From contig PGXV01000011.1 in NCBI GenBank assembly GCA_002839315.1, positions 62,001 to 126,000 on the forward strand: a DNA stretch of 64,000 bases. The letters run 5' to 3'. The notes under the pieces were generated by a model, which was not told the origin of the DNA, did no database searches, and saw only the letters and a list, made by a program, of their open reading frames with translations. How positions within the stretch are numbered: the stretch's first letter is position 1; each line of letters begins with the position of its first letter. Of this stretch, positions 1 through 64,000 are shown one piece after another. The DNA comes from Spirochaetae bacterium HGW-Spirochaetae-3. GTDB taxonomy: Bacteria > Spirochaetota > Spirochaetia > Treponematales > UBA12059. Position numbers and translations under genes: made by a program.

Positions 1-31
1 GGAGCTCCCGTCCTTTCCAGTCCATAGCGAG

Positions 32-43
32 TTGCTATATACT
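32..43 (+). promoter_or_regulatory. extended -10 promoter of the ubiD operon
   Basis: TTGCTATATACT contains an extended -10 (TG, one base, TATATA) overlapping TATACT at 38-43. The start codon of the decarboxylase is at 53, so transcription would begin only a few bases before it. No -35 can be judged because the window begins 30 bases upstream. Confidence 0.5.
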
Positions 44-52
44 TGAATCGAT

Positions 53-1513
53 ATGGCATACAAGGATCTACAGGATTTCATGGCCGCCCTGGAAGCGAAA
101 GGGCAACTCAAGCGCGTTTCGGTCGAGGTCGATCCGGAACTCGAAATAACCGAGATAGCGGATCGCGTGATGCGTACGCCCGGCGGCGGGCCCGCGTTGC
201 TGTTCGAGAAGGTGAGGGGTTCGGCGTACCCCCTCCTGATCAACGCGATGGGCAGCGAGGAACGAATGGCGATGGCCTTCGGAGCGGCCAGCCTCGACGA
301 GAAGGCGGCTGAGATTGAGGACCTGATAGCGTGGGCCTGGAAGCAGCTCCGCGGGTTCAACGTGTTCAAGGCCGTACCCGAGGCTCTCCCGAAGCTGCCT
401 GTAGCGCTCAGCCTGTTCCCGAGGCGCGTAGCCAGGCCCAAGTGCCAGCAGGTCAAGGACGACGCGGCCGGCTTCGATAGCCTGCCGGTGCTCAAGTGCT
501 GGCCGCTAGACGGAGGCCGCTTCCTCACCCTTCCGCTGGTTTGCACCCGCGATCCCGAGACGGGCGTCCAGAACGTCGGCATGTACCGCATGCAGGTCTA
601 CGACGACAGGACGGCCGGCATGCATTGGCATCTCCACAAGGACGGCGCGCACTTCTTCCAGAAGTACAAGGCCCGTGGCGAGCGAATGCCCGTCGCGGTC
701 GCACTCGGCTGCGATCCCGCGGTCACCTACGCGTCGACCGCTCCCCTGCCCGAGGGCGTCTGGGAGATGCTGTTCGCCGGATTCCTGCGCGGCAAGCCCG
801 CCGAGATAACCAAAGCCACCCTTAGCGACCTGGACGTACCGGCGGACGCCGAGTTCGTGCTGGAAGGATACGTCGACCCCGACGAGGTACGCGTGGAAGG
901 CCCCTTCGGCGACCACACGGGCTTCTATTCGCTCGAGGACGAGTACCCGGTGTTCCACCTGCAGCGCATAACGCGCCGCAAGGACCCGGTATACCCCGCT
1001 ACCATCGTCGGCATACCGCCCAAGGAGGACTGCTGGATGGCCAAGGCCACCGAGAGGCTCTTCCTGCCCCTGCTCAAGCAGCTATGCCCCGAGATCGTCG
1101 ACCTGTCGATGCCGCTCGAGGGCGTCTTCCATAATTGCGTCATCGTCTCTATCAAGAAGCGCTTCCCCGGGCAGGCCCGCAAGGTGATGAATTTCATGTG
1201 GGGCATGGGCCAGATGATGTACACGAAGCTCATCGTCGTGGTCGACGACGACGTGAAGCCGTCCGACGTGTCGACGGTCGCGTGGCGCGCGTTCAACAAC
1301 ATCGACGCGAGGAGAGACCTGGTGTTCTCGGACGGACCCCTGGACGCGCTCGACCATTCGTCGCCGATGCCGCGCTATGGTACCCGGCTGGGTATAGACG
1401 CCACGCGCAAGGGCCCCGACGAGGGGCACACGAGACCGTGGCCGTCGCCCTTGGCGATGGACGAGAGCGTCAAGGCGCTCGTCGACGGCCGATGGGACCT
1501 GTATGGCCTCTGA
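53..1513 (+). CDS. ubiD: UbiD family decarboxylase (quinone biosynthesis)
   Basis: Full-length UbiD-family protein of 486 residues. The family uses prenylated FMN, made by UbiX, to decarboxylate aromatic or unsaturated acids non-oxidatively; here the likely substrate is a prenylated hydroxybenzoate or the naphthoate of the futalosine menaquinone route. Sequence shows the conserved core with the EGPFGDHTGFYS segment and the typical GIPPKEDCWMAKATERLFLPLL region. The start ATG at 53 has no Shine-Dalgarno sequence and sits 9 bases after TATACT, so the mRNA may be leaderless. It overlaps the next gene by 11 bases, and a UbiX partner lies two genes downstream, which supports assignment to one quinone-tail operon. 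Whether the product is ubiquinone or menaquinone cannot be decided from this gene; an MqnL role is an inference. Confidence 0.9.
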   Translation: MAYKDLQDFMAALEAKGQLKRVSVEVDPELEITEIADRVMRTPGGGPALLFEKVRGSAYPLLINAMGSEERMAMAFGAASLDEKAAEIEDLIAWAWKQLRGFNVFKAVPEALPKLPVALSLFPRRVARPKCQQVKDDAAGFDSLPVLKCWPLDGGRFLTLPLVCTRDPETGVQNVGMYRMQVYDDRTAGMHWHLHKDGAHFFQKYKARGERMPVAVALGCDPAVTYASTAPLPEGVWEMLFAGFLRGKPAEITKATLSDLDVPADAEFVLEGYVDPDEVRVEGPFGDHTGFYSLEDEYPVFHLQRITRRKDPVYPATIVGIPPKEDCWMAKATERLFLPLLKQLCPEIVDLSMPLEGVFHNCVIVSIKKRFPGQARKVMNFMWGMGQMMYTKLIVVVDDDVKPSDVSTVAWRAFNNIDARRDLVFSDGPLDALDHSSPMPRYGTRLGIDATRKGPDEGHTRPWPSPLAMDESVKALVDGRWDLYGL

Positions 1514-2384
1514 GACCGGGTCCGCCCCGGCAGGCGGCCGCCTCGGCATGATAGGCGACGCGGTGATCGTCAGGCACACGCTGTTCTCCCTTCCCTTCGC
1601 CATCGTCGCGATACTCCTGGAGACCGGCGGCCGCCCCCCGCTGAGGTCGCTCCTCCTGATAGTGCTCGCGGCGGCGTCGGCGCGCAACGCCGCCAACGCG
1701 CTCAACAGGGTGATAGACGCGGACATAGACGCGAGGAACCCCAGGACCGCGGGCCGGCACCTGCCGGCGGGGCTGCTCTCGAAGAAGGAACTGCTCGTCT
1801 TCGCGGGCGTCATGGGCGCGCTGCTCGTCGCGTCGGCCGCGATGCTCAACTGGCTCTGCGTGGCCCTGCTACCGGTCGCGGCCGTACTCATAGGCGCCTA
1901 CTCGTTTACCAAGCGATTCACCTGGCTGTGCCACTACTGGCTCGGCGTCGCGTGCGCCGCCGCGCCGATGGGCGCTTTCATAGCGCTCTCGGGCCGCTTC
2001 GAACTGCGATACTTCGCGCTCGCGGGGGCAGTAGCGCTATGGGTGGCCGGCTTCGACATATTGTACGCGCTACAGGACATCGAGTTTGACCGTAGGGAAG
2101 GCCTCCATTCGGTGCCCGCCAGGTTCGGCGCCCGCGGCGCTCGGGTCGTCTCGGCGCTGTCGCACCTGGGGACGCTCGTCTTGCTCGCGGCGATGACGCT
2201 GTTCTGGGACCTGTCGTGGGCCTATTATGCCGGCGTCTTTATCGCCGGAATCCTGCTCGCGGCGGAGCACGTCGTCGTCAGGGGCGGCACCGAGCGCCAC
2301 GTACGGATCGCCAGCTACTCGATAAACGAGATCTTACCGCTCGTCGTACTCGCCGCGACGGCCGTAGACATCTATCTTCTGTAG
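1503..2384 (+). CDS. ubiA: UbiA family polyprenyltransferase
   Basis: Integral membrane aromatic prenyltransferase of 293 residues, which joins a polyprenyl diphosphate to an aromatic ring acid. The first Asp-rich motif is visible as NRVIDADIDARNPRT and the second as DIEFDRREGLHSVPARFG; the rest is a series of hydrophobic helices, as expected. Start ATG lies inside the end of ubiD, so the two are translationally coupled. In genomes with the futalosine pathway the homologue is MqnP; in the classical pathway it is 4-hydroxybenzoate octaprenyltransferase. No other menaquinone gene is in view, so the symbol is generic. Confidence 0.88.
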   Translation: MASETGSAPAGGRLGMIGDAVIVRHTLFSLPFAIVAILLETGGRPPLRSLLLIVLAAASARNAANALNRVIDADIDARNPRTAGRHLPAGLLSKKELLVFAGVMGALLVASAAMLNWLCVALLPVAAVLIGAYSFTKRFTWLCHYWLGVACAAAPMGAFIALSGRFELRYFALAGAVALWVAGFDILYALQDIEFDRREGLHSVPARFGARGARVVSALSHLGTLVLLAAMTLFWDLSWAYYAGVFIAGILLAAEHVVVRGGTERHVRIASYSINEILPLVVLAATAVDIYLL

Positions 2385-2396
2385 CGAGGAGCGTAT

Positions 2397-3014
2397 ATGG
2401 GACGATTCCTGGTCTGCGTGACGGGCGCGAGCGGCTCCGTATACGGCAAGCGGACTATAGAGGCGCTGCTGGCGGCGGGGCACGAGGTCCACGCGGTATT
2501 CTCGACATGGGGCCGGCGCGTCTTCGAGACGGAGACGGGGCTGGACGTCGAGTCCTGGCTCGACGGGATAGGCTTTCCGGCGGGCCGGCTATACGCCCCG
2601 GACGACTTGGCCTCGCGGCCGTCTTCGGGCTCCTGGCGGCTCGACGGTACCGTCGTCGTGCCGTGCTCGATGAGCACCGTCGGGGCGATCGCCTCCGGCG
2701 CGACGACGAACCTGGTACACCGCGCGGCCGCCGTCGCCCTCAAGGAGGGCCGCCGCCTCGTGCTCGCGCCGCGCGAGACGCCCCTGTCGCTCGTCGACCT
2801 GCGCAACCTGACGAGACTGGCCGAGGCCGGGGCCGCGATACTACCGGCGAGCCCCGGTTTCTACCATAAGCCCGCGTCGATAGACGATCTCGTCGACTTC
2901 GTCGCCGGCAAGATACTGGATCGCCTCGGCGCCGATAGCGGCGGCGGGAGCGACGGACTGTTCGAACGATGGGACGGCGATCCTTCGGGACGCCCCGCCC
3001 CCAGGAACGCATAA
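2397..3014 (+). CDS. ubiX: UbiX flavin prenyltransferase
   Basis: Flavoprotein-fold enzyme of 205 residues that prenylates FMN to give the cofactor of UbiD. It has the N-terminal GASGSVYGKRT nucleotide-binding segment, the PCSMSTVGAIASG loop, and the conserved APRETPLSLVDLRNLTRLAEAGAAILPASPGFY region with the Arg and Glu of the prenyl-transfer site. The ATG follows a GAGGAG-like ribosome site, 12 bases after ubiA. Presence directly with UbiD and UbiA makes a self-contained prenylation and decarboxylation module. Confidence 0.93.
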   Translation: MGRFLVCVTGASGSVYGKRTIEALLAAGHEVHAVFSTWGRRVFETETGLDVESWLDGIGFPAGRLYAPDDLASRPSSGSWRLDGTVVVPCSMSTVGAIASGATTNLVHRAAAVALKEGRRLVLAPRETPLSLVDLRNLTRLAEAGAAILPASPGFYHKPASIDDLVDFVAGKILDRLGADSGGGSDGLFERWDGDPSGRPAPRNA

Positions 3015-3023
3015 GGAGTCGTT

Positions 3024-3956
3024 ATGAAATTCATGAAGCCGATAGCCGTCGTGGCGGCACTCGCCGCGATCGTATCCATATCGTGCGCGCCCAAGCAACC
3101 CGCCGAGCCCTTGCGCCTCGGTATCATGCCCGACGCCGATTCGCTACCTTTCCTCGTAGCCGAATCGGAGGGACTGTTCGAGAAGAACGGGGTGGCCGTC
3201 GAACTGGTCGCCTTCGCGAACCCGCAGGAACGCGACGCCGCGATCCAGGCGGGCAGGCTGGACGGCGCGATATCCGACGTGCTCGCCGCCGCGTTCCTCG
3301 TCGCCGGGGGATTCGACATGCGCGTGACCAGCGCTACCGACGGCCGATACGGCATCGTGGCGGCTCCCGGCTCCGGCATCGTCGACGCCAGGGGCCTCAC
3401 GGGCAAGCGTATCGGCCTGTCCACGAACTCCATCATCCAGTATTCCGTCGACGCCATCACCGAGGCCGCGGGCCTCGCCTCCGACGCTATCACGCCGGTC
3501 GCGATCCCCAAGATGCCGGTACGCATGGAAATGCTACTGGCCGGCCAGGTCGACGCCGCCGGATTGCCCGAGCCGTTCCTGACTACCGCGGTACAGCGCG
3601 GCGCGAGCCTCGTCGGCACGACCGAGCAGTTCCATATCGACGCCGCGGTGATCGTCTTCTCCGAGGCCGTGCTCGACGCTCGCCTCCCCGAGGTCAAGAA
3701 CCTGTACCGGGCCTACGCGGCCGCGGCCGCGAGGATCAACGCCGACCCGGAATCGTACCGCGCGTTCCTCGTGGAGAAGGCCAAATTCCCCGCCGAGGCC
3801 AAGGACGCCTACGCGTTCGTGACGTACCGCAAGCCCACACTGCCAGCCTCCGAGCAGGTGGCGGCCGCGGTATCGTGGCTGGACGCTCGCGGCCTCCTCT
3901 CAAGGTCGCTCAGTCCCGAGGACCTGCTCGACGGCCGGGCCGTCGCCGCGTGGTAG
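3024..3956 (+). CDS. ABC transporter substrate-binding lipoprotein (NMT1/SsuA-like)
   Basis: Periplasmic binding protein of 310 residues with a lipoprotein signal: a positively charged N-end, a hydrophobic stretch and a lipobox ending at Cys21 (SISC). The mature part has the NMT1/THI5/SsuA-type layout (LGIMPDADSLPFLVAESEGLFEKNGV, then DGAISDVLAAAFL). It is preceded by a strong AAGGAG ribosome site and overlaps the ATPase gene by 7 bases. Family members bind thiamine precursors, nitrate, sulfonates or aromatic acids. Its position directly behind three quinone-biosynthesis genes suggests the ligand is related to that pathway, but this is inference only. The closely related periplasmic fold is also used by the MqnA/MqnD enzymes; the lipobox argues for transport here. 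Confidence 0.82.
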   Translation: MKFMKPIAVVAALAAIVSISCAPKQPAEPLRLGIMPDADSLPFLVAESEGLFEKNGVAVELVAFANPQERDAAIQAGRLDGAISDVLAAAFLVAGGFDMRVTSATDGRYGIVAAPGSGIVDARGLTGKRIGLSTNSIIQYSVDAITEAAGLASDAITPVAIPKMPVRMEMLLAGQVDAAGLPEPFLTTAVQRGASLVGTTEQFHIDAAVIVFSEAVLDARLPEVKNLYRAYAAAAARINADPESYRAFLVEKAKFPAEAKDAYAFVTYRKPTLPASEQVAAAVSWLDARGLLSRSLSPEDLLDGRAVAAW

Positions 3957-4783
3957 AACTGAGAGAGCTGGCCATAGACTATCCGGCCGGCTCCAACTCG
4001 TACCGTTCCTCCGAGCGAGTGCCGGCCGTCTCCGGCTCGAGCGCGACCTTCGCGACCGGCGGCATATCGGCTATCGTCGGACCGTCGGGCTGCGGTAAGA
4101 CGAGCATCGTGCACGCGATCGCCGGGCTCCTCTCCCCGTCTTCCGGCGAAGTCCTCGTAGAAGGCGAGCCGGTACGCGGCGTCAGGCGCCGGACTGCCGT
4201 GATATTCCAGGATTACGGTCTCCTTCCCTGGCTCACGGTCGAGGGCAACGCAGCCCTGCCGCTCGCGCTCGACGGCGTCGGGCGTTCCGAGCGCAGGCGC
4301 CGCGTCCGCCCCGTACTCGACGAGCTGGGCCTGTCCGCGTTCGGCCGCTTCTACCCGAGCGGCCTCTCGGGCGGCATGAAGCAGCGCGTCGCGATAGCCC
4401 GGGCGCTGACGTCCGAGCCCGACCTACTGTTGATGGACGAGCCGTTCTCGAGCCTCGACGCGCTGACGCGCGAGGCCGCGCAGGAATTCCTCCTCGGCGT
4501 CAGGCGTTCGCGCCCCCTGACCATCGTCGTCGTCACGCACTCCATCGAGGAGGCCGCCTACTTGGCCGAGTCTGTATTCGTGATGGGCGGCCGCAATCCG
4601 GGCGTAATAAAGGAACGCTTCGACGTTCCGGAGAACGGCTCGGCGATCCGCTTCCCGATCGGCGACGGCCCTTCCGGAATCGCCGACTTCAGGTCCGCCC
4701 CGCGCTACCTGGAGCTGTGCGCGGCGATCAGGGCGTCGCTCCGGGGCGGCGGTCCGATAGACGACGCGGGAGAACCGCGATGA
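3950..4783 (+). CDS. ABC transporter ATP-binding protein (SsuB/TauB-like)
   Basis: Cytoplasmic ATPase of an importer, 277 residues from a GTG start that overlaps the stop of the binding-protein gene by 7 bases. A longer open frame runs upstream but is out-of-frame shadow of the binding-protein gene. Walker A is GPSGCGKT, the signature is LSGGMKQR, and Walker B is LLLMDEPFSSLD, all intact; the Q-loop is FQDYGLLPWL. The sequence type matches nitrate/sulfonate/taurine importers. The stop overlaps the permease ATG in the ATGA pattern. Confidence 0.85.
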   Translation: MVELRELAIDYPAGSNSYRSSERVPAVSGSSATFATGGISAIVGPSGCGKTSIVHAIAGLLSPSSGEVLVEGEPVRGVRRRTAVIFQDYGLLPWLTVEGNAALPLALDGVGRSERRRRVRPVLDELGLSAFGRFYPSGLSGGMKQRVAIARALTSEPDLLLMDEPFSSLDALTREAAQEFLLGVRRSRPLTIVVVTHSIEEAAYLAESVFVMGGRNPGVIKERFDVPENGSAIRFPIGDGPSGIADFRSAPRYLELCAAIRASLRGGGPIDDAGEPR

Positions 4784-5544
4784 GGCTCCCTCCGGGACTC
4801 CGCAAGGCGGCCTCGGTCGCTATCGCCGCCGTCGGGATCGTCGCCGTCTGGGCCTTGGCGGCGGCGGCCCTCGGCAAGCCGTTCCTCCCGGGCCCTCTTC
4901 GGACCTTCGAAGCATTCGGCGCCCTTATACGAGACGGCTACCTCGGCCGGCACGCGCTCGCCAGCGCTAGCCGCGTATTCTGGGCGCTCGCGGCGAGTTT
5001 CGTCCCGGCGGCGGCCCTCGGCCTGGCCGCGGGCCGCTCGAGGCGCGTCGATACATTCGTCTCCCCCTTGGTCTATATCCTCCATCCACTGCCGAAAGTC
5101 GCCTTCCTGCCCATCATCCTCCTGGTATTCGGGCTCGGCGAGGCTTCCAAGATCATCCTCGTAGGCTTGATCGTCTTCAGCCAGATCCTGGTATCGGCGC
5201 GCGACTCGTCGCGTCGCGTCCCCGGGCAATTGATGGACTCCGTGCGGTCGCTCGGCGCTTCGCGCCTCGACCTGGCGCTACGGGTCGTCGTACCGTCGGC
5301 CCTTCCCGACCTGCTTACGTCCCTGCGCGTGAGCCTCGGTACCGCGGTGGCCGTGCTGTTCCTCGCGGAAACGTTCGCGACCGAGACGGGGCTCGGGTAC
5401 CTGATAGTCGATGCCTGGGCGCGCGTGGCGTACGCGGAGATGTACGCGGGCATAGTCGCGCTCAGTCTCCTGGGCCTGGGATTCTTCGTGGCGGTAGACA
5501 TCGCCGAGCGGCTCTTGTGCCCGTGGCGATCGTACCGGCCGTAG
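4780..5544 (+). CDS. ABC transporter permease (SsuC/TauC-like)
   Basis: Inner-membrane permease of 254 residues starting at the ATG that overlaps the ATPase stop. It has about six hydrophobic segments and the EAA-type coupling loop (MDSVRSLGASRLDLALRVVVPSALPDLLTSLR), which contacts the ATPase. It completes a binding protein-ATPase-permease set. The substrate is unknown; the operon begins with UbiD, UbiA and UbiX. Confidence 0.85.
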   Translation: MRLPPGLRKAASVAIAAVGIVAVWALAAAALGKPFLPGPLRTFEAFGALIRDGYLGRHALASASRVFWALAASFVPAAALGLAAGRSRRVDTFVSPLVYILHPLPKVAFLPIILLVFGLGEASKIILVGLIVFSQILVSARDSSRRVPGQLMDSVRSLGASRLDLALRVVVPSALPDLLTSLRVSLGTAVAVLFLAETFATETGLGYLIVDAWARVAYAEMYAGIVALSLLGLGFFVAVDIAERLLCPWRSYRP

Positions 5545-5568
5545 GACGGCCGACGCATACAGACGGGT

Positions 5569-5577
5569 TGCTATACC
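5569..5577 (+). promoter_or_regulatory. extended -10 promoter before the 694-residue protein
   Basis: TGCTATACC, an extended -10 of the same form as those at 32, 32626, 46656 (minus) and 52865. It lies 26 bases before the start codon at 5603. Confidence 0.4.
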
Positions 5578-5602
5578 GAGGATACGCCGATACCATGGAA
5601 CG

Positions 5603-7687
5603 ATGCCAGAGCGATCATTATTAAAGGCGATAGCCAAACGCGGCGGACTCTCGATCAAGGCGGAGATCAGGACGCCGGAACGGCTCCGCGCCGTAATAAA
5701 CCTCGACGACGCGCTCTGGACCGCGACCGGCGTCGATATCGATTACCTCGCCATGGACAGGAAATTCCTCGAATACCTCGACTTCGACATCAACGGCCGC
5801 GTCCTGTGCGGCGAGGCCCGGGCCGCGATCCGCTCGCTCGACGCGTGTTGCGCCGACCTCGGCATGGTATTCGGTCGTTCGGCCTACGATCCGGTCGAGC
5901 TATCCTCGATCAGGGCTGACACGCCGGAGGGAGAGACCCTACGGGCTTCGATCGGCCGCATGGCTTTCGCGCTGTCAGGATCGGGCGAGGCTCCGGGCTT
6001 CGACGGGACGACCGGTTCATTCTCGCTTCTCGATATAGAGCGAAGCCGCAGGCTCCATCGCGAACGCCCGGTAAGCGCCGACGGGGTGATGCTGCCGCAG
6101 GCCGCGACGGATCCCCGGATGAGGGCATTCCTGGAAGACGTCGTACGCGCCGTCGGCGGGGCTCCGCACCCGAGCGGGGCGACGGGAGTGAACCTACCCG
6201 AGCTCGAGGAATTCAGGCAGGAGGCGGAGGCTCGGATCGCGTGGCTATCCGAGGCCCGCCTCGACCCTTCCATACGTATCCTCGGGGACGGAACGGCCGC
6301 GGCCTACGCCGCCTGGGAATCGGCCAGGTCGTCGCTTTCCGCTTTCTTCGAGCTGGACGCGGCCGCGGCGATAGACCCGTCCATCGCCGCCGAGGCGGCC
6401 ATAGCGGCCCTCGACGCGTTCAAGCGGCGGGTCGCTTCGGAACCGGGCGATACTACCGGGGCGGCCAAGGCCGCACGGTCGGCGGCTCCTATCGCCGTGC
6501 CCGACGGTTCGGGGACCCTGCATACGGAGACGATACGCGATCCCGGAGTCAGGCCGCTCGTCGAGGCCGCCGTAGAAACGGCGGCGGCCCTCGCCGATGC
6601 CGGCAGCCTCCACGCCGCCGTCGATCGCCGCTCGCTGACGCGGGCGGGCTTCGAGGCCGCCGATGCCGCCTTCGGTCCGTATCGGGCCTGGCTGGCGGCC
6701 GAACGCGGCTCTCGTCTGGCCTTCATCGGGGAGGAGCGCCTTCGCTCTCTCGCGTCGGATAGAGCCTGCTCCGACGCGGGCGAGCTGGTTTCGACGCGAG
6801 GAGCCTCGGCCCTGGCCGCCGCCGACATCGACCGCGTGGAGCGGTTCCTGTTGCTAGCCGCGATTATCGTATCGTTCCTTAATAATTTCGTCGTATTCCC
6901 TTACCTCTACGATCCGCGCATAACCGCCGCCTTCGAGGCCGGCTCGTTCATAGCCGACGGCAGGCGCTTCGCATTCTCGGTACGAGTCAGGGATATCGCG
7001 GCCCACAAGAGATCGGCGGCCTACTCCAGGATGTACGTGCTATACCTCGAGGTAAAGGTCTCCCAGGGCGACTCGTACATCGTAGCGGCTCCGGTAACCT
7101 CAGGCAGCGAGGGCCGGCTGTATCGCGGCAAGCACGGCTTGTTCAGGGAGCCGGACGGCACGGAGCGCGACGCGATAATCGCCGACATTCTCGAGAACCC
7201 GATCAGCGTGATGGAGACCCTGGGCATGCCGTTCAGGAAGGCGTACAAGGCGATCACGGCGAAACTGGAAGAAAGCGGCAAGAAAGCGGAGGACGCCTTC
7301 ATAAAGAAGACGACCGAGCGGATCGACGCGGCGCCAAAGGCGGCGGATACAAGGAACGCCGCCGCCGGACCGAGCGGAGCCCTCGGCGGCCTCCTCGCCG
7401 GCGGCAGCATAGCCGTCGCGGCGCTCGGCTCGTCGCTCGCCTTCATCAGCAAGACCCTGTCCGAGATGAGGGCCGGGACGGTGCTGGCGACCATAGGGGG
7501 ACTGGCCGCGATCGTGATCATACCCGTCATGGCATCGGCCCTGTCGAAGCTCGCCGCGAGAGACCTGTCGCCCTTGCTCGAAGCCTCGGGCATAGCGATG
7601 AACCGGAGAATCCGGCTTTCCAGGAGCCAAGCCAGGGCGTTTACAGTATCCCCGAGATCGAAGCGCGGGGGACGCGGATCTAAATAG
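5603..7687 (+). CDS. uncharacterised 694-residue protein with C-terminal membrane segments
   Basis: I do not recognise this family. The protein has a long Ala/Asp/Arg-rich soluble N-terminal two thirds without an evident signal peptide, a hydrophobic patch around residues 410-430 (FLLLAAIIVSFLNNFVVFPYLYDP), a short beta-rich segment, then two predicted transmembrane helices near residues 595-650 followed by a very basic tail (SPRSKRGGRGSK). Codon use matches its neighbours, arguing that it is a real, resident gene. It stands alone: the ABC permease ends 58 bases upstream and a convergent histidine kinase ends 2 bases downstream. A tail-anchored protein with a cytoplasmic body is plausible. 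Confidence 0.75.
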   Translation: MPERSLLKAIAKRGGLSIKAEIRTPERLRAVINLDDALWTATGVDIDYLAMDRKFLEYLDFDINGRVLCGEARAAIRSLDACCADLGMVFGRSAYDPVELSSIRADTPEGETLRASIGRMAFALSGSGEAPGFDGTTGSFSLLDIERSRRLHRERPVSADGVMLPQAATDPRMRAFLEDVVRAVGGAPHPSGATGVNLPELEEFRQEAEARIAWLSEARLDPSIRILGDGTAAAYAAWESARSSLSAFFELDAAAAIDPSIAAEAAIAALDAFKRRVASEPGDTTGAAKAARSAAPIAVPDGSGTLHTETIRDPGVRPLVEAAVETAAALADAGSLHAAVDRRSLTRAGFEAADAAFGPYRAWLAAERGSRLAFIGEERLRSLASDRACSDAGELVSTRGASALAAADIDRVERFLLLAAIIVSFLNNFVVFPYLYDPRITAAFEAGSFIADGRRFAFSVRVRDIAAHKRSAAYSRMYVLYLEVKVSQGDSYIVAAPVTSGSEGRLYRGKHGLFREPDGTERDAIIADILENPISVMETLGMPFRKAYKAITAKLEESGKKAEDAFIKKTTERIDAAPKAADTRNAAAGPSGALGGLLAGGSIAVAALGSSLAFISKTLSEMRAGTVLATIGGLAAIVIIPVMASALSKLAARDLSPLLEASGIAMNRRIRLSRSQARAFTVSPRSKRGGRGSK

Positions 7688-7689
7688 CC

Positions 7690-9627
7690 CTAAGCCAAGG
7701 GAAAACGCGACTCGACGAGGGTACCGGGCGCTTCCTGGACGATGCGAACGGTTCCGTTGAGCTGGGCCGCGAGGGCCCTAACGATCGTCAGGCCGAGCCC
7801 GTCCGCCGTTCCGTCCCGCAGTCCGCGCCCGTAGTCCCGCACCTCGAGCACGGCATCGCCCCCGTCCCGGAGGAAGCGAATGTCTATCCTGCCGCCCCGC
7901 CCCTCGCCGTAGCCGTGATATACGGCGTTGGCGATGATCTCGTGGAACAACAAGCCCAGCGATACGGCCGAGTCGAGCGACATCGGGATGTCATCGGCCT
8001 GGACGACCGCTTCGAAACGCGTTCCTACGCTCGCGACGTCGATGACCTGGGAGGATAGCACGTTGAGGTATTCGCGAATATCGACCCTGAGCGTCTCGGG
8101 TCTATCGGCGGCGATCAGGTACGCGGCCGCGAGCGCGGAGGTGCGAGACTGGATCCTGGACAGGGCTACGGTGACGTCGCCCGAGGTTCCGCCCTTCTGA
8201 AGCTCGATGAGGCTCTCGAGGAATTGAAAATTATTCTTTACCCTATGATGCAGCTCGCGTAGCAACAATTCCCTGTCGTCGAGCGCGTCCCGAAGCGCCT
8301 TGTCGTTCCGTTTGCGCTCGCTGATATCGCGGATGAAGGCGTGTATCAGCTGCCGATCGGAAAGCCTGACGGCCGACAGGCTGATCTCGGCCTCGAAGGC
8401 GGTACCGTCGCCGCGCTCGTGCGTCCACTCGAACAGCAACGATTCGCCGGAGCGCGCCCTCGACAGTATCGACAGCTCGAGCTCCTCGCTGGTCCGGCCG
8501 TCCGGCTGGAGCCTCGGGGAAAGGGCGGCGGGGTGCTTACCGACGATATCGCCGGCGGGCCGGTCGAGCAGCCTGCAGGCGCTCGCGTTGCATTCGAGCA
8601 CGACCAGCGACTCGTCGAGTATCAGGATGCCTTCCCCCGCCTCGTCGAACAGCTTCTTGAACCGCGTCTCCGATTCCGCCAGCTCCCGCTCGCGGACCGC
8701 GACCCTGGTCGACAGCCGCTGCTCCTCGCCGGCGAGGGCCTGCCTCTTGCGACGCTCCAGGTACAGCCCGTTCGAGAAGAACAGCGCCGCGACGAACGTC
8801 AGGACGCCGATCGCTACGACCATCTTCCGCGGCGTCTCGATAGTCTGGAGGTCGGACAACAGGGACGCGCGGGATTCATCGGCCATGATCGTGAACTCGC
8901 CGTTCCCGAGCGAGAACGAGCGGGACGTCATCAGGCTCCCTTGTTCCAATTCGAAAAGAGACGGATTACGGTCGTCGGAGGCCCAAAGGATGCGCCCCGC
9001 GCCGAACATCAGGAACGAGCGCCGACCCTCGCCTGTCGCCAGCGGGATCATGTACTTGTCGATGACGCGGCCGAGGCCGATAGCCGTGCCGAGCATCCCG
9101 GACATCCTGCCGCTTACGCGCACCGGGAACAGCACGATAAAGAACGGTTCGGAATTGACGGAAGAGCCGTTAAGCACGATAGGATCGTTACCGTCCTGGA
9201 ATCCGTTCCATAGCGCGGAGGAAGAGGCTACGAGGGCGGCGGTCGCATCTTCGGCCCCGGGCCTGGTCCAGACGAGCTCGGACGCTCCCGGCGTCGTAAC
9301 GAAGCAATACGAAAGGGATTCGCGATACGACTCGCCCTCGGCCTCGAGGAGGGCGACCATGGAAGCCCTCGTGCGGTGGCCCAGCAGGTACTCGGTGAAC
9401 GAATACGTCGCCAGGATACGGTTCTCCTGCATCAGGCGCTCGAACCCCTCCTCCATCGCGTTCCGCGCGAGCTCGACCTGTAGCGCCCGATTGCGTTCCG
9501 CCAGGTCGATATGCAGGCGCAGGGAAGCACGGTCTACGGCGATCCAGGCTACGGCTACCGCGATCGCCACGAGCGACGCCGAGACGAAGTATACGAGACG
9601 AGGCCACTGGTCGCTTCCGCGCTTCAT
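7690..9627 (-). CDS. membrane sensor histidine kinase, PAS plus HisKA_2 type
   Basis: Inner-membrane sensor of 645 residues. A first helix near residues 10-30 and a second near 260-280 bracket an extracytoplasmic sensor domain; then comes a PAS domain (about 315-430), a HisKA_2 dimerisation segment (ELHHRVKNNFQFLESL, phospho-acceptor near His460) and a HATPase domain with NAVYHGYG and DYGRGL motifs. This kinase class is common in Spirochaetes, Alphaproteobacteria and light/general stress systems. I start it at the ATG just before the first helix; an in-frame TTG 12 codons upstream (9663) is possible and neither has a clear ribosome site. No response regulator is adjacent on this strand; the divergent 9736-10981 pair encodes a membrane LuxR protein. 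Confidence 0.88.
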   Translation of the reverse strand: MKRGSDQWPRLVYFVSASLVAIAVAVAWIAVDRASLRLHIDLAERNRALQVELARNAMEEGFERLMQENRILATYSFTEYLLGHRTRASMVALLEAEGESYRESLSYCFVTTPGASELVWTRPGAEDATAALVASSSALWNGFQDGNDPIVLNGSSVNSEPFFIVLFPVRVSGRMSGMLGTAIGLGRVIDKYMIPLATGEGRRSFLMFGAGRILWASDDRNPSLFELEQGSLMTSRSFSLGNGEFTIMADESRASLLSDLQTIETPRKMVVAIGVLTFVAALFFSNGLYLERRKRQALAGEEQRLSTRVAVRERELAESETRFKKLFDEAGEGILILDESLVVLECNASACRLLDRPAGDIVGKHPAALSPRLQPDGRTSEELELSILSRARSGESLLFEWTHERGDGTAFEAEISLSAVRLSDRQLIHAFIRDISERKRNDKALRDALDDRELLLRELHHRVKNNFQFLESLIELQKGGTSGDVTVALSRIQSRTSALAAAYLIAADRPETLRVDIREYLNVLSSQVIDVASVGTRFEAVVQADDIPMSLDSAVSLGLLFHEIIANAVYHGYGEGRGGRIDIRFLRDGGDAVLEVRDYGRGLRDGTADGLGLTIVRALAAQLNGTVRIVQEAPGTLVESRFPLA

Positions 9628-9701
9628 GATCAGATGATAAGTCGCCAGACCCCATCGGTTCAAGGAAAATGAGGTACCGCGAAATTTCTTTCATTTTTTT
9701 C

Positions 9702-9729
9702 TTGACGATTTATCTATTATCTCTATACT
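9702..9729 (+). promoter_or_regulatory. sigma70-type promoter, possibly leaderless start
   Basis: TTGACG at 9702-9707 and TATACT at 9724-9729 with a 16-base spacer. The ATG at 9736 is only 6 bases beyond the -10, so the transcript would begin at or next to the start codon, and no ribosome site is present. Confidence 0.7.
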
Positions 9730-9735
9730 CAGCGA

Positions 9736-10266
9736 ATGAACTCGCGGCTAATCAATCCCCTCTGGGAAAGACTATCGGAAGAAAGCGCCGAGGCGCTCAG
9801 GATGTCGGAGAAGGAAGCGGCTGCGTTCCGCGCCAACAAGGTCGCCAGGCTCGTCGGGCTTCTCCCTTTCGTCGCCGGTTGCGACGACGCCCAGCGTACC
9901 GCGCTGGCTCATCTCGCGGTCTTCGTCGTCGCGAATCGGGGCGAGTCACGCCGCGTCTTCGACCATTCGCCCACCGATGACGCCGAACCGCTGGCCAGGC
10001 TACGGACGATAGCCGACTTCAAGGGCGGCGACGCGGCGACGCTGGAACGCGGCATGGCGCTACTCGGGCTCTGCATGGTCTCTGGCTATCGCCGTGACGC
10101 GGAACTAGACAGGATACTCGACGCGTACAACCCGGCGAACGTTGATAGTAGCAAGGCTGCCGTGGCTGAAAGCAGGTTCAGAGAAGTCATTGCAGTAACA
10201 AAACCGACCGAGCTTGACGCTATCCTCTCAATAGAGGAAGCAGAGAAAGGCTACTGGCAAGCATAA
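9736..10266 (+). CDS. hypothetical protein upstream of a membrane LuxR regulator
   Basis: Soluble helical protein of 176 residues that I do not recognise. It has no signal peptide, membrane segment or known catalytic motif. Its stop lies one base before the start of the LuxR-type gene, so the two are an operon and probably functionally linked. Base composition changes within the gene: the last ~40 codons (from about 10141) are clearly richer in A/T than the rest and this continues into the start of the next gene, suggesting either a recombination junction or a faster-evolving tail. Confidence 0.72.
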   Translation: MNSRLINPLWERLSEESAEALRMSEKEAAAFRANKVARLVGLLPFVAGCDDAQRTALAHLAVFVVANRGESRRVFDHSPTDDAEPLARLRTIADFKGGDAATLERGMALLGLCMVSGYRRDAELDRILDAYNPANVDSSKAAVAESRFREVIAVTKPTELDAILSIEEAEKGYWQA

Positions 10267-10267
10267 G

Positions 10268-10981
10268 ATGCCAAAGAAACTACGTGCTTCGGGCATACTA
10301 TTCGCCTCGATATTTATCTTCGGATTCCTAGTGAATTTCGTATTCGTTAGCATGAGGGAAGGAATAGTCCGAGCGTTTCTCCATCCATACCAGATATCCC
10401 TTGTAATCGTATCGAGTTTATTCCTGCTCAGCGCGTTTTTCGAGCGTCTTCGATGGATACAGCCGCTGATATTCATATGCCTAAGCCCCGTAAGTATTAT
10501 TACCGAAGCGCAGGGTATCTACGGCCTCGGTTTCTTCATCATGGGCGTACTGTTGCTCGAGCGGGCCGGCTTCTTCCTGAGGCATCGGGCTCCGCGCCTG
10601 CTCGCCGTGATGCTCTACCTGCTCGCGGTGGAGATAGCCGCGGTCCTGGTATCGAAGCGGCCGTTGGCGGACGCGGTCTCGCCTACCTTCTTCATAGTCG
10701 CGTTCGGCGTATTCCTGTGGTTCCTCTACAAGGACAGGATCACCGTCATACTCAAGGAGCCGAGGCCGCCGCTGTCGCTGACCGAGCGTGGCCTGTCGCA
10801 GGCGGAACGAACATTCGTGATGGCGACCCTGAGCGGGAAGTCCCAGAAGGAGATCGCCAAAGACTTCGAGCTCAAGGAGTCGACCATACGCAACACGCTC
10901 GTACACGCCTACAGGAAACTCGGGATCGAAGATCGCGTAGGCCTGGCCATCATGGGCGAACGCTACGAGATAAGCGAGTGA
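10268..10981 (+). CDS. membrane-bound LuxR-type transcription regulator
   Basis: The N-terminal ~155 residues form about five or six hydrophobic helices (for example ILFASIFIFGFLVNFVFV and ISLVIVSSLFLLSAFF), and the C-terminal ~65 residues are a LuxR/GerE helix-turn-helix: LTERGLSQAERTFVMATLSGKSQKEIAKDFELKESTIRNTLVHAYRKLGIEDR, shown here only as the region near residues 175-230. The regulator would bind DNA while anchored in the inner membrane, sensing something in or across it. It follows the hypothetical gene by one base. Its 3' end overlaps the convergent MATE gene by 19 bases. Confidence 0.85.
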   Translation: MPKKLRASGILFASIFIFGFLVNFVFVSMREGIVRAFLHPYQISLVIVSSLFLLSAFFERLRWIQPLIFICLSPVSIITEAQGIYGLGFFIMGVLLLERAGFFLRHRAPRLLAVMLYLLAVEIAAVLVSKRPLADAVSPTFFIVAFGVFLWFLYKDRITVILKEPRPPLSLTERGLSQAERTFVMATLSGKSQKEIAKDFELKESTIRNTLVHAYRKLGIEDRVGLAIMGERYEISE

Positions 10982-12303
10982 CGCCGCGCTGCCGGGATCG
11001 AGTACGCGAGGGTCAATAGTTCCGCTGCCGGCATCGCGAGCCAGACGCCTGTAGCGCCGAACGCCGCGGGTAGCGCCGTTATAGCCAGGACCGGCAACAA
11101 GAGGCCGCGTAGCGCGGCTATCGCCCCGGACCGACGCGCGTCGCAGCGGGCGGTAAACCACGCGGCCGCGACGGCGTTGAAGCCGTTGGCCAGGAATCCC
11201 ATACCGAACAGCGCGAAGCCCTTGGCGGCGATCTCCGCTATCCGCTCGTCGCCTCCGGTCCAGAACATCGCCGCCGCCCGTCCCCCGAGCGCCGCCAAGG
11301 CGAACGCCGCGCCTCCCGTAACGAAGGCGGCGCGCGCCGCTATGCGCAGGACTCCCGCTCCCGTAGACGCGTCGCCGGCGCCGTAGGCCCGACCGACGAT
11401 AGGCCCCATACCAATACATAGTCCGGTCACGACCATGGACTCGACGAACGACAGATACCCGGCCACGGTGAGGGCCGCGAGCCCGGCGGCTCCCATGGTC
11501 CTGAGGCAGGCCGCGTTGACCATCCAGGTGGTGAGCGTGATTGAATATTGCCCTATCAGCTCGGACAGCCCGTTCGCGAGGGCGGACGCGTATTCCCCGG
11601 GCCCGATCCGCGGCATGACGAACCGGAACGACGAGCGGCCGAGGAGGACGCGGGCGAGCCCCGCGACGCATCCTAATGCCGCGGCTATGCCGGTCGCGGC
11701 GGCGGCGCCCCGTACGCCGAGCCCCAGCGCCACGATGAGAAGCCAGTCGAGCGCTACGTTGGCGACGTTAGCGACGAGGCCGATGACCAGGGCGTCCATC
11801 GGCCGGCCCTCGGCCCGGGCGAATACCGAGAGCGTAATACTCAGCATCACGAAGAAGTAGCCGGGGGCCATTACCGACAGATAGTCGCGTAGCGTCGGGG
11901 ACAGCGCGCTGCCCCGAGCCAGGAAGGTCGCCACCGTATCGGCCGCCAGGCCGGAAGCGAGCGCCGCTACGCCGCAGACGGCGACCACGGTGATGGCGGC
12001 CGCGGAGAAATAGCGGGACGCGCGGTCCCGGTCGCCCGCCCCCAAGGCGACGGCGGCCTGGCTCGAGAACCCGACCGCTATGAACAGGGCCATGCCCATG
12101 AACGCGTACAGGAGCGGCAGTCCGAGGTTCACCGCCGCCAGCGCGTCCGGTCCCACGGCTCGGCCGAGGAAGGCCCCGTCGACGAGCACGACCCCCGAGG
12201 TCAGAATCATCGATATGATCGCCGGTATGGCGTTCGCCGCGAACGCCCCGCGCAGGCCCGCCCGTCCGTCCGATCCGGACGGCTTACTCATAGTCTTTCT
12301 CAT
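10963..12303 (-). CDS. MATE family efflux transporter
   Basis: Polytopic inner-membrane exporter of 446 residues with about 12 helices in two homologous halves; the halves begin near NAIPAIISMILTSGVVLVDGAFLG and the corresponding ELIGQYSITLTTWMVNAA segment. MATE proteins expel cationic drugs or metabolites using Na+ or H+ gradients. The ATG has an excellent GGAGGAG ribosome site 7 bases upstream. An AraC-type regulator with an effector-binding domain is encoded behind it on the same strand direction (12431-13285), a pairing often seen for drug efflux, though they are separated by 127 bases and control is not shown. Confidence 0.9.
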   Translation of the reverse strand: MRKTMSKPSGSDGRAGLRGAFAANAIPAIISMILTSGVVLVDGAFLGRAVGPDALAAVNLGLPLLYAFMGMALFIAVGFSSQAAVALGAGDRDRASRYFSAAAITVVAVCGVAALASGLAADTVATFLARGSALSPTLRDYLSVMAPGYFFVMLSITLSVFARAEGRPMDALVIGLVANVANVALDWLLIVALGLGVRGAAAATGIAAALGCVAGLARVLLGRSSFRFVMPRIGPGEYASALANGLSELIGQYSITLTTWMVNAACLRTMGAAGLAALTVAGYLSFVESMVVTGLCIGMGPIVGRAYGAGDASTGAGVLRIAARAAFVTGGAAFALAALGGRAAAMFWTGGDERIAEIAAKGFALFGMGFLANGFNAVAAAWFTARCDARRSGAIAALRGLLLPVLAITALPAAFGATGVWLAMPAAELLTLAYSIPAARRHSLIS

Positions 12304-12430
12304 AGCGCTACTCCTCCTATCATGTTGGAGGAGCCTACCCCGGTCGACGGTATCGCCGATTCTGGGCTTCAGGCGCGGGTAGCATCACGGCGCGACATCC
12401 CTGTTCTGATTTTCCGCTATTTCAACCTAG

Positions 12431-13285
12431 TCAGCCGCGCGCGGGAACGCATATGTCGCAGGCTATCGAACCGTCCGGGCGGCCGTCCGAGCGATAGAGC
12501 TCGAGAGAGGGACCGTCGCCGAGGGTCAGACCGTGCTTGGGCATCCATACCGCTATGAGCTCGTTGTAGCCGTATATCATGTCCGTTACCCTCGAGTCGA
12601 ACGAATAGACGGCATAGACGCGCCGCGGTATGCGCAGGAACGCGGGGCCGCGCCCCTCGGGCACCTCGACGCATAGGTCGTACACCGATCGGGACGGATC
12701 GCCCGTGATCGGATCGTCGCGGGATATGCCTATAAAGTGCGGGTCGATGCCGGGGAATTTCACCGCCGCCCTGATGCAGAACGAGTGCCACGCCGGATGG
12801 AGATCCTCGTAGCGCCCCCGGAAGCGCTCCCGGTACAGGGTCAAAGCCGGGATGGTCCGAACCGAGCAGACGGACTCCAGGCGCCGTGCGGCCGTCTCGT
12901 CGGACCGTGTCGACGCGATCCTGAGCATAAGGTCCCGATACGCGGAAGGAACCGCCGAAGCGGGGTCGGAACGATAGGCGGACGGACTCGCGCCGTAGCG
13001 GCGCCTGAACGCGACGGCGAAGTTGGAACTGGAGTAGCCGGCCTCCGCGGCGATCTCGGTGACGCTCATGCCGGGGCTCTTCAAGAGACGGCAGGCGGCC
13101 CGTTCCAGGCGCAGGCGCAGGAGGAATTCGCCGAGCGGCTCTCCGGCCACGGCCTTGAAGATGCGCCCGAAATGGTCGACCGAGTAAGTTGCGCGCTCGG
13201 CTACGTCGCGGGCGCTCGGGCGCTCGTCGGGATGCTCGTATATCCATGAGACGGCTTCTTCGATTACCTTGGCATGGTCGACCAC
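12431..13285 (-). CDS. AraC family regulator with GyrI-like effector domain
   Basis: Protein of 284 residues with the DNA-binding part at the N-terminus: two helix-turn-helix units (SARDVAERATYSVDHFGRIFKAV and VTEIAAEAGYSSSNFAVAFRRRYGASPSAYR, near residues 20-110) followed by a GyrI-like/SOUL-fold effector-binding domain (about 120-284), the Rob/BmrR-type arrangement that binds small lipophilic molecules. The start is a GTG with no ribosome site; TATCCT ends 6 bases before it. The gene lies upstream of the MATE exporter and downstream of a radical SAM gene, all on the minus strand. Confidence 0.87.
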   Translation of the reverse strand: MVDHAKVIEEAVSWIYEHPDERPSARDVAERATYSVDHFGRIFKAVAGEPLGEFLLRLRLERAACRLLKSPGMSVTEIAAEAGYSSSNFAVAFRRRYGASPSAYRSDPASAVPSAYRDLMLRIASTRSDETAARRLESVCSVRTIPALTLYRERFRGRYEDLHPAWHSFCIRAAVKFPGIDPHFIGISRDDPITGDPSRSVYDLCVEVPEGRGPAFLRIPRRVYAVYSFDSRVTDMIYGYNELIAVWMPKHGLTLGDGPSLELYRSDGRPDGSIACDICVPARG

Positions 13286-13323
13286 CGATACAGGATACTA
13301 CGCGGGGGTTCCGGCCGTCACGC

Positions 13324-14292
13324 CTATTCGACGAGGCCTTCCTTGCATAGATAATCGCAGAAGAAGCAGACGTCCCCGGTCTTGCCTGGGAAGCGGACGC
13401 CCTCCCTCTCGAGGCGCTCCCGTACCGCGCCGAGGCCCGTCTCGTAGCAGGCCCGTACCTGCGGCCGCTCGGCGGCGTTGCGCATCAGCTCGCCGAACGA
13501 GTTCCTGACCGTCCCTATCTTCAGCTGCGGATTCTCGTTGGCGAAGCCGCAGCACACCGCGACCGACCCGTCCGGATGCGCGTAGAGCACGTTCCCGGGC
13601 CCCTCGCAGTAGTCGTCGACGAACCACCGGGCCGCGCTCCATGCCCCTTCTTCGGCCGAGCGGGACCTGGGAGACCGAAGCACCGGCACGATGAGTCCGC
13701 CCCCGTCGTCGGGCGCCGATTCGTCGCGCGCCAGATAGGCCGCGTCGACGATGCGCGACGGTTCGCCGAGCTCCGAATCGATACGGCCGCCGAGCGATGC
13801 CGCGACGACGCCAAGGTCCCGGAAGAACGTCTCGTCGTCGGGAGATCGCACGGACAGTATCTCGGCGGCGTCCTTGCGTCCCCATACTTCGAAGACGGCG
13901 CCGAGGAACTCGGCTACGCGCTCCGGCGTCTGCCCGTGGTACGCGTCGTAGCTCAGCCCGACGATGCCGTCGAAACCCGCGTCCGACACGGCCCCGAGCG
14001 CGGAGCGCAGATCGCCGGAATCGGCCCACCAGTCCCCGTTGGTCATCAGGCGATCGAAGAACAGGCCTCGCTCGACGGCGGCCCGCGACATCCCCACGAG
14101 GAAGTCGAGCCGCAGGAAGGGCTCGCCGCCCGAGAAGCCGATACGCTCGATGCCGCCGTCGGCGCACGAATCGAGGAAGGCGACGGCGTCGGCGACGGCC
14201 AGCTCGCCGGGGCCGCGGCTTACGCGGCAATGAGAACACCGCAGGTTGCACCGGCCCGTAGGCGCGAAGATGATCTCTTCCGGTTGAAACAT
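13324..14292 (-). CDS. radical SAM protein with C-terminal Cys-rich (SPASM-like) domain
   Basis: The N-terminus carries the radical SAM cluster motif CxxxCxxC (Cys15, Cys19, Cys22) and the GGEP motif (FSGGEPFLR), so it should bind a 4Fe-4S cluster and cleave S-adenosylmethionine. The C-terminal ~100 residues contain at least seven more cysteines (for example VCC, CFFCDYLC), typical of SPASM/twitch domains that hold auxiliary Fe-S clusters in peptide-modifying and anaerobic sulfatase-maturing enzymes. Length 322. The promoter looks leaderless: TTGAGC, 17 bases, TACGCT, 6 bases, ATG. No short precursor peptide is evident next to it; substrate unknown. Confidence 0.85.
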   Translation of the reverse strand: MFQPEEIIFAPTGRCNLRCSHCRVSRGPGELAVADAVAFLDSCADGGIERIGFSGGEPFLRLDFLVGMSRAAVERGLFFDRLMTNGDWWADSGDLRSALGAVSDAGFDGIVGLSYDAYHGQTPERVAEFLGAVFEVWGRKDAAEILSVRSPDDETFFRDLGVVAASLGGRIDSELGEPSRIVDAAYLARDESAPDDGGGLIVPVLRSPRSRSAEEGAWSAARWFVDDYCEGPGNVLYAHPDGSVAVCCGFANENPQLKIGTVRNSFGELMRNAAERPQVRACYETGLGAVRERLEREGVRFPGKTGDVCFFCDYLCKEGLVE

Positions 14293-14427
14293 GACGATAG
14301 CGTAGACCTAAGCGGGCCGAGGCTCAAGGGGCGGCGCGGCGCTACTTCTCGGTTCGAACCATCTTTTCGCTTGAACGCCGGGCGCTCGGGGATAGAATGG
14401 ACGCGAACGGAGACGAGGGAGCGATAC

Positions 14428-15426
14428 ATGGAACGATTGACGGTCGCGGCCGAGACGGCGGCGGCGGTGAGCGGGTTCACGGGAACGGTAGCCGTGTCCG
14501 ACGCCTCGGGGCCGATATTCAGGAAGGCGTTCGGATACCGGAACAGGGCGGACATGCTACCCAACGACGAGGGTACCCGCTTCGCGATAGCGTCGGGCAC
14601 CAAGCCGTTCACGGCGCTCGGGATAGGGCGGCTCGTACAGGAGGGTAAGTTGACCCTCTCGGCTCCGGTCGGCGACGTTGCACAGGATTTCGCCGGTTGG
14701 ATAGACCCCTCGGCGACGATAGGCCAGCTCCTGACGCACCGGTCCGGCTGCTACGACTACCTCGACGAGGAGACGATGGAGGACTACGATAACTTCCGCG
14801 TCGCCCTGCCGTGGTACGACCTCGAGACGCCCTCCGACTACCTCCCGCTCTTCGCGGGACACGCGCCTAAATTCGATCCGGGGGAGCGCTTCTCGTACTC
14901 GAACGGCGGATACGTCGCCCTCGGCGCGCTCATCGAACGAATATCGGGCCAGCGTTACCGCGACTTCATCAAGGCCGAGGTACTCGATCCGGCCGGCATG
15001 ACGGATTCTGGCTTCTTCGCGTTCGACGCGCTGCCGTCGAACGTCGCCGCCGGCTACCTGGACGGAGGCCTGCGTACCAACGTCTACCGACTTCCTATCC
15101 GCGGCGGCGGGGACGGCGGCATGTATACCACCGCGGCCGACCTCGACGCGTTCTGGCGTTCCCTGCTCGGCCACCGTATCCTGCGCGAAGGACTCCTCGA
15201 GGACTGGCTCTCCCCCAGGGCCGAGATTAGCGAGAGGACCTCCTACGCCTACGGCTTCTACCGCCGGAAGAAGGACGGCTCGTACTATATCGTCGGGAGC
15301 GACCACGGCGTCGGCTTCGACTCCAGGTACCTCCCCGAGCGCGACCTCGTCGTTTCCATACTGTCCAACGAGAGCGACGGCGAGGAGGCGATGCGGGACG
15401 CGATACTAGGCTGCCTCGACGGCTAG
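14428..15426 (+). CDS. beta-lactamase-fold serine hydrolase (class C-like/esterase)
   Basis: Serine hydrolase of 332 residues of the beta-lactamase/penicillin-binding fold. It has the SxxK nucleophile motif (SGTK in FAIASGTKPFTALG) and the YxN motif (FSYSNGGY). No signal peptide is visible, so it is probably cytoplasmic, as many family esterases and D-aminopeptidase-like proteins are. The ATG follows a GAGGGAG ribosome site; the long open frame upstream is a shadow of the opposite-strand radical SAM gene. Its stop overlaps the convergent MFS gene by four bases. Substrate unknown; beta-lactam resistance should not be assumed. Confidence 0.85.
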   Translation: MERLTVAAETAAAVSGFTGTVAVSDASGPIFRKAFGYRNRADMLPNDEGTRFAIASGTKPFTALGIGRLVQEGKLTLSAPVGDVAQDFAGWIDPSATIGQLLTHRSGCYDYLDEETMEDYDNFRVALPWYDLETPSDYLPLFAGHAPKFDPGERFSYSNGGYVALGALIERISGQRYRDFIKAEVLDPAGMTDSGFFAFDALPSNVAAGYLDGGLRTNVYRLPIRGGGDGGMYTTAADLDAFWRSLLGHRILREGLLEDWLSPRAEISERTSYAYGFYRRKKDGSYYIVGSDHGVGFDSRYLPERDLVVSILSNESDGEEAMRDAILGCLDG

Positions 15427-16592
15427 ACGTCCCCGGGACGGCGGCCTAACGCCCGCCGGGGCAGGAACGCCATGGCGGCAGTGATCGCGGCGAGGACCCC
15501 GAAGCCTATCGGCAGCCCAGCTCCGGCCGCCCGCCCTACGCCGACGTTCAGCGCGGCCGCTACGAGCTCCGCGACCATCGCGTTGACCGAAAGCGCGGTA
15601 GCCCGCTCAGAACCTACGACGCGTTCGTTCTGTAGCGAAGCCGACAACGGCCTAAACATCGCCGCCGAGACCGCTATAGCGAGCAGCGCGACGACGCCGA
15701 GCGCGGCCGCGTCAGATAGCGCGAGCGCGGCCAGGCTTAGCGCCACGATTGTCAGCAACGACCTGAATACGCGCTCGCGGCCGAATGCCCGTACGATACG
15801 CCAGGATCCGGCGGCGGCCAGGGCTACGCCCTGTATCGCCGCGAAGAGCGCCCCGAACGCCGCTATGGGAATACCCGCCCGCTCGTACTGGAGCGGCGCG
15901 AGGAACACGGTAGCGGATTGGGCCGCCTCGCCCATGACGGCCGACGCGACGAGGAACAGCATGAGACCGCGGTCCTTCGACAACGCGGCTAAGGCGTAAC
16001 GAAGGCCGCTGCCGGGCTGAGGCGAGCCGGATCGACGGAGCTCCTGGCCTTCGCCCATATCGACCAGCAAATAAGAACAGGCCAAGGCGGCTGCGTACGG
16101 AACGATCGTACCATACGCGGTAATCCTGAGCGAACCGGCATACAAGAGCGGGGCCGCAATAGACGCGACGAGCAATCCGAAACCGCTCGCGGCGTGCCAC
16201 CGCCCGAACGCCTTATCGGATTCCGCCGCACCCACCGAGCGGTATAGTAATGCCTCGGTGCATCCGCTCAGTGCCGAGAGCGCCAGAGAGAGGAGCAAGC
16301 GCTCGGCCAGGAAGCCGGAGAAACCCGACGCGAACGAAAATACGACCTTGGAGGCAAGGAAGACCACATTGCCGACGAGGAGCGTCCGTCGATAGCCGAA
16401 GCGATCGGCGAAGCGTCCCCATGGCGCCTCCAGGATAACGGTGAGTATCCACGATATAGACTCTATGAGGAAAAGTCCCTGGATATCGAGGCCGTACGTC
16501 CGACGGTAAATGGTAGCTATGGGGGCGTAGAATACGATTCCCTGCAGGAACGCTATGAGCACCAGCAGGCGGTAGTTGCGGGTATGAGGCAT
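15423..16592 (-). CDS. MFS transporter
   Basis: Major facilitator superfamily protein of 389 residues with about 12 hydrophobic segments and the motif A-like loop GRFADRFGYRRTLLVGN after helix 2. It resembles small drug or metabolite exporters with an N-terminal GLDIQGLFLIESISWI segment. There is no strong ribosome site. The 3' end overlaps the serine hydrolase gene. Substrate cannot be predicted. Confidence 0.87.
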   Translation of the reverse strand: MPHTRNYRLLVLIAFLQGIVFYAPIATIYRRTYGLDIQGLFLIESISWILTVILEAPWGRFADRFGYRRTLLVGNVVFLASKVVFSFASGFSGFLAERLLLSLALSALSGCTEALLYRSVGAAESDKAFGRWHAASGFGLLVASIAAPLLYAGSLRITAYGTIVPYAAALACSYLLVDMGEGQELRRSGSPQPGSGLRYALAALSKDRGLMLFLVASAVMGEAAQSATVFLAPLQYERAGIPIAAFGALFAAIQGVALAAAGSWRIVRAFGRERVFRSLLTIVALSLAALALSDAAALGVVALLAIAVSAAMFRPLSASLQNERVVGSERATALSVNAMVAELVAAALNVGVGRAAGAGLPIGFGVLAAITAAMAFLPRRALGRRPGDV

Positions 16593-17075
16593 GATAGATC
16601 GCTTTCATGGTAAACGAGGATAGTCGCGCGACAGAGCGCGGCTGTATCGGGTCGATTATCCTCTGGCGATCAGATCGGATGCATACCGATATCGTAGCCG
16701 CTTGACGAGACGGCGGTCAAGCCGTAGCAGGTCCGTATCGGTTCACTTCAAAGGATTTAGGCGTTTTTCGAGACGGAAGTGACGGCGTCAAAAAATAATT
16801 GCAGAAATAAGTAAAAAATATTGCGTTTTTCGACGAAATACCGACGTTTTGACGCTGCAGGCACTAAACATCATGAACGAGTTGCTGTATACTCTGTAAC
16901 GAGAGAGTCTATCTAGACATCGATGTAACGCCCTTTCCTGGGGATGGAGCGAAAGCGCCGTTCTCGGACAACGTAAAGATTTACGCCCGGTGGTCCTGAA
17001 CTCCCACAATCGCTTATCCTGGATAAGCGTACTATCAAGACTCGGAGGCATGGCCTCCGAGAAGAGGAAATTACC
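16593..17075. promoter_or_regulatory. AT-rich intergenic region and structured leader of the RRM gene
   Basis: A 483-base stretch without a credible gene. It holds an 11-base direct repeat (GCGTTTTTCGA at 16761 and 16823), an inverted repeat GCGTCAAAA (16785) / TTTTGACGC (16847), a shorter one GCTTGAC (16700) / GTCAAGC (16716), and a likely -10 TATACT at 16888-16893. From there a leader of about 170 bases runs to the RRM start and contains three potential hairpins: GGAGC-GAAA-GCGCC (16946-16959, GNRA loop), a 9-base perfect palindromic pair at 17011-17029, and a 9-base stem at 17041-17061. Confidence 0.6.
17041..17061 (+). promoter_or_regulatory. hairpin next to the RRM gene ribosome site
   Basis: CTCGGAGGC and GCCTCCGAG form a perfect 9-base stem with a 3-base loop, ending only 2 bases before the AGAGGAAA ribosome site at about 17063-17070. 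It has no T-run and is therefore not a terminator; a role in translation or mRNA stability is likely. Confidence 0.65.
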
Positions 17076-17348
17076 ATGGGCAAGAAAATCTACGTCGGAA
17101 ACCTTAGCTACAACACCTACGAGAACGCGCTCCGCGATCTCTTTGCCGCTTACGGCCAGGTCGACTCCGTCAAGATCATCACCGATCGTGACTCCGGCCA
17201 GTCCAAGGGCTTCTGCTTCGTCGAGATGGGTTCCGATGCCGAGGCTCAGGCCGCCATCGAAGGAATCAACGGCCGCGAGGTCGACGGTCGTCAGCTCAAG
17301 GTCAACGAAGCGATGGACAAGCCCCGCCGCGACAACAATCGCTACTAG
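17076..17348 (+). CDS. RNA-binding protein, single RRM domain
   Basis: Small protein of 90 residues that is almost entirely one RNA recognition motif. RNP2 is KIYVGNL near the N-terminus and RNP1 is KGFCFVEM near residue 47; both supply the aromatic residues that stack on RNA. A short basic tail follows (DKPRRDNNRY). Such proteins occur in cyanobacteria and spirochaetes and in cyanobacteria are often cold-induced. A long, structured leader precedes the gene and a strong intrinsic terminator follows, so it is a single-gene transcript. Confidence 0.95.
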   Translation: MGKKIYVGNLSYNTYENALRDLFAAYGQVDSVKIITDRDSGQSKGFCFVEMGSDAEAQAAIEGINGREVDGRQLKVNEAMDKPRRDNNRY

Positions 17349-17369
17349 GCGATTCGTCCAGTAGAGCAG

Positions 17370-17395
17370 ACCCGGCCGCGAGGCCGGGTTTTTTA
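17370..17395 (+). terminator. intrinsic terminator after the RRM gene
   Basis: ACCCGGCC, loop GCGA, GGCCGGGT, then six T residues. It ends one base before the stop codon of the convergent dihydrouridine synthase gene. Confidence 0.92.
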
Positions 17396-18373
17396 TTACC
17401 CAGCGGTAGTTTCGACGTTAGTACCGGCCACCCATCTCTCCTCGGAGAATACCGCGCGTACCGCCTTCTCGTACGCCTCGAAGCTGAAAGCCTTGCGAAT
17501 TTCCTTCTGCCCATAGCCGTCGCTTGAAAACGAGCTACCGAGATACGACCAAATTTCCTTCATCTTGTCGAGCGCGTGCTTCTGCCCGGCGAGCGTCTCT
17601 CGATATCCGAAGTACAGGTCCTCGTGAAAGGCCTCGAGCGCGACTTTCGGATCATCGGGAAGACTGGCGCCCTTGATCCTTCCGGGAAGGAACGGGTCGG
17701 AGATGGCGCCCCGCCCTATCATCCATTCGTTCACCTTCGGGAATCTCGCCGCGAGCGACCGCCATGTCGAAACATCCCGAATATCGCCATTGTAGCCGAC
17801 CTCGCGCCCCGAAAGGCTCGCTGCCCCGGCGAATGCGTCCAAATCTATGGAACCATCGTACAGCTGCGAGGCGATCCTCGGATGGATGATGATTCGCTTC
17901 AAGGGGAACGCTTCGAGAACGGGCATGATCGCCATGATTTCCCGGGCGTCCACGAGCCCGAGGCGCAACTTGATCGATACGGGCAGCGGAGAGAGGGCGC
18001 ACGCCTCGGCGAGGAAACGCTCTATCGACTCGGGATACGGCAGGAGCCCCGAGCCCCGTCGCTTCCCGGTGACCATGGGATAAGGACAGCCGAGGTTCCA
18101 GTTCACCTCGGCGTAGCCAAGTTCCGCGAGCGCCGAGGCAGTCTGAGCGAAGGCGACAGCATCGTTACTCAGGATCTGCGGTACGAGGGGAAGACGGGTA
18201 TTATATTCCGGGAAAAGATCCTTGAAATGCGCGTTCCTGGATCGAGGAGCCGGTATCGAAAGAATGAAAGGAGCCATCGCGTAGTCGAAACCTCGGAAAT
18301 GCCTTACGAACGCGTTCCGGAAGACTCGGTTCGTCACGCCGTGGAGCGGCGCCATTGAAATAGTAATGGACAT
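17396..18373 (-). CDS. dus: tRNA-dihydrouridine synthase family protein
   Basis: FMN-dependent TIM-barrel enzyme of 325 residues that reduces uridines in the tRNA D-loop. It starts with the family pattern MAPLHGVTNRVFR and contains the catalytic-cysteine segment NWNLGCPYPMVTGKRRGSGLL near residue 95 (Cys donating the proton), then the IKLRLG and YNGDI FMN-binding strands. It is encoded next to tRNA-Glu and tRNA-Gln, on the same strand but after a terminator. Which D-loop position it modifies cannot be told by eye. Confidence 0.9.
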   Translation of the reverse strand: MSITISMAPLHGVTNRVFRNAFVRHFRGFDYAMAPFILSIPAPRSRNAHFKDLFPEYNTRLPLVPQILSNDAVAFAQTASALAELGYAEVNWNLGCPYPMVTGKRRGSGLLPYPESIERFLAEACALSPLPVSIKLRLGLVDAREIMAIMPVLEAFPLKRIIIHPRIASQLYDGSIDLDAFAGAASLSGREVGYNGDIRDVSTWRSLAARFPKVNEWMIGRGAISDPFLPGRIKGASLPDDPKVALEAFHEDLYFGYRETLAGQKHALDKMKEIWSYLGSSFSSDGYGQKEIRKAFSFEAYEKAVRAVFSEERWVAGTNVETTAG

Positions 18374-18432
18374 GGCGAGACCTCGCTTCTACACGATGAT
18401 ATCGCTACAGGCCGGTTATGGGGAGCCCTTAA

Positions 18433-18496
18433 GGGAGTCGCCCTTCCTTGTGCGCTCTTCCTCGCTCCGCTCGGCGCTCGAACCCGTTCGACTCCC
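18433..18496. repeat. inverted-repeat element near the tRNA genes
   Basis: GGGAGTCG at 18433-18440 pairs with CGACTCCC at 18489-18496. The inside holds GCGCTC twice and, on the plus strand, GAACCCGTTCGACTCCCC, which looks like the T-arm 3' half of a tRNA and resembles the T-arm of the neighbouring tRNA-Glu. It is not a tRNA: no acceptor or anticodon arm can be built. Confidence 0.4.
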
Positions 18497-18508
18497 CTGG
18501 CGGCTTAT

Positions 18509-18540
18509 AAAAAAAACCGACCCGGCGATGCCGGATCGGT
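18509..18540 (-). terminator. intrinsic terminator of the tRNA transcript
   Basis: Reading the minus strand: an 11-base stem (one G-T pair) with a 3-base loop, followed by eight T residues. It lies 6 bases downstream of tRNA-Glu. Confidence 0.92.
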
Positions 18541-18545
18541 TTCTT

Positions 18546-18617
18546 TAGCCCCTAGGGGAGTCGAACCCCTCTTTAAAGATTGAGAATCTTTTGTCCTAAC
18601 CGATAGACGAAGGGGCC
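18546..18617 (-). tRNA. tRNA-Glu (CTC)
   Basis: A 72-base cloverleaf on the minus strand: acceptor GGCCCCT/AGGGGCT (G-T at pair 1), D-arm GTCT/GGAC, anticodon stem AAAGA/TCTTT with loop TTCTCAA giving anticodon CTC, and T-arm AGGGG-TTCGACT-CCCCT. The 3' CCA is not encoded. Confidence 0.95.
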
Positions 18618-18660
18618 GTATCGGTAACTTATCTTTGGGAATGAACCCGAAGAAAGATCG

Positions 18661-18731
18661 TTCCCCAGGGAGGATTCGAACCCCCACAAGCAGATCCAGA
18701 GTCTGCTGTGCTACCATTACACAACCGGGGA
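18661..18731 (-). tRNA. tRNA-Gln (CTG)
   Basis: A 71-base cloverleaf on the minus strand: acceptor TCCCCGG/CTGGGGA, D-arm GTGT/GCAC, anticodon stem GCAGA/TCTGC with loop CTCTGGA giving anticodon CTG, and T-arm GGGGG-TTCGAAT-CCTCC. No encoded CCA. It lies upstream of tRNA-Glu on the same strand and 20 bases after the ankyrin gene. Confidence 0.95.
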
Positions 18732-18751
18732 ATGCGCTCAAGGGGATGGGT

Positions 18752-19651
18752 TTAAGCTCCGGCGGAGAGAGCGGCGTCGATACGCGGGTCGTGGAAAAGC
18801 TTCGCGTACTTACGGGCGGTAAGCCCCAGTTTGTCCGCGATATCAGGATCGGCGCCGCCTGACAGTAGCGCTTCGACGATATCCGCGTCGCTCCGACCTA
18901 CCGCCAGCACGATCGCCGTCTGTCCGTCCTTGCTCTGGAGGTCGGTATTGGCGCCTTTATCCAGGAGATAACGGAGTAATCGCCCGTCACCCTGCTGAGC
19001 CGCGTCCATAAGCGGCGAATAGCCGCGGTCGTCGCTCTGGACGTCGATGTCGGCGCCGTGTTCGAGTAGTAGCTCGACGATGCTGAGGTGCTTATGCCTA
19101 GCGGCGAGGCATAGCATCGGAACGCCGGTCTTTTCCCTGATATCGGGCGGGAAACCGGATTCGATGAACAGCTCGGCGGCCTTGGTATCGCCGTCGCGGA
19201 CGCATTGAGCGAACGACTCGGCGTGCCACGAGATGCCGAGTTCGAGGAGCGCGGACTTCGCCTGGCGTCGTTTTTCCTTGACTTCCCATTCCTCGCCTTC
19301 ACCGAGATAATACTCGGCCACAGCGTTCAAGTCGGGAAAAACCCTGAGATCGTCTATCCATCCCAGGGGCTCGATGCCCGGGTCGAGCAGGTACAACGCC
19401 AAGGGCATCGACCTGCCGCGGGCCAATCCGACGATGTAGGCGAACCACGCGGACTCGGAATCCTGCCTGTCCAGTATACAGAGCGCATGAGAAGCACCGC
19501 CGAGAATAGTATCGAACCGGGAGTGCGTCTCGATTCGCCATCGGTCATTGAATTTCAGGCCGATGCTTTCATAGCCTTCGGCCTCGAGACGCAACATCGC
19601 GCTTCGAGCCGGAGAGACGTTCCTGGGTGAAACCATTACAGCGATCTTCAA
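18752..19651 (-). CDS. ankyrin-repeat protein with TIR-like N-terminal domain
   Basis: Protein of 299 residues. The C-terminal half (about 150-299) holds four ankyrin repeats with GADIDVQSDDRGYSPLMDAAQQGD and GANTDLQSKDGQTAIVLAVGRSD as the clearest. The N-terminal ~115 residues have an alpha/beta pattern with a segment ASHALCILDRQDSESAWF, which resembles the S-x-W region of TIR domains but lacks the catalytic Glu expected four residues after the Trp. A signalling or scaffold role is more likely than NAD cleavage. The start is a TTG with a good AGAGG ribosome site 6 bases upstream. No signal peptide. Identity of the N-terminal domain is uncertain. Confidence 0.82.
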   Translation of the reverse strand: MKIAVMVSPRNVSPARSAMLRLEAEGYESIGLKFNDRWRIETHSRFDTILGGASHALCILDRQDSESAWFAYIVGLARGRSMPLALYLLDPGIEPLGWIDDLRVFPDLNAVAEYYLGEGEEWEVKEKRRQAKSALLELGISWHAESFAQCVRDGDTKAAELFIESGFPPDIREKTGVPMLCLAARHKHLSIVELLLEHGADIDVQSDDRGYSPLMDAAQQGDGRLLRYLLDKGANTDLQSKDGQTAIVLAVGRSDADIVEALLSGGADPDIADKLGLTARKYAKLFHDPRIDAALSAGA

Positions 19652-19737
19652 GGTTTTCCTCTATTCGAAGGATCGGCATTTTTGCGAGCAGTAGTTAAAT
19701 CTAGCGTGTTTTGCTTACTATGATAACTATAACCTCA

Positions 19738-19766
19738 TTGACGTTATTAGAGTAATTGGATATAGT
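19738..19766 (+). promoter_or_regulatory. promoter of the small transcript before azlC
   Basis: TTGACG at 19738-19743 and TATAGT at 19761-19766 with a 17-base spacer; predicted start near 19773. Confidence 0.7.
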
Positions 19767-19772
19767 GCGAGT

Positions 19773-19887
19773 AAGTCAGACAAACATGATCACCTTCAAC
19801 GCTTTTCACGCATTTTTGCATCAGGTGATCAGTTAGTATATAGAGCTTCCGGGATTTTCTCCTCCTTGCCCGGAAGTTCTTTTTTTG
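19773..19887 (+). ncRNA. candidate small RNA or leader with 16-codon ORF and terminator
   Basis: A self-contained unit of about 115 bases lies between a good promoter and an intrinsic terminator. It contains a perfect 9-base inverted repeat TGATCACCT (19787-19795) / AGGTGATCA (19823-19831) and, over the same bases, a short ORF at 19786-19836 encoding MITFNAFHAFLHQVIS. The terminator follows 10 bases after the ORF stop. This is either a ribosome-dependent attenuator for azlCD or an independent small RNA/small protein gene; a separate promoter for azlC further down favours the second. Confidence 0.5.
19846..19887 (+). terminator. intrinsic terminator before azlC
   Basis: CTTCCGGG and CCCGGAAG form an 8-base stem with a 15-base loop, followed by TTCTTTTTTT. 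No complete plus-strand gene lies upstream, so it must end the small transcript starting near 19773. Confidence 0.8.
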
Positions 19888-19903
19888 GATAAAATCCTCG
19901 ACC

Positions 19904-19932
19904 TTGTCCGTCCTCCCCGCCCTCGATATAGT
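19904..19932 (+). promoter_or_regulatory. promoter directly at azlC
   Basis: TTGTCC at 19904-19909, 17 bases, TATAGT at 19927-19932; the azlC GTG follows 6 bases later without a ribosome site. Confidence 0.5.
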
Positions 19933-19938
19933 ATCTTC

Positions 19939-20685
19939 GTGAAAGATCAATCCAGTCCGAACACCAAGCGCTCCGTTCTCGGCGCCGCTTTCAAGGCGGG
20001 CATCCCCGTATTGCTCGGTTACTCGAGCATAGGATTCGCGTTCGGACTCGTGCTGGTCGGATCCGGCTTGCCCTGGTGGCTGTCGCCGCTGATGGCCGTA
20101 ATCGTATACGCCGGAGCGGCCCAGTTCATGGGAGCCGGCCTGCTCGCCGCGGGATCGGGCGTCATCGAAATAGCCATACTCACCCTGCTGATGAATGCGC
20201 GCCATGCCGTATACGGTCTTTCCGTGCTGGATAAGTACGCGGCGGCGGGACGCCGGAAGCCGTACCTCGTATTCGGCCTGACCGACGAGACCTATGGCCT
20301 GATAACGACGATGGAACCGCCGCCCGGCGTCGATATGACCGATTTCTACGTCGCGCTCACCGCGATGAATCAGTGCTGGTGGGTACTCGGCTGTACCGCG
20401 GGAGCGCTGTTCGGCAAGGCACTGCCCTTCGATACGACCGGCCTCGATTTCGCGATGACGGCGCTGTTCGTCGTGCTGCTCGTCGAGCAGACCAAGGCGA
20501 TACGTCGGCCGGAGCCATACCTAGCGGCGATTACGGCGTCGGCGCTGGCGTACGCGATCGTGGGTTCGGGCAATTTCATCCTCGTGGCCACGGCCCTGAC
20601 CTGCGGCTTCCTACTGATCGTCCGCGACCGCCTGGAGCGCGGAGGCCCCCCTTCCGGTACGGCGGGTCAGGAGGCTCTCCCATGA
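19939..20685 (+). CDS. azlC: AzlC family branched-chain amino acid exporter subunit
   Basis: Large membrane subunit (248 residues) of a two-part exporter of branched-chain amino acids and analogues. It has the conserved GIPVLLGYSSIGFAFGLVLV start and MNARHAVYGLS motif of the family. I chose the GTG at 19939; the open frame extends to a TTG inside the terminator T-run, which is unlikely. No ribosome site precedes the GTG, and a TATAGT ends 6 bases upstream, so the mRNA may be leaderless. The stop overlaps azlD by four bases. Confidence 0.88.
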   Translation: MKDQSSPNTKRSVLGAAFKAGIPVLLGYSSIGFAFGLVLVGSGLPWWLSPLMAVIVYAGAAQFMGAGLLAAGSGVIEIAILTLLMNARHAVYGLSVLDKYAAAGRRKPYLVFGLTDETYGLITTMEPPPGVDMTDFYVALTAMNQCWWVLGCTAGALFGKALPFDTTGLDFAMTALFVVLLVEQTKAIRRPEPYLAAITASALAYAIVGSGNFILVATALTCGFLLIVRDRLERGGPPSGTAGQEALP

Positions 20686-20999
20686 CGCGCTTGTTCCTTA
20701 CCGTCGCCGCGATGGCCCTGGTGACTATCCTGACGAGGGCCGCGCCTTTCATCTTCTTCTCCAAGCGCAAGCCGCCCGCCGCGCTCGACTATCTCCAGGC
20801 TTACCTGCCCCCGGCGCTTATGACGATCCTCGTACTGTCCGCCTTCAAGGACACGCGTTGGGTTGACTCTCCCCACGGGATTCCGGCCCTGGCCGGGGCC
20901 GTCGTTACGGCGGCGCTGCACCTGTGGCGGCGCAACGTACTGCTTTCGATCGCCTGCGGTACGGCAGTCTATATGGTACTGTCGCGTATCATCGCCTAG
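20682..20999 (+). CDS. azlD: AzlD family branched-chain amino acid exporter subunit
   Basis: Small membrane subunit of 105 residues with four hydrophobic segments and the family patterns VTILTRAAPFIFF and YLPPALMTILVL. The ATG overlaps the azlC stop (ATGA), so the two subunits are made together. Confidence 0.9.
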   Translation: MTRLFLTVAAMALVTILTRAAPFIFFSKRKPPAALDYLQAYLPPALMTILVLSAFKDTRWVDSPHGIPALAGAVVTAALHLWRRNVLLSIACGTAVYMVLSRIIA

Positions 21000-21025
21000 A
21001 GTCGGATAATTCTACGCGCAGATAC

Positions 21026-21055
21026 TTGACGAACGTCCAAGAAATATCGGATAGT
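21026..21055 (+). promoter_or_regulatory. promoter of metNIQ
   Basis: TTGACG at 21026-21031, 18 bases, GATAGT at 21050-21055. Predicted start near 21062, just at the ribosome site of the upstream ORF. Confidence 0.6.
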
Positions 21056-21073
21056 CCGTCCAGAGGACACATC

Positions 21074-21121
21074 ATGAAAGACTCTGAGAACCCCCTATGT
21101 TTCATGCGGAGCGGCCGCTAA
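21074..21121 (+). CDS. upstream ORF (15 residues) overlapping the metN start
   Basis: ATG with a strong AGAGGA ribosome site 7 bases upstream encodes MKDSENPLCFMRSGR. It overlaps the metN start (21097) in another frame, and metN itself has only a weak site, so metN translation is probably coupled to this ORF. The final codons and the following bases form a stem GAGCGGCC-GCTAAA-GGCCGCTC (21110-21131) covering the uORF stop. Adjacent Cys, Phe and Met codons make it a plausible sensor of sulfur amino acid supply. This is inferred. Confidence 0.5.
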   Translation: MKDSENPLCFMRSGR

Positions 21122-22194
21122 AGGCCGCTCTCCCGACTTCACACCCTTCAATCGACGACAAGACAATACAAGCCGCCTCGTTACCCGGATCGAAGCTCGA
21201 GCTCCGTTCGCTGACCAAGTCGTTCGGCGGCAAGGCGGTCGTACGAGACGCGAGCATCTCGGTGCGGCCCGGCGCCGTATACGGCGTGATAGGCCGCTCC
21301 GGCGCCGGCAAGTCGACGCTACTCCGCATGGCGGCGCTGCTCGAAACGCCTGATACCGGCATCGCGCTATATGGCGGGTCGCCCGTATCCGGCCTCGCCG
21401 GTCGAGCGCTCCTGCTCGCCCGCAGGCGCGCGGGCGTCGTCTTCCAGTCGTTCAACCTGTTCGGCTCGAGAACCGCGGCGGGCAACGTCGCGTTCCCGCT
21501 GGAGGCCGCTGGCGCGCCGAAAGCCGCGGCGCGCGAGCGAGTCGCGATGCTGCTCGACCTCGTAGGCCTCGCCGACAAGGCAGATAAACCCGTCGGGCGC
21601 TTCTCGGGCGGCGAGAAGCAACGAGTCGCGATAGCGAGGGCCCTGGCCAACGAACCGGAGATCCTGTTCTGCGACGAGGCGACGAGCGCCCTCGACCCGG
21701 AGACGACGCGGTCGGTACTCGATCTCCTCCTGTCGATACGGGACCGACTCGGCCTGACCGTGCTGATGGTCACCCATCAGATGGAGGTCGTCAGGCGCGT
21801 CTGCGACGAGGTAGCCGTGATGGACGCGGGCCGGATAGTCGAGACGGGCACGGTGGAAAGCCTCTTCGCGTCGCCGCGGACCAAGGCCGCCAAGCGCCTG
21901 GTCGCCGATCTCCTGCCCCTCGAGGCGGAAGAACTGGAAGACGACCCCGTATGCAGGCTCAGGTTCGCGGGAAAGTCGGCGTCGCAGCCGGTACTGTCAA
22001 GGCTTTCACGCGAGTTCCCCGTCGAGGTCAACATACTGCGAGGCACCATACACGAGGCCGGGGGCTCCCGCTTCGGAGAGCTCGTGGTCACGTTCCAGGG
22101 CGAGGACGCGGCGATAGCCGCCGCGAAGGACTGGCTTAAGTCGCAAGGCGTAGCCGCCGAATCGGCGGTAACCGGGGAGGCCTACCATGCTTGA
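21097..22194 (+). CDS. metN: methionine ABC transporter ATP-binding protein
   Basis: ATPase of the methionine importer, 365 residues. Walker A GRSGAGKS, signature FSGGEKQR and Walker B ILFCDEATSALD are intact. The C-terminal ~80 residues form the NIL domain (VEVNILRGTIHEAGGSRFGELVVTFQG), which in MetN binds methionine and inhibits transport. The N-terminus is ~20 residues longer than usual; the only available start is the ATG within the uORF. Overlaps metI by 8 bases. Confidence 0.92.
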   Translation: MFHAERPLKAALPTSHPSIDDKTIQAASLPGSKLELRSLTKSFGGKAVVRDASISVRPGAVYGVIGRSGAGKSTLLRMAALLETPDTGIALYGGSPVSGLAGRALLLARRRAGVVFQSFNLFGSRTAAGNVAFPLEAAGAPKAAARERVAMLLDLVGLADKADKPVGRFSGGEKQRVAIARALANEPEILFCDEATSALDPETTRSVLDLLLSIRDRLGLTVLMVTHQMEVVRRVCDEVAVMDAGRIVETGTVESLFASPRTKAAKRLVADLLPLEAEELEDDPVCRLRFAGKSASQPVLSRLSREFPVEVNILRGTIHEAGGSRFGELVVTFQGEDAAIAAAKDWLKSQGVAAESAVTGEAYHA

Positions 22195-22840
22195 CCTACT
22201 CGACCTGCTCGCCCGACCGACGATAGAGACTATAGCGATGGTCGCAGCCTCGACGCTCGCGGCCGTCCTCTTGGGGGCTCCCGTCGGTCTGCTCCTGTAC
22301 CTGATAGCGCCGGGCGGCCTGTCGGAGCGGCCGACGCTTCGCCGCGTGCTGGACAGGGCCGTAAACGCGCTCCGCTCGTTCCCGTTCATCATACTCATGA
22401 TCATGCTGTTCCCTCTGTCCAGGCTCGTCGTCGGGACGAGCATAGGCACCGCGGCGGCCGTCGTTCCGTTGGCGATAGCGGCGGCCCCCTTCGTCGCCCG
22501 CGTCGTAGAATCGGCGCTTTCGGAGATAGACCGGGGCGTCGTGGACGCGGCGGTTTCCTCAGGAGCGAGCAAGGCGCGCATCGCGTTCGCGATCCTGCTG
22601 CCCGAGGCCATGCCGTCGCTCGTATCCGGCCTCTCGCTCACCGTGATCAACCTGATCGGCTACTCGGCCATGGCCGGGGCCATCGGCGGCGGCGGCCTCG
22701 GAGACCTCGCGGTCCGGTTCGGCTATCACCGCTTCCGTATCGACGTGATGGTCGCCGCGGTACTCGTCATACTCGTCCTCGTCGAGGGAACGCAAGCCGC
22801 GGGTAACGCGGTCGTCCGCAGGATCAAGTCCATGCGATAG
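22187..22840 (+). CDS. metI: methionine ABC transporter permease
   Basis: Membrane component of 217 residues, the normal length for MetI, with five hydrophobic segments and the coupling loop AAVSSGASKARIAFAILLPEAMPSLVSG followed by GYSAMAGAIGGGGLGDLA. Starts inside the end of metN. Confidence 0.92.
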   Translation: MLDLLDLLARPTIETIAMVAASTLAAVLLGAPVGLLLYLIAPGGLSERPTLRRVLDRAVNALRSFPFIILMIMLFPLSRLVVGTSIGTAAAVVPLAIAAAPFVARVVESALSEIDRGVVDAAVSSGASKARIAFAILLPEAMPSLVSGLSLTVINLIGYSAMAGAIGGGGLGDLAVRFGYHRFRIDVMVAAVLVILVLVEGTQAAGNAVVRRIKSMR

Positions 22841-22955
22841 CCGGCGGATAACGGACCGGCCAGGCGCCGGTACCCTCTTCCGTCGGCTCCCACATTCTCC
22901 ACAGTCCCTTTTCGGCGCTCGTAGAGCGACCGCGACTCATCGTAAGGAGGTTCCC

Positions 22956-23744
22956 ATGAACCGTAAGGCCCTAGCTCTATCAGTACTGTCGCTCGCCGCG
23001 ACGCTTTCCTTCGCTCAGGCACCGCAGCGGGTACTCAAGGTCGGGGCGACGCCCGTTCCCCACGCCGAATTGCTCCGGCTTATAGAACCGGATCTCGCCG
23101 CCCAAGGCATCAGGCTCGAGCTGGTGGAATTCACCGACTACGTGACGCCGAACATAGCGCTCGCCGAAGGCCAGCTCGACGCGAATTTCTTTCAGCACGT
23201 CCCCTACCTGGAGTCGTTCTCGGCTGAGCGGAGGCTGGCGCTCGAGGTAGCCGGCATCATCCACGTCGAGCCGTTGGGCGTATACTCCAAGAAGTACCGG
23301 TCGCTCGCGGAATTGCCGAAGGGCGCGACGATAGCGATCCCGAACGACCCGACAAACGAGGGCCGAGCATTACTGCTCCTCGCGGCCGAGGGCCTCATAA
23401 CCCTCAAGCCGGAAGCCGGGCTCAAGGCCACGCTGCGAGATATCGCCGATAATCCGAGGAAGTTCAAGTTCCGCGAGCTCGAGGCGGCGCAGTTGCCGCG
23501 AACCCTGTCCGACGTCGCCGCTTCGGTTATCAACGGCAACTACGCGATTCCCGCCGGGCTCAACCCCGTCAAGGACGCCATAGCCCTCGAAGGCGCCGAG
23601 TCTCCGTACGCCAACGTGGTCGCCGTACGGAGGGGCGAGGCTTCCGACCCGCGCATCGTCGCCCTCGTCGCCGCGCTCCGTTCCCCGAAGGTCAAGGAAT
23701 ATATACTGGCTACCTACGGCGGAGGCGTGGTTCCCGCGTTCTAA
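22956..23744 (+). CDS. metQ: methionine-binding protein, NlpA/MetQ family
   Basis: Periplasmic binding protein of 262 residues for the MetNI importer. Family landmarks include VGATPVPHAELL, FTDYVTPNIAL, DANFFQHVPYL and IPNDPTNEGRALLLL. Unlike most homologues it has no lipobox cysteine: the signal peptide ends in a signal peptidase I site (SFAQA), so it should be a soluble periplasmic protein. It has its own strong AAGGAGG site and is separated from metI by 115 bases. Confidence 0.93.
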   Translation: MNRKALALSVLSLAATLSFAQAPQRVLKVGATPVPHAELLRLIEPDLAAQGIRLELVEFTDYVTPNIALAEGQLDANFFQHVPYLESFSAERRLALEVAGIIHVEPLGVYSKKYRSLAELPKGATIAIPNDPTNEGRALLLLAAEGLITLKPEAGLKATLRDIADNPRKFKFRELEAAQLPRTLSDVAASVINGNYAIPAGLNPVKDAIALEGAESPYANVVAVRRGEASDPRIVALVAALRSPKVKEYILATYGGGVVPAF

Positions 23745-23761
23745 CGATAGACCCGTATCCA

Positions 23762-23790
23762 AGGCGCCCCTGACGGGGGCGCCTCTTCTT
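23762..23790 (+). terminator. intrinsic terminator after metQ
   Basis: AGGCGCCCC and GGGGCGCCT form a 9-base stem with a 5-base loop, followed by the short T-rich tail CTTCTT. The tail overlaps the -35 of the next promoter. Confidence 0.75.
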
Positions 23791-23831
23791 GACTAATACC
23801 GATTCCTTTAGTAGACTATTTTGGTCTATTA
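23789..23831 (+). promoter_or_regulatory. promoter and palindromic operator of the Rrf2 gene
   Basis: TTGACT at 23789-23794 and TAGACT at 23812-23817 with 17 bases between. The -10 lies inside an inverted repeat TAGTAGAC-N7-GTCTATTA (23809-23831, 7 of 8 pairs). The size and place fit an autoregulatory Rrf2-family operator. Confidence 0.7.
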
Positions 23832-23841
23832 AGGATGGTAT

Positions 23842-24264
23842 ATGAGTTTGATAACGACCAGATCCAGGTATGGCCTCAGGCTGCTGATAGAGCTAGCCGA
23901 TCGGGCAGGCTCCGCGCCAATCGACCTGGGCAGCGTAGCGAGGAACCAGGATATACCGGAGCTATACCTGTCTAAGCTGGCCGCGACGCTCAAGGCCGCG
24001 GGCGTGCTGCGCTCCGAGCGCGGAGCCAAGGGCGGATACAGGCTAGCCCGCCGCCCGGAGGACATTTCGATCCTGAGCGTCGTGGAGGCACTGGAGGGAC
24101 GGTCGTCCCTCCTCGAGTGTACCGACGACCCGGCGATTTGCGCCAGGTCGGGAGAATGCAGGACCCTACCCGTCTGGTCGGGTCTCGATAAGGCCATCAA
24201 TGACTACCTGCGCGGCGTCAGCCTCGCGGACGCCGCGGTCGCGGTGATAGATTATTCCATATAG
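23842..24264 (+). CDS. Rrf2 family regulator with Fe-S-type cysteines
   Basis: Winged-helix regulator of 140 residues (N-terminal LLIELAD... PELYLSKLAATLKAAGVLRSERGAKGGYRL). Cys93, Cys100 and Cys106 are spaced like the 2Fe-2S ligands of IscR, so it may sense Fe-S or redox status. It is followed by cysK at 10 bases, as CymR-type regulators are linked functionally with CysK in Bacillus, although CymR itself lacks the cluster. Both readings fit: control of cysteine synthesis by an Rrf2 repressor that also controls its own gene. Confidence 0.9.
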   Translation: MSLITTRSRYGLRLLIELADRAGSAPIDLGSVARNQDIPELYLSKLAATLKAAGVLRSERGAKGGYRLARRPEDISILSVVEALEGRSSLLECTDDPAICARSGECRTLPVWSGLDKAINDYLRGVSLADAAVAVIDYSI

Positions 24265-24273
24265 GAGAACACG

Positions 24274-25212
24274 ATGAAGTACGCCGAAAAGATAACCGAC
24301 CTGATTGGCAACACCCCGCTCGTTCGGGTTCGCGCGGATGGCGCGGCGCCCGGAGCCGTCGTGCTCGCCAAGGTCGAATCGTTCAACCCGTTCTCGAGCA
24401 TCAAGGACCGGATCGGCCTCGCGATGATAGAGTCCGCGGAGGCGTCCGGCGCGCTCAAGAAGGGCGCCGTCATCGTCGAGCCGACGTCGGGGAATACCGG
24501 CGTCGCGCTGGCGGCCGTCGCCGCGGCGAAGGGCTACCGCATCGTATTGACGATGCCCGAGACGATGAGCATCGAGCGCCGCAAGCTGCTCGCGGCCTAC
24601 GGCGCCGAGATCGTGCTGACCGAAGGCCCTCTAGGCATGAAGGGCGCGATCGCCAAGGCCCGCGAAATCGTCGCGTCGACGCCGGGCGCGTATATGCCGA
24701 TGCAGTTCGACAACCCGGCGAACCCGGCCATGCACGCGAAGACGACGGCCGAGGAGGTATGGAAGGACACCGAAGGCAAGGTCGACGTCCTCGTAGCCGG
24801 AGTCGGCACGGGCGGTACCGTCACGGGCATAGCGAAGGCCATCAAGGCGCGAAAACCTTCTTTCAAGGCGATAGCCGTGGAGCCTGACGGTTCCCCGGTA
24901 CTATCGGGAGGCAGCGCCGGCCCGCACAAGATCCAGGGCATAGGCGCGGGTTTCGTGCCCGGAGTATACGACGCATCCCTGATAGACGAAGTGATACGGG
25001 CGACGCACGACGACGCCGGCGCTACGGCCCGCCGCCTCGCCAGGGAAGAAGGGCTGCTCGTAGGCATATCGTCGGGAGCGGCGCTATGGGCGGCCCTCGA
25101 GGTCGCGAGGCGACCGGAGAGCGCCGGTAAGGTCATCGTCGCCATCCTTCCGGACTCCGGCGAGCGGTACCTGTCGACATGGCTCTTCGACGAACCCTCC
25201 GCGGCTAAATAG
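24274..25212 (+). CDS. cysK: cysteine synthase (O-acetylserine sulfhydrylase)
   Basis: PLP enzyme of 312 residues making cysteine from O-acetylserine and sulfide. The PLP lysine is Lys44 (SSIKDR), the asparagine/phosphate loops are [11 protein letters not shown] and [10 protein letters not shown], and the [10 protein letters not shown] and GISSGAA segments are present. ATG after an AGGAGA site, 10 bases behind the Rrf2 gene. Cofactor PLP can be supplied by the pdxST pair at 28-29.8 kb. Confidence 0.95.
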
Positions 25213-25224
25213 TATATACTCGTA

Positions 25225-25257
25225 CCGCCGACCGCCGCATAGAGCGGCGGTCGGCGG
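25225..25257 (+). promoter_or_regulatory. 14-base-pair GC hairpin between cysK and thiF
   Basis: A perfect 14-base inverted repeat (25225-25238 and 25244-25257) with loop ATAGA. There is no T-run. TATACT at 25215-25220 precedes it, so it may be the 5' end of a separate thiF transcript or a stabilising or terminating stem. Confidence 0.6.
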
Positions 25258-25275
25258 CGAGGAGGGCGGAAGGCC

Positions 25276-26022
25276 GTGGATATCTTGGACCGGTACCGGC
25301 GTCAGGTCGTTTTCAGGGGCATAGGCGCCGAGGGGCAAGCCAGGTTGGCGCGAGCGCGCGCGACGATCGTAGGCGTCGGGGCGCTGGGTACCGCGATCGC
25401 GAACTCGCTGGTACGCGCAGGATTCGGCTTCGTTCGCCTCGTCGACAGCGACCGGGTCGAGGAAAGCAACCTGCAGAGGCAGATGCTGTTCGACGAGGAC
25501 GACGCCGCCGCGGGCAGGTTCAAGGTCGAGGCCGCGGCCTCCCGCCTGGCGCGCATCAACTCGGCGACGGCGCTGGAGCCTCGCGTCTTGCGGGTCGACG
25601 CGTCAAACGTCGAAGGCCTCGTCGGAGACGTCGACGTAGTACTCGACGGCTCCGATAACTTCGACGTACGCTACGCGATGAACGACGCGTGCGGACGGCT
25701 CGGCGTGCCGTGGATATACGGCGGGGTCTTGGGCGACTCGGGCGTGACGATGAACGTTATGCCCCGGGACGGCCCATGCCTCCGCTGCCTGATGCCGGAA
25801 GCGCCCGAGCCCGGCTCGTTCGCCACCCCGGAGACGATAGGCGTCCTTAACCAGATCACGGCCGTCATCGGCTCGATAGAGGCCGTCGAGGCGATGAAGA
25901 TCGTCCTCGGTAGCCCCGGCCCGCGCCGCTCGCTGCTGTCGATAAGCCTATGGGACACTTCGTTCCAGGAGATAACCATCGAGCCGAGCGCGTCGTGCCC
26001 TATCTGCGGCCTGCGCCGATAG
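25276..26022 (+). CDS. ThiF/MoeB/HesA family adenylyltransferase
   Basis: E1-like enzyme of 248 residues that adenylates the C-terminal glycine of a ubiquitin-like sulfur carrier (ThiS, MoaD or CysO type). It has the nucleotide loop VGVGALGTAIAN, the DSDRVEESNLQRQ motif, the DGSDNFDVRYAMNDA segment, and zinc-site pairs CLRC and CPIC. It lacks the C-terminal rhodanese domain of longer MoeB/MOCS3 types. Start is GTG after GGAGGGCGGAAGG. Location behind cysK suggests sulfur transfer into cysteine or thiamine/molybdopterin, but no carrier gene is in the window. Confidence 0.88.
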   Translation: MDILDRYRRQVVFRGIGAEGQARLARARATIVGVGALGTAIANSLVRAGFGFVRLVDSDRVEESNLQRQMLFDEDDAAAGRFKVEAAASRLARINSATALEPRVLRVDASNVEGLVGDVDVVLDGSDNFDVRYAMNDACGRLGVPWIYGGVLGDSGVTMNVMPRDGPCLRCLMPEAPEPGSFATPETIGVLNQITAVIGSIEAVEAMKIVLGSPGPRRSLLSISLWDTSFQEITIEPSASCPICGLRR

Positions 26023-26032
26023 GCGCGAGCGG

Positions 26033-27325
26033 CTAGACCGCCGCCAGCGCGCCTTCGAGATCCTCGAGTATATCGCCTATGTCCTCTATGCCAATAGACA
26101 GCCTCACGAGATCCGGCGGAACGCCGGCCGCGAGCTGCTGTTCGTCCGACAACTGCGAGTGCGTCGTACTGGCGGGATGCACGACGAGGCTCTTCGCGTC
26201 CCCGACGTTGGCGACGTGGGAGAACAGGCGTAGCGCTTCCAGGAACTTCTGCCCCGCCGCCCTGCCGCCGTTCACGCCGAAGACGACCATGCCGCCCGCG
26301 CCTTTCTTCAGCGTCCTGGACGCGAGCGTGTACGAAGGATCCCCCTGCAGGCCTGGATAGCGGACCCAGCCGACCTTGGGATGCGACGCGAGGCGCTCGG
26401 CGACCGCGAGCGCGTTGGAGCAATGCCTGGGCATACGGACGTGCAGCGTCTCGAGGCCCTGGAGGAAATGCCACGCGCTGTCCGGAGCCAGGCAGGCTCC
26501 GAGGTTGCGTAGCGGCCCGGTCCTGAAGCGCGTGGAGAACGCGAAGCGGCGCGACTCAGAAGGCAAGTCTACGGCCCATCGAAGCCCGTGCCAGGCCGGA
26601 TCGGGCCGGTTGAACAGCTCGAATCGCGGATCGGACCAGTCGAAGCGGCCGGCGTCGGTGACGCTGCCTCCGAGCGCGACGCCGTGCCCGCCTATCCACT
26701 TGGTCAGAGAGTTGACGACGACGTCCGCTCCCAGCTCTATGGCCCGAAGCAGGTACGGCGTCGTGAAGGTGGCGTCGACGACCAGGGGCAGTCCGTGGCG
26801 GTGCGCGACCGTCGCGATGCCCTCTATGTCCGCCAGGTCGAGGGCCGGGTTGCCTATCGTCTCTACGTACACCAGGCGCGTACGCGGGCCGATCGCCCGG
26901 TCGAAGGCGGCGGGATCCAGGCTTTCGGCGAACCGGGTCGTGATGCCGAAATCGGGCAGTATCGCGTCGAACATCGTATAGGTGCCGCCGTACAGGTTAG
27001 GCGCCGAGGCGATCTCGTCGCCCGCCTTGGCTATCGTTACGACCGTATTGAAGATAGCCGCGGTACCGGACGCCACGACGACGGAGGCGGAATCGCCGCC
27101 TTCCAGCTCGGAAAGCCGCGCCTCGAGCGCCTCGTTGGTCGGGTTTCCTATGCGCGAATAGATATTGCCCGGCTCTTCCAGCGAGAACAGCCTGGACGCG
27201 TGCTCGGCGCTCCGGAACGCGTAAGCCGTCGTCCGATAGACGGGTACCGCCCGAGAAAGGGTCGTCGGGTCGGGCGTATGCCCCGCCTGGACCGCGGCCG
27301 TGTCGAACGCCCTCGTCTTGCTCAT
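26033..27325 (-). CDS. metY: O-acetylhomoserine sulfhydrylase
   Basis: Cys/Met-metabolism PLP enzyme of 430 residues, the usual length of MetY rather than the shorter (~380) MetB/MetC. It makes homocysteine from O-acetylhomoserine and sulfide. Visible: SRIGNPTNEALEARLSELEGG, YGGTYTMF, and the PLP-lysine segment VVNSLTKWIGGHG. The start is the ATG with a GGGGAGGAAA site; 16 extra upstream codons in the open frame are not used. Divergent from metA, which should supply its substrate. Confidence 0.94.
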   Translation of the reverse strand: MSKTRAFDTAAVQAGHTPDPTTLSRAVPVYRTTAYAFRSAEHASRLFSLEEPGNIYSRIGNPTNEALEARLSELEGGDSASVVVASGTAAIFNTVVTIAKAGDEIASAPNLYGGTYTMFDAILPDFGITTRFAESLDPAAFDRAIGPRTRLVYVETIGNPALDLADIEGIATVAHRHGLPLVVDATFTTPYLLRAIELGADVVVNSLTKWIGGHGVALGGSVTDAGRFDWSDPRFELFNRPDPAWHGLRWAVDLPSESRRFAFSTRFRTGPLRNLGACLAPDSAWHFLQGLETLHVRMPRHCSNALAVAERLASHPKVGWVRYPGLQGDPSYTLASRTLKKGAGGMVVFGVNGGRAAGQKFLEALRLFSHVANVGDAKSLVVHPASTTHSQLSDEQQLAAGVPPDLVRLSIGIEDIGDILEDLEGALAAV

Positions 27326-27342
27326 GATTTCCTCCCCGCCGC

Positions 27343-27366
27343 GCGCCCGAGCCCCTGTTCGGGCGC
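27343..27366 (-). promoter_or_regulatory. hairpin in the metY leader
   Basis: GCGCCCGA and TCGGGCGC form an 8-base stem with an 8-base loop just upstream of the metY ribosome site. No match to a SAM riboswitch. Confidence 0.45.
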
Positions 27367-27379
27367 CGTACATTTCGTT

Positions 27380-27408
27380 ACTATCTATAAAAACATCCGC
27401 GCTGTCAA
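27380..27408 (-). promoter_or_regulatory. metY promoter
   Basis: On the minus strand TTGACA (27408-27403), 17 bases, GATAGT (27385-27380). Predicted start near 27373, giving a ~48-base leader. Confidence 0.7.
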
Positions 27409-27423
27409 TGACGAGGAGGAACG

Positions 27424-28368
27424 ATGCCCGTACGCATTCCAGACGACCTGCCCGCAGCGAGGCAGCTTGAGGACGAGAACATCTTCGTTATGACCAAGGA
27501 GCGCGCCTACCATCAAGACATTCGCGAACTGCGGATAGCCGTGCTCAACCTGATGCCCACGAAGATCGTTACCGAGACGCAGATACTAAGGCTGCTCGCC
27601 AATACGCCGCTGCAGACCGACATACGCTTCATAAGGATGGCGACCCACGACGCCAAGAACACGCCTACCGAGCATCTCGACGCGTTCTACGAGCCGCTCG
27701 ACGAGGTGCTCCACGAGAAGTTCGACGGCCTCGTCATCACCGGGGCCCCGGTGGAGACGCTCGAATTCGAGGAGGTCGACTACTGGCCCGAGCTCGTGCG
27801 GCTGATGGACTGGTCGACGACGAACGTCTGGTCGACGATGCACATCTGCTGGGGCGCCCAGGCCGGGCTGTACCATCATTACGGCATCGGCAAGCGGCCT
27901 CTCGCGTCCAAGATGTTCGGGCTCTTCCATCATGACGCCCTCGACCTCAGGGAACCGCTACTGCGCGGATTCGACGAAGTATTCCTCGCCCCGCACTCCA
28001 GGCACACCGAGGTTTCCTCAGAAGACGTACGAAGGGAGCGGGCGCTCAAGCTACTCGCCACGTCCCCGGAAGCGGGAGTCTATCTCGCCGCGTCGCGGGA
28101 CGGCCGCAGGGTCTTCGTAACGGGACACCCCGAATACGACAGACTGACCCTGAAGGCGGAATACGACCGCGATACAGGCAACGGCGTCCCCATAGGGATT
28201 CCCGCTAATTACTTCCCCGGCGACGACCCGAGCCGGCCGCCGGTTATGACGTGGCGGGCCCACGCGCATCTCCTGTACGCCAACTGGCTTAACTACTGCG
28301 TCTACCAGGAGACGCCGTACGACCTCGGGGCGCTAGGCGGCGGCCAGGCGCAGGAAATACTCGTGTAG
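27424..28368 (+). CDS. metA: homoserine O-acetyltransferase (MetA family)
   Basis: Enzyme of 314 residues acylating homoserine, the first committed step of methionine synthesis. The acyl-enzyme cysteine is Cys142 (HICWGAQAG). Glu111 is present in [15 protein letters not shown]; in characterised MetA proteins Glu at this position gives acetyl-CoA use and Gly gives succinyl-CoA use. Acetylation also matches the adjacent MetY, which uses O-acetylhomoserine. Strong GAGGAGG site. The 3' end overlaps the convergent pdxT by 36 bases. Confidence 0.95.
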
Positions 28369-28899
28369 CCGGTCGTCGCCTGACAATTCGGGGTGGAAGC
28401 TGGCGGCGAGCACCCCGCCGTAGCGCAGCAGCACGGCCTCCCCGCCGCGTTCAGTCGCCCGTCGGGCGAGGGTCTCCGTAGCGCCGAGGGCCTCGAGCCG
28501 CGGGGCCCTGATGAACAGGCCCGCGAATCGGCCGACCGGCGAGTCTATCGTCTCCTCGAAGCTCGCCAGCTGGCGGCCGTACGCGTTGCGCGTCGCCTTC
28601 GCCGGCAACAGCCCGAGCGCGCCGGGTCGTCCGTCGACCTCTTCGCAGAGGAGGATAGCGCCGGCGCATACGCCGAACAGCGCCATTCCCGCGGCCGCGC
28701 GATCGCGTATCGCCCGGCCGAGGCCGTATTCGTCGAGGTACCGTGCCATCACGGTGCTCTCGCCGCCGGGCAGCACGAGTCCGGACACGCCGTCCAGGTC
28801 GACCGGAAGCCGAACCTGTACGACCTCGGCGCCGAGCCTTCGCAAGGCCCGCTCGTGTTCCTGGACCGCTCCCTGTAGCGCGAGCACGCCTATCCTCAT
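28333..28899 (-). CDS. pdxT: pyridoxal 5'-phosphate synthase glutaminase subunit
   Basis: Glutaminase of 188 residues that gives ammonia to PdxS. The class I triad is visible: Cys in [11 protein letters not shown] and His-x-Glu in SFHPELSGD; the N-terminal [13 protein letters not shown] is characteristic. Starts four bases inside the end of pdxS. Confidence 0.95.
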
Positions 28900-29762
28900 A
28901 CGCCGCGCGCCGCCATGGCCGTCTCGAGCGTCCCGATCTCGAGACCGCGCATGGGCTCGCCCAGGCCTTCGGACAGGGCCGCGAGCCGCGCCGGGTCCTT
29001 CCAGTGTATGACGGCCTCGACGATCGCCTTGGCGGTCCTCGCGGGATTCTGCGACTTGAATATTCCGGAGCCCACGAAGACGCCTTCCGCTCCGAGCATC
29101 ATCATCAGCGCCGCGTCCGCCGGGGTCGCGATGCCGCCCGCGACGAAGGTGACGACCGGGAGGCGTCCCCTGTCCCGTACGTCACGTAGCAGTTCGACGG
29201 GCACCCGATACTCGACGGCTTTCTTCGAGAGCCCCGCTTCGTCGAGCCCGGACAGCTCGAGGATCTGCCTGTTCACCGTCTTGAGGTGCCTGACCGCCTC
29301 GACGACGTTCCCGGTCCCGGCCTCGCCCTTGGTGCGTATCATCGCCGCGCCTTCCGCTACGCGCCTCAGCGCCTCGCCGAGGTCGCGGGCGCCGCAGACG
29401 AACGGCACGGAGAACCCGTGCTTGTCGACATGCGCCTCGTCGTCGGCCGGCGTAAGGACTTCGGATTCGTCGATGAAGTCGACGCCGAGCGACTCGAGGA
29501 TGCGGGCCTCGGCGAGGTGCCCTATCCTCGACTTGGCCATCACGGGGATAGTCACGGAGGCCATGATCGCCTTGATCATACCGGGATCGCTCATGCGCGC
29601 GACCCCGCCCGCGGCCCGTATATCAGAGGGAACCCGCTCAAGCGCCATGACGGCGCAGGCTCCGGCGGACTCCGCTATCGCGGCCTGCTCAGGATTGGTC
29701 ACGTCCATGATTACGCCGTTCTTGAACATCTCGGCGAATCCCGTATTCAGTCGATCTCTCAT
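28896..29762 (-). CDS. pdxS: pyridoxal 5'-phosphate synthase lyase subunit
   Basis: TIM-barrel synthase of 288 residues making PLP from ribose 5-phosphate, glyceraldehyde 3-phosphate and ammonia. Near-invariant segments are present: [20 protein letters not shown] with an active-site lysine, [10 protein letters not shown], and [16 protein letters not shown]. Good CAGGAGG ribosome site. PLP serves CysK and MetY encoded next door. Confidence 0.97.
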
Positions 29763-29783
29763 CTCGGCCTCCTGGACCCTTAC

Positions 29784-29844
29784 GAAACATACTGTATCGC
29801 TAAGTGTATCGATACTACCGGGTGAAACATACCGCTCAGCGGTA
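29784..29844. promoter_or_regulatory. repeat cluster between pdxS and nikMN
   Basis: The pdxS-nikMN gap contains GAAACATAC twice (29784 and 29824, 40 bases apart), a palindrome GTATCGATAC (29806-29815) and an inverted repeat TACCGCT-C-AGCGGTA (29830-29844). The last is 19 bases upstream of the nikMN -35. They are candidate operators for either divergent operon. None is a clear match to the NikR half-site GTATGA. Confidence 0.5.
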
Positions 29845-29863
29845 GACTCGTCAAGGCCATGAA

Positions 29864-29892
29864 TTGACCGGACGCGGTTTTCCCCCTATACT
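29864..29892 (+). promoter_or_regulatory. nikMN promoter
   Basis: TTGACC at 29864-29869, 17 bases, TATACT at 29887-29892; predicted start near 29899. Confidence 0.75.
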
Positions 29893-29898
29893 GTCCCG

Positions 29899-29975
29899 TC
29901 GGCCATGAAGGCCGGCTCTCGCCCGGACGAATCCGGCCCCAACCTGGAGACGAACTCCTCAATTCGATAGTCCAA
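29899..29975 (+). promoter_or_regulatory. structured 5' leader of the nickel operon
   Basis: An ~85-base leader with three successive stems: CGGCC-ATGAA-GGCCG, CCGGA-CGAA-TCCGG and GGAG-ACGAA-CTCC, with similar purine-rich loops. It does not match NiCo or cobalamin riboswitch consensus as far as I can tell by eye. Confidence 0.45.
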
Positions 29976-29984
29976 GGGGTTCCC

Positions 29985-31034
29985 ATGCACATGGCAGACG
30001 CTCTCGTTTCTCCTGCCGTCGGCGGCGCGCTCTGGGCCGCCACGCTCGGCGTAGCGGCGTATTCCGTCCGCAAGGCCAAGGCCGACATCGACGACAAGAA
30101 GATTCCCCTGATGGGGGTCATGGCGGCCTTCGTCTTCGCCGCCCAGATGATCAACTTCTCTATACCGGGTACGGGCTCGAGCGGGCACCTCGGCGGAGGG
30201 CTGCTACTCGCCGCCATCCTCGGCCCCTACGCGGGCTTCCTCGCGATGAGTTCGGTGCTCGCCATACAGGCGCTCTTCTTCGCCGACGGCGGCCTCCTCG
30301 CCTACGGCTGCAACGTCTTCAATCTCGGGTTCTTCACCTGCTTCATCGCCTACCCGCTCATCTACAAGAAAATGACCGGAAACGATTCGTCCAAGGCACG
30401 GAGTTTCGCCGCCGCGATGATCGCCGCGGTAGCGGGCCTGCAGATGGGCGCCTTCGGCGTCGTACTGGAGACGCTTCTTTCCGGAAAAACGGAGCTACCG
30501 TTCGGCGCGTTCGTCGCCTTGATGCAGCCTATACACCTGGCGATCGGAATCGTCGAGGGCTTCGTGACGGCCGCCGTGATCGCATACGTCCGTAAGGTCT
30601 CGCCCAGGCTACTCGACGGGTATGGGACGCCGGCGGAACCCGCGGCGGCCCCGGGTCGGCGAAAGGCTATCGGAGGCCTCGCGATAGCGGCGCTGGCGAT
30701 AGGAATAGGGCTTTCATGGTTCGCGTCGGCGAATCCGGACGGGCTCGAATGGTCTATGGAGCGGACATCGGGTTCTCCGGAGCTCGAGGCGACGGGCCGC
30801 GCATACGAAACGGCCGCGACCATCCAGGCCGCGACGGCCTTCCTGCCGGATTACGGGTTCAAGGCGTCCGGGCCCGAGGAGTCCGCCCCGGCGTGGCCAG
30901 CGGTCGACGCCGGCACGAGCCTGTCGGGTATTCTCGGAGGCGCGATGGCGCTCGGCTTGTCGGCGCTCGCCGGTTTCGCCGCATTCCGCCTACGCCGCAG
31001 GACCGCGCGGCGGGCACGGTCGGGAGAAGCCTGA
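29985..31034 (+). CDS. nikMN: nickel/cobalt ECF transporter, fused substrate-specific subunits (NikMN/CbiMN)
   Basis: Membrane protein of 349 residues. The N-terminal ~210 residues are CbiM/NikM: it starts MHMADAL, whose His2 is a metal ligand in the family, and contains SGHLGGGLLLAAILGPYAGF and ALFFADGGLLAYGCNVFNLG. The C-terminal ~120 residues, two helices around an extracytoplasmic loop, correspond to CbiN/NikN fused to it. It captures the metal ion. Strong promoter and an AGGGG ribosome site. The lar genes downstream indicate nickel rather than cobalt. Confidence 0.92.
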   Translation: MHMADALVSPAVGGALWAATLGVAAYSVRKAKADIDDKKIPLMGVMAAFVFAAQMINFSIPGTGSSGHLGGGLLLAAILGPYAGFLAMSSVLAIQALFFADGGLLAYGCNVFNLGFFTCFIAYPLIYKKMTGNDSSKARSFAAAMIAAVAGLQMGAFGVVLETLLSGKTELPFGAFVALMQPIHLAIGIVEGFVTAAVIAYVRKVSPRLLDGYGTPAEPAAAPGRRKAIGGLAIAALAIGIGLSWFASANPDGLEWSMERTSGSPELEATGRAYETAATIQAATAFLPDYGFKASGPEESAPAWPAVDAGTSLSGILGGAMALGLSALAGFAAFRLRRRTARRARSGEA

Positions 31035-31036
31035 GC

Positions 31037-31858
31037 ATGCGGGATCCGTCGCGGACGCTCGCCGCATTCTACTCGATAGATGAGCTTTCCAGGCGGCGTA
31101 GCCCGGTCCACGACCGGCATCCCGTAGCGTTATGCGCGTCGACGGCTGGTTTCATGATAGCCGTCGCCTCGTTCGGCAGGCGCGACGTATCCGCGATCCT
31201 GCCGCTATTCCTCTATCCCGTACTGACGCTCGCGCTGGCCGACCTTCGACCGGCCGAGCTGTTCCGCAGGCTGGCGGCGGTCGCGCCCGCCATCCTGGCC
31301 ATCGCCGCCCTCAATCCCGTCTTCGAGAGCGCGCCGGTCAGGGTCGGCCCGTGGACCGTCGCGGGCGGATGGCTGTCGTTCGTATCGCTCGCCGCCAAGC
31401 TGACGCTGACGGTATCGGCCGCGTTCCTTCTCGTCGCCACCGCGGGGATGAACGGCGTCGCCGCGGGGCTGCGCGCCGCGGGTATACCCAAGCTCATAAT
31501 CCTCGTCCTCCAGACGACCTACCGCTACGTCGCGCTCCTCCTCGCGGAGGTCGCCGGCATGTCGCGCGCCCACGAGCTGCGCTCCGGCCCTCGCAAGGGC
31601 GTCGGAAGGACGCTATGGGGCCCGATGCTCGGAGGGTTGCTCCTACGCTCATACGACAGGGCCGGCCGCGTCCACGACGCGATGGGCCTCAGGGGTTTCG
31701 ACGGCGAGTTCAGGACCGGGAAGGCCGCGCGTTTCGGCAAGGCCGACGCGCTCTATTGCTCCTCGTGGCTGTCGTTCTTCGCACTGGTCCGCTTCGTCGA
31801 CGTAACGGGCGCGCTCGGGCGCATGATGGAAGGCCTGGCCTTCGGAGTCGTTCGATGA
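31037..31858 (+). CDS. nikQ: nickel ECF transporter transmembrane subunit (NikQ/CbiQ)
   Basis: T-component of 273 residues with four to five hydrophobic helices and the coupling segment EVAGMSRAHELRSGPRKG followed by LLLRSYDRAGRVHDAMGLRGF, typical of CbiQ proteins. Starts 2 bases after the nikMN stop; its stop overlaps nikO. Confidence 0.9.
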   Translation: MRDPSRTLAAFYSIDELSRRRSPVHDRHPVALCASTAGFMIAVASFGRRDVSAILPLFLYPVLTLALADLRPAELFRRLAAVAPAILAIAALNPVFESAPVRVGPWTVAGGWLSFVSLAAKLTLTVSAAFLLVATAGMNGVAAGLRAAGIPKLIILVLQTTYRYVALLLAEVAGMSRAHELRSGPRKGVGRTLWGPMLGGLLLRSYDRAGRVHDAMGLRGFDGEFRTGKAARFGKADALYCSSWLSFFALVRFVDVTGALGRMMEGLAFGVVR

Positions 31859-32616
31859 ACGTATACGGACTGGATATGGACGCGGTGTCTTTCTCGTATC
31901 CGGACGGCGGCAAGGTGCTCGGCGGTCTAACGCTTCGTGCGGGGCCAGGTATCAGGCTGGGCCTGGTCGGAGCCAACGGCGCCGGCAAATCGACGCTACT
32001 CGGCCTCGTAGCCGGAATCATCGAACCGGACGGAGGCTCCGTTACCATAGGCGGGCTGCTACTCGGGAAACGGACGCTCAAGGAAATCCGCTCCAGGCTG
32101 GGCTTCGTGTTCCAGGATCCCGACGACCAGCTCTTCACGGGGAGCGTGTTCGACGACGTCGCCTTCGGGCCCCGTAACCTGGGCATGGAAGAGGGAACGG
32201 TTAGGGAGCGTACGGAGTCGGCTCTGCGGACCGTCGGTATTCCCGAGCTGTCGGACAGGCCGCCGTTCAGGCTGTCGGGCGGCGAGAAGAGGATGGCGGC
32301 CATCGCGACGGTACTCTCCATGGACCCGGGCCTGCTCGTCCTCGATGAACCGAGCGCGGCGCTCGACCCCAAGGCCCGGCGCAGGCTCATCGGCCTGTTG
32401 TCGAGCCTGCCTCAAACCATGCTCATCGCAACGCACGACCTCGACCTGGCGCTGGAGCTGTGCGACGAGGTAGCGGTCCTTCACGCCGGGAGGGTCGCGG
32501 CGAGAGGGAGCGCCGCGGACATACTCGGCGACGGTGAACTCCTCGATCGTTGCGGCCTGGAAGCGCCGCTGTCTATACGCGCCTGCCCCGTCTGCGGAAA
32601 GCGCGCCGCGCTTTGA
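31855..32616 (+). CDS. nikO: nickel ECF transporter ATPase (NikO/CbiO)
   Basis: ATPase of 253 residues: Walker A GANGAGKST, Q-loop FQDPDDQLF (characteristic of ECF ATPases), signature LSGGEKRM and Walker B LLVLDEPSAALD. ATG overlaps the nikQ stop. The C-terminal tail carries CPVCGKRAAL, a cysteine pair outside the usual ATPase core. Completes the importer. Confidence 0.93.
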   Translation: MNVYGLDMDAVSFSYPDGGKVLGGLTLRAGPGIRLGLVGANGAGKSTLLGLVAGIIEPDGGSVTIGGLLLGKRTLKEIRSRLGFVFQDPDDQLFTGSVFDDVAFGPRNLGMEEGTVRERTESALRTVGIPELSDRPPFRLSGGEKRMAAIATVLSMDPGLLVLDEPSAALDPKARRRLIGLLSSLPQTMLIATHDLDLALELCDEVAVLHAGRVAARGSAADILGDGELLDRCGLEAPLSIRACPVCGKRAAL

Positions 32617-32625
32617 CGATACGCA

Positions 32626-32634
32626 TGCTATACT
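32626..32634 (+). promoter_or_regulatory. extended -10 before larE
   Basis: TGCTATACT, a near-ideal extended -10, 34 bases before the larE start, so larECB can be transcribed separately from nikMNQO. Confidence 0.55.
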
Positions 32635-32668
32635 CGCAGTTTCCCCTAAGCGCAGAGAAGGATGCCAT

Positions 32669-33490
32669 ATGGAGATAGAAGAAAAAGAATCCGTCCTCGT
32701 CGCTTCGATCGAAGCCTTCGGCTCTATCGCGATCGCGTTCTCGGGAGGAGTCGATTCAAGCTATCTATGCGCGGTCGCCTATCAGGCGCTCGGAGAGCGA
32801 GCGATCGCCGTGACCATGGATTCGCCGCTGATGCCGAGGAGCGAGATAGATGACGCACGCCGCGTAGCGGCTATGGTCGGCATACCCCACTTGATCATAC
32901 GCGAAGAGACCGTCGACGAGACGGTCGCGGCAAACCCTCCGGATCGATGCTATTACTGCAAACGGCTGAAGATGGCCTCCATATCGACGACGGCGGCGGA
33001 GCACGGCATACGAGTGGTCGCAGAAGGCTCTAACCTCGACGACCTCGCCGACTATCGTCCTGGTAGGCGAGCGACCAAGGAGTTGAATATCGCCTCCCCT
33101 CTCGCCGACGCGGGGCTGTCAAAGGCGGATATCAGGGAGTTGTCGCGGAGACGAGGCCTGCCCACGTGGGACAAGCCCGCCTTCGCGTGCCTCGCGTCGA
33201 GGATCCCCTACGGCGACCGCCTCGATACCGCCGCGCTCGCCCGCATCGAAGCCGCCGAAGTATACCTTCGCGGCCGCGGCTTGCGGCAGTTCCGGGTGAG
33301 GAGCCATGGCGACACCGCGCGCATCGAGGTCGCGCCCGAGGAACGGCGGGAGTTCTTCAGCGAGGCGGTACTCGACGAGGTCTCGTCCCGACTCAAGGCG
33401 CTCGGTTTCTTCTACGTCTGCATGGAACTCGAAGGCTATAGCATGGGTAGCCTCAATAAGGCTATCGACGCCGAAAGGATCGCGAGATGA
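32669..33490 (+). CDS. larE: nickel-pincer cofactor biosynthesis protein LarE (sulfur transferase)
   Basis: PP-loop ATPase of 273 residues. It adenylates the pyridinium biscarboxylate intermediate and supplies the sulfurs of the nickel-pincer nucleotide. The PP-loop is SGGVDSSY; the ACLASRIPYGD segment carries the family cysteine, and a further CYYCK pair lies near residue 90, so a cluster-dependent or multi-cysteine mechanism is possible. I start at the ATG with an AGAAGGA ribosome site; the longer open frame reaches back into nikO. Overlaps larC by four bases. Confidence 0.93.
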   Translation: MEIEEKESVLVASIEAFGSIAIAFSGGVDSSYLCAVAYQALGERAIAVTMDSPLMPRSEIDDARRVAAMVGIPHLIIREETVDETVAANPPDRCYYCKRLKMASISTTAAEHGIRVVAEGSNLDDLADYRPGRRATKELNIASPLADAGLSKADIRELSRRRGLPTWDKPAFACLASRIPYGDRLDTAALARIEAAEVYLRGRGLRQFRVRSHGDTARIEVAPEERREFFSEAVLDEVSSRLKALGFFYVCMELEGYSMGSLNKAIDAERIAR

Positions 33491-34794
33491 AGGAAACGAT
33501 TCTCTACTACGACTGCTTCTCCGGCATATCCGGTGACATGAACCTCGCGGCGCTCGTAGGCCTCGGCGTACCGGAAGACTTCCTGCGCTCAGAACTGCGC
33601 AAGCTAGGACTCGACGGATGGGAACTGAGGCTTACGAGGGACTCGAAGCACGGCGTCTTCGGCCTCCGCGCCGACGTCGACCTCGCCTCCGACTCATCCC
33701 CGCACTCGCACTCACACGATGACTCACACCCACACTCACACGGTGACTCCGAATCACATTCCCACGACGCCCCCGAACCGCACTCGCACTCCGACCCTCA
33801 TCGCACCCTCTCGTCCATCAAAGGCCTCATAGAGGCGAGCTCGCTCGGACAGCGCGTCAAGGCGACGGCCATATCGATATTCGGCGTGCTCGCCGAGGCG
33901 GAGGGCAAGGTCCACGGCATGCCCGCCTCGGAGGTCCAGTTCCACGAGGTAGGCGCGGTCGATTCGATCATCGATATAGTCGGCGCGGCCATCTGCGTGG
34001 AATTCCTTAAGCCGGACGTCGTGATGGCCTCCTCCATAGAGCTGGGCGGCGGTTTCGTCAGATGTCAGCACGGCCTCATACCGGTACCGGCTCCGGCCGT
34101 CGTCGAGGTCCTCAAGGGCGTCCCGGTACGGAGCGGAGCGGCGCAGTTCGAGACGACGACCCCTACGGGCGCCGCCATACTATCGACGGTCGTCGATTCT
34201 TTCTCGGACGACAAGCAGTTCTCGGTTCAGAGGACCGCCTACGGCGTCGGCCACCGCGACATGGATATACCGAACCTTCTCCGCGTCTTCTGGGCCGAGC
34301 GCGACGCGCCGCCGAAGACCGTCTCCAGGGCGTCGTACGGCATCATGAACGCCTTGCTTCCGGAGAGCCGGGCGACGGTCCTCGAGTGCAATATCGACGA
34401 CATGAATCCCGAGCTCCACGGCCATGTGCTGGACGCCTTGTTCGCCGCCGGCGCGGACGACGTCTGGATTACGCCGATAGTGATGAAAAAATCCCGATCC
34501 GCGATTACGCTGTCGGCGCTGTGCTCCCAGGCCGCGGAAGACGCCGTCGCCACGGCTATGCTCGCCGAGACGACCAGCTTCGGGCTACGGCGACTCGACG
34601 CGCGCAAGACGGCGATGGAGCGGACCGTATCGACGGTCGCCACGAGCCTCGGCAACGTCCGCGTCAAGTCGGCGGTCTCCGGAGGCCGCGTCGTCAAGTC
34701 CAAGCCGGAATTCGACGACGTCAAGGCCCTCGCAGAGTCCGCCGGCATCGCCCTCGTCGACGCGTACGCCATCGTTCGCAAGGAACTGGAGTAG
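33487..34794 (+). CDS. larC: nickel insertion protein LarC
   Basis: Protein of 435 residues that inserts nickel into the pincer cofactor using CTP. It opens with the family motif YYDCFSGISGDMNLAALVGLG. Residues ~70-105 are extremely His-rich (HSHSHDDSHPHSHGD and more), a probable nickel store, and VQFHEVGAVDSIIDIVGAA follows. The C-terminal part contains LECNIDDMNPE and VWITPIVMKK. In Lactiplantibacillus plantarum LarC is made from two frames by frameshifting; here it is a single uninterrupted frame. Confidence 0.95.
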   Translation: MKETILYYDCFSGISGDMNLAALVGLGVPEDFLRSELRKLGLDGWELRLTRDSKHGVFGLRADVDLASDSSPHSHSHDDSHPHSHGDSESHSHDAPEPHSHSDPHRTLSSIKGLIEASSLGQRVKATAISIFGVLAEAEGKVHGMPASEVQFHEVGAVDSIIDIVGAAICVEFLKPDVVMASSIELGGGFVRCQHGLIPVPAPAVVEVLKGVPVRSGAAQFETTTPTGAAILSTVVDSFSDDKQFSVQRTAYGVGHRDMDIPNLLRVFWAERDAPPKTVSRASYGIMNALLPESRATVLECNIDDMNPELHGHVLDALFAAGADDVWITPIVMKKSRSAITLSALCSQAAEDAVATAMLAETTSFGLRRLDARKTAMERTVSTVATSLGNVRVKSAVSGGRVVKSKPEFDDVKALAESAGIALVDAYAIVRKELE

Positions 34795-34797
34795 CCG

Positions 34798-35547
34798 ATG
34801 GACGAGAAGGGGCTGGCGGAAATACTCGAAGGCTTCAAGGACGGCTCCCTGGACCTCGGAGGCGCGCTCGCGAGGCTCGAGGATTATCCGGAGGCGGACC
34901 TCGGCTTCGCGAGGCTCGATACCCAGCGCGTCGCGCGCGTCGGCTTTCCCGAGGTCGTATACTGCGCGGGCAAGAGCGACGAGCACCTGAGGGCCATACT
35001 AGAGCGACTGCTGTCCGGTAGCGACCCGCTGCTCGCTACCAAGGCCAGCCCCGCGCAATTCGAGTCGGTCAGGGACCTGTCGCCCGGGCTCGAGTACGAC
35101 CCGGCGTCGCGGACCATCGTCGCCCGTCGCCCGCCCGAGCCTCCGGCCGGCTCCCCGTACGTAGCCGTCGTCGCCGCCGGAACCTCCGATTACCCCGTCG
35201 CCGAGGAAGCGGCTATCACCGTCGGCATGTTCGGCCAGCGGGTGGAACGCGTATACGACGTCGGCGTCGCGGGCATCCACCGGCTATTCAGGCGCCTGGA
35301 TCTGATACGCGGCGCCCGGGTCGTGATAGCGGTCGCCGGCATGGAGGGCGCGCTCGTCAGCGTCATAGGCGGGCTGGTCTCCGCGCCGGTGATAGCGGTA
35401 CCGACGAGCGTCGGCTACGGCGCCAGCTTCGGCGGGCTCGCGGCATTGCTCGCCATGCTCAACGCCTGCGCGTCAGGCGTGTCGGTCGTCAATATCGACA
35501 ACGGATTCGGGGCCGGCTACCAGGCCAGCCTTATAAACGGGCTCTAG
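34798..35547 (+). CDS. larB: nickel-pincer cofactor biosynthesis protein LarB
   Basis: Protein of 249 residues with a PurE-like C-terminal domain that carboxylates and hydrolyses nicotinic acid adenine dinucleotide to start the pathway. Family segments VVAAGTSDYPVAEEAAITVGMFG, VIAVAGMEGALVSVIGGLV and VPTSVGYGASFGGLAALLAMLN are present. It follows larC by 3 bases. No larA (racemase) lies in the window. Confidence 0.95.
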   Translation: MDEKGLAEILEGFKDGSLDLGGALARLEDYPEADLGFARLDTQRVARVGFPEVVYCAGKSDEHLRAILERLLSGSDPLLATKASPAQFESVRDLSPGLEYDPASRTIVARRPPEPPAGSPYVAVVAAGTSDYPVAEEAAITVGMFGQRVERVYDVGVAGIHRLFRRLDLIRGARVVIAVAGMEGALVSVIGGLVSAPVIAVPTSVGYGASFGGLAALLAMLNACASGVSVVNIDNGFGAGYQASLINGL

Positions 35548-35573
35548 GCCGACCCCGCCGCTTCCGCCGCCCT

Positions 35574-38500
35574 CTATCGGTAAGCCTCCCATGGCCGTAT
35601 CTCGACGCCCCGCCTCCGCGCGTAGGCTAGCGACTCGGCGAACTGCCGCGCTACCTTCACGTTGGTGAATAGCGGCACGTCGAAGTCGATCGCCATGCGC
35701 CTGATGAGGTAGTCGTTGCGTAGCTCCGTCTCGCCGTTGTCCTTGGGCACGTTGATGACGAGGTCGACGCGCCGCTCCCTCAGCATCGTGGCGATGTTAG
35801 GCTCCTCCTTATCCAACGGCCAGTGGAGCGTCGTCGCCTCGACCCCGTTCGCCGCGAGGAACTCGGCGGTGCCCCTCGACGCGTACAGAGGCAGGCCCGA
35901 GTCGCGCAGGAGCTTGGCCCCTTCCAGGAATTCCACCTTGTCGCCTATCGGCCCCGTAGACAGGAGGACGCCCTTCTTCGGCGCCCTATAGCCGACGGAC
36001 AGCATCGCCTTCAGGAAGGCGTCCTCGAAGTCGGTTCCGATGCAGCCTACCTCGCCCGTCGACGCCATCTCTACGCCGAGCACCGGATCGGCGCCCCTCA
36101 GCCTCGAGAAGCTGAACTGGGCCGCCTTGACGCCGACCCACTCGAGGTCGACCGCCGAGACCGGGCATTTCTCCACGGGCAGGTCGAGCATCGCCCTGGT
36201 CGCCAGCTCTATCATGTTGACCCGGGACACCTTGGAACAGAACGGGAAGCTGCGGCTCGCCCTGAGGTTGCACTCGATGACGCTTACCCTATTGTTCCGG
36301 GCCAGGAACTGGATGTTGAATGGGCCGGTGATATCGAGGGCCCGGGCCACGCTCGACGCTATCGCGCGGACGCGGCGCATCGTCTGTACGTATAGCCGCT
36401 GGGCCGGAAGCACGACCGTCGCGTCGCCCGAGTGGACGCCCGCGTTCTCTACGTGCTCGCTGATGGCGTGGAACAGTATCTCGCCGTGGCTGGCGACGGC
36501 GTCGACCTCTATCTCCTTGGCTCCCTCGACGAATTTCGTTATCACCACGGGATGATCGCTGGAGACGTCAGAAGCGAGCGCGAGGAAGCGCTCGAGGCTG
36601 GCGTCGTCCCACGCTACGTTCATAGCGGCGCCCGACAGCACGTAGCTCGGCCTGACCAGCACCGGATAGCCGACGGCGGCCGCGAAGCCCAGCGCCGATC
36701 CGGCGTCGCTCAGCTCCTTCCACGCCGGCTGGTCTATGCCGAGCCCGTCGAGGAGCGCCGAATACTTGTGCCTGTCCTCGGCCTTGTCTATCGACTCGGG
36801 CGACGTGCCGAAGATCACGGCCCCCGCGTCGAAGAGCGGCAGGGCGAGGTTATTGGGCGCCTGGCCGCCCATCGACAGCACGATGCCGTCGGGGCGCTCG
36901 CGCTCGTATATATCGAGCACGCGCTCTAACGACAGCTCCTCGAAATACAGGCGGTCGCACGCGTCGTAGTCGGTGCTGACGGTCTCGGGATTGCAGTTGA
37001 CCATGATACCCTTGCGGCCGGCGTCCCTGACCGCCTGCATCGCGTTGACGCAGCACCAGTCGAATTCTACGCTCGAGCCTATTCGGTAAGCGCCGGAGCC
37101 GAGCACCATGACGCCCTCGCCGCTCGGCTCGACGTCGTCGCTGTCGCCCGAGTAGGTCATGTACAGGTAGTTGGTCTCGGTCGGGTACTCGGCCGCGAGC
37201 GTATCGATGCGCTTCACCGAGGGCCTGATGCCGCGGCGCTCCCGCTCGGCCCGCACGGCGCGCTCCGTAGAGCCTATAAGCGCGGCTATCCCGGCGTCGG
37301 AGAAGCCGAGGCGCTTGGCCCCGCGCAGGAGCCCCTCGTCGAGGACGGACGCGCCCGAGCTTCCGTCGCCGCCGACGTCGCGGAGCCCGTTCTCGCAGTC
37401 GAGCACGTTCTCCATCTTGCCCAGGAACCATAGGTCTATCTTCGTCAGGTCGTGGACGCGCTCGGCGCCCCAGCCCTCGGAAAGCGCCTTGTACGCGGCG
37501 AAGATGCGGCGGTCCGTCGGGCTCGACAGGGCTTCCTCGAGGCCTTCGGAATCGCAGCCCGCGAGAGCCTCGTCGGCAGAGAGCCCGGGGGCGCCGGTGC
37601 CGGTCATCCGCAGCGCCTTCTGCAGAGCCTCCTCGAAGGTCCGGCCTATCGACATCACCTCGCCGACGGACTTCATCTCGCTGCCTATGCGGCGGTCGAC
37701 GTCCTTGAACTTGCCGAGGTCCCATCGCGGCGCCTTGACGACGCAGTAGTCGAGCGCCGGCTCGAAGCACGCGGTAGTCGTCCCGGTCACCCGGTTACGC
37801 ACGTCGACGAGGGACTGGCCGAGAGCCAGCTTGGCGGCGACGAAGGCGAGCGGGTATCCGGTCGCCTTCGACGCCAGGGCCGAGCTCCTGGACAGGCGGG
37901 CGTTCACCTCGATGACGCGGTAATCGTCCGACGAAGGGTCGAGCGCGTACTGTATGTTGCATTCGCCTACGACGCCGAGCGCGCGTATAACGTCCAGCGC
38001 CACCCGCCTGAGCATCTGGTACTCGCCATCCGATAGCGTCTGCGAAGGCGCGACGACGATGCTCTCGCCCGTATGGATGCCGAGCGGGTCGAGGTTCTCC
38101 ATATTGCAGACGGCGACGCAGTTGTCAAAGCGGTCGCGGACCACCTCGTACTCTATCTCCTTCCAGCCGCCGAGCCATTCCTCGACGAGCACTTGCGGGG
38201 ATACGGCGAAGGCCATCGCGCAGCGCGCCCGCAATTCCGCCTCGTCGGCGCACGGGCCAGAGCCCGATCCGCCCAGCGCGTACGCCGCGCGCGCCATCAC
38301 CGGATACCCTATCGCCGAGGCCGCGGCGGCCGCGGCCGCGGCGTCGGTTACCGCGACGCTCCTCGCCGTCTTGACGCCGATCCCCTCGAGGCGCCTGGCG
38401 AACAAGTCCCTGTCCTCGGTCGCCTCGATGGCCGAGACCGGCGTACCGAGCACCGCGACGCCGAATTCGGCGAACGTACCGTCGCGCTCGAGCGCGACGC

Positions 38501-38786
38501 CGCAATTTAGGGCCGTCTGTCCCCCGAACGACAGCAGCACGCCGTCTGGCCGCTCCTTCTCTATGACCTGCCTGACGAACTCGGGCGTCACCGGCAGGAA
38601 ATACGTAGCGTCAGCCATGCCTTCGCTCGTCTGTATCGTAGCGATGTTAGGATTGATGAGGACGGTACGGATGCCTTCTTCTCGGAGCGCCTTGAGCGCC
38701 TGGGAGCCGGAGTAGTCGAACTCGCCGGCCTGCCCTATCTTGAGGCCGCCGGAACCTAGCAGCAGGACCTTCTCGGGTTTCTTCAC
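35574..38786 (-). CDS. carB: carbamoyl-phosphate synthase large subunit
   Basis: Large subunit of 1070 residues (1073 in E. coli), with two ATP-grasp halves that make carbamoyl phosphate from bicarbonate, ammonia and two ATP for arginine and pyrimidine synthesis. It opens LLLGSGGLKIGQAGEFDYSG, the second half opens VMVLGSGAYRIGSSVEFDWC, and an MGS-like allosteric domain forms the C-terminus. The GTG start overlaps the carA stop (GTGA); the 92 upstream codons in the same frame are shadow of carA. Confidence 0.96.
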   Translation of the reverse strand: MKKPEKVLLLGSGGLKIGQAGEFDYSGSQALKALREEGIRTVLINPNIATIQTSEGMADATYFLPVTPEFVRQVIEKERPDGVLLSFGGQTALNCGVALERDGTFAEFGVAVLGTPVSAIEATEDRDLFARRLEGIGVKTARSVAVTDAAAAAAAASAIGYPVMARAAYALGGSGSGPCADEAELRARCAMAFAVSPQVLVEEWLGGWKEIEYEVVRDRFDNCVAVCNMENLDPLGIHTGESIVVAPSQTLSDGEYQMLRRVALDVIRALGVVGECNIQYALDPSSDDYRVIEVNARLSRSSALASKATGYPLAFVAAKLALGQSLVDVRNRVTGTTTACFEPALDYCVVKAPRWDLGKFKDVDRRIGSEMKSVGEVMSIGRTFEEALQKALRMTGTGAPGLSADEALAGCDSEGLEEALSSPTDRRIFAAYKALSEGWGAERVHDLTKIDLWFLGKMENVLDCENGLRDVGGDGSSGASVLDEGLLRGAKRLGFSDAGIAALIGSTERAVRAERERRGIRPSVKRIDTLAAEYPTETNYLYMTYSGDSDDVEPSGEGVMVLGSGAYRIGSSVEFDWCCVNAMQAVRDAGRKGIMVNCNPETVSTDYDACDRLYFEELSLERVLDIYERERPDGIVLSMGGQAPNNLALPLFDAGAVIFGTSPESIDKAEDRHKYSALLDGLGIDQPAWKELSDAGSALGFAAAVGYPVLVRPSYVLSGAAMNVAWDDASLERFLALASDVSSDHPVVITKFVEGAKEIEVDAVASHGEILFHAISEHVENAGVHSGDATVVLPAQRLYVQTMRRVRAIASSVARALDITGPFNIQFLARNNRVSVIECNLRASRSFPFCSKVSRVNMIELATRAMLDLPVEKCPVSAVDLEWVGVKAAQFSFSRLRGADPVLGVEMASTGEVGCIGTDFEDAFLKAMLSVGYRAPKKGVLLSTGPIGDKVEFLEGAKLLRDSGLPLYASRGTAEFLAANGVEATTLHWPLDKEEPNIATMLRERRVDLVINVPKDNGETELRNDYLIRRMAIDFDVPLFTNVKVARQFAESLAYARRRGVEIRPWEAYR

Positions 38787-40000
38787 GCCGATACCCTCGC
38801 CGCGCCCCGTAAACCGGCCCTGTCGCACGCCTCTTCGACGAAACGGTCTATCAAGTACTCGGTATCGCGCGGCCCGGGACAGCCCTCCGGATGGAACTGC
38901 ACCGCGGAGAACGGGCCGCGGGTCGAGCGTATGCCCTCGACGGTACCGTCGTTGGCGTTCTGGAACCAGGTTTCCCATCCCCGCGGCAGGCTTTCCGCCT
39001 TGACCGCGTAGCCATGGTTCTGGCTGGTGATATGGCAACGCCCCGTACTCAGCTCGACGCAAGGCTGGTTCTGGCTACGATGGCCGTACGGCAGCTTATA
39101 GCTGTCCGCGCCGGCGGCTAGGGCGAGTATCTGGTTACCGAGGCATACGCCGAAGATCGGCTTCCCAAGGGCTATCGCGCGGCGGGTCATCGCGATTGTC
39201 TTGCCGCAGGCCTTGGGGTCGCCGGGGCCATTGGACAGGAACAGCCCGTCGTACTCTATGCCCGAGAGGTCGTGGTCCCAGGGCACCCGTATCACGGTGG
39301 CGCCCCTGGCGAACAGGCAACGGAGTATATTGGCCTTGGCGCCGCAATCGACGAGGACTATCCTCGGGGCCCTGCCGCGCCCCGGGGCCGCGTCGCCGGA
39401 CTCGTAGACGCGGACGCCGGTCGGCGATACTTCTGAGACGGGATGGGCGGATCCGCCGCCTTCAGGGGCGGCGGCCGCGCCCTGTACGATTATGCTTCCG
39501 CGCATGGTCCCGCGCTCTCGAAGCCGCTCCGTTAGCGCCCTCGTGTCGATGCCGGAGATTCCCGGCACGCCGTTGGCGTCGAGCCATGCGGACAGCGTCG
39601 AACCCGACGCGTAATGGCTCGGGCGCTCGCACAGTTCCGATACGACGAGGCCCGAGACCTGCGCGCGGTCGGATTCGAAATAGAGGGGAACGCCGCGATA
39701 GTCCAGCCCCGGCGCTCCGGTAGCCGGATCGACAGGCACGCCGTAATTGCCTACGAGCGGATAGGTCGATACCAGGATCTGGCCGCGGAAGCTAGGATCC
39801 GACAGCGACTGGGGATACCCGGCCATGCCGGTCGAGAAGACCACTTCGCCTGATCGCGATCGGCGAGATCCGAACGCGACGCCATTGAAGACGCTACCGT
39901 CCTCGAGCTCGAGCGCCGCGTCCGCGACAGACGACGTTCCCGCGGACGACGTTCCCGCGGACGACGCGCCGCCTACGGGCGGGCGATTGTACCTGTGCAT
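38783..40000 (-). CDS. carA: carbamoyl-phosphate synthase small (glutaminase) subunit
   Basis: Glutamine-hydrolysing subunit of 405 residues with the catalytic cysteine in FGVCLGNQILALAAG and His-x-Glu in QFHPEGCPGP. The N-terminus carries ~27 extra residues, part of which is AGTSS repeated, coded by a 15-base tandem repeat. I chose the ATG with a GGAGAGG site; an in-frame ATG 24 codons upstream (40072) is less likely. Confidence 0.93.
   Translation of the reverse strand: MHRYNRPPVGGASSAGTSSAGTSSVADAALELEDGSVFNGVAFGSRRSRSGEVVFSTGMAGYPQSLSDPSFRGQILVSTYPLVGNYGVPVDPATGAPGLDYRGVPLYFESDRAQVSGLVVSELCERPSHYASGSTLSAWLDANGVPGISGIDTRALTERLRERGTMRGSIIVQGAAAAPEGGGSAHPVSEVSPTGVRVYESGDAAPGRGRAPRIVLVDCGAKANILRCLFARGATVIRVPWDHDLSGIEYDGLFLSNGPGDPKACGKTIAMTRRAIALGKPIFGVCLGNQILALAAGADSYKLPYGHRSQNQPCVELSTGRCHITSQNHGYAVKAESLPRGWETWFQNANDGTVEGIRSTRGPFSAVQFHPEGCPGPRDTEYLIDRFVEEACDRAGLRGAARVSA
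39931..39966 (-). repeat. 15-base tandem repeat in carA
   Basis: ACGACGTTCCCGCGG is present twice in full and once in part (about 2.4 copies), coding a repeated AGTSS in the CarA N-terminal extension. Copy changes would keep the frame. Confidence 0.8.
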
Positions 40001-40149
40001 GATGAAAATCCTCTCCGGCCGCGATCCTCGGCTCGGGAGGGAACAGCGCGGCCCGATCAGGCGCCGCGCCACCTAGCCGCGGATCGGCTCGGATTCCCGA
40101 ACCGCGGCGCCGTAGCTACCCTAGCCGGTTTTCGCTCGCCGAGGCAAGA

Positions 40150-40192
40150 GGGTTTTTGTATATTTATGTATTATTATTGTATATTTATACGC
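40150..40192. promoter_or_regulatory. AT-rich site between proB and carA
   Basis: GTATATTTAT occurs at 40158 and 40179, 21 bases apart. The same decamer occurs in the proA operator at 42715. Candidate tandem ArgR-like sites upstream of carAB. Confidence 0.4.
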
Positions 40193-41383
40193 TTACTCGT
40201 CGAGGAACACAACGTCGTCAGGGCGCGCGACGACCTTACTGCCGCCGCCCGACCGCGAACCCAGCTCGGCGGAACGCTTGCCGCGGGCCTCGTCGAGCTC
40301 GACCGACGACATGCTCGTGACGGCCTTTGCGGCGGCGCCCACGAGGACGACGTCCCCCCGGTCGAAACTACCGGATACCGCTATTACACCGCGGGGAAGC
40401 AACGAGTTATTGTCCCTCATCGCGGCGAGCGCGCCGTCGTCGACCTCTATTGCACCCTGCGGCCTCGTATTCTTTATCCAGCGCTTGCGGTTCTTGAGCC
40501 CGGAGGCCGCGTCGAACAGGGTGCCGATAGACTCCCCGGCGAGTATGCGCGTAACGGCGCCCGGCGCCCTGCCGTGGGCGATCACGACGCGGCAACCGGC
40601 GTCGCGAGCGATACCGACCGCCAGTAGCTTCGTCTTCATGCCTCCGGTCGAGAACTCCGTGCCCTTGCCCCCGGCCGACGCCATGATCTCCGGGGCGAGC
40701 TCGCGGACGTACGGGATAGGCATGGCAGCCGGATCGCTCCGCGGGTCGGCGTCGTATAGCGCGTCGACGTCGGACAGGATGACGAGCAGCTCCGCGTCGA
40801 TCTTGCTCGCGACGTACGCCGATAGCTGGTCGTTATCGCCGAAGGCTATTTCGGCGGTGGATACCGAGTCGTTCTCGTTGAAGACCGGCACGACGCGGCG
40901 TTCGAGCAGCGCCTCGACGGTCGCGCGCAGGTTGAGGTAGGCGGAACGCTTATCCCAGGCGTCGCGCGTGACGAGGAGCTGGGCGGCGGTCAGGCCGAAT
41001 ACGCCGAAGGCCTTGCGGTACTCGTCCATCAGGAGGGGCTGGCCTATCGCGGCGCAGGCCTGCTTGGTCCTCGTGTCCTTAGGCTTCTTAGCGAGGCCCA
41101 GCTCGCGGGCGCCCATGCCGACCGCGCCCGACGTCACCATGATGACCTGCCGGCCCGCCCGGACGAGGTCGGCGATCTCGGCGGCCACCCGGTGCAGGTA
41201 CTCGACGTCGATACCCGATGAATGCGACTCAGGTCCTTCCGAAATCTTGACCGCCTGGCCTTTCTGCCTGGTTATCGTATTGGTGCCTATCTTGACTACG
41301 ACGCGCTTCGCAGTACCGAGCGCGGCCCTCGCCTCGTGGGCGAGCCGCGCCTCCAGGAACGCGTTCGCGCTATCGTTCACCAT
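40193..41383 (-). CDS. proB: glutamate 5-kinase
   Basis: Amino acid kinase of 396 residues that phosphorylates glutamate for proline synthesis. N-terminal VVVKIGTNTITR, VTSGAVGMG, FNENDSVS and GTGGMKTK-type (FSTGGMKTKLLA) motifs are present, followed by a C-terminal PUA domain (residues ~300-385). The chosen ATG has an AAGGGGA site and lies 14 bases inside the end of proA. Confidence 0.95.
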   Translation of the reverse strand: MVNDSANAFLEARLAHEARAALGTAKRVVVKIGTNTITRQKGQAVKISEGPESHSSGIDVEYLHRVAAEIADLVRAGRQVIMVTSGAVGMGARELGLAKKPKDTRTKQACAAIGQPLLMDEYRKAFGVFGLTAAQLLVTRDAWDKRSAYLNLRATVEALLERRVVPVFNENDSVSTAEIAFGDNDQLSAYVASKIDAELLVILSDVDALYDADPRSDPAAMPIPYVRELAPEIMASAGGKGTEFSTGGMKTKLLAVGIARDAGCRVVIAHGRAPGAVTRILAGESIGTLFDAASGLKNRKRWIKNTRPQGAIEVDDGALAAMRDNNSLLPRGVIAVSGSFDRGDVVLVGAAAKAVTSMSSVELDEARGKRSAELGSRSGGGSKVVARPDDVVFLDE

Positions 41384-42692
41384 AGCGGGTCCCCTTCTCC
41401 GCGTCGATATCCGCATGCTCGAATTTCTTGGCCCCGGACGCGTAATCCGCGACGATCTGACCGGCGCCTTCCAGCTTCCATTTATACGTAAGGAGCCCGT
41501 CCATGCCCATAGGGCCGCGGGCGTGGAGCTTGCCCGTCGATATGCCGACCTCGGCGCCGAGGCCGTAGCGGTATCCGTCCGCGAAGCGCGTGCTCGCGTT
41601 ATGGAACACGGACGCCGAGTCCACCTCGTCCATGAAACGCCGCGCGGCCTCCGCCGACGAGCAGACGATCGCGTCGGTGTGTCCCGAGCCGTAGCGGTTG
41701 ATATGCGAGACGGCTTCCCCGAGGGAATCGACGACGCGTACGGCCATGCGCGGCTCGAGGTACTCCACCGACCAGTCGTCGTCGCACTTGGCGCGACGCC
41801 CGGCGCCTGGACCGAGTATGGCGTCGCTCCTCGGGCATAGATCCAGCGTAACGCCGGCGGCTTCCAGGGCCGACGCGAGACGAGGCAGGGCGCGGCCGGC
41901 TATCGAGGCGTCGACGAGGAGGGTCTCCGCCGCGTTGCAGGCCGCGGGGTACTGAGCCTTGCTGTCGACGGCGACGCGCGCGGCCATGCCCAGGTCGGCG
42001 TCGCCGTGCACGTAGACGTGGCAGACGCCGTTAGCGTGGCCCAGCACCGGTATTCGGCTCGTCTCCATTATGTGCCTGACGAATTCGTTGGAGCCCCTGG
42101 GTATGACCAAGTCGACGAGACTATCGAGCTTAAGGAGCTCGGCGACCTCGTCCCGCGTCTCCAGCTGACCGAGCCAGCCGTCGGGCAGGCCCGCGTCGAC
42201 GCCCGCCCGGGCTACTATCGCCGCCAGAACGCGATTGGTACGCTCGGCCTCGCGGCCTCCCTTGACGATGATCGCGTCGCCGCTCTTGGCCGCGAGCGCC
42301 GCCATCTGCACGAGCGCGTCGGGGCGGCTCTCGAATATAAGCGCTATAAGGCCGATCGGGCAGGATACCCGGCGTAGCGTCAGGCCCGAGTCGAGGCGCC
42401 TGGCCTCGAGCACTATACCCGAGGGATCGGGCAAGGCGGCTACGGCGGCGAGCATCGCCACGGATTCTTCCAGCTTCTTCGGGCCGTAGCCGAGGCGCGC
42501 CAGCACGGGGTCCGGAGCGCCGGCCGCGCGCGCCGCCTCCACGTCGGCCCGATTGGCGTCGAAGACGGCGGCGGAGCTATCCGTCAGGCGCTCGGCCGCG
42601 AGCTTGAGGGCCGCGTCCTTCGTCGGCCGCGATACGGACAGCATGGCCTTCGCCGCGGCGGCGCCCGCCTTTGCCTTTTCGTGTGTTACCAT
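41370..42692 (-). CDS. proA: glutamate-5-semialdehyde dehydrogenase
   Basis: NADPH-dependent reductase of 440 residues, the second proline step. The catalytic cysteine is in YPAACNAAETLLV and the GYRYGLGAEVGISTGKLHARGPMG C-terminal segment is typical. No ribosome site is visible before the ATG; a TATAGT -10 ends 11 bases upstream, so the mRNA leader is very short. First gene of a probable proA-proB-carA-carB series. Confidence 0.96.
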   Translation of the reverse strand: MVTHEKAKAGAAAAKAMLSVSRPTKDAALKLAAERLTDSSAAVFDANRADVEAARAAGAPDPVLARLGYGPKKLEESVAMLAAVAALPDPSGIVLEARRLDSGLTLRRVSCPIGLIALIFESRPDALVQMAALAAKSGDAIIVKGGREAERTNRVLAAIVARAGVDAGLPDGWLGQLETRDEVAELLKLDSLVDLVIPRGSNEFVRHIMETSRIPVLGHANGVCHVYVHGDADLGMAARVAVDSKAQYPAACNAAETLLVDASIAGRALPRLASALEAAGVTLDLCPRSDAILGPGAGRRAKCDDDWSVEYLEPRMAVRVVDSLGEAVSHINRYGSGHTDAIVCSSAEAARRFMDEVDSASVFHNASTRFADGYRYGLGAEVGISTGKLHARGPMGMDGLLTYKWKLEGAGQIVADYASGAKKFEHADIDAEKGTRYGER

Positions 42693-42703
42693 AAATAGAA
42701 ACT

Positions 42704-42724
42704 ACTATAAATACGTATATTTAT
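42704..42724 (-). promoter_or_regulatory. proA -10 with overlapping 18-base palindrome
   Basis: ATAAATA-CGTA-TATTTAT (42707-42724) has 7-base arms around 4 bases, the geometry of an arginine-repressor box, and overlaps the minus-strand -10 TATAGT (42709-42704). Confidence 0.5.
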
Positions 42725-42765
42725 GCAATCATGGGAACCCGACTCCGTTCGACGAGCGGTTTGCG

Positions 42766-44640
42766 CTAGGTTTTCGACCCTATCGCGAGGAAGGCCTCGA
42801 CGAGGCGCGGGTCGAACATACGACCCGACTGCTCCTCCATGAACGTGACGGCGTCGGCCAGCGAGTAGCCCTTGCGATATGGGCGGTCGTCGCGAATGGC
42901 GTCCCATACGTCCGCCACCGCTATGATGCGCGCCGCCAACGGGATTCCCTCCCCGACAAGGCCGGAGGGGTATCCCGAGCCGTCCCAGCGCTCGTGATGG
43001 TGCAGCACGGCCGGAACGACCGGTTCGAACGATCGTATGCCCTCGAGCATCGAGGCCCCGACCTCGGGGTGAAGCTTGATATGCTCGTATTCCTCGGGGG
43101 TAAGCTTGCCGGGCTTATCGAGTATGGCCTCTCCCACCCCTATCTTGCCGACGTCGTGGAGCGTCGCCGAGGTACGGAGCGTATCCAGTTCGTCGGCGGA
43201 TAGCTTCAGCGCCTCGCCGAGCGCGACCGCCGATTCCGACACCCGCTCCGAATGTCCGGCCGTCCATCGCGACTTGGCGTCTATCGCCCTGGACAGCGAT
43301 CTGATGACGCCCATGAAGTTATCCTCACGGGCCTCGCGCTCGAGGATGCTCCGTAGCGCGACCGCCGCCTGGTCGGCCAGCATGGTAAACGTCCGGCGCT
43401 CGTCCGCGGACAAGGACCCTTCGCGGCCGACGATTACGATGAGGGCGCCGAGATACCGTCCGTCGGCGCGTAGCGGGGAAGCGGCCAGGAGCCCCTCCTC
43501 CGACGACAGCGCGTCGTACGCCAGCGAGTAAATAACTCTCCCGGTATCGCGTATCGGCATCTCGCAATAGCCGGAGAAGCGTTCTCCGAGGCCGGGCTCG
43601 AGCATGCCGTCGGGGACGAACGGCTGGTAGGCCGATTGAATGGGGTTCTTGTCGTCGGCCAGGCTCAGCGCGCCGATCGACCAGCCGCCGCGATCGTCGT
43701 CGCGCAGGGCGATCGAGACGGCGTCCGACTTCATCGTCCCGTCTATAATAGCCGCGACCCTAGTCAATAGCTCGGACCGCGACGACGTGGACAGCACGGC
43801 CTTGTCGATGCGGTTCATCGCCTCCATCGTCGCCATGCGCGCCTCTGTTTCCGCACGCCGGCGCTCTATCTCCTCGGCCATGCCGGAGAGGGTCCGTCCG
43901 AGCTGGCCGATCTCGTCGCGCCTGGCGCCGTCGAACAAGGCGGGGCCGACGCCGCGGCCGTACTCGTCGGCCGCGCCGGCGAGACGGATGAGCGGGCGGG
44001 TGAAGCGCCTCGCGAACAGGCGGCCGAGGACGAGGGAGAGCGCGGCGAGCAGAAAACCGAACAGGGCCGTCTCGCCGCCGTTATCGAATATGAAATCCTT
44101 GATGCCCGTAGCGTCGACGTCGGCGCCGAGCGCCCATTCGGTGCCGTCAGCTCCCGGCGGCAGCGAGAGGAAGGCCGGTACCGCCCGTGGGACGAAGTGA
44201 ACCATGCCCAGACGTATAGCAACGAGGCGCCGGCTCAGCGTATCGAGGGCATCCGCCTCGGCAGGGAGCGCGAGGGCCTTATCGATGAAGCCGTCGAATC
44301 CCTTGAAGAAGCGTATCCAGCGTCCGTTCGGGGCTCGGCCGTAGAGGCTGAGTCCCGTGAACGCCTCGTGGGAGGTCAGGAACGGCATGCGCTGCTCGAG
44401 CGCGACCAGGCGCTCGTTAGGCGAGCCCGCCAGGTTAGCGACGCAGCTTTCGCCGCGATCGGTGAAAATGCCGCTGAACGCGTTTGCGGCTATGCTCGTA
44501 CCGACGCGCAAGGCTATCGTCGTCGTGATTCTACCGAACGACAGGAAGGCCGCGTACGAGAGGAGCACGCCGAACAGGAAGAAGAAGCCGGTCAGTTTCC
44601 AGGCTATGGATACGCGTCGAAGCGCGATAGGCGAATGCAT
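42766..44640 (-). CDS. HD-GYP phosphodiesterase with HAMP and GAF domains
   Basis: Inner-membrane protein of 624 residues. Helices near residues 13-35 and 188-208 flank an extracytoplasmic sensor region; HAMP (about 210-265), GAF (about 285-420) and an HD-GYP domain (about 430-620) follow. The metal-binding HD (LHDVGKIG), HHE and the GYP motif in HHERWDGSGYP are intact, so it should hydrolyse cyclic di-GMP. Promoter TCGACG, 17 bases, TAAGAT, 7 bases, ATG without a ribosome site: likely leaderless. Two cyclase-like genes lie directly upstream on the same strand. Confidence 0.93.
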   Translation of the reverse strand: MHSPIALRRVSIAWKLTGFFFLFGVLLSYAAFLSFGRITTTIALRVGTSIAANAFSGIFTDRGESCVANLAGSPNERLVALEQRMPFLTSHEAFTGLSLYGRAPNGRWIRFFKGFDGFIDKALALPAEADALDTLSRRLVAIRLGMVHFVPRAVPAFLSLPPGADGTEWALGADVDATGIKDFIFDNGGETALFGFLLAALSLVLGRLFARRFTRPLIRLAGAADEYGRGVGPALFDGARRDEIGQLGRTLSGMAEEIERRRAETEARMATMEAMNRIDKAVLSTSSRSELLTRVAAIIDGTMKSDAVSIALRDDDRGGWSIGALSLADDKNPIQSAYQPFVPDGMLEPGLGERFSGYCEMPIRDTGRVIYSLAYDALSSEEGLLAASPLRADGRYLGALIVIVGREGSLSADERRTFTMLADQAAVALRSILEREAREDNFMGVIRSLSRAIDAKSRWTAGHSERVSESAVALGEALKLSADELDTLRTSATLHDVGKIGVGEAILDKPGKLTPEEYEHIKLHPEVGASMLEGIRSFEPVVPAVLHHHERWDGSGYPSGLVGEGIPLAARIIAVADVWDAIRDDRPYRKGYSLADAVTFMEEQSGRMFDPRLVEAFLAIGSKT

Positions 44641-44691
44641 AGAGCATATCTTACTAATTTTGTATCGATACGTCGATACGATTCAGTCCGG

Positions 44692-45693
44692 TCATACGCC
44701 GAAGCGCCTGGAATGGAGTATAGAGCGCCCCTCGAAGGTACCCGCCGGTACGAAAAGATCGGTCAGGGCCCTCGGTACGGCGAGGCCCGCGGCCTCGCCC
44801 GAGATCGTCAGGCGTCCCGGCTCGGCTCGCTTCACGCCGAGGTGGTAGCTGAAATTGACGGCGTCGGAAACGATGGTACCGGTCTTGCCCGGCGGCTCGA
44901 ATTCCGCGGACCCGTAATGGAGCGCGAAGGTAAGGCTTATCGGGAACGGGAGGCATAGCCGCTCGTATCCCAGGAGAGGGGTACCGAGCAGCATGCGGAG
45001 GCACGCCTCGGTCGCCACCTCGGCGTTCTTCGCGTAGGGCGGCACGAGGTAGAGCGCGCTGGTCTCCGTCTCCATCCAGAGCAGGGAATCCGCCTCGGCC
45101 AGGCCTTGCTGGACCTGGTGCCGCAGCCTGTCCCGGAAGGCGATATAGCCCGCCTCCCCGAGCCTGGTCTTGAGGTTCATATGCGCGGACGCCGCGACGT
45201 AGAGGAAGCAGAAAGGATATACGGAACCGGCGCGTACCGATTTCCATCCTTCGAATTCGCCCCGGGGAGCGGAGGCGGGAGAGGAACCGATCAGGCTCGT
45301 AGAGGACCGCTCGGCGGTCGTCGGCGCTGCGTCCCTTCGCGAGCAGGCGAAGGCGAGAGCCGCCTTTACCCTCGCCTTCCCAAGGCCCGCCCGGTACGCC
45401 GCGGGACCGACGTAGTCGGAGGCCCCGGCGAAGAATACTGACGCCGGGTCTTCTACCGCGCCCTTGGGATCGACGACCCCCCACGCCTCGGCGCCGCAAC
45501 GGCGCTTGACGGTGGCCAGGGCCTTCTTCCGGGCGGCCTCGTCCAGGCCGCTCAGGTCGACGTAGCACATGTCCCCGGGCTCGGGCGTATGAGACCTCAG
45601 GAGCTCTATACCCGCGATCTCGAAGTCGGCGGACGGCTTGATACCGCCCGGGAGCGCAGATCCGCGGTCGGCGGTAAAGAAGAAAACGCTCAT
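44692..45693 (-). CDS. degenerate class III cyclase-like protein
   Basis: Protein of 333 residues I do not recognise as a named family. The C-terminal ~170 residues align in pattern with class III nucleotidyl cyclase homology domains (an FCFLYVAAS start strand, ALHYGSAEF and the TIVSDAVNFSYHLGVKRAEPGRLTIS segment that resembles the cyclase GxxVNxAARL region). The two metal-binding aspartates are not evident, so it may be a regulatory partner. Its ATG overlaps the stop of the neighbouring cyclase-like gene by four bases. Confidence 0.65.
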   Translation of the reverse strand: MSVFFFTADRGSALPGGIKPSADFEIAGIELLRSHTPEPGDMCYVDLSGLDEAARKKALATVKRRCGAEAWGVVDPKGAVEDPASVFFAGASDYVGPAAYRAGLGKARVKAALAFACSRRDAAPTTAERSSTSLIGSSPASAPRGEFEGWKSVRAGSVYPFCFLYVAASAHMNLKTRLGEAGYIAFRDRLRHQVQQGLAEADSLLWMETETSALYLVPPYAKNAEVATEACLRMLLGTPLLGYERLCLPFPISLTFALHYGSAEFEPPGKTGTIVSDAVNFSYHLGVKRAEPGRLTISGEAAGLAVPRALTDLFVPAGTFEGRSILHSRRFGV

Positions 45694-46616
45694 GACTTCT
45701 CCAGGTCGACGGCGTACAGCCGTACCTTGACGCCGGGCGCCTGGCGCTCCGGCCCGAAGCGCTCCTGGATGACTCGATCGATAGGCAGGAACAGGTTGGA
45801 CGATACGCTGAGCGTATCGGTCGGCGTGGCGGAGGATTCTATGAGGACGACGTCCTTGAGGGTATCGTTCTTGAGCAATTCGACGAGGTTGTCGCGATAG
45901 CGGATAGGCCCGGCGTGCGCGGCTATCCTGACGCGTAGCGACTCGCCCAGGGGGTTCGCGAGCCTGTTGAAGAAGAAGAGCTCGTTCAGGATATCCATGC
46001 CGGCGAGGACCGCGGAGCGCTCCTTATGGCCGAAGAGGAACGCCGCGAGCGCTCCGTCGCCTTCCCACGACCACACGCGCCCGAAGCGCCCGACGACGGC
46101 CCGGTATACGATATTCCGCAATTCCAGGAACGCCCTCTCGATCCTGTCCGACGGATTATGCTGCACGAGCGCCGAGTTGTCCACGACGTCCAGCCTGAGC
46201 ACGGCCGCCTGGCGCTCGTCGCCGTCGCGGAGGCGCCCCCAGTCGGGGCTCGCCCGCTCGTGCGAGTTCTCGAAGAATTGCCCGGTCGCCCGATCGAATA
46301 CGAACCCGTCCTGGGTCAGGATCTTGACGATCTGACCGAGGCCCTTGATGGGATAGGAGCGCCCCATGTAGCCCTCGGCGTCGACCTTGACGAGCGTCTC
46401 GACGAAGTCTATGAAGCGGCCGTCCTCGACGATATCCTTGACGATGCGCTCCGCCGCCATCTGGTTGGTGATGGGAATATTCTCCGGTATGCCCGAGCGC
46501 TCGTACAGGTCGTACTCGGGATCGACCAGCCTGACGAAGCGCACCATGGTCTCCGCCGATATGGACTCGTACAGGGTCCTACGGCAGAGGCTAATGGTCG
46601 AACTCTTCACTTTCAT
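45690..46616 (-). CDS. class III adenylate/guanylate cyclase-like protein
   Basis: Protein of 308 residues. The N-terminal ~115 residues are an unassigned domain. The C-terminal part has the cyclase pattern: AVLRLDVVDNSALV (first metal Asp), WSWEGDGALAAFLFG (second Asp, in the GDG turn), and LRVRIAAHAGPIRYRDN (equivalent of the RxGIHxGxV strand). This supports a catalytic or formerly catalytic cyclase. An extended -10 TGCTATAAT lies ~35 bases upstream. Transcribed before the degenerate cyclase partner, and the HD-GYP gene follows. Confidence 0.72.
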   Translation of the reverse strand: MKVKSSTISLCRRTLYESISAETMVRFVRLVDPEYDLYERSGIPENIPITNQMAAERIVKDIVEDGRFIDFVETLVKVDAEGYMGRSYPIKGLGQIVKILTQDGFVFDRATGQFFENSHERASPDWGRLRDGDERQAAVLRLDVVDNSALVQHNPSDRIERAFLELRNIVYRAVVGRFGRVWSWEGDGALAAFLFGHKERSAVLAGMDILNELFFFNRLANPLGESLRVRIAAHAGPIRYRDNLVELLKNDTLKDVVLIESSATPTDTLSVSSNLFLPIDRVIQERFGPERQAPGVKVRLYAVDLEKS

Positions 46617-46647
46617 CGCTATCCCGCCAACGTTAGTAGATAGGTTG

Positions 46648-46656
46648 ATTATAGCA
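46648..46656 (-). promoter_or_regulatory. extended -10 of the cyclase-like operon
   Basis: TGCTATAAT on the minus strand, 31 bases before the start at 46616. Confidence 0.6.
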
Positions 46657-46791
46657 CGCGAGCCGCCTGGGGGCTATGGCGCCCGTTATCGGGTCGCCGA
46701 GGGCGCGCCTTTCAACTTCGTGGCCCGCGGCGAAGCCGGCGCGATCGAGGCCCAGACATCCTCCCGCGCGGGAACCGCGACGAAAGTGACT

Positions 46792-48147
46792 CTACTCCGA
46801 ATATCCCGCTATCGCGTCCCGATAGAAATAGTAGCTATCCTTGGGCTTGCGCTCCAGCGTCTTGGGGTCGACCGCGACTATGCCGAACGACTTGCCGTAC
46901 CCGTGGGCCCACTCGAAGTTGTCGAGGAGGCTCCACGCGAAGTATCCTCTCAGCGGCACTCCGTCGGCTATCGCGTCGCGGCAGGCCGCGATATGGCCGC
47001 GATAGTACGCGACCCTGGCGGCGTCCCGGACGCTCCCGTCGGCGGCGGCCGAGTCCGAGTAGGCGGCCCCGTTCTCGGTCACGTACAGCTCACGTACCGG
47101 CCACGATCTGGATATGAAGCCTAGCACGCGGCGAAGCCCCTGAGGCACCACGTCCCATCCCATCTCGGTCTTCTCGATCGAGGTAGGTACGTAGGCGTAG
47201 CCGTCGGGACAAAGCGGCGTCGCCGGAACCGCCTTCACCGCGTCCTCGTTGTAGTAGTTGACGCCGACGAAGTCGATCGGCGCGGCGATGAGCTCCATGT
47301 CGTCGGCCTCGACGGGCATGGAGGCGCCGCGCGCGGCGAGATACGCCTCGGGATAGCCCCTGCCGAAGACGGGATCGAGCCAGAGGCCGGTGCGCTCCAC
47401 CGACGCCCGGCCGGCCGCGGCTAGGTCGGCCGGGCGTCGGGTCGCCGGCCGCGGGGTCGCCGGGTTGACGACGAGGCCGATCTCGCCCGGGCAGGCGCCC
47501 CGCCGGAACGCGTCGACCGCCAGGCCGTGGGCCAGCAGCAGGTGATGCGTAGCGCGTAGGGCCGACGGCCGGTCCCGCAATCCGGGCGCGTGCTCCCCGG
47601 CCTCGTAGCCGAGGAAGGCAGAGCACCAGGGCTCGTTGAGCGTCGTCCAATGCGCCACGCGGTCGCCGAGGGCGCGGAACATGGTGCCGGCGTAATCGGC
47701 GAAGCGGTACGCCGTGTCGCGGTCGGTCCACCCTCCGGCGCGGCCGAGAGCGAGCGGCAGGTCCCAGTGGTAGAGGGTCACCCACGGTTCTATGCCCACG
47801 GCTAGCAAGGCGTCTACGAGGCGCGAATAGTAATCGATGCCGGCTCGGTTAGCGGCGCCGCGGCCGTCCGGCTGCACGCGCGGCCATGCGATGGAGAATC
47901 GGTACGCGTCGACGTCCAGCTCCGAAAGGAGGCGGACGTCCTCGGGCCAGCGATGGTACGAGTCGCATGCGACGTCGCCGTTCTGGCCGAACGCCACGCG
48001 GCCAGGCTCGCGGCAGAACGCGTCCCATATAGACGGGCCGCGGCCGTCGGCGTCCACGGCCCCCTCGATCTGGTAGCTCGACGTGGCGCAGCCCCACAGG
48101 AAGCCTTCGGGGAAACCGTCCCCTCGCTTTTCTTCGGTGTCAGACAC
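46792..48147 (-). CDS. GH1 family beta-glucosidase
   Basis: Glycoside hydrolase family 1 enzyme of 451 residues, cytoplasmic (no signal peptide), cleaving beta-linked disaccharides brought in by the adjacent importer. Acid/base Glu172 is in TTLNEPW and nucleophile Glu358 in YVTENGA; the N-terminal FLWGCATSSYQIEGA is typical. Start is GTG after AAGGAG. Last gene of the binding protein-permease-permease-GH1 operon. Glucoside, mannoside or galactoside preference is not resolved by eye. Confidence 0.95.
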   Translation of the reverse strand: MSDTEEKRGDGFPEGFLWGCATSSYQIEGAVDADGRGPSIWDAFCREPGRVAFGQNGDVACDSYHRWPEDVRLLSELDVDAYRFSIAWPRVQPDGRGAANRAGIDYYSRLVDALLAVGIEPWVTLYHWDLPLALGRAGGWTDRDTAYRFADYAGTMFRALGDRVAHWTTLNEPWCSAFLGYEAGEHAPGLRDRPSALRATHHLLLAHGLAVDAFRRGACPGEIGLVVNPATPRPATRRPADLAAAGRASVERTGLWLDPVFGRGYPEAYLAARGASMPVEADDMELIAAPIDFVGVNYYNEDAVKAVPATPLCPDGYAYVPTSIEKTEMGWDVVPQGLRRVLGFISRSWPVRELYVTENGAAYSDSAAADGSVRDAARVAYYRGHIAACRDAIADGVPLRGYFAWSLLDNFEWAHGYGKSFGIVAVDPKTLERKPKDSYYFYRDAIAGYSE

Positions 48148-48159
48148 GATGTGCGCTCC

Positions 48160-49020
48160 TTATCCCTTGACGGCGCCCGCTGCGACGCCCTTGGTGATCT
48201 GCTTGCGGAAGACGATATAGAAGAGCAGCATCGGAACCATGCCTATCGTCAGGGCCGCGAACTGCTTGCCGTAGTCGGTGGACAGCGAGCCCGAGAATTT
48301 GAATATTCCCAATGGTAGCGACTTGAGCTCCGTCCTCGATACGAGGATATTTATCAAAGCGAACTCGTTCCAGATGTTGGAGATATTGAGGATCGACAGC
48401 GTGACCGCCACCGGCAGGGACATCGGCACGACGATCTTCCGGAAGATGCTGAAGAAGGTCGCTCCGTCTATCCGCGCGGATTCGATCAACGCGTTAGGGA
48501 TGGACTTGATGTACTCGGTAGACAGGTAAACGCCGAGCGGCAGGCCCGTGCCGATATAGACCAGGAGGACGGCGATCCGGGTATTGTAGATGCCGAGGAG
48601 ATTGACCTCGAGGAACAGCGGAATCATCAGCGACTGCGCGGTTATCAGGATACCTATCACGAAGCCGTTGTAGATAGGTTTCGTGGCGCGCGACGAGATC
48701 TTGGCGAACGCGAAACCCGCCAGCAACGATACGAAAACGATACCGAGCGTCGCCCCTACCGTATAGACGATGGAGTTGGGGAACAGGAGGGCGAAGTCAC
48801 CCATCTTCCACGCCTCGACGTAGTTGGACATCGTCGGTTCCGCGGGGAACGCCAGCTGGCTGACCTGGAATTCCTTGGTAGACTTGAAGGAGTTCATGAT
48901 TAGCCAGAATATCGGGTACAGGGTCATGCCCGTGAAGAGTATCATCATCCCGTAGGCCGCGGATCTTGCGATCGACGAGCCTACCCTTCCCGCTACGGTC
49001 GTCCGTATCTCTTCGCCCAT
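48160..49020 (-). CDS. sugar ABC transporter permease (MalG-like)
   Basis: Inner-membrane permease of 286 residues with six helices and the EAA loop ESARIDGATFFSIFRKIVVPM that docks on an ATPase. CUT1 family. The ATPase is not in this operon, so a shared MsmK/UgpC-type ATPase elsewhere must be assumed. Confidence 0.93.
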   Translation of the reverse strand: MGEEIRTTVAGRVGSSIARSAAYGMMILFTGMTLYPIFWLIMNSFKSTKEFQVSQLAFPAEPTMSNYVEAWKMGDFALLFPNSIVYTVGATLGIVFVSLLAGFAFAKISSRATKPIYNGFVIGILITAQSLMIPLFLEVNLLGIYNTRIAVLLVYIGTGLPLGVYLSTEYIKSIPNALIESARIDGATFFSIFRKIVVPMSLPVAVTLSILNISNIWNEFALINILVSRTELKSLPLGIFKFSGSLSTDYGKQFAALTIGMVPMLLFYIVFRKQITKGVAAGAVKG

Positions 49021-49021
49021 G

Positions 49022-50146
49022 TCAGTCCTCCTTCCCGCCGTAGCGTTTCTCCGCGAGCTTGGTCAAGACGATCAGGAAGAAGCTGATGACGACCATGATA
49101 AGCGATATGGCGTTCGCCAGGGGCAGGTTGGGCCGTCCCAGGAACGCGTTATTGTACATATAGATCGACAGGATCTCGGTAACCCTGGACGGGCCGCCGC
49201 CCGTCATAGCGAATATCAGCGAGAAGCTGGATAGCGATCCGGAGATCGCGAGTATGGCCGAGTTGACTATGGTGCCCGACAGCGACGGCAGGATGATGCA
49301 GCGCATGACCTGCCACTCGCTCGCGCCGTCTATGCGGGCGGCCTCGATGATCTGGGCGTCTATCTTCTGCATGTTGGCGAGGAACAGGATCAGGTACATC
49401 CCCGTGTACATCCACAGGAGCACGAACAGGATGGGCAGCATCGCTACATTGGACTTCGAGAGGAACTCGGGGCTCCAGCGCTGCACGAACAGGTTGCACA
49501 GGTCGTTGAGTAGCTCCTGCATCGGCGCGCCCGAGTAGGACTGTATCAGCTCCTTGAGCTCGGGTACCGGATCGGTGAACCATTCCAGCGCGGCCGGCCC
49601 GGCGAGGTCGAGGATCTTCCTGACGTGATCGTCGCTTATGTCGAGACTCCCGACGCCCGCGAGGATAGCCTCGAGCCTGGACTGGAATCCGGCCCTGGCG
49701 ATGCTATTCATCACCTCTGCTATCGGCCCGTTGGGAGAGAAGATGGTCTGCCATAGGAGGCCGACGACTATTACCGATATGATATTGGGGACGTAGAGCA
49801 CGCCTTGCCAGAAGCCGGGCCATTTAACCAGCTTCCTATAGATGATATAGGCAAAGATGAAGCCCAGGGGCAGTTGGCCGAATACGGACATCAGCACGAT
49901 ATACGCGTTATTCTTGAGCGCGTTCCAGAACAGCGGGTCGGAGAATACCCGCGCGTACGCCTTGAATCCGGCGAACCCCCAAGGATCGCCGCCGAACATC
50001 TTGCCTCCGTCGTAATTCGAGACCGAGAGCACGATGGACAATACGATCGGGAAAGCCATCACGAGCAAGTATATCGAGAATGCGGGAAGCACCATCGACC
50101 AGTAGGCCCGTCCCTCTTCCCCGCGCAAGCGTAGTCTATTAGGCAT
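49022..50146 (-). CDS. sugar ABC transporter permease (MalF-like) with large inserted loop
   Basis: Permease of 374 residues, ~75-80 longer than usual for the CUT1 MalF-type. The extra length is an insert of roughly 90-100 residues (about 145-245, from SRLEAILAGVGSLDISDD to CNLFVQRWSPEFLSK) between hydrophobic segments; by topology it would be periplasmic. The EAA loop EAARIDGASEWQVMRCIILP is intact. The chosen ATG has a GAGGA site; 37 upstream codons in frame are not credible. Confidence 0.9.
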   Translation of the reverse strand: MPNRLRLRGEEGRAYWSMVLPAFSIYLLVMAFPIVLSIVLSVSNYDGGKMFGGDPWGFAGFKAYARVFSDPLFWNALKNNAYIVLMSVFGQLPLGFIFAYIIYRKLVKWPGFWQGVLYVPNIISVIVVGLLWQTIFSPNGPIAEVMNSIARAGFQSRLEAILAGVGSLDISDDHVRKILDLAGPAALEWFTDPVPELKELIQSYSGAPMQELLNDLCNLFVQRWSPEFLSKSNVAMLPILFVLLWMYTGMYLILFLANMQKIDAQIIEAARIDGASEWQVMRCIILPSLSGTIVNSAILAISGSLSSFSLIFAMTGGGPSRVTEILSIYMYNNAFLGRPNLPLANAISLIMVVISFFLIVLTKLAEKRYGGKED

Positions 50147-50182
50147 GATATCCTCGTATGCTATTGAGCTTTCGCCGGGACT

Positions 50183-50217
50183 CGGGAACGGCCCGCGGCT
50201 CGCGATGCCCGTTCCCG
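50183..50217 (-). other. stem-loop between binding-protein and permease genes
   Basis: CGGGAACGG and CCGTTCCCG, a perfect 9-base stem with a 17-base loop and no T-run. At this operon position such stems usually protect the highly expressed binding-protein message or reduce read-through. Confidence 0.5.
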
Positions 50218-50262
50218 ATGAGCGCGGCCGCGGCGCCGGAGGCGGCTCCGCGGCCATATTCG

Positions 50263-51564
50263 CTACTTGGACGCGAGCCAGCTTTCATAGGCCTTCTGGG
50301 TCTCGGCGGCTACCTGGGCGGGAGCCTTGGTTCCGAGGCCGATCGCGATGAGACCGTCGTTGATCACGTTGTACACGGCCGGATCGAGGACGCCGTCGAC
50401 GACGTAGCATGTCTTGGCGTTGTCGGCGTAGAAAACGGGGACCTTGGCGACGAGAGGCTCGACGTCTGCCTTGACGCCCTTGCGGGTCGGGACGTAGGCG
50501 CCGGTGCCGAAGCGTATGGCCTGGACCTCGGGAGAGTACAGGTACTTGATCAGCCTGGTCGCGGCCTTCTCCTTGGCGGAGCCGGCGGGGAGGGACGAGG
50601 ATACGGCCCAGCCGGTGCCGGCGACCGCGGATACCACGCCGCGGTTCTTCTCGCCGGGGATGGACGGGAAGGGCAGCAGGACGAAGTCGGATTCCTGGGC
50701 GGCGGGGGCAATAAGCGCCTTGCCGGAGGCCTTGTCGGTGATATAGGCGCCGACCCTCCAGTCGCCGTCTATATAGATAGCGGCCTTGCCGGACGCGAAC
50801 ATGCCGGCGGCCTCGCCGTAACCGATCTGGACGTCCTCGCGGGAGAAGATTCCGTCCTTGTACAGGTCGGCGATCACCTGGAGCGAGGCGACGAATTCCT
50901 TGTCGGTGAACTTGGCCTTTCCCGCCAGGACCGCGTCGAGGAAGGAGTCGCCGGCCATGCGGCCCACTACGGTGGAGAACAGGCAGGACTGCATCGGCCA
51001 GGCGTCCTTGTTCGGCAGCATCGCGACCGATACGCCCTTGGCCTTTAACTTGGGAACCATCTTCTTGAGGTCGGCGTAGGTCTTGGGAAGCTTGAAGCCG
51101 TTATCCTCGAGCAGTTTCTTGTTGACGTACATCACCGAGGTGTAGGTATACGACTGGGGAAGCATCGCCATGTACTTGCCGAGCTGATTAGCCGGATTGG
51201 TCGCGGCGGCGGAGAAGTCCTTCAGGTAGGCGGCGCCGAGGAGCTGGTTCAGGTCCTTGGCCAGGCGCTTCTCATGGACGACGGCGGAGCGGGCTCCCGG
51301 CCAGACGTAGAAGACGTCGGGCATGGTACCGGCGGCGGCGTAGGCCTGGAGCTTCTGATGGTAGGGGTCGTTGAATAACACCTCGATATTGAGGGTAATA
51401 TCCGGATTGGCCGCCTGGAAATCCTGCCAGATCTTGACGTCTTCCGGATAACCGGCCTGATCGGCCTGCTGATAGTTCATGACGGTGAGCGTCACCTTGT
51501 CCTGGGCGAATCCGCCCGAGACGGCAAGCGCGATCAACAGGATCGCTGCGATCGACTTCTTCAT
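50263..51564 (-). CDS. sugar ABC transporter substrate-binding protein
   Basis: Periplasmic protein of 433 residues, CUT1 family 1 binding protein. A 21-residue signal peptide ends in GGFAQ with no lipobox. YKDGIFSREDVQIGYGEAAGMFASGKAAIYIDGDWRVGAY is the typical hinge and ligand-site region. Very strong AAGGAGG site, consistent with high expression. Neighbours GH1 and GH2 suggest beta-linked gluco- or manno-oligosaccharides as ligand. Confidence 0.93.
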   Translation of the reverse strand: MKKSIAAILLIALAVSGGFAQDKVTLTVMNYQQADQAGYPEDVKIWQDFQAANPDITLNIEVLFNDPYHQKLQAYAAAGTMPDVFYVWPGARSAVVHEKRLAKDLNQLLGAAYLKDFSAAATNPANQLGKYMAMLPQSYTYTSVMYVNKKLLEDNGFKLPKTYADLKKMVPKLKAKGVSVAMLPNKDAWPMQSCLFSTVVGRMAGDSFLDAVLAGKAKFTDKEFVASLQVIADLYKDGIFSREDVQIGYGEAAGMFASGKAAIYIDGDWRVGAYITDKASGKALIAPAAQESDFVLLPFPSIPGEKNRGVVSAVAGTGWAVSSSLPAGSAKEKAATRLIKYLYSPEVQAIRFGTGAYVPTRKGVKADVEPLVAKVPVFYADNAKTCYVVDGVLDPAVYNVINDGLIAIGLGTKAPAQVAAETQKAYESWLASK

Positions 51565-51659
51565 TCGAACCTCCTTGGCAACGGACGATACGCCCGTATC
51601 TAAAACCGTTCTATATCGACCCCATACGGGGACGAATCCACAACTATACGGCAGCGCCT

Positions 51660-52835
51660 TCAGGCGCCGGTCGCTGCCGACGGGTCAGCGCCGAGCCCCG
51701 GCAAGAGGCGCTCGGAGACGAGCCGGTCGAGTATCATGCCAGCGGCCCCGTACGCGACGGCCTTGCCTCCGAGGCTCGAGTACCGGATATCGACGCTCTT
51801 AGGCAACGGGTACATCCAATTCTCCTCGAGCCGCCGGAGTAGCGTCGCGGGCAGCTCGTCGTCGAGGCACTCGATATCGCCGCCGATGTATACGCGGTCG
51901 AAGTCCATCGTATTGATGAGCATCGCCATATTCCTCGCGAGCTCGTCGGTCGTACGGCGGAGCACGTCGGCATCCCTATCAAGCCTGGCGAGCTCGTCTT
52001 CCCGTAGCGAGAGCTGCAGCTTCCCTTCGCCGTCGCAGAAGACGCTACGGAACTCGCCGGAGTTGCCGTGGGCGCCGGCGTGCACCTTACCGCCGAGGAC
52101 TACGCCGAATCCGACGCCTATTCCTTCCCTGAGGCTCTTCGTCAGCGGGCGCCGGTATTCGACCAACGCGAACAGGAAGTCGCGCAGATCCTCGCCTCTA
52201 TTGAAAGCGAGCTCGCCCCACGCGCAGCAATTGGCGTCGTTCTCTATTGAGCAAGGCACCTCGAGCATATCGGCTACGGTCTTTCCGAAGTCTATGGGAC
52301 TATCGATTCCGATGGGAATCGAATACCTAATCCGGCCTTTTTTAGAATCGACGAGTCCGCCTATACCGACCCCGACCCCGAGCAGATCGTCGCCACAGCC
52401 GAATTCCGCTCTCGTAGCCGCGATTATGCCGAGCACGCTATCGGCGAAATTCTCGGTGGATAGCTCTATCGAGCCTCTCCGTTCGCCGAGGACTTCTCCG
52501 GACAGATCGACGACGACCGCGACGTAGGCGCCCAACTGGACCTCGATGCCGATGATACGCCCGAATTTCTTGTTGATGACCAACTGTATGGGCCTGCGTC
52601 CACCCTTGCACGACGCTTCGCCCTCTTCGGTCTCTATTATGAGGCCCAAGTCGATCAGACGGTTCACCTGGTTGGTTACCGTCGATTTATCCAGGCTGAG
52701 GCTGCTGGCGATGTCGACGCGGCTGATACCGGGCTTGCGCCATACGGTCCTGAATATACGCGCAGCCGTCCTCGGTCCCGAACCAGTCGCCACAGCCCCT
52801 CCTCGATTATACGGTCTGGGAGATCGTCCAACCAT
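51660..52835 (-). CDS. ROK family transcriptional repressor
   Basis: Protein of 391 residues: an N-terminal winged helix (ISRVDIASSLSLDKSTVTNQVNRLIDLGLIIE) and a ROK sugar-kinase-like effector domain (GIEVQLGAYVAVVVDLSG, GVGIGGLVD, IENDANCCAWGE). The zinc-binding cysteine cluster typical of many ROK repressors is not obvious. It should sense the sugar imported here and control this operon and the divergent GH2 gene. The start is uncertain: ATGs at 52835 and 52865 both lack ribosome sites. Confidence 0.9.
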   Translation of the reverse strand: MVGRSPRPYNRGGAVATGSGPRTAARIFRTVWRKPGISRVDIASSLSLDKSTVTNQVNRLIDLGLIIETEEGEASCKGGRRPIQLVINKKFGRIIGIEVQLGAYVAVVVDLSGEVLGERRGSIELSTENFADSVLGIIAATRAEFGCGDDLLGVGVGIGGLVDSKKGRIRYSIPIGIDSPIDFGKTVADMLEVPCSIENDANCCAWGELAFNRGEDLRDFLFALVEYRRPLTKSLREGIGVGFGVVLGGKVHAGAHGNSGEFRSVFCDGEGKLQLSLREDELARLDRDADVLRRTTDELARNMAMLINTMDFDRVYIGGDIECLDDELPATLLRRLEENWMYPLPKSVDIRYSSLGGKAVAYGAAGMILDRLVSERLLPGLGADPSAATGA

Positions 52836-52845
52836 TTTTGTTAGT

Positions 52846-52910
52846 TGATTTACCAAACCAATCATGCTATACCATGACTTCTGCGAGCCGTCAATGATGA
52901 ATATCATGAT
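52846..52910. promoter_or_regulatory. divergent ROK/GH2 control region
   Basis: The GH2 promoter has an extended -10 TGCTATACC (52865-52873) flanked by TCATG (52862) and CATGA (52873), and ATGAT-GAAT-ATCAT (52894-52907) lies in the leader. These small inverted repeats are candidate ROK operators. Confidence 0.4.
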
Positions 52911-52930
52911 TTATCGCGAGGAGGCCTTGG

Positions 52931-55426
52931 ATGGAGCGATTGGATCTAGGCGGACTATGGACTCTCAGGCGCGCCTCCGACGGTAGCGTTCGCGACATGG
53001 CGGTTCCCGGCGATATCCTGTCTGCCCTGATATCGTCAGGCGAGGCGCCGGACCCGTATTTCAATAAGAACGAGCTGGACCTGCAGTGGGTCGGGCGCGA
53101 GGACTGGGAGCTGACGCGTACGTTCGATGTCCCGCCGAGCCTCCTGGCCAGCCGCCGCGTCTATATCGAATTCGAGTCCATCGACACGATAGCCGAGATA
53201 CGGCTGAACGGGACGCCGATAGGCGGAAGCGCAGACATGTTCAGGCGCTTCAGGGCCGACGTCGGCGGCCTGCTCGAAGCCGGCGCCAATACCGTATCGG
53301 TCGCCATCGCCTCCCCCGAGCGGGTCGCGGAAGAGCGGGCGTCCCGCTTGCCTTACCCGATTCCCGCCTCGACCTATCCGGTCAGCTCGCCGCACCGTAA
53401 CCTGGTGCGCAAGGCCCAATGCATGGGCGGGTGGGATTGGGGTCCCTGCCTGATGACCGGCGGGATATACGACGGCGTCTCGCTGACGGGCATAGACGGG
53501 CCGAGGATAGAATACGTACGATCCCGTACGCGGCGGGCCCCGGACGCGTCCGGTGGCGATTGGCTCGTAGACGTAACGGTAGAAATAGAATCCGGCGAGG
53601 CGTGCGACGCCTTCGTGAAGATAGAGCTGGCCGGCGCGGGCATGGCTAGACGGATCGCGATACCCGCCGGCGATTCCTCCTTCACGGAAGGATTACGCGT
53701 GGCGTCGCCCGATCTCTGGTGGCCCGCGGGCTACGGCGAACGGCCGCTGTACGATCTGCGCGTCTCCGTCGGCCCGGCCTCTGGCGAGGGTCGCGCCCAC
53801 GAGGTCGGCAAGCGGCTCGGCTTCCGCGAGATGCGCGTCGACGCGCTCGAGGATGGCTACGGCAAGTCGATGACCATCGTAGTCAACGGCCGCGACGTCT
53901 TCGCGAAGGGCGCGAACTGGATCCCGGCCGACGCATTGCCGTCCCGATGGACCCGCGATCGCTACGAGGACCTGCTGCGCTCCGCCGCCGCGGCCAATAT
54001 GAACTGCCTGAGGGTATGGGGAGGCGGACGCTACGAGTCGGACGCGTTCTACGACCTATGCGACGAGCTAGGCCTCCTCGTATGGCAGGACTGCATGTTC
54101 TCCTGCGCGCTGTACCCGTCGTCCCCTGAATTCCTGTCCGAGGTAGAGGCAGAGATACGGCACCAGGTAAAGCGGCTCGCCGACCACCCGTCCATAGCGC
54201 TGTGGTGCGGCAATAACGAGGCGCTCGGAGCCATAACCTGGTATGACGAATCCAAGAGCGACCCCGCCCGTTACATCTCAGACTACGATCGCCTGACCGA
54301 GGGCACGCTCGGGCGCGTCATAAGGGAACTGGATCCAGACCGTACCTGGTGGCCCAGCTCGCCGTCCGCCGGCCCCGGCGACTATTCAGACAATTGGCAT
54401 TCCGACGGCCGCGGCGACATGCATTTCTGGTCGGTCTGGCACGAGGGGAAACCCTTCTCCGAATACCTGGCGGTCAGGCCGCGGTTCTGCTCCGAGTTCG
54501 GGTTCCAGTCGCTGCCTTCGTATCGCATCGCTACCAGCTTCGCGCCGGCCGGTGAGCTCAACGTCAGCGCTCCAGCCATGGAGCACCATCAGCGCAACCC
54601 CCGCGGCAACACCATCGTGATAGAGACGATGCTACGCTATTTCCGCATGCCCAAGGGTTTCCGCGAGACGCTGTACCTGTCGCAGGTACAGCAGGCGATG
54701 GCCATCAAGACGGCGGCCGAGTACTGGCGATGCAATAGGCCGCGCTGTATGGGCGCTTTGTACTGGCAGCTCAATGACGTCTGGCCTGGCGCCAGCTGGT
54801 CGAGCCTCGAGTATGATGGTTCGTGGAAGCTCCTGCACCACGAGGCCGCGCGCTTCTTCGAGCCTCTCCTTCTCGCTATGTTCATAAAGAACGGCGTCGC
54901 TTTCTGCTACGTCGTCAACGACGGTGTCGAGCGGAGGCGCGTCGACCCGAGCCTGAGGCTACGCCGCTTCGACGGCTCGGCCATAGCCGAACTCTACGAA
55001 GGACCGCCGATGGTCGCCATACCCGAGGCGGCGACGCTGCTATGGAGCAGACCTGTATCCGAGATGCCCGCCCGCCCCGGAGAGGCCTATATAGACGCCA
55101 GGATCGCCGTTTCGAGGGGGTCGATCGACGAACGAAGGACGACGCTGTTCCTGACCGAGCCGAAGGCCTGCGCCCTCGTCGACGCTAACCTCCGTTGGAG
55201 CGTAGAGGCCGGTCCGTCCGTCAGGCTGGTCGCGAGCGCGCCGGCCTTCTACGTGGCGTTATCGGCCGACGGTCTCGCTGGCCGTTTCGAGGATTCCGGT
55301 TTCCATATGATCGCCGGGGAGGAGCGCCTCGTGCGATTCACGCCGCCGCGGGGCGCGCGCGCTCCGACGACGGAGGAGCTTCTCGCGTCGCTACGCGTCG
55401 ACGACCTGCGCTCCAGCTACGATTAG
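52931..55426 (+). CDS. GH2 family beta-mannosidase
   Basis: Cytoplasmic glycoside hydrolase of 831 residues removing terminal beta-mannose. The jelly-roll N-domain has LGGLWTLRRASDG and PGDILSALISSG, typical of beta-mannosidases; acid/base Glu430 is in WCGNNEALG and nucleophile Glu522 in FCSEFGFQS; WQLNDVWPGASWSSL is the family tryptophan motif. Strong GAGGAGG site. With GH1 and the importer it forms a beta-manno/gluco-oligosaccharide utilisation locus. Confidence 0.94.
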   Translation: MERLDLGGLWTLRRASDGSVRDMAVPGDILSALISSGEAPDPYFNKNELDLQWVGREDWELTRTFDVPPSLLASRRVYIEFESIDTIAEIRLNGTPIGGSADMFRRFRADVGGLLEAGANTVSVAIASPERVAEERASRLPYPIPASTYPVSSPHRNLVRKAQCMGGWDWGPCLMTGGIYDGVSLTGIDGPRIEYVRSRTRRAPDASGGDWLVDVTVEIESGEACDAFVKIELAGAGMARRIAIPAGDSSFTEGLRVASPDLWWPAGYGERPLYDLRVSVGPASGEGRAHEVGKRLGFREMRVDALEDGYGKSMTIVVNGRDVFAKGANWIPADALPSRWTRDRYEDLLRSAAAANMNCLRVWGGGRYESDAFYDLCDELGLLVWQDCMFSCALYPSSPEFLSEVEAEIRHQVKRLADHPSIALWCGNNEALGAITWYDESKSDPARYISDYDRLTEGTLGRVIRELDPDRTWWPSSPSAGPGDYSDNWHSDGRGDMHFWSVWHEGKPFSEYLAVRPRFCSEFGFQSLPSYRIATSFAPAGELNVSAPAMEHHQRNPRGNTIVIETMLRYFRMPKGFRETLYLSQVQQAMAIKTAAEYWRCNRPRCMGALYWQLNDVWPGASWSSLEYDGSWKLLHHEAARFFEPLLLAMFIKNGVAFCYVVNDGVERRRVDPSLRLRRFDGSAIAELYEGPPMVAIPEAATLLWSRPVSEMPARPGEAYIDARIAVSRGSIDERRTTLFLTEPKACALVDANLRWSVEAGPSVRLVASAPAFYVALSADGLAGRFEDSGFHMIAGEERLVRFTPPRGARAPTTEELLASLRVDDLRSSYD

Positions 55427-55515
55427 CCAGCGCGCCCTCGAGCCCCGTCGTTTGCATTAGCGGCCCGGATGACCTATGGTAGAGGATGGTAGCTACCGAT
55501 CGGAGGCCTCGTGCT

Positions 55516-56673
55516 ATGCCAAACAAGCGATACATGCTGCTAGTGGACGATGAGCAGAATATTCTGAGCGCCTTGCGCCGGGAGCTACGCGACTGGACGA
55601 CCGAGCGATCCATAGAAATCCTTACCGCCCAATCGGCGAGGGACGGATTAACCCTGCTCGAGGCGCATGGGGCCGAGACCGTACTGGCGGTATCCGATCT
55701 CAAGATGCCCGGCATGCTCGGTTCTGATTTCCTGCTGGAGGTGAAGCGGCTATACCCCGACATAGTATCGTTGCTCCTGACCGGGCATAGTGAAGCCAGC
55801 GAGATCGTCAAGATCGTTCAGGCGGGCATCTTCAGCTTCATCCTGAAGCCGTGGGACTCGGCCTACCTGCGGGCCGAGCTGACGAAGGCCTACGACTTCA
55901 GGGAGATGCGAATTCAGAATTCCCTCTACCTGAGGACGATCGAGGAAGAGCTGAAGTGGGCCGGCGAGATGCAGAAGACCATACTCAAGCCGAACCTGCC
56001 CCGCTCCGAAGGCCTTGAATTCCGGGTAAGCTACAAGCCGGTTCCCGGCCTCTACTGCGGAGGCGACTACTATGACGTGATATTCCTCGGAGCGGATCGA
56101 TACCTTATATTGATAGGCGACGTGGAGGGGCACGGGGTCAAGGCGGCCTTCGTGACGGGCATACTCAAGGCGACGATCTACTCCGAGTACGTCAGGGCGT
56201 TCATCGGCAAGACGTTCTCGCCCGGAGCCTTCCTGAGCTGGCTCAACGACAGGATGAACTTCGAGTTCAGGAGCAGCTCAAGCATGATCATCACTTTCTT
56301 CGCCGGGGTGATAGATTTGAAGACGTCCAGGTTCCAGTATGCCAACGCCGGACATAATCACCCGTTCGCCATCCGTAACGGCAAAGCGACGGAATTGCCC
56401 GTCTCCGGATCGGCTATCGGCTTCGCCGACAAGATATCCTATCCCGAGCAGGTGATAAGCATTCTTCCCGGCGACGTCATCACGCTCTTCACCGACGGAC
56501 TCGTCGAATCGGGCGAGGCTTCTGAATTCGCCTCGCTCTCGCTAGGGCCGATCCTCAATTCCATCGAGTACGGTAGCGACTACCATAGGCGTATCCTCGA
56601 GGCGTCGCTCGCCGGGACGAAGTCGAAGGATTTCGCGGACGATGTAACGATACTGACATGTAAGGTCCTATAG
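55516..56673 (+). CDS. response regulator with PP2C phosphatase domain (RsbU-like)
   Basis: Protein of 385 residues: REC domain (1-125, phospho-acceptor Asp61 in AVSDLKMPG), a short coiled linker, and a PP2C-type serine phosphatase (about 175-385) with metal ligands in CGGDYYDV, GDVEGHGVKAAF and DFADDVTIL. It should dephosphorylate an STAS protein when its receiver is phosphorylated. I chose the ATG with a GGAGG site; ten more codons (start 55486) are possible. The STAS partner follows 3 bases after the stop. Confidence 0.93.
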   Translation: MPNKRYMLLVDDEQNILSALRRELRDWTTERSIEILTAQSARDGLTLLEAHGAETVLAVSDLKMPGMLGSDFLLEVKRLYPDIVSLLLTGHSEASEIVKIVQAGIFSFILKPWDSAYLRAELTKAYDFREMRIQNSLYLRTIEEELKWAGEMQKTILKPNLPRSEGLEFRVSYKPVPGLYCGGDYYDVIFLGADRYLILIGDVEGHGVKAAFVTGILKATIYSEYVRAFIGKTFSPGAFLSWLNDRMNFEFRSSSSMIITFFAGVIDLKTSRFQYANAGHNHPFAIRNGKATELPVSGSAIGFADKISYPEQVISILPGDVITLFTDGLVESGEASEFASLSLGPILNSIEYGSDYHRRILEASLAGTKSKDFADDVTILTCKVL

Positions 56674-56676
56674 TCC

Positions 56677-57057
56677 GTGGAATGGTCGGAAACCGCCGTG
56701 ACTGCCGTCGCCGCGTTCCGGGGAAAGCACGCCGAGGCCTACGTAGAGCTGGAATCCGGCCCCGATGGGGCGATGGTCGACATAGGCGGATGGTTGGGCC
56801 TCGAAGAGTCGGTCGACCTCCAAGCGTTGCTCTGTTGCATAGTCAATTCTCTTGAACAAGGGTATCGCCTGTCGCTCGACCTTTCGACCGTTACGTACAT
56901 CTCGTCTACCGGAGTGGGAGCGCTGAGCAACGCGCTCGTCTGCGCAAGGAAGAAGGGCGCCGTACTCGCTATAGCCAGAATATCGGAATCCGCGGAGAGG
57001 ATACTAAAAGCCCTCGGGATCCTGGGATACTTCCAGTCGGAGCGCTACGATGAGTGA
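56677..57057 (+). CDS. STAS domain anti-sigma factor antagonist
   Basis: Protein of 126 residues with one STAS domain; the phosphorylatable serine lies at Ser76/Ser77 in the YISSTGVGALSNAL segment. It is the natural substrate of the preceding PP2C. No HPK-type anti-sigma kinase (RsbW) or sigma factor gene is in the window. GTG start; overlaps the kinase gene by 8 bases. Confidence 0.9.
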   Translation: MEWSETAVTAVAAFRGKHAEAYVELESGPDGAMVDIGGWLGLEESVDLQALLCCIVNSLEQGYRLSLDLSTVTYISSTGVGALSNALVCARKKGAVLAIARISESAERILKALGILGYFQSERYDE

Positions 57058-58840
57058 GGGCGACAGGTGCCGGGAGATTACCGAGGACGACATCGAGGCC
57101 GAGCTCGAGATCAGGACCCGGATGCTGAAGCTGACGGCGGACTTATGCAGTATCTACGCCAAGGATATCTCGGAGAATGCGAACGTTTCAGCGACGAACA
57201 TAATAAAGCGATCGTTCAAGGCTGACGCGGCGGCAATCTTCTACGTCAGCGGTACAATGCAATACCATTACTGCCTGGCGGGGACGGATTTCCCTATTGC
57301 GCTCACGGGGGAACGCTGGCGCGCAAGCGTCAACGACCGGGCGGCGGACGACGAGGTATTCAGGTTCGGGCCCTGGGCTCCTCCGGGCATGGACTCGTCG
57401 CTACCGCTCTGGATATCGTACAAGCTCTATACGTCCAATACGGAAGGCGGGTTCATATTCCTCGGCCGGTCCAAGTTCGATTGGAGCGACGAGGAGCAGG
57501 CCGACCTCGTGGCCGTCGTCAAGGCCATAACCCCTATTATACAGGTACGTTTCGAGCGCTTACGCGACGAGGCCATCCGGATTGAGGCGGAGAAGCGCCT
57601 GGCCAAGAACGAGCGCCGGCTCCGTACGTTCCTCGAAGGCTCGCGGGACATGATATATACCGCGAACGCCCAGGACGTCATCACGAGCGTCAACGCCGCG
57701 GGATTGACCCTCCTTGGATACTCCAGCAAGTCCGAGCTCGTCGGCAAGCCGTTCTCTACGTTCGTCGTCGACGCCGTAGACAGGTCGCTTCAGAGGAAGA
57801 AAGTCCGCGAGACGGGATACGCGGCCGATTACGAGATATCACTCAAGCGGGCCGACGGCTCGAGAATCTTCTGCCTGGAGACGGCATACGCGATAAGGAA
57901 CGCCGCGGGGAACATCGTCGAGCTCCAGGGCATCGTCAAGGATATAACGGAACGCATCGCGAGCGAAAGCGCGATGTGGAAGATGAACATCGAGCTGGCC
58001 GACGCCAATATGGAGCTCAAGAAGACGCATGCGGTTATGGTCCAGCACGAGAAGATGGCGTCCATCGGACAATTGGCCGCGGGAGTAGCCCATGAGATCA
58101 ACAATCCGCTAGGATTCCTGAAAAGCAATCACGAGATGCTGGAAAGCTATATCAGGACCTTGGGCGCGCTATACGCCGAAATACGAGCGCTGGTACCCGA
58201 TAAATTGGACGAGATAGCGAATCGGTACGACCTCGCGTACATCCAATCCGAGATCGACGCAATCTTTTCCGAGTCCGACGAAGGCTACGCGCGCATCATG
58301 CGCATCGTCGAGAACCTCAAGAATTTTTCTCGCTCCGACCAAGGCCTGAAATTCGAGCGCTATGACGTGAACGCCGGGATAGAGAGCACGCTCGTCGTCG
58401 CGAGGAACGAGATCAAGTATGTGGCGGACGTCCAGCTGAAGCTTGGGCCCCTGCCAAGGATCATGGCTCGCGGCAACGAGATTAACCAGGTCTTTCTCAA
58501 CATCCTCGTCAACGCGGCCCAGGCGATCGCGAGCCAGAAGCGCGAAACGCGCGGCGTCATCGCGATAAGCACGGTAGCGCGCGCCGATAGCGTGCTTATA
58601 ACTATTAAGGATAACGGCCCCGGTATTCTCCCGGCCATCGTCAATAAAGTATTCGATCCCTTCTTCACGACCAAGGAACCGGGCAAGGGAACGGGCCTTG
58701 GCTTGAGCATATCCTACGACATCATCACGACGAAGCACGGCGGCGTCCTAAGCATCGATTCAACGCCGGGCGAAGGCTCCGTATTTTCCATCGTGCTGCC
58801 CATCGAGCGCGAACCGGACCATTCTCCCGAAATGGATTGA
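57050..58840 (+). CDS. cytoplasmic histidine kinase with GAF and PAS domains
   Basis: Kinase of 596 residues without membrane segments: GAF-like domain (about 25-170), PAS/PAC (about 195-310), HisKA with His348 in VAHEINNPLGFL, and HATPase with DNGPGI and GTGLGLSI boxes. It is probably the donor for the REC-PP2C protein two genes upstream, giving a kinase, receiver-phosphatase and STAS circuit in one operon. Confidence 0.93.
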   Translation: MSEGDRCREITEDDIEAELEIRTRMLKLTADLCSIYAKDISENANVSATNIIKRSFKADAAAIFYVSGTMQYHYCLAGTDFPIALTGERWRASVNDRAADDEVFRFGPWAPPGMDSSLPLWISYKLYTSNTEGGFIFLGRSKFDWSDEEQADLVAVVKAITPIIQVRFERLRDEAIRIEAEKRLAKNERRLRTFLEGSRDMIYTANAQDVITSVNAAGLTLLGYSSKSELVGKPFSTFVVDAVDRSLQRKKVRETGYAADYEISLKRADGSRIFCLETAYAIRNAAGNIVELQGIVKDITERIASESAMWKMNIELADANMELKKTHAVMVQHEKMASIGQLAAGVAHEINNPLGFLKSNHEMLESYIRTLGALYAEIRALVPDKLDEIANRYDLAYIQSEIDAIFSESDEGYARIMRIVENLKNFSRSDQGLKFERYDVNAGIESTLVVARNEIKYVADVQLKLGPLPRIMARGNEINQVFLNILVNAAQAIASQKRETRGVIAISTVARADSVLITIKDNGPGILPAIVNKVFDPFFTTKEPGKGTGLGLSISYDIITTKHGGVLSIDSTPGEGSVFSIVLPIEREPDHSPEMD

Positions 58841-58895
58841 TCCCGCCTCCACGCCCGATACCGCCAACGACGTCTATGCCGATGCGCCATTCGAT

Positions 58896-58903
58896 GTCAT
58901 ACT
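58896..58903 (+). promoter_or_regulatory. -10 element of the WYL gene
   Basis: TGTCATACT, an extended -10 ending 7 bases before the ATG at 58911; no ribosome site follows. Confidence 0.45.
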
Positions 58904-58910
58904 TTTCTCC

Positions 58911-60107
58911 ATGCACAGACTGGATCGCGTCATGGAAATGCTTCTTCTCCTCCGCGACGGTCGCATCGTTCCGGCGAGCGAGCTGGCGGCCCGTTTCGCG
59001 GTGTCGACGCGTACCGTGTATCGCGATCTCGACATGCTTTCGGGATTAGGCGTGCCCATCGCGTCGGAGATGGGACGCTCGGGAGGCGTCAGACTGGGCG
59101 ACGGCTACTTCCTCCCTCCGATCGCCCTCGGCCCCGAGGAGGCGGTATCGCTTCTCCTCGGTCTCATCCTCATGCGCAGGCTCAGGGTTATGCCGTTCCC
59201 CAAGGAAGCCGGGACGGCCGAGCGGAAGCTCCTCGCGGCGCTCCCCGAGCGAACCAGGGATGCGGTGAGTCACGCTTCGAGGTCCATAGGCTTCGAACGG
59301 GTACCGGCGGACCTGCTGCATCCCGAGCGCGGCGATCCGCAAACCGGGGAAGGGCCCCCGGTCAACGTCGAGAGCGACGTCGTCGGTTCGTTCCTGCGGG
59401 CCATGCTATCGCATTCCCGCGTATCGCTGGCGTACAGCTCCCCTTATAGGGACGGCGAGTCGGCGAGGGAGCTCGAGCCCCTTGGGCTCGTCTGGGATCG
59501 GGACCGTTGGTACCTGGCAGGTCGGCCGAGCGGAGAGACCGGCCGGCCGAGGATGTACCGCGCGGACAGAGTCGCGTCGATGGGTCCGGGCAGGGCCATG
59601 CCCCCCGTCAGGTCTGATTTCAACGCGTCGGAGCTACTCGATCGCGTTTGGCTCCGCGACGCGATGGACGGATGGCGCGAGGAATCGCCGGTCATAATCG
59701 TCATGACGCCGGAGCAGGCCGCGCTACTCGAAAAAGACTGGTTTTACGGCAACGCCCTGTTCGAGAGGCTTCCGGACGGGCGGGTCAGAATGACCTACGG
59801 CGAATTCAGGCTCGATTCGGCATCAGCCTTGCTGCGCTGGCTCGGGCCCGGCGCCGAGCTCCTCGAACCGGCCGCCTGGCGATCCCCGATCGCGGACGGG
59901 CTTCGCGAAATGGCGAAGGTCCACGAAAGGGGCCGGGCGGAATCAGCGCCTTCGGGCGTTGGTCATCCAGACGCCGGCTACGATGCCGGCCGCTCCGACG
60001 GCTTGAACGGGGCCGAAGGGCTCTCCGCGCGCGGCGACGCCGGCGACGAGCGAGACGAGCGTCGTGAGCGTGCCGAAGACGGAAGCCTGGGCGGCCTTGA
60101 GCCGTGA
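58911..60107 (+). CDS. WYL domain transcriptional regulator with unusual C-terminal extension
   Basis: HTH_11-type DNA-binding domain at the N-terminus (VPASELAARFAVSTRTVYRDLDML, residues 20-45), central WYL domain with SYSS-type ligand strand and RDRWYLAGRP, and a WCX-like C-terminal part ending near residue 345. The frame then continues ~54 residues antisense to the end of the EamA gene; this tail is Gly/Asp/Arg/Glu-rich and has no counterpart in the family, so it looks like read-through after loss of the original stop. Total 398 residues versus ~310-345 normally. Confidence 0.87.
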   Translation: MHRLDRVMEMLLLLRDGRIVPASELAARFAVSTRTVYRDLDMLSGLGVPIASEMGRSGGVRLGDGYFLPPIALGPEEAVSLLLGLILMRRLRVMPFPKEAGTAERKLLAALPERTRDAVSHASRSIGFERVPADLLHPERGDPQTGEGPPVNVESDVVGSFLRAMLSHSRVSLAYSSPYRDGESARELEPLGLVWDRDRWYLAGRPSGETGRPRMYRADRVASMGPGRAMPPVRSDFNASELLDRVWLRDAMDGWREESPVIIVMTPEQAALLEKDWFYGNALFERLPDGRVRMTYGEFRLDSASALLRWLGPGAELLEPAAWRSPIADGLREMAKVHERGRAESAPSGVGHPDAGYDAGRSDGLNGAEGLSARGDAGDERDERRERAEDGSLGGLEP

Positions 60108-60860
60108 AAGGCTGAGGTTGACGAGGAAGAACGCGACGACCGATGACAGGATGCCTAGATAGGCTATCTCGCCCCACGCGGCGGGCGTCGCACCGGAAAA
60201 CGGCGACGCCCATCCGCCCGACGCGCATTCTATCGTCGCGAGCAGCCCGAAGAATACGGCGCCCGAGGCCATCATCGCGAAGGTAGTCTCCGCGGGACTG
60301 TAGTAGGTGCTCGCCTTTCTAGAGAAGACGTTATAGAACGCGGCGCTTACGAGCGCACCGACGATGAGAAAGACGCCTAGCGGACCGTTCGACGTCCCCT
60401 GGGCGGCCGCGACGGCCGTCGGCCCCGACCGTCTTCCGCCTTCGACGACGATGAGGACGACGCCGGCCATCGACAGCGCGAGTCCGAGGCATTGGCGCGC
60501 CGTAAGTCGCTCCTTGAGCATGGGGACGGACAGGGCCGCGACCGCGGCCGGCATGGCACCGAGTATCAGTCCCGCGGTACTAGAAGCCGTCTCCCGCAAC
60601 CCGTACGTCTCGAGCGTGAAGTAGAGAATAGGTTGGACGAGGCAGATTAGCAGCAAAGGAGCCAGAGGCTTGCCATGATAGCCGAGCCTGACGATCCCGA
60701 GGAGCGCCAGCGCTCCGAGCGCGGCTGCGGCGAGCGCGAATCTAAGGAAAAGAAGCGTCGCCGGGCTAAAAGCCTCGAGCGCGCCTTTCGTCACGAGAAA
60801 CGATAGACCGAATATCGACGCCCAGGATATTCCCGCCGCGTACGCTTTCCACGAACTCAT
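59943..60860 (-). CDS. EamA/DMT family transporter
   Basis: Ten-helix inner-membrane exporter of 305 residues with two EamA repeats; the first begins GISWASIFGLSFLVTKGALEAF and the second near GVFLIVGALVSAAFYNVFSRK. The full second repeat including helix ten reaches the C-terminus, which proves the 165-base overlap with the WYL gene is inside true EamA coding sequence. Strong GGAGG site. Substrate unknown. Confidence 0.9.
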   Translation of the reverse strand: MSSWKAYAAGISWASIFGLSFLVTKGALEAFSPATLLFLRFALAAAALGALALLGIVRLGYHGKPLAPLLLICLVQPILYFTLETYGLRETASSTAGLILGAMPAAVAALSVPMLKERLTARQCLGLALSMAGVVLIVVEGGRRSGPTAVAAAQGTSNGPLGVFLIVGALVSAAFYNVFSRKASTYYSPAETTFAMMASGAVFFGLLATIECASGGWASPFSGATPAAWGEIAYLGILSSVVAFFLVNLSLSRLKAAQASVFGTLTTLVSLVAGVAARGEPFGPVQAVGAAGIVAGVWMTNARRR

Positions 60861-61139
60861 CTTGAATCCTCCATAGGGTATCCCTAGCAGGCTTCGTTAT
60901 AGCATGCGGTCAGGTCAACCCGTGTCATATATTTTATAGGGCAACACGGTCGGGATACTGGGAAAATATTACTCGTCAAGGTGAAATAATACCCCCCAAG
61001 AAAAAGCCACGGTTCATATGCATTGCATACGCTCTCTTATCTCTTTGTAATATATACAGTTAAAAATTTTGTTCCGCTTTCATTAATTTGGCACTATATA
61101 TGCATATATATTTTAATCTACTATAACACCGGAGGAACT
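60861..61139. other. AT-rich intergenic region
   Basis: 279 bases with very low GC compared with the flanks. It holds a perfect 16-base palindrome TATATATGCATATATA (61095-61110), a possible -10 ACTATAAC ending about 15 bases before the SHOCT gene ribosome site, and no ORF with credible codon use. The 39 in-frame codons upstream of the SHOCT ATG are not protein-like. Confidence 0.55.
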
Positions 61140-61403
61140 ATGTATAGAGGTCTTAATGGCGGATGGGCAATGGCCGGGTATCCGTTTTGGGCTCATTGGG
61201 GAGGTATCGGCATGGTAATAGTCATCCTCGCGGCGATCGCCATAGCCATCGTCGCGATTGTACGAACTGGAAGATCGAATCGCGTCGAACATGGCGCCGC
61301 CGAGGCTCGCGGCCTCGATATCCTGGCCGAGCGCTTCGCGCGCGGAGAGGTCGACGCGGAGACGTACCGCTCGATGAAGGCCGAGCTCGAGGCGAAATCC
61401 TAG
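61140..61403 (+). CDS. small membrane protein with SHOCT domain
   Basis: Protein of 87 residues with one hydrophobic helix (about 24-45) and a C-terminal SHOCT motif (LDILAERFARGEVDAETYRSMKAELE). The ATG has a perfect GGAGGAA site. SHOCT proteins are common but without a known single function. 33 bases before the ferredoxin-type membrane protein, probably co-transcribed. Confidence 0.85.
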   Translation: MYRGLNGGWAMAGYPFWAHWGGIGMVIVILAAIAIAIVAIVRTGRSNRVEHGAAEARGLDILAERFARGEVDAETYRSMKAELEAKS

Positions 61404-61436
61404 CGCCGGATCGGCGCCCGTCACGTGGAGAGAATG

Positions 61437-62864
61437 ATGATCAAGAAAACTACACCGGTCCAGATAGTCCGGCGAGCGACGCTCGGCGTATCGCTCGTCG
61501 GATTGATCGCGCTTACCGTCCTGCATCAGCGCATGCAGGGGATTCCGTCGATCGACGCGCTCGATCCGTTCGGGGGTCTGGAAACATTCCTCAAATTCCT
61601 TGCCGGCGGAGAATACATAAAGAAGATAGAACCGGGGAACATCGTTATGCTCGGCGGGATCGTCGCGCTCGGTGTAGTTCTTTCACGGTTCTTCTGCGGC
61701 TGGTTCTGCGCCTTCGGCGCCCTACAGGGCGTCTTCGGCTGGCTGGGCAAGAAGATCTTCCGCCGTCGCTTCATCATGCCAGCGAAGGTCGACAGGGTTC
61801 TTCGCTGGCTCAAGTATCCCGTGCTCGTCGCCATAGTCTACTTTACCTGGAGGACCGGCGAGCTCATCATCCGTCCCTATGACCCGTTAGCCGCCTTCGG
61901 CCACCTTTCGGCCGGCCTCGGGGCGGTCTGGGCCGAGTTCGCGGTCGGGTTTATATTACTCGTCGCCGTGCTCGTCCTTTCCATGCTTTACGAGCGCGCC
62001 TTCTGCAAGTACGTCTGCCCGCTCGGCGCGGTCAACGCCATACTCGGGCGCGTCCCGATCTTCAGGATAAAGAGGACGGCTTCCACCTGTATCTCGTGCT
62101 CGGCCTGCGACAAGGCATGTCCGATGAACGTCGACGTATCCCGGCCCGACGCCGTCGGATCTCCCGAATGCGTCTCCTGCATGGAATGCGTAACGGCCTG
62201 CCCGACCAAGAAGGACACCCTGAACGCCACGATAGTGGGCAAGCGGGTAAAGCTATGGACGGTCGTGGCCATCGGATTCGGCATATTCGTCGGCGCCGCC
62301 GCTATAGGGCAGGCGACGGGGATGCTGAGGTTCTCAGCCCAATCGCTCAAGGAACGCGCCGAGCTCGGCGCTCTCGCCGTCGAGGACATCAAGGGATCCT
62401 CCACGTACGCCATGGTAGCCGACTCGTTCGGCATAGAGCTCGAGCGACTCTACCGTACGGTAGGCGTCGACCCCAGACTCGTTCCGGCCGACGCGATGAT
62501 AAAGGACACGGGCAGACTCGCCGGGATAGACGGCTTCGAGGCCGACGCGGTGCGGGTAGCGGTAGCCAAGATACTCGGCTTACCGTACGCGGGAGAAGGC
62601 GGGGAATCGGCCGCTTCCGCCGGCGCGCCGGTCGCGCAGCCGGCCGCCGACGCAGGGTCCGCGCAGCCGGCGGCGACGGCCGGATTCGAGCTCGAGGGCA
62701 CGATGAGCGTATCCGACGTCGCGACGGCGCTCGGCGCCGCGACCGACGAGGTCATCCGCAAGCTCGGACTGCCTACCGGTATCCCCGTGGACAAGCCGCT
62801 ACGCGAGCTCAAGGATACCTACGGCTTCTCGATGCCGGATCTTAAGGCCAGGATCAAGGAGTAG
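61437..62864 (+). CDS. NapH/YccM-like 4Fe-4S membrane protein with duplicated C-terminal domain
   Basis: Protein of 475 residues. The N-terminal part has four or five helices with the CGWFC and CKYVCPLG motifs of NapH/NosR-type quinol-linked electron carriers; two ferredoxin 4Fe-4S sites follow (CISCSACDKACP and CVSCMECVTACP, near residues 220-260). After a further helix, residues ~300-475 contain two similar ~60-residue units (starting GSSTYAMVADSFGIELERL and GTMSVSDVATALGAATDEV) joined by an Ala/Pro linker. Likely passes electrons through the membrane. Start is the ATG with a GGAGAG site; a GTG 4 codons earlier is possible. Confidence 0.88.
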   Translation: MIKKTTPVQIVRRATLGVSLVGLIALTVLHQRMQGIPSIDALDPFGGLETFLKFLAGGEYIKKIEPGNIVMLGGIVALGVVLSRFFCGWFCAFGALQGVFGWLGKKIFRRRFIMPAKVDRVLRWLKYPVLVAIVYFTWRTGELIIRPYDPLAAFGHLSAGLGAVWAEFAVGFILLVAVLVLSMLYERAFCKYVCPLGAVNAILGRVPIFRIKRTASTCISCSACDKACPMNVDVSRPDAVGSPECVSCMECVTACPTKKDTLNATIVGKRVKLWTVVAIGFGIFVGAAAIGQATGMLRFSAQSLKERAELGALAVEDIKGSSTYAMVADSFGIELERLYRTVGVDPRLVPADAMIKDTGRLAGIDGFEADAVRVAVAKILGLPYAGEGGESAASAGAPVAQPAADAGSAQPAATAGFELEGTMSVSDVATALGAATDEVIRKLGLPTGIPVDKPLRELKDTYGFSMPDLKARIKE

Positions 62865-62869
62865 CGTGC

Positions 62870-62899
62870 TCCGCCGCCGGGACGTACCCCGGCGGCGGA
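62870..62899. terminator. GC hairpin between convergent genes
   Basis: Perfect 12-base stem (62870-62881 with 62888-62899), loop ACGTAC, no T-run. It lies between the convergent ferredoxin protein and MFS genes and may end both transcripts without a U-tract. Confidence 0.45.
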
Positions 62900-62920
62900 C
62901 GGACGGCGTCCAGGCGAGGC

Positions 62921-64000
62921 TCAGGCCCTATCAGCCAGGCCTACGCCCTTGGTCTCCGCCGGCAGTAACCACGCGGCTATGCCCGCGACGGCGTACGCTA
63001 TCGCGAAGATGGCCAGCGGAAGCGCCAATGAAGAACCGGCTACCATCGCGCCTATGGACGGCGCGATGGCGCCGGCTATCCTCGTCATCCCGCTGGCCGC
63101 GCCTATGCCGGTGGTGCGTATGGTCGTCGGGTACGCCTCGGGCGTATAGGCGTACAGCGCGCCCCAGGCGCCCAGCGCGAAGAACGACAGGAGGACGGCC
63201 GTCGCCATGACGGCGGCGGGCGTCGTTGCCAAGGCGAACAGCCAGGCGAACGCGCCGCTGGCCAGGAGGTAGGCGCCGAGCGTCTTCGTCCGGCCCCAGC
63301 GCTCGACGAGCCAGGCGGCTGAGAAGTAGCCTGGTAGCTGGGCGAGCGCCATGATGAAGGTATTGGGATAGACAGAAGGCAGGGAGAATCCCTTGGAGCG
63401 GAACCAGCTGGGCAGCCAGGTGAAGGCGCCGTAGTAGCCTATCGATATCATGAACCAGACGAGCCAAAGCAGGACCGTCGTCTTCCGGTAACGCGGCGCG
63501 AATAGGTCGGCCGTCCGCCCTGGCTTGGCCGACGGCGGTATCGCCAGTTCCCCGTCGGGCAGGCTCGTGCCGTTTACTTCCGCTACATGCTTGAGCACGG
63601 CCCGCGCCTCGGCTACCCGGCCGCGGGCGAACAGGAAGCGCGGCGATTCCGGCACGCCCTTCCTGACCAGGAACAGGATCAGGCCCGGCAACGCCGAGAA
63701 CGCGAACAGCCATCGCCAGCCGAGGCGAGGCACGACGAGCCAGGCGAGGCCCGCGGCGACCAGGGTGCCGACGGCCCAGAACGCCTCGAGAAGCACGAGG
63801 CGCCGGCCGCGATTCTCGGCCGGCAGGTACTCGGAGAACATACCGTAATCGACGGGTAACGTCCCGCCTACGCCGAATCCGGTCAGGGCCCGCAAGGCCA
63901 GGAACCAGCCGAAGCTAGGGGCGAACGCGGATGCGAGGCCGAACGCCGAGTCTATCGCGATGGTCAGTACGAAGCCGGCCCGCCGGCCTATCCGATCGGA
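62921..64000 (-). CDS. MFS transporter (partial, 5' end beyond the window)
   Basis: Major facilitator protein of the metabolite:H+ symporter/SV2-like group. About 360 residues are visible; the frame stays open to the window edge, and the first visible residues (SDRIGRRAGFV) are the loop after helix 2, so roughly the first 60-90 residues are missing. The GGTLPVDYGMFSEYLPAENRGR segment (helix 4 to loop 4) and the GVPESPRFLFARGR central loop are characteristic. Substrate possibly an organic acid or sugar; unknown. Confidence 0.9.
   Translation of the reverse strand, partial: SDRIGRRAGFVLTIAIDSAFGLASAFAPSFGWFLALRALTGFGVGGTLPVDYGMFSEYLPAENRGRRLVLLEAFWAVGTLVAAGLAWLVVPRLGWRWLFAFSALPGLILFLVRKGVPESPRFLFARGRVAEARAVLKHVAEVNGTSLPDGELAIPPSAKPGRTADLFAPRYRKTTVLLWLVWFMISIGYYGAFTWLPSWFRSKGFSLPSVYPNTFIMALAQLPGYFSAAWLVERWGRTKTLGAYLLASGAFAWLFALATTPAAVMATAVLLSFFALGAWGALYAYTPEAYPTTIRTTGIGAASGMTRIAGAIAPSIGAMVAGSSLALPLAIFAIAYAVAGIAAWLLPAETKGVGLADRA

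Follow-up and report, generated by a model that had tools for sequence, protein, structure and literature searches.

The window analysed here, a stretch of 64,000 nucleotides from Spirochaetae bacterium HGW-Spirochaetae-3, carries a compact unit between a divergent ankyrin-repeat gene (18752-19651, minus strand; Pfam Ank) and azlC (19939-20685, plus strand; Pfam AzlC, 7e-40). The question raised by this unit is whether it serves azlCD as a leader, encodes a short peptide, or is a small-RNA gene in its own right. An earlier note described a promoter, a miniature open reading frame (ORF), an inverted repeat, and a terminator within ~115 bases, and allowed for all three interpretations. That anatomy agrees base for base with the sequence reading, and the length is borne out by a predicted RNA of ~114 nt. 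As to interpretation, the separate small RNA has gained from conservation, compensatory changes, and an order-wide set of similar units, and both the azlCD attenuator and the peptide gene have been set aside. The content of the terminator loop, CCUCCUU, was absent from the note. The favoured reading, held with somewhat better than even confidence, is that 19738-19886 is a free-standing small-RNA gene, the product of which would mask Shine-Dalgarno sequences in trans through its loop, independently of Hfq.

Anatomy and orthologues of the unit

The unit begins with a sigma-70-type promoter (19738-19766, plus strand; TTGACG-17-TATAGT) that by direct reading equals the consensus at 10 of 12 positions and has TAGAG..ATTGGA in its spacer; the hexamers and the spacer motif are also present in four orthologues and in units of other families. 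Promoter-like sites were found by consensus scan at 6 per 2.5 kb, compared with 0.9 expected from shuffles. The sequence ACTATGATAACTATAAC (19712-19735), immediately 5' of this promoter, is a possible UP element or repressor site. Based on the fold, the orthologues, and a covariance model, the small RNA is predicted to start at about 19773 and to extend to 19886 on the plus strand. The minimum-energy fold (117 nt as folded) consists of two hairpins at -34.8 kcal/mol, while dinucleotide shuffles have a mean of -21.6 (sd 3.15; z = -4.2) and none of 200 is equally stable.

The 3' hairpin is an intrinsic terminator (19842-19886, plus strand) with a 12-bp stem (19842-19853 with 19869-19880) and a 15-nt loop, ATTTTCTCCTCCTTG (19854-19868), followed by seven T residues (19880-19886); it was missed by the consensus scan because the scan takes loops of 3-8 only. 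The 5' hairpin, helix P1 (19787-19831, plus strand), is an inverted repeat perfect over 9 bp, with the arms TGATCACCT (19787-19795) and AGGTGATCA (19823-19831), an extension (AAC at 19783-19785, GTT at 19832-19834), and a sequence-variable apical region between the arms. The likeness of the 5' arm (GAUCACCU) to the tail of 16S rRNA was taken as chance, the arm being replaced in orthologues. A scan of Rfam matched the unit to no known riboswitch, leader, or small RNA, and matches listed to E = 10 comprise only RAGATH-8, on the opposite strand at E = 0.17, which was judged spurious.

DNA and protein searches identified orthologues in four congeneric genomes (L022, L023, L004, and L005), and a divergent ankyrin-repeat gene is the neighbour in all five orthologous loci. 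The covariance model built from these five units (R1) gives 109 bits for the window and 110-125 bits for the orthologues. The unit was not matched in three further genomes of the genus (G001, G002, and G005), two of which are less than 90% complete. Among the five orthologues, 6 of the 12 pairs that make up P1 with its extension have changed on both sides. In the whole structure, 90.8% of cells are paired as compared to 31-50% with partners slid, and the covariation score is equalled in 2 of 500 shuffles. These figures lean towards the structure, to which the alignment had been fitted, and the sequences are few (n = 5).

Relation to azlC and the short open reading frame

A transcription attenuator of azlCD, with read-through controlled by a ligand or by translation of the ORF, is very unlikely. 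The unit does lie upstream of azlC, in the same orientation, in four of the five genomes (the window, L022, L023, and L004), and other classes of unit likewise precede constant genes. However, the second promoter that the earlier note placed at azlC is present (19904-19932, plus strand; TTGTCC-17-TATAGT), ends 6 nt before the start codon, and is kept in L022, L023, and L004. Across the azlC-linked genomes it reads TTGYYY-17-TATAGT, and the start codon falls where transcription would begin. Both this promoter and the 6-nt distance to ATG or GTG are conserved, which suggests that the azlC mRNA is made independently of the unit and is leaderless; in the window, the position of the -10 element indicates a transcript probably leaderless from GTG. 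Genome G007 has the complete unit (L005) with cysK after it, and this cysK has its own promoter-like sequence (TTGATT-17-TATTTT); the divergent ankyrin gene is still at the left and azlCD is not between unit and cysK, and therefore the unit persists without adjoining azlCD. Units elsewhere that match this one in promoter spacer and terminator loop precede an acyl-CoA synthetase gene, or are followed by a gene that appears, when read by eye, to be convergent (L114 and L122), and the latter units therefore cannot be leaders of that gene. Both hairpins are common to the minimum-energy and centroid folds, and an alternative antiterminator fold was not observed. By sequence only, no dependence of the downstream gene on read-through is apparent. 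Comparison of the genomes thus shows a unit independent of azlCD, with its predicted structure and its loop conserved.

By Pfam, the genes around the unit encode AzlC, AzlD, an NlpA-type lipoprotein, Rrf2, and the divergent ankyrin-repeat protein, and azlCD, transporter genes, and rrf2 lie between the unit and cysK in the window. The region after azlCD (20682-25212) resembles a locus for sulphur amino acids, as it has cysK, the gene of an Rrf2-family regulator, and ABC-transporter genes with an NlpA-type lipoprotein. The NIF3-family genes directly 3' of units L107, L109, L117, L123, and L128 have a -10-like TATACT or TATAGT ~6-8 nt before ATG, as at azlC, which raises the possibility that leaderless mRNAs are widespread in the order.

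The 16-codon ORF, MITFNAFHAFLHQVIS (19786-19836 including the stop, plus strand), is judged to be accidental, and a short-peptide gene is scarcely credible. ORFs of 15-16 codons with the same starting place are present in L023 and L005; however, AGG replaces ATG in L004 and L022, and this loss of the start in two of five orthologues was the reason for rejecting the peptide reading. No Shine-Dalgarno sequence precedes the ORF, the start codon falls inside helix P1, and the frames among orthologues have different ends and no common length. Letters common to the peptides follow from the conservation of the helix and loop. A conserved leader peptide rich in the regulating amino acid, as expected of amino-acid attenuators, was likewise not found among the five, the composition not being kept. 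When peptide and structure were compared across the orthologues, as the earlier note had proposed, the pairing of P1 was kept and the peptide drifted.

An anti-Shine-Dalgarno loop across the order

The terminator loop contains the motif CTCCTCCTT (19859-19867, plus strand), with CCTCCTT at 19861-19867. CCUCCUU is the anti-Shine-Dalgarno stretch at the 3' end of 16S rRNA, the sequence by which the ribosome recognizes mRNA. CCTCCTT is present in the loops of all five orthologues, as ACCTCCTT in four and as CTCCTCCTT in the window. Of 39 genomes searched for GGCTGGATCACCTCCTT, 7 contain it; in the others the 16S end is probably either not assembled or different just upstream. The unit has sequence features expected of trans-acting small RNAs with an anti-Shine-Dalgarno loop: an own promoter, an intrinsic terminator, and a conserved, unpaired anti-Shine-Dalgarno motif.

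Beyond the genus, the covariance model matches many places in other families at no more than 45 bits, and nearly all of those inspected have the same loop. The fall from 109-125 bits led to the rejection of these matches as homologues of the whole RNA; they share not sequence but the terminator with the loop it carries and, in family f5, a 5' helix as well. As the loop is favoured by the model, an independent pattern (CCGG-N3-12-CCTCCTT-N1-5-CCGG-N7-TTTT) was searched for together with a control in which the heptamer was reversed. The pattern is present in 81 of the 244 genomes of the order, the reversed heptamer in 8 of 244 (in 3 of these, the same hairpin also has CCTCCTT), and the pattern read backwards gives 4 sites; on this basis, enrichment of the loop as an artefact of the model was rejected. 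In the phylum sample, the hairpin pattern occurs outside the order in four genomes only. A second pattern, based on the stem of family f3, has matches in 10 genomes. The units were located by their loop, so that units with altered loops would escape; MAFFT misregisters stems of unequal length, and the hairpins were compared without one joint model.

Classes of unit are defined by the 5' domain and the neighbouring gene, and between classes the stems differ and the loop is constant. Class A, in the genus of the window, has ankyrin/azlC or cysK neighbours. Class B (families f1, f4, and f5) lies upstream of rex, class C (f4) upstream of DUF34/NIF3, and class D (16 loci, in f5 and, as L118, in f2) upstream of a gene for an AMP-binding acyl-CoA synthetase, mostly with its own promoter. 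The genome of the window contains a class B copy (L132; G000:C16:214602-214713, minus strand), which is a second such unit there and precedes a rex-like regulator gene. A further group in f1, f3, and f4 has GTAACC-type promoters that are ECF-like rather than sigma-70 (L171-L180 in f3; L183-L188 in f1 and f4), and some of these units precede a gene starting MA(A/Q)xSKNxRT. Of 60 units, 42 are preceded by a promoter that agrees with the consensus at 9 or more of 12 positions, compared to 31 of 686 control windows, and the 5' domains of all 22 units tested are more stable than the shuffle mean (z -0.7 to -4.6). The same loop thus recurs in predicted promoter-driven units across the order. In four families, promoter spacers carry (T/A)(A/G)GAG...ATTGGA at a near-constant place (19742-19760 in the window; L102-L105, L110, L114, L118, L122, L130, and L160), and the (T/A)(A/G)GAG part is found in class A, in the class D-like L130 and L160, and in L110, L114, L118, and L122. 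Rfam scans matched none of the order-wide units and no description of the set was found in the literature searched; the set is apparently undescribed.

If the unit were a stray promoter next to a terminator or insulator, then its RNA would be transcription noise with no function in trans; this is quite unlikely, as the loop is kept across families while the stems change, promoters are strongly enriched, and P1 has compensatory changes. The loop could also mimic the 16S 3' tail to bind a protein, such as Era, a ribosome maturation factor, or an RNase acting on this tail, in which case the RNA would be a decoy tuning ribosome assembly or overall translation. The near-invariant loop of f5 contains UCACCUCCUUU, which is 16S tail beyond the Shine-Dalgarno complement, and in copying more of the tail than Shine-Dalgarno pairing needs it could thus serve as a decoy; the occurrence of one motif in many RNAs with differing stems also fits. 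Such a role is nevertheless unlikely: the loop in the window (CUCCUCCUU) diverges from the tail but retains complementarity to Shine-Dalgarno sequences, and there is no known protein partner.

Proposed action and comparison with known small RNAs

For the masking of Shine-Dalgarno sequences in trans, the proposed sequence of events is as follows. RNA polymerase with sigma-70 would make the ~114-nt RNA with two hairpins, of which the 5' hairpin, P1, drifts in sequence and retains its pairing; the 15-nt loop of the 3' terminator would expose CUCCUCCUU, including the anti-Shine-Dalgarno portion of the 3' end of 16S rRNA. By pairing in trans with the purine-rich Shine-Dalgarno sequences that mRNAs carry, the loop would block binding of the 30S subunit and lower translation, with no need for Hfq; P1 and the terminator stem would shield the RNA and keep the loop open. 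In this scheme, transcription of the small RNA, its pairing with mRNAs, its targets, and an inducing signal are inferred.

Hfq (PF17209) gave no match above cut-off either in the genome of the window or in 58 relatives, with positive controls, although a highly divergent Hfq could escape this search. The result for these 59 genomes of the order fits an RNA protected by its structure and not an Hfq-dependent small RNA, for which Hfq would be encoded in the genome. A pattern search of the own genome with the complement of the whole loop gave no match with fewer than two mismatches other than the loop itself, and nine sites with two mismatches compared with five for the reversed control; a single long target complementary to the whole loop was rejected, as none is clearly above chance there. 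Against the masking of Shine-Dalgarno sequences, a 7-nt seed matches very many of them. Against action in trans only, the constant 3' neighbours in several classes (acyl-CoA synthetase, rex, and NIF3) also fit a cis role, which is possible in those classes.

To our knowledge, little is known of spirochaete small RNAs outside Borrelia, and the order studied here includes Treponema-like bacteria. The order-wide units can be recognized by one rule, namely a promoter, a 5' helix, and a terminator with an RCCUCCUU loop. A broader proposal, which is tentative and somewhat doubtful, is that this order, with no recognizable Hfq, has small RNAs in which unrelated 5' domains and sigma-70 or ECF-like GTAACC promoters are joined to one interchangeable effector terminator that copies the 16S tail. 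Such a modular arrangement would connect many signals to one translational output, by masking of Shine-Dalgarno sequences or by a 16S-tail decoy. Were the loop a shared silencing module behind many promoters, it would show how a small-RNA network can be built from one seed without Hfq, and the question would become how an RNA with complementarity to almost all strong Shine-Dalgarno sequences selects its targets.

By kind, the design is a variant of a known one and not a new principle. Judged by analogy, the small RNA most likely works like αr14/NfeR1, LhrC, or RepG and is related to none of them; loops that mask Shine-Dalgarno sequences have precedents in NfeR1 (PMC10746234) and LhrC (PMC4132741). 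NfeR1/αr14 of alpha-proteobacteria has an identical anti-Shine-Dalgarno motif in loops on differing stems, and acts in trans independently of Hfq (PMC10746234). The unit resembles it in having the motif in a hairpin loop, differing stems, and expression predicted to be promoter-driven; however, αr14/NfeR1 has three hairpins each with CCUCCUCCC, whereas the unit in the window has one motif, in the terminator loop only, of its two hairpins, has no sequence or Rfam match to it, and belongs to another phylum. LhrC of Listeria is 111-114 nt long, is present in several copies, can dispense with Hfq, and pairs with the Shine-Dalgarno region through a CU-rich motif in its terminator loop (PMC4132741). 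RNA length and the CU-rich terminator loop are alike, but LhrC has redundant CU-rich sites in loop A, the linker, and the terminator loop, while in the unit the terminator loop alone is conserved; the near-identical LhrC copies are under LisRK, and no homology to the spirochaete units was found. RoxS/RsaE of Firmicutes uses C-rich regions for pairing with G-rich sites in its targets, and RoxS is under Rex control (PMC5419742); class B units, with one copy in the window's genome, are encoded next to rex, but RoxS/RsaE has no homology to the spirochaete units. RepG of Helicobacter pylori acts in trans with the C/U-rich terminator loop alone as its seed (PMC8295292), and the unit has a similar C/U-rich terminator loop; RepG, however, is a single RNA whose pairing partner is a homopolymeric G repeat within a 5' UTR and not Shine-Dalgarno sequences generally.
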